Below are positions 1 to 35,018 of a DNA stretch of 35,018 nt, piece by piece. The notes under the pieces were generated by a model, which saw nothing but the letters and a program-made list of their open reading frames with translations, was not told where the DNA came from and ran no database searches. Numbering within the stretch: position 1 is the first letter of the stretch; each line of letters begins with the position of its first letter. Made by a program: the position numbers and the translations under genes. Source of the stretch: Polaromonas sp. (GTDB taxonomy: Bacteria; Pseudomonadota; Gammaproteobacteria; Burkholderiales; Burkholderiaceae_C). The DNA lies in the NCBI GenBank assembly GCA_025352405.1, contig JANXTM010000227.1:1-35018 (forward strand). The letters run 5' to 3'.

Positions 1-939
1 ATCGGTTACGCATTGTTGTTCCGCATCGCTTCCGGCGAAATGCTGGGCAAGGACCAGCCCGTGATCCTGCAATTGCTCGAAGTGCCGGTAGATGGCCCGC
101 AAAAAGCGCTCAAGGGCGTGATGATGGAGCTCGACGATTGCGCATTCCCGCTGCTTGTAGAGATGACGGCCCATAGCGACCCCATGACTGCATTCAAGGA
201 CGCTGACTACGCGCTGCTGGTCGGTTCGCGTCCACGCGGTCCCGGCATGGAACGTGCCGAACTGCTCGCCGTCAATGGCGCCATCTTCACGGCACAGGGC
301 AAGGCACTCAATGCAGTTGCGAGCCGCAACGTCAAGGTGCTGGTCGTCGGCAACCCGGCCAACACCAATGCCTACATCGCCATGAAGAGCGCACCTGATC
401 TTCCGCGCAAGAACTTCACCGCCATGCTGCGCCTGGACCACAACCGCGCTGCCAGCCAGATCGCTGCCAAAACCGGCAAGCCCGTGTCGAGCATTGAAAA
501 GCTTGCCGTCTGGGGTAACCATTCACCGACCATGTACGCCGATTACCGCTTTGCCACCATCAATGGCGAGAGCGTAGCTGCCATGATCAACGACCAGGAA
601 TGGAATGCCAATACCTTTTTGCCGACCGTCGGCAAGCGCGGCGCAGCCATCATTGAGGCGCGCGGCGTGTCGTCAGCGGCATCGGCAGCCAACGCAGCCA
701 TTGATCACATGCGCGACTGGGCGCTGGGCACCAACGGCAAGTGGGTCACCATGGGTATTCCGTCCGATGGCCAGTACGGCATTCCTGCGGACACCATGTT
801 TGGTTTCCCCGTGACCTGCGAAGGCGGCGAATACAAGCTGGTCGAAGGTCTGGAAATTGACGCTTTCAGCCAGGAACGCATCAACAAGACGCTGGACGAG
901 CTGCAGGGCGAAAAAGCCGGCGTGGCGCATTTGCTGTAA
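1..939 (+). CDS. mdh: Malate dehydrogenase, 5' end cut by window edge
   Basis: Cytosolic NAD-dependent malate dehydrogenase, which interconverts malate and oxaloacetate in the TCA cycle. The reading frame is open from base 1 (I-G-Y-A-L-L-F-R), which corresponds to the segment just after the N-terminal Rossmann glycine loop, so about 16 residues including the start codon lie outside the window; the TTG at 13 is internal. Visible family features are LLEVP near the front, [11 protein letters not shown], the substrate/catalytic segment [11 protein letters not shown] and the catalytic-His segment [12 protein letters not shown]. About 312 of the roughly 328 residues usual for this group are present and the C-terminus is intact (TAA 937-939). 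The gene is followed after 71 bases by a CitE-like lyase and then acnB, so it probably opens or lies within a TCA-cycle gene block. The assignment is secure. Confidence 0.96.
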
Positions 940-1010
940 ATGATGGACGTGCGCCGCGCCTGGCTGCCCCAAGCAAGCACAGCCCCTTTTCCTGTGAAGG
1001 GGGCAGTGCA

Positions 1011-2030
1011 GTGCCGAAGACTCACGCAGTGACGACCTTGGGGGCTATACACCCCCGCGACATCCTCCTCGGCGCTCAGGCCGCAACTGGCTTCTTGCCG
1101 GTTTGCGATCACTACAGTGGCGTTGAGGCGCGAATGCGCAAAAGCCTGCAATTACAGGCCGACATGTGCGTGGAGTTCGGCGCCTGCGTTTTTGACGTGA
1201 CGCTAGACTGCGAAGACGGCGCGCCGGCAGGCGGCGAGGCGGATCACGCCGCCATGGTGGTGGCGTTGGTCGCGCTTGCCGCCAACAAGGCGCGTGTGGC
1301 GGTGCGCGTCCATGCGGTTGATCACCCGGCGTTTGAATCCGACATTGCCACCATAGCGGGGAAGGTGGGGCAGCAGCTTAGCCACATCATGGTGCCGAAA
1401 GTCGAGTCGGTCGAAGACGTGGTCAGGGCCGAGAACGCCCTGACTGCAGCATCAGCCGCGCATCTTCCACTGCATGTTCTGATTGAGTCCCCAGCCGCAG
1501 TACACCGTGCATTTGAGATTGCGGCCCACCCGCGCGTGCAGTCCATCAGCTTCGGCCTGATGGACTTTGTGTCCAGCCACGGCGGCGCGATTGGTGCGCA
1601 CGGTATGAGCAGCCAGGGCCAGTTCACGCACCCGCTGGTGCTGCGCGCCAAGCTTGAGATTGCGGCTGCCTGCCACGCGCATGGCAAAGTGCCTTCGCAT
1701 TGCGTTGTCACAGAGTTCAATGACACTGCGGCCATGACGGTCGCTGCCCGATACGCTGCCCAACAGTTGGGTTACACCCGCATGTGGAGCATTCATCCAA
1801 ACCAGATTCGACCGATTTTGGAGGCTTTTTCGCCGACCGAAGGCGAGATAGAAGACGCTACAAAAATAATAGCTGCTGCCGTCAATGCTGATTGGGCTCC
1901 CATCAGTTTTGGCGGTAAATTACATGACCGTGCTAGCTACCGTTACTTCTGGCAGGTACTTGAGCGTGCGCACCGGACCGGACGCGCCTTGCCTCCTGAA
2001 GCGCAGACCTATTTCCAGGCTGCGGCCTGA
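1011..2030 (+). CDS. CitE/HpcH-HpaI family aldolase/lyase
   Basis: A 339-residue TIM-barrel protein of the HpcH/HpaI aldolase / citrate-lyase beta-subunit superfamily, whose members cleave or form C-C bonds of CoA thioesters or 2-oxo acids with Mg2+. Seen in the sequence: the acidic strand motif TLDCEDGA (the place of the family's D-x-E-D), the Arg-containing strand VAVRVHAVD, the strand HIMVPKVES with its conserved PK, an E in VLIESPAA, and SFGLMDF. The GTG start at 1011 is supported by a purine-rich GAAGGGGG stretch at 996-1003. No citrate lyase alpha or gamma gene is nearby, so it is not a citrate lyase subunit; a malyl-CoA- or citramalyl-CoA-type lyase is more likely, but substrate is unknown. 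It lies between mdh and acnB. Codons 283-296 carry a copy of a short palindromic repeat (1857-1873) that is unlike the surrounding sequence. Confidence 0.85.
   Translation: MPKTHAVTTLGAIHPRDILLGAQAATGFLPVCDHYSGVEARMRKSLQLQADMCVEFGACVFDVTLDCEDGAPAGGEADHAAMVVALVALAANKARVAVRVHAVDHPAFESDIATIAGKVGQQLSHIMVPKVESVEDVVRAENALTAASAAHLPLHVLIESPAAVHRAFEIAAHPRVQSISFGLMDFVSSHGGAIGAHGMSSQGQFTHPLVLRAKLEIAAACHAHGKVPSHCVVTEFNDTAAMTVAARYAAQQLGYTRMWSIHPNQIRPILEAFSPTEGEIEDATKIIAAAVNADWAPISFGGKLHDRASYRYFWQVLERAHRTGRALPPEAQTYFQAAA
1857..1895 (+). repeat. Short palindromic repeat, copy 1 (inside citE-like gene)
   Basis: The arms GCTAC (1857-1861) and ATAGC (1869-1873) flank an A-rich 7-base spacer, AAAAATA. The copy is read in frame as A-T-K-I-I-A. 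Downstream TGCTGATTGG (1886-1895) recurs at the same side of the copy in kynB (minus strand, 33088-33097), so the shared unit is about 40 bases. Four other copies with the same 5-7-5 layout occur in this window. Confidence 0.65.
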
Positions 2031-2056
2031 GTTAGAAAACCATTACCGAAAACCGC

Positions 2057-2695
2057 ATGAAAATTATTCACATCACCACCCTGGCAGCCCTATTAGCCAC
2101 TACAAGCTGTTTGCTTGCCCCTCTTACGACGATGGCACAAACCGCGACCGCAGCGGACAAGGCAGGTGTCAAGCCGGTCGCCAAAAAGAAACCACCTGTC
2201 AGCGCTAGCCGTACAGAAATAAAGAGCACTGCCAAAAACATGGCTGCAGGTATTGCAGCTGCAGAAGACGCATTGACCCCGAAAGAACTCAGCATTGCCG
2301 AGCGTGTGTATGTCGGCAAGTTGCCGTGCGAACTCGGCGCTGCTGTCACCCTCACGCCTGACGCCAAAGCTCCAGGTTATTTTGACGTGCAGGGTAAGAA
2401 CTTCAAATACCGCATGTTTCCCGTATCCACCACCACGGGCGCCATTCGTCTGGAAGACCGCAAGGCCGGCGCGGTGTGGCTGCAACTGGCCAACAAATCC
2501 ATGCTGATGAACCAGAAGATTGGTACGCGCCTTGCTGATGAATGCGCCAGTCCGGAGCAGGTGGCTGTCGCCGAGGCCATCAAGCTCAATCCTCCAGTCA
2601 GTGTGCTGGATGCTCCGAAACCTGCAGCTTCTGAGCCAACCGTCGCTGCTGCTGCGCCGGCAATGCCGGCATCAGCGGCTTCCGCCGCAAAATAA
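2057..2695 (+). CDS. Exported protein of unknown function in TCA gene block
   Basis: A 212-residue protein that I do not recognise. It starts with a clear Sec signal peptide (MKII, a hydrophobic run with LAALLATTSCLLAPL, then an A-Q junction after TTMAQ at about residue 28). A basic, Lys-rich linker follows (VAKKKPP), then a compact central domain of about 90 residues rich in beta-forming segments (LPCELGAAVTL, GYFDVQGKNFKYRMFPV, GAVWLQLANKSML) with two Cys that could form a periplasmic disulfide, and a Pro/Ala-rich, low-complexity tail. It lies 26 bases after the CitE-like gene and 49 bases before acnB, on the same strand, so cotranscription is likely. The periplasmic location makes a direct role in the cytosolic TCA cycle unlikely. 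Confidence 0.8.
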   Translation: MKIIHITTLAALLATTSCLLAPLTTMAQTATAADKAGVKPVAKKKPPVSASRTEIKSTAKNMAAGIAAAEDALTPKELSIAERVYVGKLPCELGAAVTLTPDAKAPGYFDVQGKNFKYRMFPVSTTTGAIRLEDRKAGAVWLQLANKSMLMNQKIGTRLADECASPEQVAVAEAIKLNPPVSVLDAPKPAASEPTVAAAAPAMPASAASAAK

Positions 2696-2732
2696 TTTTT
2701 AAAAATCTATGACCGTATTAATCTTGACCACT

Positions 2733-2737
2733 GGAGA
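2733..2737 (+). promoter_or_regulatory. Ribosome binding site deciding acnB start
   Basis: GGAGA ends 7 bases before the ATG at 2745; the upstream in-frame ATG at 2709 has no comparable site. This supports the 879-residue AcnB. Confidence 0.7.
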
Positions 2738-2744
2738 AGCCCGC

Positions 2745-5384
2745 ATGTCAGCCGAAAAATCACCTGATTTCCTGCAAACTTACCGTAACCATGTTGCCGA
2801 ACGATCGGTTCTGGGGATTCCGCCTTTGCCACTGTCGGCGCAACAAACCGGTGAACTTATTGAACTTCTGAAAACTCCGCCTGTGGGCGAAGAGGCATTT
2901 CTCGTCGATCTGATCACCCACCGCGTTCCCGCCGGTGTTGACGCTGCTGCCAAGGTCAAAGCCAGCTACCTTGCCGCTGTCGCACATGGCAGCGAAAAAT
3001 GCCCGCTGATCTCGCGCGAAAAAGCCGTGCAATTGCTGGGCACTATGCTCGGCGGTTACAACATCAGCCCCATGATTGCACTGCTTGATGATCTAGAGCC
3101 CAGCGTTGCCAGCCAGGCTGCCAACGGTTTGAAGAGCACGCTGCTCATGTTCGACCAGTTCCATGACGTCAAGGAAAAAGCCGACAAGGGCAACACCTAC
3201 GCCAAAGCCGTGCTGCAAAGCTGGGCCAATGCTGAGTGGTTCACCAGCCGGCCGGAAGTGCCAGAGTCCATCATGCTGACGGTGTTTAAAGTCGCCGGTG
3301 AAATCAACACCGACGATTTGTCACCTGCGCCCGACGCCTGGAGCCGCCCCGACATTCCGCTGCACGCGCTGGCGATGCACAAGAACCCGCGCCCTGGTGT
3401 CACGCCAGAAGAAGAAGGCAAGCGTGGCCCGATCAAATTCATCAATGAACTCAAAGCCAAAGGCCATCTGGTGGCCTATGTTGGCGACGTCGTGGGCACG
3501 GGCTCATCCCGCAAATCAGCCACCAACTCGGTGCTGTGGTTTACCGGTCAGGACATTCCCTTTGTGCCCAACAAGCGCTTTGGTGGCGTATGCCTGGGCT
3601 CGAAAATTGCCCCGATTTTCTACAACACCATGGAAGATTCCGGCGCGTTGCCGATCGAGCTCGACGTCAGCCAGATGGCCATGGGCGACGTGATTGAGCT
3701 GCGCCCTTATGACGGCAAGGCCCTCAAAGATGGCAAGGTGATTGCCGAGTTCAAGCTCAAAAGCGAGGTGCTGTTTGACGAAGTGCGCGCCGGTGGCCGC
3801 ATTCCGCTGATTGTTGGCCGTGGCCTGACCGCCAAGGCACGCTGGGCATTGGGGCTAACAGTGGCCACACAATTTCGTTTGCCGCAGGCACCGGTTGCCA
3901 GTGAGCGCGGTTTCACATTGGCCCAGAAGATGGTCGGCCGTGCGGTTGGTTTGCCAGAAGTTAATGGACAGCAACAAGGCGTGCGTCCGGGAACTTACTG
4001 TGAACCCAAGATGACCTCGGTCGGATCGCAAGACACCACCGGTCCGATGACGCGTGACGAGCTCAAAGATCTGGCCTGCCTGGGCTTTTCCGCTGACCTG
4101 GTGATGCAGTCGTTTTGCCACACTGCGGCCTACCCCAAGCCAGTGGATGTGAAGATGCACCACGAACTGCCCGAGTTCATGAGCGACCGTGGCGGTATTC
4201 CATTGCGTCCGGGTGATGGCATCATCCACAGCTGGCTTAACCGCATGCTGCTGCCGGATACCGTCGGCACCGGCGGCGACAGCCACACGCGTTTCCCGAT
4301 TGGCATCAGCTTTCCCGCAGGTTCCGGTCTGGTGGCTTTTGGCGCGGCCACCGGCGTCATGCCGCTGGACATGCCAGAGTCGGTGTTGGTGCGTTTCAAG
4401 GGCGAGATGCAGCCAGGCATCACGCTGCGTGATTTGGTCAATGCGATTCCGCTGTACGCCATCAAGGCGGGTTTATTGACCGTTGCCAAGCAGGGCAAGA
4501 TCAATATTTTCTCGGGCCGAATTCTTGAGATTGAAGGCCTGCCTGATCTGAAGGTCGAACAAGCGTTCGAGCTGAGCGATGCCTCTGCCGAGCGTTCCGC
4601 CGGCGGTTGTACTGTGCATCTCAACAAAGAACCCATCATTGAGTACATCACTAGCAACATCACCATGCTCAAGTGGATGATTGCAACAGGGTATTCGGAT
4701 GTGCGCACCATCAAGCGCCGTATTGCCGCCATGCAAGCCTGGCTGGCTAACCCGCAACTGCTTAAAGGCGATGCAGATGCCGAATATGCTGCTGTGATCG
4801 AGATTGACCTGGCCGATATTCATGAGCCTATCGTCGCTTGCCCGAACGACCCGGATGATGTGAAAACCTTGGCGGATGTCGCGGGCAGCAAGATTGACGA
4901 AGTATTTATCGGCAGCTGCATGACCAACATCGGCCATTTCCGCGCAGCGTCCAAGCTGCTGGAAGGCAAGCGTGACATTCCGGTCAAACTCTGGATGGCG
5001 CCACCCACCAAGATGGACGCCAAACAGTTGAGCGAAGAAGGCCACTATGGTGTGCTGGGTTCTGCAGGCGCACGGATGGAAATGCCGGGCTGCAGCCTGT
5101 GCATGGGCAACCAGGCACAGGTTAAAGAAGGCGCAACCGTGTTCTCCACCAGCACGCGTAATTTCCCAAACCGTCTGGGTAAAAATTCCAATGTGTATCT
5201 GGGTTCAGCTGAACTTGCAGCGATTTGCTCCAAGCTTGGCCGCATCCCGACCAAGGCCGAATACATGGCTGACATGGGCGTGCTGACGGCTGCGAGCGAT
5301 ACCGTTTATCAGTACCTCAACTTTGACAAAGTCAAGGACTACGCAGACATGGCAGATACGGTCAAGGATGCTGTCTCGGCTTGA
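2745..5384 (+). CDS. acnB: Aconitate hydratase B
   Basis: A [4Fe-4S] bifunctional aconitase that interconverts citrate and isocitrate and, in many proteobacteria, also hydrates 2-methyl-cis-aconitate. The protein is 879 residues against 865 in E. coli. The AcnB-specific order is visible: N-terminal helical HEAT-like domain ([19 protein letters not shown]), swivel domain ([17 protein letters not shown] at about 250-265), then the catalytic core. Cluster ligands are C725 in GSCMTN and C783/C786 in GCSLCMGN, with the 3-residue spacing of the family. The ATG at 2745 is preferred over the in-frame ATG at 2709 because GGAGA (2733-2737) lies 7 bases ahead of it and homologues start near this point. 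The gene is followed by a strong terminator. With acnA at 15767, the organism has both aconitase types. Confidence 0.97.
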
Positions 5385-5413
5385 TTTCTTAACAGGCTCG
5401 ATACAAGTAAAAA

Positions 5414-5436
5414 GGCGGCCTCAAGGCCGCTTTTTT
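5414..5436 (+). terminator. Intrinsic terminator after acnB
   Basis: A perfect GC stem GCGGCC (5415-5420) / GGCCGC (5425-5430) with a TCAA tetraloop, preceded by an A run and followed by T6 (5431-5436). It lies 30 bases past the acnB stop and marks the end of the TCA-cycle block. The A run on the other side means it could also work in the reverse direction. Confidence 0.9.
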
Positions 5437-5590
5437 GTAAAGCCACAGATAACCAGATGTGGTCTTGCTGCTTTTGTCAAAAATGTCAGCCAAAAATCGC
5501 AAGTCACCTAGCCGACTGACTTAGTAAGTGCTGCCTGTTTCGCAGAGGTCGGCCTCAGGATGTTTTAATAAGTACACATAGGAGACAAGC

Positions 5591-6562
5591 ATGAAATTGA
5601 GATCAACAGCCAGCGCCGCCTTGCTGACACTGGCTTTGGCCATGCCACATTCATATTCGTTCGCCCAGACTTTCCCCACCAAACCCGTGCGCATTGTTGT
5701 GCCTCAGACGCCAGGCGGCGCATCAGACGCGCTGGCCCGCATTGTTGGACAGAAGCTTTTCGAGAAATGGGGCCAGGCAGTAGTGATTGAAAATCGCGCG
5801 GGCGCGGGCGGCAATATTGGTATGGATGTTGTGGCCAAGTCACCAGCTGATGGCTACACACTGCTAATGTCCTATGTAGGTTCGCACGCCATCAATGTCA
5901 GTATTTATAAAAAACTGCCTTTTGACCCTGAAGCGGACTTTGTCGCCGTAGCCACTCTGGCTAATGTGCCCTTCGTTGCCGTAGCCAATGCCATGGTCCC
6001 GGTCAGCAATATGAAAGAGTTGGCGGCTTATGCGGTCAAAAATCCGGTGTCTTTTGGCTCGGCGGGCAATGGCTCGGTCAATCATTTGCTTGGCGAAATG
6101 TTCAGCACCACCAGCCAAGCCAAAATGTTGCATGTGCCGTACAAAGGCGCTGCACCGGCCCTGACGGATTTGATTGCCGGGCAAACCCAGCTGGTCTTTA
6201 CCAGCCTGCCATCGGTTGCCCAGCATATTCGCGCCGGCACAGTAAAAGGTCTTGGCGTCACCGGCTCCAAACGGGCCCAGGCGTTCAAGGATATTCCAAC
6301 CATCGCCGAATCGGGTTACCCCGGCTTTGTGATCAACCCCTGGTTTGGACTGTTTGCGCCCAAAGGCACGCCGCCCGCGATTATTCGAAAAATCAATGCA
6401 GATATCAATAAAATCCTTGCGGATAAGGACACTCTAGACAAGTTCGCTTTGCTTGGTGCAGAGCCTTATGAGACAACGCCTCAAGAATTCACCGCGATTT
6501 TGCATGCGGACATCCAGAAATGGGCAACGGTTGTAAAAAGCTCCGGCGCAACTGCAGACTAA
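5591..6562 (+). CDS. Bug/TctC-type tripartite tricarboxylate transporter binding protein
   Basis: A 323-residue periplasmic solute-binding protein of the Bug (TctC) family, which captures carboxylates for TctAB-type transporters. Evidence: a signal peptide ending SYSFAQ; the N-terminal KPVRIVVPQTPGGASDALAR, where the family coordinates the ligand carboxylate; VVIENRAGAGGNIG; SADGYT-like KSPADGYTLL; and HVPYKGAAPALTDLIAGQ. The start at 5591 has GGAG at 5581-5584. No TctA/TctB membrane genes are nearby, so it is one of the orphan Bug proteins that are greatly expanded in Burkholderiales. The next gene on the same strand, 58 bases away, is a CMD-family protein; the two may form a small aromatic- or dicarboxylic-acid unit. 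The ligand cannot be read from sequence. Confidence 0.93.
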   Translation: MKLRSTASAALLTLALAMPHSYSFAQTFPTKPVRIVVPQTPGGASDALARIVGQKLFEKWGQAVVIENRAGAGGNIGMDVVAKSPADGYTLLMSYVGSHAINVSIYKKLPFDPEADFVAVATLANVPFVAVANAMVPVSNMKELAAYAVKNPVSFGSAGNGSVNHLLGEMFSTTSQAKMLHVPYKGAAPALTDLIAGQTQLVFTSLPSVAQHIRAGTVKGLGVTGSKRAQAFKDIPTIAESGYPGFVINPWFGLFAPKGTPPAIIRKINADINKILADKDTLDKFALLGAEPYETTPQEFTAILHADIQKWATVVKSSGATAD

Positions 6563-6620
6563 CAACATAACTGTCTCCAATTCAACCCACCGATCATCTG
6601 TCAAGCCTTCAAAGTTTTTT

Positions 6621-7232
6621 ATGCAAGAAGAATCTTTACTACAAGCCAGACCACCCCTTCATCTGCGTGGAAATCGCTTCAAGCCCCTGACGTGGGAAAC
6701 CATGAGTGCCAGCCAACTGCAAATGGTAGAAAGCGTGATGTCGGGCAAGCGGGGGTCCATGCAGGGGCCATACAACGTGTTGCTGCGCAGCCCCGAGCTA
6801 GGTAACCTGGCGCAGCAGTTTGGTGCGCATACCCGCTTTAATTCTTCACTACCCCTCAAGCTGAACGAATTGGCGATTTTGCTCATTGCGCGATTCTGGA
6901 CAAGCCAGTTTGTCTGGTGGGCTCACAAACGCATAGCGATTGAAGCGGGACTGGATGAGGCTGTGGTGCATGCGGTGGCAACAGGCCAAACGCCTTTGGG
7001 GATGGCCGGCGATGTTGCTGCTGTCTACGGATTTTGCAATGAACTATTGGCGTCGCGCCGGGTGTGTGATGAAACCTATGCCGCGCTGGCAGGCCAGTTT
7101 GGCGAGCCCGGAGTCGTTGATCTGATGGCCACCATGAGCTACTACACGCTGGTAAGCATGTCGCTCAATGTAGACCAGTACCCTTTGCCCGAAGGCGCAG
7201 CGGCTGAACTGATGCCTTTGGACGCCAAGTAG
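6621..7232 (+). CDS. Carboxymuconolactone decarboxylase (CMD)-family protein
   Basis: A 203-residue all-helical protein of the CMD/AhpD superfamily. Seen: RGSMQGPYNVLLRSPELG (substrate-end segment), LKLNELAILLIARFW, then FVWWAHKRIAIEAGL. In this last motif the catalytic region keeps the His that follows by four residues but has Trp where AhpD-type members carry the CxxC cysteines, so this is not a peroxidase-type member. Such proteins are usually annotated as 4-carboxymuconolactone decarboxylase-like, but true PcaC is shorter (about 130 residues) and lies with pca genes, which are absent here. The gene lies 58 bases downstream of the Bug binding protein and could be cotranscribed. The ribosome binding site is weak. 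The family is confident, the reaction unknown. Confidence 0.85.
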   Translation: MQEESLLQARPPLHLRGNRFKPLTWETMSASQLQMVESVMSGKRGSMQGPYNVLLRSPELGNLAQQFGAHTRFNSSLPLKLNELAILLIARFWTSQFVWWAHKRIAIEAGLDEAVVHAVATGQTPLGMAGDVAAVYGFCNELLASRRVCDETYAALAGQFGEPGVVDLMATMSYYTLVSMSLNVDQYPLPEGAAAELMPLDAK

Positions 7233-7461
7233 TCGTATCGTTTACAGCGCCTGATCGGCCAAAAAACCAGCGGAGACCCTGCAGGTTGCACAGCATGCGT
7301 GAATCCGAGCCATCGACAAACCTCAACAAAATCGGGTTTGGTTGAAATCGAGTCTCTGCCATCGGGGAAACCAGATAGTTTTCCAGTGTGGTGTTCAGCA
7401 ATTGCACCCGGGCCTGCTTCCTACATCCACACATGACCGTCATTGCCGTCTTGAGTAACAC
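7233..7461 (-). pseudogene. Possible decayed copy of the 8179-8574 gene
   Basis: This stretch fills most of the 486-base gap between the CMD gene and the next gene. The minus-strand frame here (formally open over 7165-7461) reads NYLVSPMAET, then ILLRFVDGSDSRMLCNLQGL. This resembles the C-terminus of the protein at 8179-8574, which reads VYISPVNVSY, then WVLRFVDGSELRVVHPLSEGL. At DNA level TCGACAAACCTCAACA is shared. The N-terminal half has no counterpart and the frame runs on into the CMD gene, so it is best seen as a remnant or divergent partial duplicate. The rest of the gap (7462-7640) shows nothing I can name. Confidence 0.3.
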
Positions 7462-7643
7462 GCTGGGCCGGTTCGCTTATCAGGCCTAGCTGCATCGACC
7501 ACAAGCGCAGCCACCTGCCAGCCATGGCTGACAGTGTTTATTACCCGAGCCTCTTAATAAAGGGAAAGGGGCACGGGCTTGTTGGCGTCAACACGGCTTG
7601 CCGGCGCACACCGTTCGGCTCACAAAACACCATAAAATTTCAA

Positions 7644-7706
7644 GGTAAATTCACCCATCTATTTTGTAAAAACCTGTAAAATTAAGGCTCTATTTTTAAA
7701 TTTACC
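7644..7706 (+). promoter_or_regulatory. AT-rich leader with long-range inverted repeat before the 105-aa gene
   Basis: GGTAAATT (7644-7651) is the exact reverse complement of AATTTACC (7699-7706), whose end directly abuts the AAGGGAAC ribosome binding region. The intervening 47 bases are strongly AT-rich, unlike the neighbouring genes. It could be a regulator site pair or an mRNA pairing that covers the translation start; no experiment-independent way to choose. Confidence 0.3.
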
Positions 7707-7718
7707 AAGGGAACAAGA

Positions 7719-8036
7719 ATGAAAAAATTACTCGCATTGGCATTGTCAGCAGCCTTCGCCTTCGCAACTACGACTGCTTTTGCCGCGGATGACTACAACG
7801 CACCGCCTGCTGGCGACAAACAGTACGCGTCGTGCATTACGTATTCAAACAGCAACTACGAAGGCGGCACAGCAGCCAGTCCTGTCAAAGGCCAGTCCAA
7901 GGCCCAGGCTTTTTGTACCTGCATGTGGAATGAAACACCTGAAGACTTCAAAGGTAGCCTTGCTAAATTTGCAGAAACCTCTAAAGGCAAGGCCACCAAC
8001 AAAATTTGCGAAAAGCATTCTGACTGGGGTAACTGA
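7719..8036 (+). CDS. Small exported Cys-containing protein, unknown function
   Basis: A 105-residue precursor with a textbook signal peptide (MKKLLALALSAAFAFATTTAFA, cleaved before ADDY at about residue 23). The mature part of about 82 residues has four Cys, in SCIT, FCTCMW and KICEKH, enough for two disulfides in the periplasm. It has no recognisable enzyme motif. The start at 7719 has an AAGGGAAC ribosome site just upstream, and the gene has its own AT-rich leader and its own terminator, so it is a monocistronic, probably well-expressed unit. The amino acid composition (Ala, Lys, Ser, small) fits a small periplasmic stress or binding protein, but I do not assign a function. Confidence 0.85.
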   Translation: MKKLLALALSAAFAFATTTAFAADDYNAPPAGDKQYASCITYSNSNYEGGTAASPVKGQSKAQAFCTCMWNETPEDFKGSLAKFAETSKGKATNKICEKHSDWGN

Positions 8037-8099
8037 TCTGCTGCGGGCGTAGGCGCCCGCCTCGCCGGTCTAAACGCGGCTTGACGCGAAGCCGCCTGA

Positions 8100-8140
8100 A
8101 AAAGCCCTGTGGTGTCTCATCGCAGGGCTTTTTAGTTTTT
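8100..8140. terminator. Bidirectional intrinsic terminator
   Basis: AAAGCCCTG (8101-8109) pairs with CAGGGCTTT (8123-8131), with T-rich tracts after the stem on the plus strand (8129-8140) and, by symmetry, an A run before it that is a T run on the minus strand. It lies between the convergent genes ending at 8036 (plus) and 8179 (minus) and probably serves both. A second GC hairpin without a T run is at 8043-8060. Confidence 0.85.
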
Positions 8141-8178
8141 ACGGCCCAGTCATTTGTTGGCGTTTGCCGGTCAATTTC

Positions 8179-8574
8179 CTACAGCCCTTCGGATAGCGGA
8201 TGGACCACACGCAGCTCAGAACCGTCGACAAACCTCAACACCCAAAAATCTGGCGATGCTGGTTGGTTGGGGCGAGCGTAGCTGACGTTGACCGGCGAGA
8301 TGTACACCGTGCTCGCACCGCTGTCGGGCGGTGGTGCCAGATAATGACGAGTAGCTGCCACCAAGCTTCCGGGTTTATCTGAGAGGGAACTGACCACCGT
8401 GCCTACAGATTCGGTGACCGCATTGACCGTCGAGCCCTGTCCGAGCATGTGGATCATCGTGTGACCAACCAGATCGGGCCGTGAAGCCTCGACGTAGAGA
8501 ACAGCCTCTTTGTTGACGCGCAGGTCGTCGCAAGAACCGGGATCAGCAACTTTGTTGAAGGCTGCAAAAAGCAT
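8179..8574 (-). CDS. Hypothetical protein downstream of stress flavoprotein
   Basis: A protein of about 131 residues that I do not recognise, with no signal peptide or membrane segment. Visible segments are KEAVLYVEASRPDLVGH near the front, a Ser/Thr/Val-rich middle (STVNAVTESVGTVVSSLSD) and a C-terminal RFVDGSELRVVHPL. The first two suggest a small alpha/beta or beta-rich fold. The ATG at 8574 is chosen; a TTG at 8589 is possible and neither has a good ribosome site. The preceding gene on the minus strand stops at 8594, so the two are probably cotranscribed and perhaps translationally coupled. A degenerate relative of the C-terminal part lies at 7233-7461. The short isolated length and lack of known motifs leave some doubt that it is coding, but the related fragment argues for a real gene. 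Confidence 0.6.
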   Translation of the reverse strand: MLFAAFNKVADPGSCDDLRVNKEAVLYVEASRPDLVGHTMIHMLGQGSTVNAVTESVGTVVSSLSDKPGSLVAATRHYLAPPPDSGASTVYISPVNVSYARPNQPASPDFWVLRFVDGSELRVVHPLSEGL

Positions 8575-8593
8575 GGCTTTTAGGACCAATTAA

Positions 8594-9091
8594 CTACAAA
8601 TTCAGTTCTTTGTGCTCGCCCAAATGTTCAGACGGCTTGCCCGTCACCGCCGCCTTTGCCATTTTGACCAGTTGCATCATTTTGCTTTCTGTCACATCCC
8701 AATACTCGGCGTGGTGAATGGCCACTTCGAGCAAAGCCAGATCGGGATCTGTAGCGCCAGCCGGAAACCAGGCTTTGGCCATCGGCGACCAAAGAGCGTC
8801 TTTTTTGGTCTGGTCTTCTGTGACGGCTGCATGGCCCGATACAGACACGTAGCGGTCATCGCCAGGGTGGGCGTAAGACACGTTCACGTTGCCATCTTGT
8901 AACACCCGATTTGCCAGCTCACCCTTGCGTGAGATAAAAAAGTAAAGGGTGGCGCCTTCGTCACCGGACTTGTTCTGGGTGGTCAACGGATGGCTATGCA
9001 ATTCACCGTTGTCATGGCGATGGGTAAGCATGCCAAATTTGATGTCTTTGATAAGAGTCCACAAGGTTTGCTGTGCAGTAGGGGTGGTCAT
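8594..9091 (-). CDS. Pyridoxamine 5'-phosphate oxidase-family general stress protein
   Basis: A 165-residue split-barrel FMN-binding protein of the pyridoxamine-phosphate-oxidase-like / general stress protein 26 family (COG3871 type). Seen: the N-terminal helix plus strand LWTLIKDIKFGMLTHRH, the flavin-site segment LHSHPLTTQN, LYFFISRKGELANRVLQDGNVNVSYAHPGDDRYVSVSG-type strands (positions about 50-85), and a C-terminal segment AEYWDVTESKMMQLVKMAKA typical of the family. Members bind FMN or FAD and are linked to stress responses; a specific substrate is not known. The ATG at 9091 has AAAGGCAC upstream. The unknown gene at 8179-8574 follows after about 20 bases. Confidence 0.9.
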   Translation of the reverse strand: MTTPTAQQTLWTLIKDIKFGMLTHRHDNGELHSHPLTTQNKSGDEGATLYFFISRKGELANRVLQDGNVNVSYAHPGDDRYVSVSGHAAVTEDQTKKDALWSPMAKAWFPAGATDPDLALLEVAIHHAEYWDVTESKMMQLVKMAKAAVTGKPSEHLGEHKELNL

Positions 9092-9248
9092 TCAGTGCCT
9101 TTGATAATGTTTTGACTATTCAAACCCTTACTTTAATCAGCGTTCGGCCACCCGTTTATCAGTCCCAATCGTGAACGCCTGTCAGCGTCGACTGACAAAG
9201 TGCGGGAGTCGGGCGCGCACGACGCAGGAAAAAGGGCTAAAATCTAGA

Positions 9249-9270
9249 AGCAAGTAATTCGCATTTGTAT
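9249..9270 (+). promoter_or_regulatory. Candidate Fur box upstream of iron importer
   Basis: The stretch around AAGTAATTCGCATTTGTATT resembles beta/gammaproteobacterial Fur sites when read on the minus strand (AATGCGAATTA..., about 10 of 16 positions of AATGATAATCATTATC by eye). It is 73-94 bases upstream of the fbpA start, a plausible place for iron-responsive repression. The match is partial and no clear -35/-10 pair was fixed around it. Confidence 0.35.
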
Positions 9271-9342
9271 TACCAAAAAATGTCCGCTTCAGAGTGTTGG
9301 CTCAAGCAACGCTCAATAGCGCTTTGAATCCCAAGGTTGTTC

Positions 9343-10377
9343 ATGAAATCTCCTTTTTCTTTGCTGGGGTCAGCAGCCACACTTGGCATTGCCCTGCTGG
9401 CTGCACCGTTGTCATCGGTTGCACAAACTGTTGCCGTGGCGCCTAGCTCTGGCGGCATCGTGGTGTACAACGCCCAGCACACCAGCCTGACCAAGGCCTG
9501 GGCAGATGGTTTCACGCGTGACACTGGCATCAAGGTGACCTTGCGCAACGGCAGTGACACCGAGCTGGGCAACCAGATCGTGCAGGAAGGCGCGGCCTCG
9601 CCGGCTGACGTATTTTTGACTGAAAACTCGCCTGCGATGGCGCTGGTGGATTCGGCCGGCCTGTTTGCACCGCTGGCTCCAGCCACCTTGGCCCAAGTGC
9701 CAGCCAGCTTTCGTCCAGCCAATGGTCGCTGGGTGGGAATAGCTGCGCGCAGCACCGTGTTTGTGTACAACAAATCAAAACTCACTGCAGCCCAGTTGCC
9801 AAAATCCATGCTTGACCTGGCCAGCCCCAGCTGGAAAGGCCGTTGGGCTGCATCTCCTGCCGGGGCTGACTTCCAGGCCATCGTCAGTGCCTTGCTGGCG
9901 CTGAAAGGCGAGGCCGCTACCACCGCCTGGCTCAAGGCTATGAAAGAGAACGCGACCACCTACAAGGGCAACGGCGTGGTGCTCAAGGCTGTTAACGCTG
10001 GGCAGATCGATGGCGGCATCATCTACCACTATTACCGTGTTGGCGACCAGGCCAAAACCGGCGAAAACAGCAACAATACCGAAGTTCATTACTTCCGCAA
10101 CCAGGACCCGGGCGCGTTTGTGAGTATTTCAGGCGGCGGCGTGCTGGCCTCCAGCAAACACCAGGCAGAGGCCCAGGCTTTTGTGCACTGGGTGGCGGGA
10201 AGGGGCGGCCAGGACGTGCTGAAGACCGGTGACTCCTATGAGTACGCCGTCGGCATTGGTGCGCAGTCCAACTCCAGGCTCGTGCCACTGGCCGAGCTGC
10301 AGGCCCCCCTGGTGGAGCCCACCAAACTCAACAGCAAAAAAGTCTCTGACCTGATGACGCAGGCGGGATTGTTGTAA
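9343..10377 (+). CDS. fbpA: Ferric iron ABC transporter, periplasmic binding protein
   Basis: A 344-residue periplasmic Fe3+-binding protein of the FbpA/HitA/FutA family. It has a signal peptide (ending LSSVAQ at about residue 27), then [21 protein letters not shown] and the domain-swap region [19 protein letters not shown]. The iron-coordinating tyrosine pair is present in GGIIYHYYR (Y230-Y231), followed by [18 protein letters not shown], as in FbpA. The ATG at 9343 is chosen over a TTG two codons upstream; AAGG lies at 9333-9336. It heads a three-gene operon with the permease and ATPase directly downstream and has a candidate Fur site upstream. Alternative substrates of the wider family (phosphonates, thiamine) are less likely given the tyrosine motif. 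Confidence 0.93.
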
Positions 10378-10391
10378 ACCCGCCAGAGCAG

Positions 10392-12026
10392 GTGCGCTAC
10401 CTCGCTGAAAAAGGGCTTTGTTTGAGCGCCATTTTCGTCTCTCTTCCCGCCGCCAGCACCCCTGCGGTTGTGAGCCACCTGCAGCCGACTGGTGGCAGGC
10501 TGCGTCTTAAACGTCCCTTGTCTTGGGTGGCCAGTGCTGCGCTGGTCGTTGCGCTGCTGGCGCTGGTGCCTCTTGGCTTTGTGGTCTGGGTGGCGCTGAA
10601 CACGGGTTGGCCCACCGCTTCTGCATTGATTTTCCGGCCCCGCGTTGCCGAGTTGCTGCTCAACACCGCGCTGCTGGTGGCGTGCACCGTGCCCCTGTGT
10701 GCGGTGCTGGCCGTGGCGCTGGCCTGGCTCACTGAGCGCAGTGATTTGCCCGGTGCCCGCATCTGGTCATGGCTGGCCGTTGCACCGCTGGCCGTTCCTG
10801 CGTTTGTACACAGCTATGCCTGGATCACTGTGGCCCCTGGCCTGCAGGGTCTGGCCGCTGGTGTACTGGTGTCGGTGATTGCGTATTTCCCGTTTCTTTA
10901 TCTGCCCGTGTCGGCTACCTTGCGCCGACTGGACCCCGGCATGGAAGACACCGCTGCCTCGCTCGGCCTGGGCCCGTGGCGTGTATTTTTTCGGGTGGTG
11001 TTGCCGCAGTTGCGGTTGGCGCTATGCGGCGGTGCGCTGCTGATTGGTTTGCACCTGCTGGCTGAATATGGCCTGTACGTGATGATCCGGTTTGACACCT
11101 TCACCACCGCCATCGTGGACCAGTTTCAGTCCAGTTACAACGGCCCTGCGGCCAACATGCTCTCAGGCGTGCTGGTGCTGTGCTGCTTTGGATTGTTAAG
11201 CCTTGAATCATGGGCCCGCGGTGATGCGCGGTATGCCCGCTTGGGTACGGGCGCGGCACGCCTGCCGCTGCGCCGCCGCCTGGGGGGCACTACCGCACTT
11301 TGCCTGGCGCTGCCCGTACTGGTCACCGCGCTGGCGCTGGGCGTGCCGCTGGTCACGCTGGTGCGCTGGCTGGTAGCGGGTGGCACCAGCGTCTGGCGTC
11401 TGGACGAGATCTGGCCTGCAGTCTGGCAAACGCTGGCCCTGGGCGTGTCGGGCGCGCTGCTCACCACGTTGGCGGCGGTGCCCATGGCCTGGCTGTCGAT
11501 TCGTGCACCCAGCCGTTTTCAGCGTGTGCTGGAGGCCTGCAATTACCTGGTGGGGTCACTTCCCGGCGTGGTGGTGGCGCTGGCGCTGGTCACCGTGACG
11601 GTACGTGTCGCCTTGCCGATCTACCAGACAGCGGTGACCGTGCTGCTGGCTTATTTGCTGATGTTTTTACCGCGTGCCTTGATCAGCCTGCGGGCCGGTA
11701 TTGCACAGGCGCCGGTCGAGCTCGAGCACGCCGCCCGAAGCCTGGGCCGCACACCGGCGCAGGCCCTGTGGGCCATCACCATGCGGCTGGCCGCACCCAG
11801 CGCAGCAGCCGGTGCTGCCTTGGTGGCGCTCGGCATCACCACTGAGCTGACAGCCACCTTGCTGCTCGCGCCCAACGGCACCCGGACACTGGCCACCGCG
11901 TTCTGGGCTTACAGCAGCGAGATTGACTACGCCGCAGCGGCTCCTTATGCCCTCATCATGGTGCTGCTCTCGCTGCCCATGACCTGGCTGCTTTACACCC
12001 AATCGAAACGGACAGCAGGACGATGA
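10392..12026 (+). CDS. fbpB: Ferric iron ABC transporter, fused permease
   Basis: A 544-residue inner-membrane permease made of two homologous halves, each with about six membrane helices, as in FbpB/SfuB. The two cytoplasmic coupling (EAA) loops are visible as [24 protein letters not shown] (first half) and [22 protein letters not shown] (second half), the hallmark of the two-domain iron permeases. The start is uncertain: GTG at 10392, 14 bases after fbpA, is used, but a GTG at 10470 just ahead of the first basic/hydrophobic stretch is possible. The stop codon overlaps the ATPase start by 4 bases (ATGA at 12023), indicating translational coupling. High GC (third-position G/C) explains the many spurious frames over this gene. 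Confidence 0.93.
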
Positions 12027-13126
12027 CTTCTCTTGAGATTCAGGCCGTGCGCAAAAGCTATGGCGCGGCCCTGGTGCTGGGCGGCATTGACCTCAGCGTG
12101 CCTGCGGGCAGCCGTACCGCCATCGTTGGGCCTTCGGGCTCGGGCAAGACCACGCTGTTGCGCATCATTGCCGGCTTTGAGGCACCCGACGCAGGCGTGG
12201 TGTCGCTGGGCGGCAAGCGCATGGCCGATGGGCCACAAGCCGTGCCCGCCCACCAGCGCGGTATCGGGTTTGTGCCGCAAGACGGCGCGCTGTTTCCCCA
12301 TTTGACGGTGGCTGACAACGTCGGTTTTGGCTTGCCCCGCAACGCCCCGCAACGCGCAGAGCGGATTGCCGAGCTGATGGATATGGTCGCGCTGGACACC
12401 GCCATGCTCAAGCGTCGCCCGCACGAGCTGTCGGGCGGCCAGCAGCAGCGCGTTGCACTGGCGCGGGCATTGGCTCAGCGCCCGGGACTGATGCTGCTCG
12501 ATGAGCCTTTTTCAGCGTTGGACACCGGGCTGCGCGCCAGCACCCGCAAAGCCGTGGCCCAGTTGCTGGGCAACGCAGGCATCACCACCATACTGGTCAC
12601 ACACGACCAAGCCGAAGCCCTGTCGTTTGCCGACCAGGTCGCCGTGATGCGTGCTGGTCAGCTGGTGCAGGCCGGGCCGCCGTTGGCGCTGTACCAGCAC
12701 CCCAAAGACGCGGCGATTGCCAGCTTCCTTGGGGAGGCGATGGTGTTGCCCGCCCAGTTGGCGGGTGGCTGGGCCGACTGCGCGCTGGGGCGGGTTGAGG
12801 TGCATGACGCCGAGCGCAGTGGTGCAGCCCGCATCATGCTGCGGCCCGAGCAATTGCAGATCATGCAGGTCGCGCCAGAAGTAGCAGCAGACGCTAGCGG
12901 GCAAGCAGCCTGTTACGGCGCGGTGGTTGACGCCGACTTTGGCGGCCCGGTCAGTGTGCTGTCTGTACGGCTGGTGCGCACAGGCAACGCGCTATTGCTG
13001 CCAGACGACGAAGCCGCCTGGAACACCCCGCTGCAAGTACGCAGCCAGGGCATCCATGCGCCGCCGGTGGGCGCCATGGTGCGCATCACGGTAGCTGGCC
13101 AGGCGCATGTGTTTGACGCTGCTTGA
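12023..13126 (+). CDS. fbpC: Ferric iron ABC transporter, ATP-binding subunit
   Basis: A 367-residue cytoplasmic ATPase that powers the FbpA/B importer. Walker [10 protein letters not shown] is at residues 36-44, the Q-loop region is [17 protein letters not shown], the ABC signature is LSGGQQQR, Walker [13 protein letters not shown] and the switch His lies in [14 protein letters not shown]. About 130 residues after the nucleotide-binding domain form the TOBE-type regulatory extension found in FbpC/MalK-like ATPases ([11 protein letters not shown] is its recognisable strand). The gene overlaps fbpB by 4 bases and ends the operon. No clear terminator follows; the 91-base gap to the convergent oxidoreductase contains a palindromic repeat copy. 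Confidence 0.95.
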
Positions 13127-13182
13127 GCGCCTGAATTTCACACCTAAAAAGCCCTACGCGGCATAAAATATCGGGATTATGC

Positions 13183-13199
13183 GCTATTGAAAATATAGC
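13183..13199 (+). repeat. Short palindromic repeat, copy 2
   Basis: Arms GCTAT (13183-13187) and ATAGC (13195-13199) with the 7-base spacer TGAAAAT. It lies between the convergent fbpC and oxidoreductase genes. No T run follows, so it is not an obvious terminator; its layout matches the other four copies in this window. Confidence 0.65.
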
Positions 13200-13217
13200 A
13201 TGTGACTGTCGGGCGCT

Positions 13218-15529
13218 TCATACTACCGCTGACATTCTCACCGCAATACCGCTCAGCACTGCGTTGCCTGACAGCGGGTCACGCAACTGGTCGTCCAGTA
13301 AATCATTGAGGTTGGCACCGGGCCGCTCGGCCGCCACCTGCAAGCGCGCCCCTGGCCGGTTGTGGCCCCAGCCGTGCGGCAGGCTGACCACACCGGGCAT
13401 CATGCTCGCGGTGATGTGGACCTGGGCCCCAATGCTCTGGATGTTGGCGCTATGGGCGCTATGGGCGCTGTGGGCCGTGGCGATGCGTGTAATACGTGCC
13501 ATGGAGCCATTTGTCAGCCCCAGGCGCGCGGCGTCCAGCGGGTGAACCAGCGCGGTGCAGCGGATCGGCCCCTTGGCCAGTAGCGGCAAGTTGTGCATCC
13601 AGCTGTTGCTGGAGCGCACATCGCGCCTGCCCACAATCACCATGTCAGGCACCGGCCGGGCCAGGTCAGCGGTGGCACGCAGCAGGTCGGTCATCACCAG
13701 GGGCGGTGCGAGTTCTATTTTCCCGGAGGGGGTTCGCAGCACTTCAGGCATGCGCGGCATCAGCTCGCCCAGATCCATGCCGCCACCCGCACCGCTGGCT
13801 GATTTGACTTTTTGCAGGTTCAAACCATCTGGTCGCTGTCCGAACCCGTCCCCGTAGGGGCCACTGCGCAACGCCACATCGAGCAGTCGTTCCAGCCCCT
13901 TCAGCGCGCCCAGGGCCTGTACAACTGCAGGTGCCTGCGCACCGAACAGGCGCTGTGCATCGCTGGCAAACTGCTCGTCATCAAGTTGCGCCGCATCCCT
14001 GTCCGCGCCTTTGCCTTGCACAATCGCCACCAGCCGCACCAGGCTTTCCCATTCATCGGGCTGGCCGGCTGCACGGTCAAATATCGGCTCGCTGTAGCGC
14101 GCATGGTTGCGCCATGAAAACTGCGGAAACACCACGTCGTAATGCATGTCTTCCAGCGCGGACGGGCCGGGCAAAATCACATCGGCATGGCGTGAGGTTT
14201 CGTTCACATAAATGTCCATGCTGACCATGAAGTCGAGCTTGTCCAGCGCACGGGCCAGGCGCTCGCCATTCGGGCTGGAGAGCACCGGGTTGGTGGCAAT
14301 GCTGATAAACGCCTTGACCTGGCCAGGCCCGGCAGTTTCAATTTCTTCGGCCAGGCAGCCCACCGGCAGCTCGCCCATGACTTCAGGCGCAGCGCTGACC
14401 CGGCTGTGGTGGCGGCCTGTCATCACGCCTTTTCCGGTGCCTGATGTACCTGCAGTATTGGCGGCGAAAGCCGCAGCTTTGGGGAACATCGCACCACCGG
14501 CTTCGTCGAGGTGCCCGGTCACGATGTTCAGCACATCGACCAGCCAGCTAGCCAGCGTGCCGTAGGTTTGTGTACAGGTGCCAATGCGCCCGTACACCGC
14601 AGCGCGCGGCGTGGTGGCCAGGGTACGTGCGAGTTGGCGGATGGTGGCGGCACTCATGCCGCAGCGCGCTGCCACGGCGTCGGCGGTGAAGGGCGCCACC
14701 GCCGCCTGCACTTCATGGAGCCCGTTGACCAAGCCAGCCAGCCGCCCGAACTTGACGAGCGTTTCGTCAAACAGCGTGTGCAGCATGCCTAGCATCAAAA
14801 ACGCATCGCCACCGGGGCGAATAAAGTGGTGCGCGTCGGCCATGGCGGCGGTCTCGGTGCGGCGCGGGTCAATCACCACCAGTTTGCCGCCACGCGCCTG
14901 CATGGCCTTGGCCTTGCCTTTAAAGTCCGGTACCGTCCACAGGCTGCCATTGCTGGCCAGCGGGTTGGCACCGAGCATCAACAGGTAGTCGCAGCGGGTG
15001 ATGTCCGGCACCGGAATACTCAGCCAGTGGCCAAACAGCAGGCCACTGGAGAGCTGCTTGGGCATCTGGTCAAGCGTGGACGCTGAAAACACATTGCGCG
15101 TGCCCAGCGCCCGCGCCAGGCGCGGAAAGTACAGCAGCAGGCCGATCTTGTGCGCCGCCGGGTTGCCTGCCATCACCGCCACGCTGTCTTTGCCGTGCGC
15201 GGCCATCAGCGTTGGCAGGCGGCGTTCAATCTCGGCAAAGGCCTCGTCCCAGCTTGCCTCAACAAACACGCCATCGCGCTTGATCAGTGGTGTGCGTAGC
15301 CGGTCAGGGTCTTCATGCAGGTCTTTCAAAGCCACACCCTTGGGGCAGATGTAGCCCGCGCTGAAGACATCCGCTTCATGGCCGCGAATGCTGATGACCT
15401 TGCCCGCACACACCTTGACCTCCAGCCCGCAGCAGGCTTCGCAGAGCGGGCAGATGCGGTGGTGGGTGGTTTCCGGCGCGGGTGGCGACAGGGGGTTTTC
15501 CAGAATCCGGGGGGCGTGGACAAGGGCAT
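13218..15529 (-). CDS. Molybdopterin oxidoreductase with apparent frameshift near N-terminus
   Basis: A large Mo/W-bis-MGD oxidoreductase of the formate dehydrogenase/nitrate reductase superfamily. The continuous frame covers 13218 to about 15474. Its N-terminus reads HHRICPLCEACCGLEVKV, then YICPKG, giving the [4Fe-4S] cysteines, followed by catalytic domains (LMLGANPLASNG, KLVVIDPRRTETAAMADAHH, NETSRHADVILPGPSALED) and the C-terminal MGD-binding barrel (SNSWMHNLPLL, LPHGWGHNRPG). This frame has no ATG/GTG/TTG between its upstream stop and the cysteines; the first GTG (15413) lies past most of them. An ATG at 15529 (minus) starts M-P-L-S-T-P-P and joins the cluster frame if one C is added to the C6 run at 15509-15514. 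The usual active-site Cys/SeC segment is not obvious near DQMPKQLSSGLLFG. No partner subunits adjoin; the substrate is unknown. Confidence 0.85.
13447..13473 (+). repeat. Tandem 9-base repeat inside oxidoreductase gene
   Basis: Three consecutive 9-base units, GCGCTATGG, GCGCTATGG and GCGCTGTGG, encode on the minus strand three A-H-S tripeptides in a surface-like region of the C-terminal domain. Being a multiple of three, changes in copy number would keep the frame. Confidence 0.8.
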
Positions 15530-15674
15530 GCTGTTTTTCGTTGTGGTTCTGATGGTCGGCGGTCGATGTTGATTACGCGCCTGCCAACCTTTTTTTGCCA
15601 ATCACGCAAGTGACATCTCTGACCTGAATCAGTGAATAAATATGATTATTTGTGAGCCTTTACGGGGGCTACAT

Positions 15675-15691
15675 GCTATTAAAAATATAGT
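15675..15691 (+). repeat. Short palindromic repeat, copy 3
   Basis: Arms GCTAT (15675-15679) and ATAGT (15687-15691) with the spacer TAAAAAT. It lies in the 237-base gap between the divergent oxidoreductase and acnA genes, about 75 bases before the acnA start, so it would be inside or near the acnA leader. Nothing else in this gap was recognised beyond AT-rich sequence at 15630-15655 that could hold a promoter. Confidence 0.6.
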
Positions 15692-15754
15692 AAAAAGCGG
15701 GTGCTTGTGCAGTGGCTGCTGCTGCCTGCCAGAATGGGGCAACTGGTTCATCAC

Positions 15755-15760
15755 AAGGAG
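15755..15760 (+). promoter_or_regulatory. Ribosome binding site deciding acnA start
   Basis: AAGGAG is placed 6 bases before the ATG at 15767. The frame remains open further upstream, to 15701 or before, but no comparable site supports an earlier start. Confidence 0.8.
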
Positions 15761-15766
15761 TCTGCC

Positions 15767-18706
15767 ATGGCTACATCACCCGCCAAGCCCCCCCGCGCTG
15801 CAAAACACGCTTTCGCGACTACCCTCAAATCATTCAAAACCGCATCCGGCAAGTCGGGTAAGTTCTACTCGCTGCCAGCGCTTGCCAGGCAGTTCCCCGG
15901 CATTTCCCGGCTGCCGGTGTCGATGCGTATCGTGCTTGAATCGGTGCTGCGCAACTGTGACGGCAAACGCGTCACTGCAGAGCATGTTGCCGAGTTGGCC
16001 AATTGGAAAGCCAATGCCAGCCGTACGCAAGAGATTCCGTTCGTGGTCTCACGCGTGGTGTTGCAGGACTTCACCGGTGTGCCATTGTTGGCTGACCTGG
16101 CTGCCATGCGCAGCGTGGCTATAAAGCTGGGCAAAGACCCGAAGCGCATTGAGCCACTGGTGCCGGTTGACCTGGTGGTGGACCATTCCATCATGGTCGA
16201 CTACTACGGCACAAAAAACGCGCTTGACCTGAACATGAAGCTGGAGTTTCAACGCAACAACGAGCGCTACCAGTTCATGAAATGGGGCATGCAAGCCTTT
16301 GACACGTTTGGCGTGGTGCCGCCGGGCTTTGGCATTGTTCATCAAGTCAATCTGGAATACCTGGCGCGCGGCGTGCATAAAACAGCGGCTGATGTTTATT
16401 ACCCCGATTCACTGGTCGGTACTGACAGCCACACCACCATGATCAACGGCATTGGCGTTGTCGCCTGGGGTGTGGGCGGCATTGAAGCCGAAGCCGCCAT
16501 GCTCGGCCAGCCAGTATATTTTTTAACGCCGGACGTGGTGGGGTTTGAACTGACTGGCCGCCTGCGTGAAGGCGTGACCGCCACCGACTTGGTGCTGCGC
16601 GTGACCGAGCAACTGCGCAAGGAAAAAGTCGTCGGCAAATTTGTCGAGTTTTTTGGCGAGGGCACGCGTACGCTGGCACTGCCAGACCGCGCCACCATCG
16701 GCAACATGGCGCCTGAATACGGCGCGACCATGGGCTTTTTCCCGGTCGATGAAAAGACCATTGACTACTTCAAAGGCACGGGCCGCACCAAGGCCGAGAT
16801 TGAAGCGTTTGAGGCTTACTTCAAGGCGCAGGGCCTGTTTGGCGTGGCCAAGGCGGGGGACATTGATTACTCGCAGGTTGTCAAGCTGGACCTGGGCGAC
16901 GTGACGCCCAGCCTGGCCGGTCCAAAACGTCCGCAGGACCGGATTGAACTGGGCCATGTCGCTGCGCAGTTTGCGTCGCTCTTCAGCAAGCCGAACGCTG
17001 AAAATGGCTTTAACCAGCCCGCCGCCATGCTGGGGACCCGGCACCTGCTGCGGCACACCGACAACGACCGGGCTGACACCACGCCCGGTGTGCCGCCCAC
17101 GCCTGTTGGTGCGCCGCGCATGGTTGTTGAGATGGAGGGCAGTCGCCCGACGCTGGCGTCGGCAGTCAAGCACTATGCCGAAGCCCCGGCACCCGCATCC
17201 AAATCGGCCGGTATCAGCATCGGCAATGGCGACGTGCTGATTGCAGCGATTACCAGTTGCACCAACACCTCTAACCCCAGCGTGTTGCTGGCGGCGGGCT
17301 TGCTGGCCAAAAAAGCGGTGGAGGCCGGGCTCAGGGTGCAGCCGCATATCAAGACCTCGCTGGCTCCGGGTTCGCGTATCGTGACCGAGTACCTCACTGA
17401 GACAGGCCTTCTGCCCTATCTGGAAAAGCTCGGTTTTGCCCTCGCCGGTTATGGCTGCACAACCTGCATCGGCAACGCTGGCGATTTAACGCCCGAGATC
17501 AATGAAGCCATCACCAAAAGCGATTTGGTGTGCGCCGCAGTGCTGTCAGGCAACCGCAACTTTGAAGCGCGCATTCACCCCAATCTGAAGGCCAATTTTC
17601 TGGCCAGTCCGCCGTTGGTGGTGGCGTACGCCATTGCCGGTACGGTGTTGCGCGACCTGATGACCGAACCGGTTGGGAAAGGGCACAAAGGCAAGGATAT
17701 TTATCTGGGCGACATCTGGCCCACCAGCAACGAAATTGCCAAACTGATGAAGTACGCGATGAATGGCAAGGCCTTTCGCGCCAACTACGCCAAGGTCAAA
17801 TCAGAGCCCGGCAAGCTATGGGAAAAAATCAGAGGCGTGACAGGCACTGCCTACACCTGGCCCCAAAGCACCTATATTGCCGAGCCACCGTTCTTTAAGG
17901 ACTTCGCTATGGAAAACATAGCGAATAATGCCCAAAAAACATGGGCTGAAGGCATAAAAGACACTGAAAACGAGCCCTATGCAGTCAAGGGTGCGCGCAT
18001 CATGGCCTTGTTTGGCGATTCCATCACTACCGATCACATTTCACCCGCCGGCTCCATCAAGGCCTCGTCCCCCGCAGGTTTGTGGCTGCAGGCGCATGGT
18101 GTGCTGAAGCCCGACTTCAACAGCTACGGTGCGCGGCGTGGCAACCACGATGTGATGATGCGCGGCACATTTGCCAATGTGCGCATCAAAAACCTGATGA
18201 TTCCGGCAGACGCCGAGGGCTCACGCGAAGAAGGTGGCGTTACCCTTTTTCAGCCAAACCAGGAAAAAATGTTCATTTACGACGCCGCCATGAAGTACAT
18301 GGCTGACGGCACACCCACCGTCATTTTTGCGGGCGAAGAATACGGTACGGGCTCTTCCCGCGATTGGGCCGCCAAGGGTACCCAATTGCTGGGTATCAAA
18401 GCCGTGGTGGCGTGCAGTTTTGAGCGCATACATCGCAGCAACCTGGTCGGTATGGGCGTGTTGCCGCTGCAGTTCAAGCATGGTGAGTCGTGGCAGACTT
18501 TGCAGCTCACTGGGACCGAGATGATTGCAGTCATTCCGCACCCTGAGCTGAAGCCGCAAAGTGATGCGCTGCTCGTCATCACCTGTGCAAATGGGTCGCG
18601 CCAGGAGGTGGCGGTGACCTTGCGCATCGACACCCCGATTGAGGTTGATTACTACCGCAACGGCGGCATCCTGCCATATGTGCTGCGCCAGCTTTTGGCC
18701 GCATGA
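15767..18706 (+). CDS. acnA: Aconitate hydratase A
   Basis: A monomeric [4Fe-4S] aconitase of the AcnA/IRP1 family that interconverts citrate and isocitrate. Cluster ligands are C498 in [10 protein letters not shown] and C564/C567 in [10 protein letters not shown], with the 66- and 3-residue spacing of the family. Substrate-site segments are [19 protein letters not shown], the swivel motif [14 protein letters not shown] and [14 protein letters not shown]. The protein is 979 residues against 891 in E. coli. Much of the excess is an insertion of about 50 residues between [11 protein letters not shown] and AAITSCTN (roughly residues 395-490, Pro/Ala-rich). Another is near residues 710-735, where the DNA carries a copy of the palindromic repeat (17903-17925). 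The stop overlaps the start of the next gene (ATGA, 18703-18706), so expression of the monooxygenase is probably coupled. AcnA types are often oxidative-stress or stationary-phase enzymes, with AcnB as the main one. Confidence 0.96.
17903..17925 (+). repeat. Short palindromic repeat, copy 4 (inside acnA)
   Basis: Arms TTCGCTAT (17903-17910) and ATAGCGAA (17918-17925) are a perfect 8-base inverted repeat around the spacer GGAAAAC. The core GCTAT-N7-ATAGC matches the other copies. It is read in frame as F-A-M-E-N-I-A-N within a segment that is longer than in E. coli AcnA. Confidence 0.65.
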
Positions 18707-19893
18707 GGCGACAGGCGCTGATTGCAGGCGGCGGTATTGGCGGGCTGGCTATGGCCCTGGCGGCCCCGCGTGCCGACTGGAATGTTCAGGTGTTTGAGCG
18801 GGCAGCGGAATTTCAGGAAGTCGGAGCGGGCATCCAGCTCGGCCCGAATGTGGTCAAGGTGTTGCACCAGTGGGGTCTGGCAGATGTCCTGCGCGGTGTG
18901 GCGGCTTTCCCGGAGTTTTTGCAGGTGCGTGGTGCGGTGTCGGGCGATGTGCTGGGCACTCTACGTTTGGGCGGCGTGATGGCTGCGCGCTACGGCGCCC
19001 CTTACGCCACTGTGCATCGCGCTGACCTGCATGGCTTGCTGCTGGAGGCGGTGCAACAACACACGGGTGCCAAGCTGCATTTGGCGCAGCCATTGGAAAG
19101 CTTTCACCAGACCCCGCAGGCTGTGACCGTCCGTAGCGCTGACGGCTTGAGCATTCCGGGCGATGTATTGATAGGTGCCGATGGGTTGTGGAGCACGACG
19201 CGCCAGCAGTTGCTGGGTGACGGTCCACCCGGGCGTACCGGCCACTTGGCCTACCGGGCCTTGGTGCCACAAACCACGTTGCCCGAACACCTGCGCAGCC
19301 AAAACGTCACCGTCTGGCTAGGCGCGCGCATGCACATCGTGCACTACCCAGTGCGCGGTGGGGCCTGGCTTAACGTGGTGGCCATCGTGCATGGCGACGC
19401 TGGCAGCGCTGCCGACACCTGGGACCACAGCGCGCACGCGGCAGACCTGGCCGCCGCACTGGCGGGCAGCCACGCCACGCTGCAAGACCTTGTGGGTGCC
19501 ATAGCCAGCTGGCGACTCTGGCCTGTGTGTGACCGTGCGCCCATGCAGGGCGCCTACCAGCACGGGTTGGGCCGGGTCGCCTTGCTGGGCGATGCGGCCC
19601 ATCCCATGCGCCCCTACCTGGCGCAGGGCGCGGGCATGGCGATAGAAGATGCTGCAGAGCTGGGTGGTTTGCTGGCCTCAGCAACTGGTGGTGACGCTGC
19701 GGTGCCCAGGCTGCTGCAGCGTTACGCTGCCAACCGCTGGCAACGCAACGCACGGGTGCAGGCGAGGGCGTTACGCAACGGGCGGATTTTTCATGCGCAG
19801 GGGCTGCTGCGCTGGGGACGTGACGCGGCCATGAAATTATTGGGCGAAAAGCTGCTTGATATGCCGTGGCTATACGGCGGTGGCAGTCACTGA
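18703..19893 (+). CDS. FAD-dependent aromatic-ring monooxygenase
   Basis: A 396-residue single-component flavoprotein hydroxylase of the PHBH/salicylate hydroxylase/UbiH group. Seen: the N-terminal FAD motif [12 protein letters not shown] (G-x-G-x-x-G), the conserved acidic end of the second strand [20 protein letters not shown], the DG motif [13 protein letters not shown] near residue 160 (FAD/NADPH), and the GD motif [20 protein letters not shown] near residue 290. [11 protein letters not shown] is also typical of salicylate or 3-hydroxybenzoate hydroxylases. The family suggests an aromatic acid or a similar ring as substrate with NAD(P)H and O2, but the substrate cannot be fixed. No ring-cleavage genes are nearby. 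The start overlaps the acnA stop by 4 bases, an unexpected partner for an aconitase. Confidence 0.9.
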
Positions 19894-19965
19894 CAGCCGC
19901 TGGCAATCGCCGACACCCACTGCATGAGCCTCGACGTTATTGCCGCAGCGCAGGAACCCCTATAG

Positions 19966-20877
19966 TTACGGCTTCGGAATCAGTGCCTTCGCTTGCAGCG
20001 CGACATCGCGGTGCGTGGCAAACCAGACATCGGGCTTGCTCTTCATGTGGCTTATGAGCTCTTCAAGAATGAACATACGTGAACGGTAGCCAATGACGTG
20101 CGGGTGCATGGTCAGCAGAAACAGGCCGCCTTCTGCGTACGCCTGGTCGAACTCGCGACGAAAAATATCCAGCACGGTCGTGGGGGCGGTGTAAGGCCGC
20201 AGGGCTTGAAATCGGTTCATGTTGAAGTAAACCGCGTCGTCGCGAATCCACTCCACTGGCAGCTCGACAATTCCGGTGGGCTCGCCAGCCTCGTCCAGCT
20301 CGTAGGGGTCATCGTCTGCCATCAACGACGAGTCATACAACAAGCCCATCTCGCGCTGTATTGCAAGCGTGGCAGGTGAAAAGTCCCAGGACGGTGTGCG
20401 CATACCGACGGGCCGAACGCCGGTGATGTCGGTCAAGGTGTCGGAGGCACGCAGGTGCAGCTCGCGCTCGTCTTTTTCAGGCAGGATGGAATTAAGTTCG
20501 TGAATCCATCCATGCAGCCCGATCTCGTGCCCTTCTGCAATGACGCGGCGTTGCTCGTCGGGGTAGAGCAAGGCGGCAACGGCAGGTACAAAAAAAGTCG
20601 CTGGCACCTGGCTGCGCTGCAGCAGCTCCAGAATGCGCGGAACACCCACCCGGCTGCCGTACTGGCCCCAGGACATCCGGCCAATCGAACGGCCGCCATC
20701 GCGCAATTCATTGGTTTCGTGGTCGCTGTCAAATGACAGCGCAACCGCGCAGCGTGCACCACCCGGCCACACCTTCGGACGCAGGCTGCGACCAGCGCGT
20801 ACCTGGTTGACGCGGCGACGCCACTCTTCTTCGGGCCAGGTCCAGGGTTCGGCATCGCGCGGTAGGGCATCGGTCAT
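19966..20877 (-). CDS. PuuE/HpPgdA-like polysaccharide deacetylase-family hydrolase
   Basis: A 303-residue NodB-fold protein. The N-terminal extension (residues 1-40) and the motif ALSFDSDHETNELRDGG (D50, D52) are typical of the subgroup holding PuuE allantoinase, Helicobacter PgdA and the cyclic imide hydrolases of Pseudomonas, rather than chitin deacetylases. Metal-site histidines H122 and H126 are in GLHGWIHEL; RTPSWDFSPATL and a C-terminal LLTMHPHVIGYRSR complete the set. The ATG at 20877 is chosen because GGAGG lies just ahead of it within the end of the upstream ATPase gene; longer versions of the frame overlap that gene. It is the last gene of the minus-strand transport operon (4-base gap), so it very probably acts on the imported compound. 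Hydrolysis of a cyclic amide or imide is my inference from family and length (cyclic imide hydrolases are about 290 residues). Confidence 0.85.
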   Translation of the reverse strand: MTDALPRDAEPWTWPEEEWRRRVNQVRAGRSLRPKVWPGGARCAVALSFDSDHETNELRDGGRSIGRMSWGQYGSRVGVPRILELLQRSQVPATFFVPAVAALLYPDEQRRVIAEGHEIGLHGWIHELNSILPEKDERELHLRASDTLTDITGVRPVGMRTPSWDFSPATLAIQREMGLLYDSSLMADDDPYELDEAGEPTGIVELPVEWIRDDAVYFNMNRFQALRPYTAPTTVLDIFRREFDQAYAEGGLFLLTMHPHVIGYRSRMFILEELISHMKSKPDVWFATHRDVALQAKALIPKP

Positions 20878-20881
20878 CGGA

Positions 20882-21877
20882 TTAGCCTCCAAGTGGGAAA
20901 TGACAAGCCGCTTCGCGCTGATCGCCTGACGGGCGCAACACGGGCAACTCTTTTTTGCAGCGCTCTTGCGCATAGGCACAACGCTGGTGAAATGCGCAAC
21001 CGCTCGGCGGGTTGATCGGTGACGGCAGCTCGCCCCTGATGGGTCGGATATCCTGCGCTGGCGCACCATCGGCCGCCAGACGCGGTGCGCTGTCGAGCAG
21101 GGCGCGGGTATAGGGGTGACGTGGGGTGTTGAAAATGTCTTCGGTCCGCCCGGTTTCTACAATTCGCCCCAGGTACATCATGGCCACGCGGTCGCTGACG
21201 TGGCGCACCACGCTCAGGTCATGGCTGATGAACAGCATGGTCAAGTTCAAATCGCGGCGCAGCTGCAAAAACAAGTTGATGATTTGCGCCTGTATCGACA
21301 CGTCAAGCGATGCCACTGGTTCGTCGCAAACCAGTGCGTCGGGCCGCATGGCGAGTGCGCGCGCAATCGCCACCCGCTGGCGCTGGCCGCCCGAAAACTG
21401 GTGCGGAAATCGTTGCGCCGCTGCTGCGTCAAGACCCACGGCCTCCAGCCATCGTGTCACGTCGGCGGCGCTGTCAGCCCGTGTGATCAGGCCGTGCGCC
21501 AATGGGCCTTCCGAGATCGTGTCGCCCACGCGCATGCGCGGATTAAGTGACGCGAACGGGTCCTGGAACACCATTTGAATACGTGTGGTGTGCTTCCTGC
21601 CGTTCGACATGACGGGTGCCGCGTCAATGTCTGCCTGGCCGCTGGTGGCCGTGAGAATGCCCGCCGCCACCCGCCCCAAGGTGGACTTGCCGCAACCCGA
21701 CTCGCCCACCAGGCCCAGCGTTTCGCCCTTGGCGATCTGAAGCGATACGTTTTCAACTGCGTGGACCACGGTGGCGTGGGCCTTTGAGCCTGTCAATCGT
21801 TTGGCCAGTCGTTCAGTTAACGAGGGTGATGAGGTGAAGCGGCGCGTGATGCCCGCAAGACGGATGAAGTCTGTCAT
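20882..21877 (-). CDS. DppF/OppF-type ABC transporter ATP-binding protein
   Basis: A 331-residue ATPase, second of the pair in the peptide/nickel importer family. Walker A GLVGESGCGKSTLGR, signature FSGGQRQRVAIARALA, Walker B ALVCDEPVASLDVS and switch His region MLFISHDLSVVRHVSD are all present. The C-terminal extension RGELPSPINPPSGCAFHQRC, with a Cys-rich tail (CAYAQERCKKELP), is the oligo/dipeptide transporter signature that binds a small Fe-S-like or structural site. The ATG at 21877 overlaps the previous gene's stop by 4 bases and has AAGGA upstream; a longer frame exists but is unlikely. It works with the DppD-type partner at 21874-22863 and the permeases upstream. Confidence 0.95.
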   Translation of the reverse strand: MTDFIRLAGITRRFTSSPSLTERLAKRLTGSKAHATVVHAVENVSLQIAKGETLGLVGESGCGKSTLGRVAAGILTATSGQADIDAAPVMSNGRKHTTRIQMVFQDPFASLNPRMRVGDTISEGPLAHGLITRADSAADVTRWLEAVGLDAAAAQRFPHQFSGGQRQRVAIARALAMRPDALVCDEPVASLDVSIQAQIINLFLQLRRDLNLTMLFISHDLSVVRHVSDRVAMMYLGRIVETGRTEDIFNTPRHPYTRALLDSAPRLAADGAPAQDIRPIRGELPSPINPPSGCAFHQRCAYAQERCKKELPVLRPSGDQREAACHFPLGG

Positions 21878-22863
21878 GGCTGTCCTTGCGCCGCAGCAAG
21901 TGCTTGCATGGGGTGGTGGCAACGCCAGGTACGCGCCGCCTCAAAAGTCTGTTCAGGCGCCGTGCTGCAGACAGCGCTGGCATAGGCGCAGCGCGCCCTG
22001 AAGGCACAACCTGACGGCAAGTTGGTGAGTGAAGGTGTTGCGCCCGGTATCTGCACCAGGTCGCGCCCCGGTGCCGCGCGCGAGGGCATGCTGTCAATCA
22101 AGCCGCGCGTATAGGGGTGGCGTGGCCGCTGAAGCACTTCTGCGGTCGGTCCTTCTTCAATGATCCGGCCTGCGTACATCACCAGCAGCCGCGAGGCCAG
22201 CACCGATACAGTGGCCAGATCGTGGCTAATCCAGAGCAGGCCTACACCGGCGTCGCGTACCAGGGTTTTCATTTCGACCAAAATTTGTGCCTGTATCGAC
22301 ACGTCCAGGGCGGTGGTCGGTTCGTCGCAGATGACCAGCGCCGGGTTATTGAGAAACGCAATGGCAATGGCTACGCGCTGGCGCATGCCGCCCGACAACT
22401 CGTGGGGATAGGCATCGAGCCGTCGCTCCGGATCTGGAATACCGACCCTGGCCAGCGCTTTGAGCGAGCGCTGCCGCATCTCGCCCACGCTTGGCTTGCC
22501 GTGCGCCAGCATCGCCAATTGCATTTGTGCCGATACCCTTAGAACAGCGTTCAGCGTGCTCATGGGGTCCTGGAACACCATGGCAACGCGGCGGCCACGC
22601 AGGGTGCGCAGGCGCGCATGTGGCATGCCGATCAGTTCTTCCCCATCAAGTCTGACGGAGCCTGCCGCGATGCGGCCGGGTGGGTCAATCAGGCCAAGGA
22701 TGGAATAACCGGTGACGCTCTTGCCAGAGCCCGATTCGCCCACCAAGCCGACGATCTCGCCCGCAGCCACATTGAAGGACACGCCATCAACGGCTTTTGC
22801 GAGGCCGGCACGCGTTGAAAAATGGGTGGCGAGGTCGCACACCTGTAGCAAGGTGGCGCTCAT
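21874..22863 (-). CDS. DppD/OppD-type ABC transporter ATP-binding protein
   Basis: A 329-residue ATPase, first of the heterodimeric pair. Walker A GLVGESGSGKSVTGYSILGL (the SVT variant is typical of DppD/OppD), signature LSGGMRQRVAIAIAFLNNP, Walker B LVICDEPTTALDVS, and the C-terminal PSLTNLPSGCAFRARCAYAS motif of the peptide-transporter subfamily. Its start and stop both overlap neighbours by 4 bases (ATGA with dppC-like upstream and dppF-like downstream), so the four transporter genes are a single coupled unit. It powers uptake through the permease pair encoded upstream. Confidence 0.95.
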   Translation of the reverse strand: MSATLLQVCDLATHFSTRAGLAKAVDGVSFNVAAGEIVGLVGESGSGKSVTGYSILGLIDPPGRIAAGSVRLDGEELIGMPHARLRTLRGRRVAMVFQDPMSTLNAVLRVSAQMQLAMLAHGKPSVGEMRQRSLKALARVGIPDPERRLDAYPHELSGGMRQRVAIAIAFLNNPALVICDEPTTALDVSIQAQILVEMKTLVRDAGVGLLWISHDLATVSVLASRLLVMYAGRIIEEGPTAEVLQRPRHPYTRGLIDSMPSRAAPGRDLVQIPGATPSLTNLPSGCAFRARCAYASAVCSTAPEQTFEAARTWRCHHPMQALAAAQGQP

Positions 22864-23762
22864 CGCTTGAGCCTCGGGTTGAGCTGATCGCGTATCTGGT
22901 CGCCAACCAGGTTGATGGCGACGATCAACACAATCAAGGCCACTCCAGGATAAATTGAAATCCAGTAGCGGCCCGACAGCATGTACTGGAAACCGTTGGC
23001 AATCAACATGCCCAATGACGGCTCTGATACCGGCATGCCGAGTCCAAGAAAAGATAGCGTGGCCTCCAGCGCAATCGAGTTGGCGATCTGTACTGTGGCG
23101 ACCACTATCAAGGGGGGCAGGCAGTTGGGCAGCACATGCCGAAAGGCGACCCGGGCCGAGCTCAAAGGCGTGGACAGTGCGGCTTCAACATAGTCCTTGG
23201 AGCGCTCGGCGCTGGCCGCACCATGCGCGGTGCGCGCGAAATAGGCGTATTGTGCCGTTACCAGCGCGGCGATCAGTTGCCATTTCCCCTGGCCTAGCAA
23301 GGCAGCCAGAACCAGTGCCAGCAGGATGGCTGGAAACGACAGTTGCAAGTCAATGATGCGCATGATCAGCGTCTCAATCCGTCCGCCGACAAAGCCCGCC
23401 AGCGTCCCCAGCGATGCGCCCAGCGAGAACGCAATAACGCCAGCTATCAGCCCGACCTGAAGCGATATGCGCAAGCCATACAAAATGGCGGAATATAAAT
23501 CGCGGCCCTGGGCATCAGTGCCAAGCCAGTGGGTAAAACCAGTGCTGCCAACATAACCGGGCGGTCGGCGCGCATCGGTCAGTACCAGCTTGGCCAAGTC
23601 GTAGGGGTCTTGCGGCGTAATCAAAGGCGCGGCAAGCGCCAGCAAAATAATCAGGCCCAGCACGGCAACAGCCGCGACGGCGACCCGGCTTTCAGCAAAC
23701 TCGCTTAGAAAAATCCTGAGCGGACTCATGACCATGACGGGGGAGGGCGAGCTGTTCATCAT
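22860..23762 (-). CDS. DppC/OppC-type ABC transporter permease
   Basis: A 300-residue inner-membrane permease. It has a cytoplasmic N-terminal helix, a first membrane segment (VAAVAVLGLIILLALAAPL), the conserved periplasmic motif THWLGTDAQGRDLYSAILYG of DppC/OppC proteins, and five further membrane segments with the EAA-like loop VEAALSTPLSSARVAFRHVLPN that docks on the ATPases. The start M-M-N-S-S overlaps the dppB-like stop (23759-23761). It pairs with the 23759-24733 permease to form the pore. Confidence 0.94.
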   Translation of the reverse strand: MMNSSPSPVMVMSPLRIFLSEFAESRVAVAAVAVLGLIILLALAAPLITPQDPYDLAKLVLTDARRPPGYVGSTGFTHWLGTDAQGRDLYSAILYGLRISLQVGLIAGVIAFSLGASLGTLAGFVGGRIETLIMRIIDLQLSFPAILLALVLAALLGQGKWQLIAALVTAQYAYFARTAHGAASAERSKDYVEAALSTPLSSARVAFRHVLPNCLPPLIVVATVQIANSIALEATLSFLGLGMPVSEPSLGMLIANGFQYMLSGRYWISIYPGVALIVLIVAINLVGDQIRDQLNPRLKR

Positions 23763-24733
23763 GAGGTTTTACGCGCACGAAGGCGCGGATCAAGGGCGGC
23801 GTAAGCAATGTCGACGGTGAGATTGATCGTGATGAAAAGCAGTGCTACCAGCATCAGGTAGGCGACCATCACGGGCCGGTCCAGCGTAGAGATGGAATCA
23901 ATGATCAGCTTGCCGACCCCTGGCCAGGAAAAAATGGTTTCAGTGACCACCGCAAACGCCAGCGTTGAGCCAAACTCCAGGCCAAACACAGTGACCAGTG
24001 GGATGGCAATCAGGCGCAGCACGTGGCGGCTCAAAATCGTCCATTCACTTTCACCCGCTGCGCGTGCAAAACGCACCGTATCGGTCAGCATGACTTCACG
24101 CGTGCCGGCGCGCGCTAGCCGAATCAGCAGCGCCAGCTTGAACAACGCCAGGTTGATAGATGGCAGCAGCATGTGTTTCAGGCCATTGGGGGTTAAAAAA
24201 CTCCACTCAACGCCAAACAGCGAGATCGTTTCACCGCGCCCCCCGGCTGGCAATATACCGAGGTTAACGGCAAACGTGAAAATCAGAATCAGCCCGATCC
24301 AGAACGTGGGCACGGAGAACCCGAGTACGGAAATCGCCATGATTGTTTTTGACGACAGCGCATCTGGCGCGTAACCCGCATACATGCCTAGTGGCACGCC
24401 AATAAGTGCGGCACCCAGCACCGCAGCCAGGGTTATTTCAAGCGTGGCGGGCAGGCGTGACAAGATCAGGTCCAGCACCGGCATGTTGTAGACAAAAGAC
24501 CGGCCAAAATCACCGCGCACCAGTTTTTCCAAAAACGTGAGGTACTGCCGCCACAGCGGCTGATCAAAACCATAGGCGCGAATCGTCTGCTCTCTGATTT
24601 GCTGCGTGACGTCGGGGGAGATCATCACGTCGATCGGGTTGCCAACGGCGTAAACGCCAACGAACACCATCAGTGAAATGATCAGCATCACCACGAGGGC
24701 TTGCAGCAGGCGCGGGATAAGGAACGCAAGCAC
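23759..24733 (-). CDS. DppB/OppB-type ABC transporter permease
   Basis: A 324-residue inner-membrane permease. It begins with the diagnostic N-terminal helix MLAFLIPRLLQALVVMLIIS, then GFDQPLWRQYLTFLEKLVRGDFGRS-type sequence (residues about 54-78), and has the EAA loop DTVRFARAAGESEWTILSRHV plus five or six membrane segments ending ITINLTVDIAYAALDPRLR. It starts with GTG at 24733, 5 bases after the creatininase-family stop, and overlaps the dppC-like gene by 4 bases. The tight packing with an amidohydrolase ahead of it argues for one uptake-and-hydrolysis unit. Confidence 0.94.
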   Translation of the reverse strand: MLAFLIPRLLQALVVMLIISLMVFVGVYAVGNPIDVMISPDVTQQIREQTIRAYGFDQPLWRQYLTFLEKLVRGDFGRSFVYNMPVLDLILSRLPATLEITLAAVLGAALIGVPLGMYAGYAPDALSSKTIMAISVLGFSVPTFWIGLILIFTFAVNLGILPAGGRGETISLFGVEWSFLTPNGLKHMLLPSINLALFKLALLIRLARAGTREVMLTDTVRFARAAGESEWTILSRHVLRLIAIPLVTVFGLEFGSTLAFAVVTETIFSWPGVGKLIIDSISTLDRPVMVAYLMLVALLFITINLTVDIAYAALDPRLRARKTS

Positions 24734-24738
24734 GGGCG

Positions 24739-25440
24739 CTAGTCCCAGTCGTTGGAAATGATGGCCCGGGTTTCAGCGACAGCCACCTCCCAGAGTGCGG
24801 TCATGTCGGCATCCGTGCGCTGGTAGTGGCCGCCAAAATTACCGTCGCCAATCAGGATTTTCTTCGCGCCAGGATCAATGCGCTGGTAGCGCGCCAGGTC
24901 AATCATGGGTTTGGGTTGGGTGGGGGGCGCCACGCCGCGCACGCGAGTGGATGGGAAGTTTTCCATCCATGAGGCGTGTGAGGCCACTGGGTCGATGGCC
25001 TTGACTTTGGCCATGGTTTGCGGCGCACTCCACCAGTTGTGCCACTTGACTTGAACACCGCGATTTTTGTCCAACCACTCCAGAATAGCACCGTGCGCAG
25101 GCCCATTTCCGCCATGCCCGTTGACGATCACGATTTGTCGAAATCCACTGCGCACCATGCCGTCAAGCACGTCACACATCAGCGCACACAGGGTTGAAAG
25201 CCGCAGCGTCACCGTTCCGGCGTAGTCTACAAAGCTGGGCGTGAAGCCGTAGTTGATGACCGGAAACACCGGCACACACAGCGCCTCTGCCGCTTCCACT
25301 GCCACCTGCTCGGACAAGATGGCGTCTACGCACAGACTCAGTTGGGCGTGTTGCTCAAGGGAGCCTATTGGAAGGACGGCCCGGCGGTCTTGCAACACAT
25401 GCTGTTCGACCTGCATCCAGTTCATTTCAGAAATACGCAT
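24739..25440 (-). CDS. Creatininase-family amidohydrolase
   Basis: A 233-residue metal-dependent amidohydrolase of the creatininase family, which opens or cleaves amide bonds of small molecules (creatinine, formamidopyrimidines, mycofactocin precursor). Metal-site segment LPIGSLEQHAQLSLCVDAI keeps E29, H31 and D39, and IVIVNGHGGNGPAH (residues 103-116) is the second signature. Two positions differ from most members: the usual E-Q-H-G-x-H-L-P run is A-Q-L-S here, and the segment GFTPSFVDYAGTVTL lacks the usual His before F-P-G-T. These changes suggest a substrate different from creatinine. It sits between the MarR regulator (12-base gap) and the importer genes (5-base gap). Confidence 0.88.
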   Translation of the reverse strand: MRISEMNWMQVEQHVLQDRRAVLPIGSLEQHAQLSLCVDAILSEQVAVEAAEALCVPVFPVINYGFTPSFVDYAGTVTLRLSTLCALMCDVLDGMVRSGFRQIVIVNGHGGNGPAHGAILEWLDKNRGVQVKWHNWWSAPQTMAKVKAIDPVASHASWMENFPSTRVRGVAPPTQPKPMIDLARYQRIDPGAKKILIGDGNFGGHYQRTDADMTALWEVAVAETRAIISNDWD

Positions 25441-25452
25441 GGTGGTGATCTT

Positions 25453-26022
25453 TCAGAGAAAGGTTGGGGAGCGCTCTGCGTTCTGGTCGTCTCCGGCACT
25501 GTCAAACATGGCCAGCACAACTTTGGCCATCAGGGCCGACAGTGTTTCCTGCTCTACCAGGCTGAGCGGCGCAAGCATTTCGGCCTCAAGTCCCGCAAAT
25601 TGGGGCATGGCTTCATCCAGCAGTGCACGGCCCTCGGACGTGAGGGTGAGGTTGTGCTGACGGCGATCATTTTCATCTTCATGGCGTTCGATAAAGCCGA
25701 GCTTGGCGATGCGGTTTACCGCACGGCTCAGCGTGTTTTTCGGGAAGGCGGTCGATGCAGCTATTTCACTTGCAGTGACGCCGTCCATCAAGCCGAGGCT
25801 GTAGATCACCACAAACTCGGCCCGCGACAGCCCAAAACGCTCCTCAACCCAGCCATACAGCGGCGTGTTGTAACGCAGACCCAGGTAGTTAAAGCGTGCA
25901 GAAAAGCCGCACGGGTTACGCCAGAGCCTCGCATGGGTGAAGGCGTCTAGACGGTGACGTCCGAGCAGCTTTTCGCCCATGGCGGTCAGGACGGTTGATG
26001 GCGATATATTTACAGTTTCCAT
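25453..26022 (-). CDS. MarR-family transcriptional regulator
   Basis: A 190-residue winged-helix regulator. The MarR core is visible: a dimerisation helix region (RYNTPLYGWVEERFGLSRAEFVVIYSL), recognition helix VTASEIAASTAFPKNTLSRAVNRIAKLGFIER (residues about 90-120), and the wing HEDENDRRQHNLTLTSEGRALLDEA. The ATG at 26022 has GGAA about 10 bases upstream; a longer frame opens with a TTG at 26070 and lacks support. It is the first gene of the minus-strand operon and is divergent from the binding-protein gene at 26279, the classic position for a regulator that controls both arms and itself. An exact inverted repeat overlaps its own ribosome site. The ligand is probably the imported compound or a product (inference). 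Confidence 0.93.
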   Translation of the reverse strand: METVNISPSTVLTAMGEKLLGRHRLDAFTHARLWRNPCGFSARFNYLGLRYNTPLYGWVEERFGLSRAEFVVIYSLGLMDGVTASEIAASTAFPKNTLSRAVNRIAKLGFIERHEDENDRRQHNLTLTSEGRALLDEAMPQFAGLEAEMLAPLSLVEQETLSALMAKVVLAMFDSAGDDQNAERSPTFL

Positions 26023-26026
26023 AGAT

Positions 26027-26042
26027 AGTTCCAAACAGAACT
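26027..26042. promoter_or_regulatory. Candidate MarR operator, site 1
   Basis: AGTTC (26027-26031) and GAACT (26038-26042) are exact inverted repeats around CAAACA. The site covers the region immediately before the marR start, so binding would block its expression. The half AGTTCCAAA recurs at 26186-26194. Confidence 0.5.
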
Positions 26043-26185
26043 GTATTCTCTTTTTAATAAATGGCCACAAGAAAAATAAAAATTAGTTAAAAGTTTTTTT
26101 ATCGCGTATTTACGAGCGTAAACCCTAAATTTTTAAGTAATAACTGAAACTTACAGGAATAAAAAATGTTTTAAATTTAAAAATT

Positions 26186-26228
26186 AGTTCCAAAAGGTAT
26201 TGACTGTCGGACCATGACAGCATTAAAT
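26186..26228 (+). promoter_or_regulatory. Candidate promoter and second operator half-site for the binding-protein operon
   Basis: TTGACT (26200-26205), a 17-base spacer and TTAAAT (26223-26228) form a good sigma-70 promoter 51 bases before the start of the binding-protein gene. AGTTCCAAA at 26186-26194, identical to the left half of site 1, overlaps the upstream edge of the -35 box. The rest of the 256-base divergent gap is very AT-rich (26040-26185) and may hold the minus-strand promoter. Confidence 0.55.
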
Positions 26229-26278
26229 TACCGGCAATAGTCCAGCGGTTCCGCCGGGCCCACACTAGGAGACTCACG

Positions 26279-27850
26279 ATGCGATCTTTTTTCACGGGCT
26301 TGCTGTGCACCACAGCGATGGTCACTTCTGCGCTAGCCCAGACCCTCACCATCGGTGTGCGCGGTGGGCCCGACTCCATCGATCCGCACTTCACCGCCAC
26401 CGGCACCCATGCCGAAGCGTTGAAGCATGTGTTCGACACCCTGGTCTGGTCGGGTGACGGGCTTGAGCTGATGCCACGCCTTGCCGAGAGCTGGAAAGTG
26501 ATCAACGACAACACCTGGGAATTTAAATTGCGCCGCGGCGTTAAATTTCATGATGGCTCCGAGTTCACGGCGCAAGACGTCAAGTTCTCCATCGAACGTG
26601 TGCCGGTGGTCTCTGGGCCCAACCCCACCACGATCTACGTTCGCCGGGTCAAGGATGTGAAGATCATCGACCCCTACACGGTGCTGGTCATCACCGACGG
26701 CGCAGCCCCTACGCTGCCGAACGATTTCATCCGACTGTTCATCGTCTCGGCGAAGGCGGCTGCCGGCCTGACAAAAGAAACGGCCAACGAGGCTTTCAAC
26801 TCCGGTAAGGCGGCCATCGGCACCGGCCCGTACAAATATGTATCGTGGCAACCAAAAGGCGACCTGGTGCTGGCCCGCAACGACGCCTATTGGGGTCCAA
26901 AGGAGCCATGGGCCAGGCATGTCCGCAAGGAAATTCCAAACGACGCCGCCCGGGTGGCGCAATTGAAGGCTGGCCAGCTGGACTTGATCACTCGTGTGCC
27001 TGCCAGCGACGTTGCGACGCTTCAACGTGATCCGAAAATCACCGTACAGACGGTCGACACCGTGTATGTGTTCAACATTGAGTTGGACTTGCGCGAGAAG
27101 GCCTTGAGCGTCACCGCCAAGGACGGCTCTGCGCTACCCAAAAACCCTTTCCTTGATCTGCGGGTTCGAGAGGCCATTGACCTCGCGATTGACCGCAAGG
27201 CGCTGGCAGAGGTCGCGATGGAAGGTCTGGGTAAACCAGCCAGCCAGATGGTCACGCCATCTATTTTCGGATTTAACAAGACGCTGGGTGAGCGCAAGTA
27301 CGACCCCGCTGGCGCGCGCAAGCTGCTGGCCGATGCCGGTTATGCCAACGGGTTCAAGGTGCAGTTCTCCTTCACACAAGACCGCTTGCCGGGTGACCGC
27401 CAAGTGGGTATCTCCGTCGCGCAAATGCTGGCAGCAGTGGGCATCGACGCGCAGGCCAATGCGCAGCCAGCGGCGGTGTTTTTCCCTGCGCGTACCCGTG
27501 GCGACTATTCCATGTCCATGTCGGGCTGGGGAACCCTGACCGGGGAGGCGCATTACACGCTGTCTTCACTGGCCCACTCGAACGACAAGGAGCGCAAGAT
27601 GGGCGCTTTCAATGTGCTTAACTATAAAAATCCCGTGATGGATAAATTGTTGCAGGATGCGGCGGTGGAAATGGATGTTGGCAAGCGCCGTAAATTCCTG
27701 GAAGACGCGAACGCACTGCTTGAAAAGGATCGTCAGCGTCTGCCGATTGTGGCGGTGGGGTCGGCCTGGGCCATGCAAAAAGGCAAGGTCACTATCAAGC
27801 CGCGAGTTGATGAAGACACGCTGGCGATGAACATCAAACCGGTCAAGTAA
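26279..27850 (+). CDS. Peptide/nickel-family ABC transporter periplasmic binding protein
   Basis: A 523-residue binding protein of the SBP_bac_5 (DppA/OppA) family. The signal peptide MRSFFTGLLCTTAMVTSALA is followed by QTLTIGVRGGPDSIDPHFT. The family signature segments LAESWKVINDNTWEFKLRRG and FHDGSEFTAQDVKFSIERV (residues about 60-105) are clear, as are VREAIDLAIDRKALAEVAMEG and the C-terminal DANALLEKDRQRLPIV. AGGAG lies at 26267-26271 before the ATG. It is the missing extracytoplasmic component for the divergent permease/ATPase genes, so the two arms make one transporter. The ligand may be a dipeptide, but many members bind opines, glutathione, nickel chelates or cyclic amides. Confidence 0.94.
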   Translation: MRSFFTGLLCTTAMVTSALAQTLTIGVRGGPDSIDPHFTATGTHAEALKHVFDTLVWSGDGLELMPRLAESWKVINDNTWEFKLRRGVKFHDGSEFTAQDVKFSIERVPVVSGPNPTTIYVRRVKDVKIIDPYTVLVITDGAAPTLPNDFIRLFIVSAKAAAGLTKETANEAFNSGKAAIGTGPYKYVSWQPKGDLVLARNDAYWGPKEPWARHVRKEIPNDAARVAQLKAGQLDLITRVPASDVATLQRDPKITVQTVDTVYVFNIELDLREKALSVTAKDGSALPKNPFLDLRVREAIDLAIDRKALAEVAMEGLGKPASQMVTPSIFGFNKTLGERKYDPAGARKLLADAGYANGFKVQFSFTQDRLPGDRQVGISVAQMLAAVGIDAQANAQPAAVFFPARTRGDYSMSMSGWGTLTGEAHYTLSSLAHSNDKERKMGAFNVLNYKNPVMDKLLQDAAVEMDVGKRRKFLEDANALLEKDRQRLPIVAVGSAWAMQKGKVTIKPRVDEDTLAMNIKPVK

Positions 27851-27854
27851 CCGC

Positions 27855-28808
27855 ATGTCAGGTATTGCGATAGGCCTGCATGGCGGCTGCGGAACGCTTT
27901 CTCTTAATTTACAAACAGAGGCTGAGTGGGCAGAGAGCCGGGCCCACATGGCCAGCGCGTTGCGCGCCGGTTGGCGCATTCTCCGCGCCGGGGGCTCCGC
28001 ACTGGATGCCGTACAAGCCGCCGTTGTAGTGATGGAAGACAGCCCGCATTTCAACGCGGGCTACGGCGCTGCGCTGACCGAAAAATCAACGCACGAACTT
28101 GATGCGTCGATCATGGATGGTGCGTCGCTGGCCGCCGGTGCCGTGTGCACCGTGCGCCGGGTTCGGAACCCGGTGCTGGCAGCGCGTGCGGTGCTTGACA
28201 GCGGCCGTGCTGTGTTGCTGGCGGGCGAAGCGGCGGACGATTTTGCCGCCAGCCAGGGGCTGGCGATGGTGGCGCCAAATTACTTCACGACACAGCGGCG
28301 GGTTGACGCGCTGAAGCTGCTCCAGCAGCGCGCGGCGACGGGCGCCTTTGTGCCGGCTTCCGAGGCCGAAAAGCACGGCACGGTCGGCGCGGTTGCGCGC
28401 GACCAGCAGGGTCATCTGGCAGCTGCAACCTCTACCGGCGGCTTTAACAACAAACCGTCAGGACGGGTTGGCGACAGCCCACTCATTGGGGCCGGAACCT
28501 ATGCACAAGACGGTGTTTGCGCCGTGTCGTGCACCGGGCAGGGCGAAATTTTTATTCGCCGGGTCGCTGCTTATGACCTTGCAGCACGCATTCGCTATGG
28601 CGGCCAACCGCTGGAGGCAGCTGCTACCAGCCTGGTGTTTGAGACCTTGTCCAGCCACTTTATCGGGGCCGGTCTGATCGCGCTGGGGGCAAGCGGAAAT
28701 CCAGTCGCGCCCTTTAATACCCTGGGTATGTACCGCGGATGGATCACCACCGATGGCGAGCTGACGGTGGCGACCCATCAAGAATTACATCATCTGGGAG
28801 CCGCATGA
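27855..28808 (+). CDS. Isoaspartyl peptidase/L-asparaginase-type Ntn hydrolase
   Basis: A 317-residue protein of the T2 threonine-peptidase family (EcAIII/IaaA type). It is made as a precursor that cleaves itself ahead of the nucleophile Thr; here this is T176 in KHGTVGAVARD. The N-terminal IGLHGGCGTL, HFNAGYGAALTEKSTHELDASIMDG (residues about 57-80) and ATSTGGFNNKPSGRVGDSP-type C-terminal substrate loop with GAGTYA are diagnostic. Members remove beta-aspartyl residues or side-chain amides from small molecules. The gene starts 4 bases after the binding protein and its stop overlaps the next gene (ATGA at 28805). Within this island it could cut an iso-peptide or half-amide formed by the other hydrolases (inference). 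The usual cytoplasmic location fits the lack of a signal peptide. Confidence 0.92.
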   Translation: MSGIAIGLHGGCGTLSLNLQTEAEWAESRAHMASALRAGWRILRAGGSALDAVQAAVVVMEDSPHFNAGYGAALTEKSTHELDASIMDGASLAAGAVCTVRRVRNPVLAARAVLDSGRAVLLAGEAADDFAASQGLAMVAPNYFTTQRRVDALKLLQQRAATGAFVPASEAEKHGTVGAVARDQQGHLAAATSTGGFNNKPSGRVGDSPLIGAGTYAQDGVCAVSCTGQGEIFIRRVAAYDLAARIRYGGQPLEAAATSLVFETLSSHFIGAGLIALGASGNPVAPFNTLGMYRGWITTDGELTVATHQELHHLGAA

Positions 28809-29863
28809 TGAAGGTAGAGCAGCCAATTTTGATATGGGGTGCCGGCGCTATCGGCGGCGTGCTGGGTGCCTACTGGGCACGGGCCGGGCTGCCAGTGCTG
28901 ATGGTTGATATTGTTCGCGAACATATTGAGGTTTGCCGCACATCGGGCTTGTCAATCACCGGCCCGGTCGAGCAATTCACTCAGGTTGTTCCGGCGGTCA
29001 CGCCCGACGAACTGGAAGGCGTTTTTGAGGTCATCGTGCTGGCAGTGAAGGCGCAGGCGACCGAGGCCGCATTGGCCATGTTGATGCCCCATCTGGCCCC
29101 CGGTGGCTACGTTCTGTCGGCGCAAAATGGTTTGAATGAGTTGGTCATCGCGCGCGCGGTGGGTCAAGAGCGCACGATGGGCTGCTTTGTCAACTTTGGC
29201 GCTGACTGGCTGGGTGCAGGCGAAATTCTTTTTGGTAACCGGGCGGCCGTGGTGGTGGGCGAGGTGGACGGCTCCATACGCGAGCGCACCCGGCAGATGC
29301 ACCGCCACCTTTTGATCTTTGAGCCGCAGGCCATATTGACCGACAACCTCTGGGGCTACCTGTGGGGGAAACTGGCCTACGGTGCCATGTTGTTTGCCAC
29401 CGCGCTCACCGATGATTCGATGACAGAAAACTTTGCCGACCCGCGGCGCTTTATCGTGTTCGATCAACTGGCTCGGGAAGTAATGGCTGTAGCGGCGGCG
29501 CGCGCTGTCGTGCCGGTGGGATTCAACGGTTTTGACCCCAGTTGCTTTGCGCCGGGTGCATCGAACGCAGGGGCACGCGCGTCAATTGCAGCTTTGGCTG
29601 AATTCAACAGCCACACAGCCAAAACCCACTCGGGCATTCACCGCGATCTTGCCGTTCGCAAGCGCAAAACAGAAGTTGATCCGCAGATCGGCGTCATCGT
29701 GGCGCTGGGCCGCGAGGTGGGTATTGCAACCCCAGCGATTGCCTGCCTGGTCGCGCTGATTCACGACATAGAGGACGGGCGGCGTCCGCTTGCGTACGAG
29801 ACCTTCGATGTGTTGATCCAGGTCTGCCAGGCTACCCCGAAAACTGTTAGCTCGCCCGCCTAG
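28805..29863 (+). CDS. Ketopantoate reductase (ApbA/PanE)-family dehydrogenase
   Basis: A 352-residue NADP-dependent reductase of the ApbA/PanE fold. N-terminal dinucleotide motif ILIWGAGAIGGVLGAYWARAG, the hallmark VIVLAVKAQATEAAL and SAQNGLNE (residues about 100-125), and the C-terminal helical domain with the active-site Lys region FNSHTAKTHSGIHRDLAVRKRKTEVD. The protein is longer than E. coli PanE (303) and belongs to the broad group of 2-oxo- or hydroxy-acid reductases that accept branched substrates, so it is probably not the pantothenate enzyme; no panB/panC genes are here. GGGAG precedes the ATG at 28805, which overlaps the hydrolase stop by 4 bases. It would oxidise or reduce a product released by the hydrolases (inference). 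Confidence 0.88.
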   Translation: MMKVEQPILIWGAGAIGGVLGAYWARAGLPVLMVDIVREHIEVCRTSGLSITGPVEQFTQVVPAVTPDELEGVFEVIVLAVKAQATEAALAMLMPHLAPGGYVLSAQNGLNELVIARAVGQERTMGCFVNFGADWLGAGEILFGNRAAVVVGEVDGSIRERTRQMHRHLLIFEPQAILTDNLWGYLWGKLAYGAMLFATALTDDSMTENFADPRRFIVFDQLAREVMAVAAARAVVPVGFNGFDPSCFAPGASNAGARASIAALAEFNSHTAKTHSGIHRDLAVRKRKTEVDPQIGVIVALGREVGIATPAIACLVALIHDIEDGRRPLAYETFDVLIQVCQATPKTVSSPA

Positions 29864-29898
29864 ATGCGCTCTTTATTTGTCTACCTATTGGACCCGTC

Positions 29899-30666
29899 AT
29901 GATGCTTGATTTTTCTGGCAAGACAGCCATCGTCACGGGCGCTGCGCACGGCTTTGGGCGCGCGATCTGTATTGCGCTGGCAGAAAACGGTGCCGACGTC
30001 TGGGCGCTTGATATTGAGGAAGATGGGTTGGCGCAAACCGCGCAACTGTGCGGCGAGGCCAGTGGTCATTGCCAGGCCCGCGTCGTGGACATCACCCAAC
30101 CCGCCGCCGTGACCGCGCTGGTGGACGAAATCTGCCGCGCCCGCGGACAGGTCGACATTCTAGTGAACAACGCTGGCGGCGTTCTTGGACAAGTGGGGCG
30201 TCCTCTTGAAACCGTGACCCCGGAACAGTGGAATGCGATTTTTGCAGTCAATGTCAGCGGTGCTTTTTATTTGTGCCAGGCGGTTGCGCCTGGCATGAAG
30301 GCTGCCCGCTCGGGTCGCATCGTGAATATTTCCAGCGGCGCTGGTTTGACGGTCAGCCTGACCGGCATTCAGGCGTATGCAGCGTCCAAGGCTGCACTGA
30401 TCAGCCTGACGCGGCAGCTGGGGCACGAGCTTGGCGAGTGGGGTATCACCGTCAATTGCATTGCCCCCGGATTCGTGCGATCAAACCCTAATACCGAGCG
30501 CCAGTGGGAGGCCATGGGCGCTGCCGGTCAGCAGGCGCTGCTAAACGGTATCGCGCTGAAACGTCTCGGAACGTCAGAAGACATTGCGTTCGGGGTTTTG
30601 TTTTTTGCCTCGGCGCACGCTGGCTGGATCAGCGGACAAACCATTTCTATTGACGGTGGCAAGTAG
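29899..30666 (+). CDS. SDR-family dehydrogenase, end of catabolic island
   Basis: A 255-residue classical short-chain dehydrogenase. TGAAHGFGRAI (cofactor glycine motif), DILVNNAGG, catalytic S145/S146 in NISSGAG and Y160-x3-K164 in YAASK are all present; an acidic residue after the second strand (ALDIEED) points to NAD(H) preference. The C-terminal WISGQTISIDGGK is the usual ending. It starts 35 bases after the PanE-family gene, is on the same strand and ends the plus-strand arm of the divergent island. It converges on kynA with no clear terminator in the 36-base gap. The substrate is unknown; the place in the operon suggests that it acts on the carbon skeleton released by hydrolysis. Confidence 0.93.
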   Translation: MMLDFSGKTAIVTGAAHGFGRAICIALAENGADVWALDIEEDGLAQTAQLCGEASGHCQARVVDITQPAAVTALVDEICRARGQVDILVNNAGGVLGQVGRPLETVTPEQWNAIFAVNVSGAFYLCQAVAPGMKAARSGRIVNISSGAGLTVSLTGIQAYAASKAALISLTRQLGHELGEWGITVNCIAPGFVRSNPNTERQWEAMGAAGQQALLNGIALKRLGTSEDIAFGVLFFASAHAGWISGQTISIDGGK

Positions 30667-30702
30667 TTTGAGTGGTCTTGGCTCTGCACATGCAGGTTTG
30701 AA

Positions 30703-31551
30703 TTACAGGGCCGTGCGCAGCTTCCAGATTTCCGGAAATAACACCACGTCCAGCATCTTGCGCAGGTAGCTCACGCCGCCGGTGCCGCCGGTACCGCGCT
30801 TGAAGCCGATTACGCGTTCTACTGTGGTGACATGCCGAAAGCGCCAGAGGCGAAAGGCGTCCTCCAGATCGGTGAGTTCTTCACCCAGCTGGTACAGATC
30901 CCAGTGCGCTTTGGGGTTGCGGTAGGCGACCAGCCATGCAAGTTCTACTGCCTCGCTTTCTGCATAGGCTTGTGTCCAGTCACGTTCAAGGTGGCTGGCG
31001 GGCACGGTCAGGCCCCGGCGGGCCAGCAGGCGCAGGGCCTCGTCATAGAGTGACGGTGCTTCAAATGCTTCTTGAACCTGGGCCAGCAGGTCTGGCCGGT
31101 GCGCATGCGGTGTGAGCATGGCGGCATTCTTATTGCCCAGTGCGAATTCAATACAGCGGTACTGCGCGCTTTGAAAGCCGCTTGAGTTGGCCAAGTAGGG
31201 ACGTATGGCGCTGTACTCGGGGGGTGTCATGGTGGCCAGCACGTCCCAGGCGTGGACCAGTTGCTCCATGATTTTGCTCACGCGGGCAAGTTTTTTAAAA
31301 GCATCACCCAGTTCATCTGCCGCCACGTTTGCAATCGCCGCGCGCAGCTCGTGCAGCATCAGCTTCATCCAGAGTTCACTGGTCTGGTGCTGGATGATGA
31401 AGAGCATCTCGTTGTGGTCCGGCGACAGCGGTTTTTGTGCGTCCAGAATGGCGTCAAGCTGCAGATAGTCGCCGTAACTCATGGATTTGCTGAAGTCGAG
31501 TTGGGCTTTTTCTTCACGCACGATGTCGGCCGGGTGTTGTGCTTCGATCAT
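30703..31551 (-). CDS. kynA: Tryptophan 2,3-dioxygenase
   Basis: A 282-residue heme dioxygenase that opens the indole ring of L-tryptophan to N-formylkynurenine, the first step of the kynurenine pathway. The distal/substrate segment [20 protein letters not shown] is present and the proximal heme ligand is H240 in [20 protein letters not shown]; the C-terminal [15 protein letters not shown] loop is the substrate-closing motif. Length matches the bacterial enzyme (about 280-300). It starts 1 base after the kynU stop, so translation is coupled, and it is the last gene of the kynB-kynU-kynA operon. Confidence 0.97.
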
Positions 31552-31552
31552 G

Positions 31553-32872
31553 TCATGTCACCGCGTTCTTCTGGTTGAATTCGGGCTTTTTCCATTCAGC
31601 CGTTTCTAGCACCTGTTTGAGATGTTCAACGGCGTTCCAGATGTCTTCAAATCCGATGTACAGCGGGGTAAAGCCGAAACGCAGGATGTCCGGCATACCT
31701 GTTTTTCCTGAGCACGGCCCGTCCTGAGCTTGTCGAAAGGTCGAAGAATCTCCGCTGCGGAAATCACCAATCACGCCGCGTGCAATCAAGGCTTGAACAA
31801 TGGCGTAGGCGCCCGTCTGGCGGGTCAGGCAAACTTGGGAGCCGCGCTGGGCATGATCGCGCGGCGTTGCAAGGCCCAGACCGTGGCCGCTGCAATGGGT
31901 TTCAACCAGTTCGATAAACAGGTCAGTCAGCGCAAGTGACTTTCGCCGCAGCGCTGCCGTGCCGCCCATGGGCTGCGCGGCCAAAACGGTGTCCAGCCCG
32001 CATTCCAGCGCGACCATGCTCAAGATGGGCTGGGTGCCGCACAGGTATCGCGTGATGCCGGGCGCAGGGCGGTAGTCGGGCGTGAACTCAAACGGTACGG
32101 CGTGGCCCCACCAGCCAGACAGTGGTTGCCAGAAACGGTCTGCGTGTTTGGGGTTGACCCAGACAAAAGCCGGTGCGCCAGGGCCACCGTTCAAATATTT
32201 GTAACCACAACCGACTGAAAAATCCGCCCTTGCACCGTTCAGGTCTACAGGAACGGCACCCGCGCTGTGCGCCAGATCCCATACCGTCAAAATGCCGGCG
32301 TTGTGGGCGGCGGCCGTGACGCTTTTCATATTGTGCATGGCGCCTGTGCGGTAGTTGACATGGGTCAGCATCAGCACGGCAACATCGGCTGTCAGCGCAT
32401 CGGCGAGGTCTTCAGGCTCGACCAGCACCAGACGCAGACCGCGCTGCCTGCACAGGCCTTCAGCAATGTAGAGGTCGGTCGGAAAGTTGCTGCGCTCGCT
32501 GATCAGCACCTTGCGCGTGGGTGCGTCTTCGGCAGCCATGTGCAGCGCGGCGCTCAGCACTTTATACAAATTGATCGAGGTGCTGTCGGTCGCCACGACT
32601 TCGCCGGGCGCGGCACCAATGAGTTGCGCAATCTTGTTACCCAGGCGTTGCGGCATGTCAAACCAGCCAGCGCTGTTCCAGCTACGGATCAGGCCCTGGC
32701 CCCATTCATGGGTGACGGCTTCGGCAACGCGTGCTGCGGTAGTTTTGGGAAGCGCGCCGAGCGAGTTGCCATCAAGGTAAATAACGCCTTCGGGCAGGCT
32801 GAACTGGTGACGTAGCGCGCGCAGCGGGTCTTGCGCGTCCAGGGCGCGACAGTCTTTGAGGGTTTTGCTCAT
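31553..32872 (-). CDS. kynU: Kynureninase (with in-frame insertion)
   Basis: A 439-residue PLP enzyme that cleaves kynurenine to anthranilate and alanine. Start region [19 protein letters not shown], the PLP Lys K225 in [16 protein letters not shown], and the C-terminal [19 protein letters not shown] are family motifs. The ATG at 32872 is chosen; a frame open to 32926 would overlap kynB. About 21 residues ([13 protein letters not shown] and following) interrupt the highly conserved stretch between GDFR and PDILRFGF. They are encoded by 31694-31756, whose core resembles a REP-like repeat seen in many Burkholderiales. The frame is kept, so the enzyme may still fold, but the insertion is close to the active-site/dimer region. 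About 20 residues over the usual length agrees with it. Confidence 0.95.
31694..31756. repeat. REP-like element inserted in kynU
   Basis: A 63-base block (21 codons) present between codons that are adjacent in other kynureninases. The core GTCCTGAGCTTGTCGAAAGG (31721-31740) is, from memory, a widespread extragenic palindromic element of Burkholderiales, and CCTGAGC occurs twice in the block. Insertion of a multiple of three preserves the kynU frame. Confidence 0.65.
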
Positions 32873-32885
32873 AGGTGCATTTTCT

Positions 32886-33533
32886 TCAGGGAAGTTCGCG
32901 CAGGATGGCTCTAACGGGTGAAGCATCGGCCCGCATCAACTTGAGCGGAAGCGCAATCAGTTCGTAGTCGCCTTCGGGCACATCGTCGAGCACCAGGTTT
33001 TCCAGCACGCGCAGATTGCCTGCCAGTAACTGCTGGTGGCACGGCAGGTCTTGGCTGGCGGCAGGGTCCACGCTGGGGGTGTCAATGCCAATCAGCAAAA
33101 GGGGAGTAGCTATGTTTTTTGTAGCTAAAAGCGCAAGTGTTTGTTGACCTAGAGCCGTGAAAGCTGCCCAAGATTGGCTGGCAGTGCGTGCGGTGCGCAA
33201 GAGCACGCGCTGGGGCAGGTTGTCTAGCGCATGGGCAATGTGTTCGGGCAAAACTAGTGGTCCGCTGTCGAGGCAGTGAATCACGCGGCATCGGCCAAGG
33301 TAGGGTGCCAGGTCTAGTTCGCCCGAACTCAGGCCGCCGTTGGCGTAGTGCATGGGTGCATCTGCATGGGCACCGGTGTGTGGTGACAACGTGATGCTGT
33401 TGACGTTTACGGGGCAGCCGGGGCTAAGGGAAAAGTGCAACCGCTGCGAATATGGGGTGTCACCAGGGAAGACCTCGGCACGTTCGTCAACGGCCGGTGA
33501 GATGTCCCATATTCTTATCGGTTTGGCTGTCAT
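32886..33533 (-). CDS. kynB: Kynurenine formamidase
   Basis: A 215-residue cyclase-family metal hydrolase that removes the formyl group from N-formylkynurenine. The metal-site motif [12 protein letters not shown] (H52, H56, D58, H62) and the opening [21 protein letters not shown] are diagnostic; C-terminal [11 protein letters not shown] and [21 protein letters not shown] complete the family profile. A GTG two codons upstream (33539) is an alternative start; no strong ribosome site decides. It is the first gene of the operon and kynU starts 13 bases after its stop. Part of the segment [18 protein letters not shown] is encoded by a copy of the short palindromic repeat (33088-33130) and is a few residues longer than in related enzymes. 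Confidence 0.95.
33088..33130 (-). repeat. Short palindromic repeat, copy 5 (inside kynB)
   Basis: On the minus strand GCTAC, the spacer AAAAAAC and ATAGC, followed by ...TGCTGATTGG. The same right-hand flank occurs in copy 1. It is translated in frame as A-T-K-N-I-A-T, parallel to A-T-K-I-I-A in the CitE-like gene. Confidence 0.65.
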
Positions 33534-33567
33534 GGACACGAAGGTAGCACCGCTGCAAATACTGTTG

Positions 33568-33617
33568 TGTCGGTTATTTCCGACAATACTTAAAAATACT
33601 TCAAGCCTTAAGTATTT
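33568..33617. promoter_or_regulatory. Two inverted repeats in kynB/SDR divergent region
   Basis: TGTCGG-TTATTT-CCGACA (33568-33585) and AAATACTT-N8-AAGTATTT (33594-33617) are both exact inverted repeats in the 186-base gap between kynB and the SDR gene. AATACTTA also precedes the second (33586-33593 region), giving a repeated half-site. The position suggests control of the kyn operon, perhaps by a KynR (Lrp/AsnC-type) protein as in Pseudomonas, which is not encoded here. Confidence 0.5.
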
Positions 33618-33719
33618 GTGGTGGTGTGGCTAGCAGACAGCAACGCATGAACAAGTCGCCACTACATTGCATCGGCTGGGGCACAATCGAATTTTTACAA
33701 AGAGGCAAAGGCACATCCC

Positions 33720-34496
33720 ATGAGTTCAATTGATAAGGCAAGCAACAAGGTCGCGCTCGTTACAGGCGCTGGCACCGGCATTGGCCGGTCAGTAGCGCTG
33801 GCGTTTTTGCGTGAGGGCTACAACGTGGTGCTGGTCGGGCGACGCATGGAGCCGCTGGAAAGCGTCGCCAAGGAGTCAGAACTGATTGCTGGCGCTGGGC
33901 GTGCCCTGCCGGTGTCAACCGATGTCGGTAACGCCGAATCGGTTGCAGCACTGTTTGCCAAAATCCACGAGGTGTTCGGGCGCATCGACGTGCTGTTTAA
34001 CAACGCCGGTATCAGCGGTATGGGTACCAACTTTGAAGACATCACTTTTGAAACCTGGCAAAACGTCGTCAATATCAATTTGACGGGTTCTTTTTTATGC
34101 GCCCAGGGCGCTTTCAAAATGATGAAAGACCAGTTGCCCCAGGGCGGACGCATTATCAATAACGGATCGATTTCTGCGCACGCTCCGCGGCCCAATTCAG
34201 CGTCTTATACGGCTACCAAACACGCCATTACCGGCTTGACAAAATCCATCTCGCTGGATGGGCGCAAGTACAACATTGCCTGCGGGCAAATTGATATTGG
34301 CAACGCTATGACAGAGCTCTCAGCTCGCATGGCCAAGGGTGTGCCACAAGCCAATGGCGAAATCGCGATTGAGCCGATGATGGATGCCAGTGAAGTGGCC
34401 GACGCGGTGGTGCACATGGCCTCGCTGCCGCTGTCTACCAACGTGCAGTTCATGACCATCATGGCGACGAAGATGCCGTTCGTGGGGCGCGGTTAA
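33720..34496 (+). CDS. SDR-family oxidoreductase
   Basis: A 258-residue classical short-chain dehydrogenase. The cofactor motif is [15 protein letters not shown], followed by VLVGRR (Arg after strand 2, suggesting NADPH), DVLFNNAGI, and the catalytic Y163-x3-K167 in SYTATKHA with Ser in [10 protein letters not shown]. The C-terminal part lacks the common S-G-x-x-x-x-V-D-G-G ending and instead runs [22 protein letters not shown], which belongs to a subgroup often annotated as 3-ketoacyl-ACP-reductase-like. It is divergent from kynB and may share the regulatory region. AGAGG is about 18 bases upstream of the ATG, so the ribosome site is poorly placed. The substrate is unknown. Confidence 0.92.
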
Positions 34497-34580
34497 TTCA
34501 GGCCAAAACGCATTCACGTATGCGGCACGATGCGGCAGAGGGTTTCCCGCTGCTGCATCGGTGTCGGCCTGTTGGGGGTG

Positions 34581-35018
34581 TTAGTCCAGCCGTCCTAGCA
34601 GCAAATACTCCATCAGCGCCTTTTGCACATGCATGCGGTTCTCTGCCTCTTCCCACACGACTGATTGTGGTCCGTCGATAACTTCAGCTTCTACTTCTTC
34701 ACCGCGATGCGCGGGCAGGCAGTGCATGAAGAGCGCATCGGGTTTGGCGACTCTCATCATTTCGCTATCTACACACCAGTCGGCAAAAGCTTTCTTGCGG
34801 GCTTCGTTTTCAGCCTCGTAACCCATGCTGGTCCACACGTCGGTGGTGACCAGGTCTGCGCCGGCGCAGGCCTGCATCGGGTCTTTGAAAACTTGGTAAC
34901 TGTCGGCTGAACGAATGCCTGCCACCGACTGGTCTACTTCGTAGCCGCCGGGTGTGCTCAGGTGGACTTTAAAACCCAAAATCTCGCTCGCCTGCAGCCA
35001 CGTGTTGGCCATGTTGTT
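34581..35018 (-). CDS. argF: Ornithine carbamoyltransferase, 3' part only
   Basis: The C-terminal 145 residues of the arginine-biosynthesis enzyme that makes citrulline from ornithine and carbamoyl phosphate. The visible start is NNMANTWLQASEILGF, the conserved ornithine-side segment, and the ornithine-binding HCLP motif is in ALFMHCLPAHRGEEVEAEVI. The remaining N-terminal part (carbamoyl phosphate site S-x-R-T) is beyond the window edge. The gene ends with TAG/TTA-side stop at 34581 and converges on the SDR gene with an 84-base gap. GC and motif quality are normal. Confidence 0.96.
   Translation of the reverse strand, partial: NNMANTWLQASEILGFKVHLSTPGGYEVDQSVAGIRSADSYQVFKDPMQACAGADLVTTDVWTSMGYEAENEARKKAFADWCVDSEMMRVAKPDALFMHCLPAHRGEEVEAEVIDGPQSVVWEEAENRMHVQKALMEYLLLGRLD

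Follow-up and report, generated by a model that had tools for sequence, protein, structure and literature searches.

The kynU gene and its loop segment

The window, by which we mean the whole analysed stretch of 35,018 nucleotides, comes from a draft Polaromonas genome (G000) whose 346 contigs amount to 3.78 Mb. The features considered here are as follows.

32886–33539, minus strand: ORF upstream of kynU, with a motif that we take to be kynB arylformamidase-like
31553–32926, minus strand: kynU, kynureninase, one intact open frame of 457 aa, carrying the segment
31739–31756, minus strand: first part of the presumed older repeat copy with flank (AGCGGAGATTCTTCGACC), placed by aligning it with the one-copy loop of G017
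31721–31740, plus strand: 20-base core GTCCTGAGCTTGTCGAAAGG, named in the original prediction, with related cores elsewhere in the genome
31715–31738, minus strand: inner copy of the repeat, 24 nt translated FRQAQDGP, whose borders may shift by ~2 bases
31691–31756, minus strand: whole loop between VIGDFR and DILRFGF, 66 nt or 22 codons, residues 396–409 predicted to be disordered
31691–31714, minus strand: second part of the presumed older copy with flank (TGCTCAGGAAAAACAGGTATGCCG), placed by the same alignment, GGTATGCC being common to both loops
30703–31551, minus strand: kynA, tryptophan 2,3-dioxygenase, directly downstream of kynU (TIGR03036, 431.9 bits vs. a cut-off of 390.7)

The product of kynU was assigned to the kynureninase family TIGR01814 with 306.9 bits (cut-off 246.4) over profile positions 1–400 of 400, and its closest named relatives were found in Polaromonas. 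If the ORF at 32886–33539 is kynB, the genes form a kynB-kynU-kynA cluster. Just 50 of the 87 congeners, some of whose genomes are incomplete, gave a kynU match with a best E under 1e-80, and the original prediction of an essential gene is thus not supported. Comparison of the window genome with G018, G017, and G032, with both variable loops removed, gave dN/dS values of 0.10–0.11 (NG86) at a dS of 0.8–0.9, which is near saturation. By this measure, kynU outside its loops is under purifying selection (dN/dS ~0.1), the enzyme being kept and the loop varying freely. An assembly error or a decaying pseudogene would be in line with the fragmented draft and with the decayed state of the repeat copy in the window; against it stand the intact frame, the family score over the cut-off, the dN/dS of ~0.1, and a one-copy version of the loop in G017, a genome assembled as one contig, and we regard it as very improbable.

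The loop was compared over 50 rows, made up of 49 loci from 47 genomes of the genus (own included) and Polaromonas sp. C04. Forty-five rows were free of the repeat, with loops of 6–36 nt (24–30 nt in 42 of them). The core was found in the other five, always in the same orientation: the loop measured 66 nt in the window genome, 42 nt in G017 and C04, which hold one copy (AGDPSTGSGRTG..), and 66 nt in G025 and G001, which hold two (AGDPSTGSGQAPSTGSGRTG.P). Among 43 named relatives aligned (44 were found; one short fragment was omitted), the translated repeat occurred in the loop of Polaromonas sp. C04 only. Opposite the window loop, the Pseudomonas fluorescens kynureninase 1QZ9 showed a 20-residue gap, and a gap this large was seen only against 1QZ9. 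Because close relatives already have 8–10 residues at this place, the net gain of the window loop is 12–14 codons and not 22. The original prediction had described 63 bases, or 21 codons, added to a stretch that is normally continuous in kynureninases. An extra segment in frame is indeed present, and the stretch is short in relatives; it is not continuous there, however, and the 22 codons do not represent a clean 63-base insert. The alignment of kynU from sister strains, proposed at the same time to define the empty site, provided the repeat-free and filled rows given above. Loops of the same length without similarity to the repeat, which would have pointed to an ordinary loop, were looked for, and the other two 66-nt loops proved to be repeat pairs.

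Removal of 24 nt from the window loop left 42 nt collinear with the loop of G017 (31/42 identical, flank GGTATGCC in both), with four neighbouring cuts scoring equally, and the removed 24 nt plus one neighbouring base matched 21 of 25 consensus positions. Because the remainder is collinear with G017 and the removed part fits the consensus, the segment is probably an older copy (PST..SGRTG) with a second copy (FRQAQDGP), since decayed, inside it. This is not the unique reading, as a two-copy ancestor like that of G001 would also yield 66 nt. The same figures describe the decay of the window copy, the older part keeping 31/42 of the G017 loop and the inner part 21/25 of the consensus.

In an AlphaFold2 model of the kynureninase built from 31 sequences (mean pLDDT 79; best PDB match 1QZ9), the loop was located between strands 388–390 and 413–418, with pLDDT below 50 for residues 396–409. 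Low pLDDT is not loop-specific, because the model has other low-confidence parts (residues 1–18, 267–297, and 455–457, also below 50). Residues D413, L415–G418, and T420–Y423, just behind the loop, were invariant in the 31 sequences. As to the altered activity that the original prediction considered possible, the loop disorder predicted by the model and the purifying selection elsewhere in kynU point instead to tolerance of the segment.

The dispersed repeat and its in-frame copies in other genes

As derived from its genomic contexts, the repeat has a half-unit of ~26 nt (CCGTTCGYCCTGAGCYTGTCGAAGGG), behind which an inverted partner follows in several places. The 20-base core GTCCTGAGCTTGTCGAAAGG occurred once in the window, and none of 100 shuffles held a match to it at ≤3 mismatches. 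In the source genome, the 18-mer core was found at ≤3 mismatches in 18 places vs. five in the reversed control, and the exact 17-mer CCTGAGCYTGTCGAAGG in eight vs. none. These counts, which come from a genome-wide search that the original prediction had recommended, together with the open frame of 457 aa, bear out its central claim that a repeat lies in frame inside kynU. The spread of repeat-free loops over 6 to 36 nt (45 rows) would suit an ordinary variable loop that resembles the repeat by chance, but the shuffles (0/100), the empty reversed control for the 17-mer, and the cleaner copies in the same loop of four relatives leave such an explanation next to no probability.

The exact 17-mer was detected in 50 of the 87 genomes of the genus (own included; no control matches) and, in a sample of 299 Pseudomonadota that again contained the own genome, in 22 (one control match overall), with a maximum of 114 copies per genome. 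The distribution of the repeat is patchy. At an E-value limit of 1, similar sequence was recovered from 47 plasmid records (20 from Moraxella, 14 from Sphingobium), and 19 of these records spanned at least 80% of the repeat pair. The repeat or a look-alike was observed on plasmids of Sphingobium, Moraxella osloensis, Novosphingobium, Polaromonas sp. P1-6, and others, including distant Pseudomonadota; carriage on plasmids could aid its travel. One inverted pair from the source genome, with a z-score of −6.9, had a fold energy of −24.6 kcal/mol. Neither the half-unit (z −0.35) nor the window copy (z 0.16) folded better than shuffles, and there was, by this comparison, no signal of a hairpin within the window copy itself. 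Five of the six reading frames of the half-unit are open; unusual openness of the frames was ruled out, since 1410 of 2000 shuffles were equally or more open. A longer composite repeat, approximately CGATACGCCGTCAGGCGTACCCTGT-core-GGTCAGCCCGAACGG, recurs in G017 (L161, L163, L173, L175, L181, L189, and others). In the literature searched (supplements were outside its scope), the 14-base repeat cores were not found, 13-base core substrings and repeat translations gave matches only under unrelated titles, and we found no name for the repeat. The repeats that PMC2755013 mentions are CRISPR.

Five of the 12 repeat loci examined in the source genome lie in frame in conserved genes: kynU, an acyl-CoA dehydrogenase, the large subunit of a xanthine dehydrogenase, an HsdR-like protein (between domains), and an N6 DNA methylase fragment at a contig end. 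The corresponding numbers were 3 of 26 in G017 (kynU, xanthine dehydrogenase, and a MutL linker) and 3 of 14 in G025 (acyl-CoA dehydrogenase, a MutL linker, and PanE), to which the kynU copies of G025, deviating from the exact pattern, are to be added. All these counts are lower bounds, Pfam having been run on 18 of the 40 listed ORFs above 150 aa and on the methylase fragment. Several further ORFs contain the repeat at their far N-terminus, where it may not be translated. An insertion of this kind within a gene had been called unusual in the original prediction; with the same repeat in frame in several other genes, it is less so.

Empty sites were available for two of these hosts. For the acyl-CoA dehydrogenase, 31 rows were compared (the best 30 loci and the own one): the five that hold the repeat have a loop of 51 nt, and the 26 that lack it have one of 33 nt. 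The gain at this locus is a clean net 18 nt at one junction (L192 in G000; L223–L226 in G025, G012, G013, and G014). In the large subunit of xanthine dehydrogenase, G000 and G017 hold the repeat in a loop of 108 nt. Of the 29 other rows, 19 have 9 nt at this place, and ten have a longer loop free of the repeat, which in two of them was not delimited. This loop follows the motif RKRNLYG (L004 and L193 in G000; L155 in G017), and in G065 (L197) it is a repeat-free, tandem-looking stretch of 174 nt. Over 17 in-frame cases, which were counted post hoc and are not independent by descent, the repeat was read as PST(G/S)SG in 12 (once as PSAGSG), as RQAQ in three, and as PELVEG in two. The PST(G/S)SG reading resembles a flexible linker, and selection for loop-compatible frames could be a source of this preference.

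Scatter of filled loops over the kynU tree

The kynU protein tree was built with both variable loops cut out. It comprised 46 rows after omission of four of the 50 (L109–L112; partial, second, or distant copies), or 42 rows when four further long-branch rows (G050, G080, G045, and G033) were also omitted. The five carriers of the repeat require five changes on the tree, at least four of them forced by well-supported branches, and G017 is placed among four relatives with empty loops. A single vertical origin of the five filled loops was rejected (42 rows; cost of 181 log-likelihood units, p-AU 1e-30) for a group that had been defined by the repeat, an earlier tree having already been seen. The number of changes and the rejection of a single clade speak for recurrent, site-preferring insertion, by which the repeat would have entered the same kynU junction in the same orientation several separate times, without allele exchange. 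Also in its favour, no exchanged tract was visible beside the first loop, either over the 57 nt that precede it or over the 132 nt that follow it (45 rows); no site there had a letter found in at least four of the five carriers and in a minority of the other rows. However, the derived two-copy layout is common to G001 and G025, and the flank GGTATGCC to G000 and G017, and because of these common features allele sharing is favoured. For the first loop, one origin of the filled alleles combined with exchange or repeated loss is plausible.

Another dispersed repeat, unrelated to the first (GPHAPPLRGSLPPEGA..), lies in frame at a second site of kynU in 6 of the 46 rows.

kynU, between QVCL.. and GAYAIVQ: second-site carriers L094–L099 (G014, G060, G059, G004, G026, and G006)

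Two consecutive copies were present in G026. The site could not be delimited in 3 of the 46 rows (G085, G067, and G080), and G085 and G067 were scored empty in the 42-row test. The six carriers require six changes on the 42-row tree, all of them forced, and their union in one clade was rejected (p-AU 0.00018). This second repeat gave 30–49 matches in each of nine genomes, with scoring limited to 40 candidates per genome. The six inserts were 89–100% identical to each other, those of G014 and G060 being the same though the two genomes stand in different clades, and 76–95% identical to 14 genomic copies that were hand-picked from the top matches (one to four per carrier genome and one in G000). 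Among the copies compared, the nearest sequence to each insert was another kynU insert, with a margin that is small in places: the G004 insert agrees with a genomic copy of G059 at 95% identity and with its nearest kynU insert at 96%. Because the inserts resemble each other more than they resemble genomic copies, filled alleles of one origin, exchanged or repeatedly lost, are the most likely explanation at the second site. The relationship of these six inserts also stands against recurrent insertion at the first loop, which we regard as rather unlikely overall.

Three further observations concern the second repeat. A shorter segment at the second site of G073 (L101), EHRPHAPPQGGDS, looks like a remnant of the repeat that has lost its middle. 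In G059 (C92:31554–31626), a match to the second repeat is situated where the match to the acyl-CoA dehydrogenase described above breaks. At L159 and L177 of G017, the first repeat adjoins sequence like the second (GGCGGCCCC..GGGGGCAG), as if one repeat had inserted beside or into the other.

The scatter of filled alleles over the kynU tree is new, and it is the most interesting side of the locus. We tentatively suggest, as a possibility of less than even probability, that the two kynU loops are, within this genus, shared landing places for two unrelated repeats. Filled alleles would either pass from one species to another through short-tract recombination or arise repeatedly by site-preferring insertion, selfish DNA thus setting the length of the loops.

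Comparison with known intragenic repeats

With a probability of roughly 85%, we consider the segment to be a dispersed palindromic repeat, mobile or once mobile, that occupies a permissive hairpin loop of kynureninase without disturbing the frame, is tolerated there, and works in the manner of Rickettsia palindromic elements (RPEs). Such a repeat would move, or would have moved, as a non-autonomous element by means of another enzyme. Selection would retain a copy only if it falls in a loop or linker and has a net length divisible by three. The effect on kynureninase would be near neutral, and part of the scatter of filled loops would come from allele exchange between species or from losses.

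RPEs are elements of 105–146 bp with terminal inverted repeats from Rickettsia (Ogata et al., cited in the extracts of PMC2229807). As described in the same extracts, they are dispersed and, like the present repeat, occur in intergenic DNA as well as in frame within conserved genes. Their host proteins can stay active: a guanylate kinase of Rickettsia that carries an RPE does so with changed substrate affinity (PMC2229807, extracts). For kynU, the purifying selection is an indirect sign that the protein may be made and active. Relatives with the empty site exist for the kynU, xanthine dehydrogenase, and acyl-CoA dehydrogenase loops. Unlike RPEs as they appear in these extracts, the units within genes add ~12–24 nt each and belong to free-living Comamonadaceae. 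The repeat may be likened to RPEs by its way of working, on the basis of published descriptions. The altered affinity of the guanylate kinase, the position of the kynU loop directly before the invariant residues D413, L415–G418, and T420–Y423, and the filled loops in several lineages could also suggest an adaptive insert, in which the longer loop would alter substrate affinity, stability, or partners and be kept by selection. We find this quite unlikely, given that 45 of 50 rows do without the segment, that the carriers differ in the frame and length of the inserted sequence, and that unrelated proteins hold the same repeat in frame.

Intragenic GTAG and CGTC REPs (Di Nocera et al., 2013; PMC3733652, extracts) are short, mostly intergenic, and often arranged as inverted pairs; some lie in frame in repair or metabolic genes, and different REPs occupy approximately the same recB site in two species. 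The present repeat resembles them in its shortness, its mostly intergenic location, its frequent inverted pairs, and the position of some copies in frame in genes. It differs from the GTAG REPs of this account in that its half-unit CCGTTCGYCCTGAGCYTGTCGAAGGG has no terminal unpaired GTAG. The CGTC layout given there consists of a CGTC tag, a stem of 8–9 bp usually beginning with AT, a loop of 4–5, and a CCA-like tail; the half-unit, set apart by this text description, has no such stem and folds weakly. Of the 87 genomes, 84 had the Y1_Tnp domain (PF01797). No core was found at ≤2 mismatches in nine regions around RAYT-type genes, a minority of those listed; the nine included that of the source genome, which starts 107 bases before the match, and had other flanks mostly of 1.5–3 kb (~150 bases on one side of L115). 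Mobilisation by RAYT was rejected for want of a flanking repeat in these nine regions. No mobilising gene for the repeat was found in them, and no transposition was observed. The designation as a REP-like element thus holds in the sense of a dispersed, extragenic-type repeat and fails for a classical REP as characterized in the extracts, both by layout and by the nine RAYT-type regions. MITEs fused in frame to ORFs, namely ERIC, YAPL/RU-2, and Correia elements (~100–170 bp; PMC2229807, extracts), are similar in being small non-autonomous repeats that supply extra peptide segments, and differ in size from the unit of ~26 nt found here.

The intragenic-repeat phenomenon is known but uncommon, and the kynU case is a new example of it. 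Intragenic repeats, known from Rickettsia and a number of REP-bearing species, are thereby extended to free-living Comamonadaceae, in the form of a short repeat. For annotation, the case calls for caution, since translated repeat DNA can be the source of peptides like PSTGSGRT, RQAQD, and PELVEG. With empty, one-copy, and two-copy loops present in living relatives, the tolerance and the spread of the repeat are directly testable.
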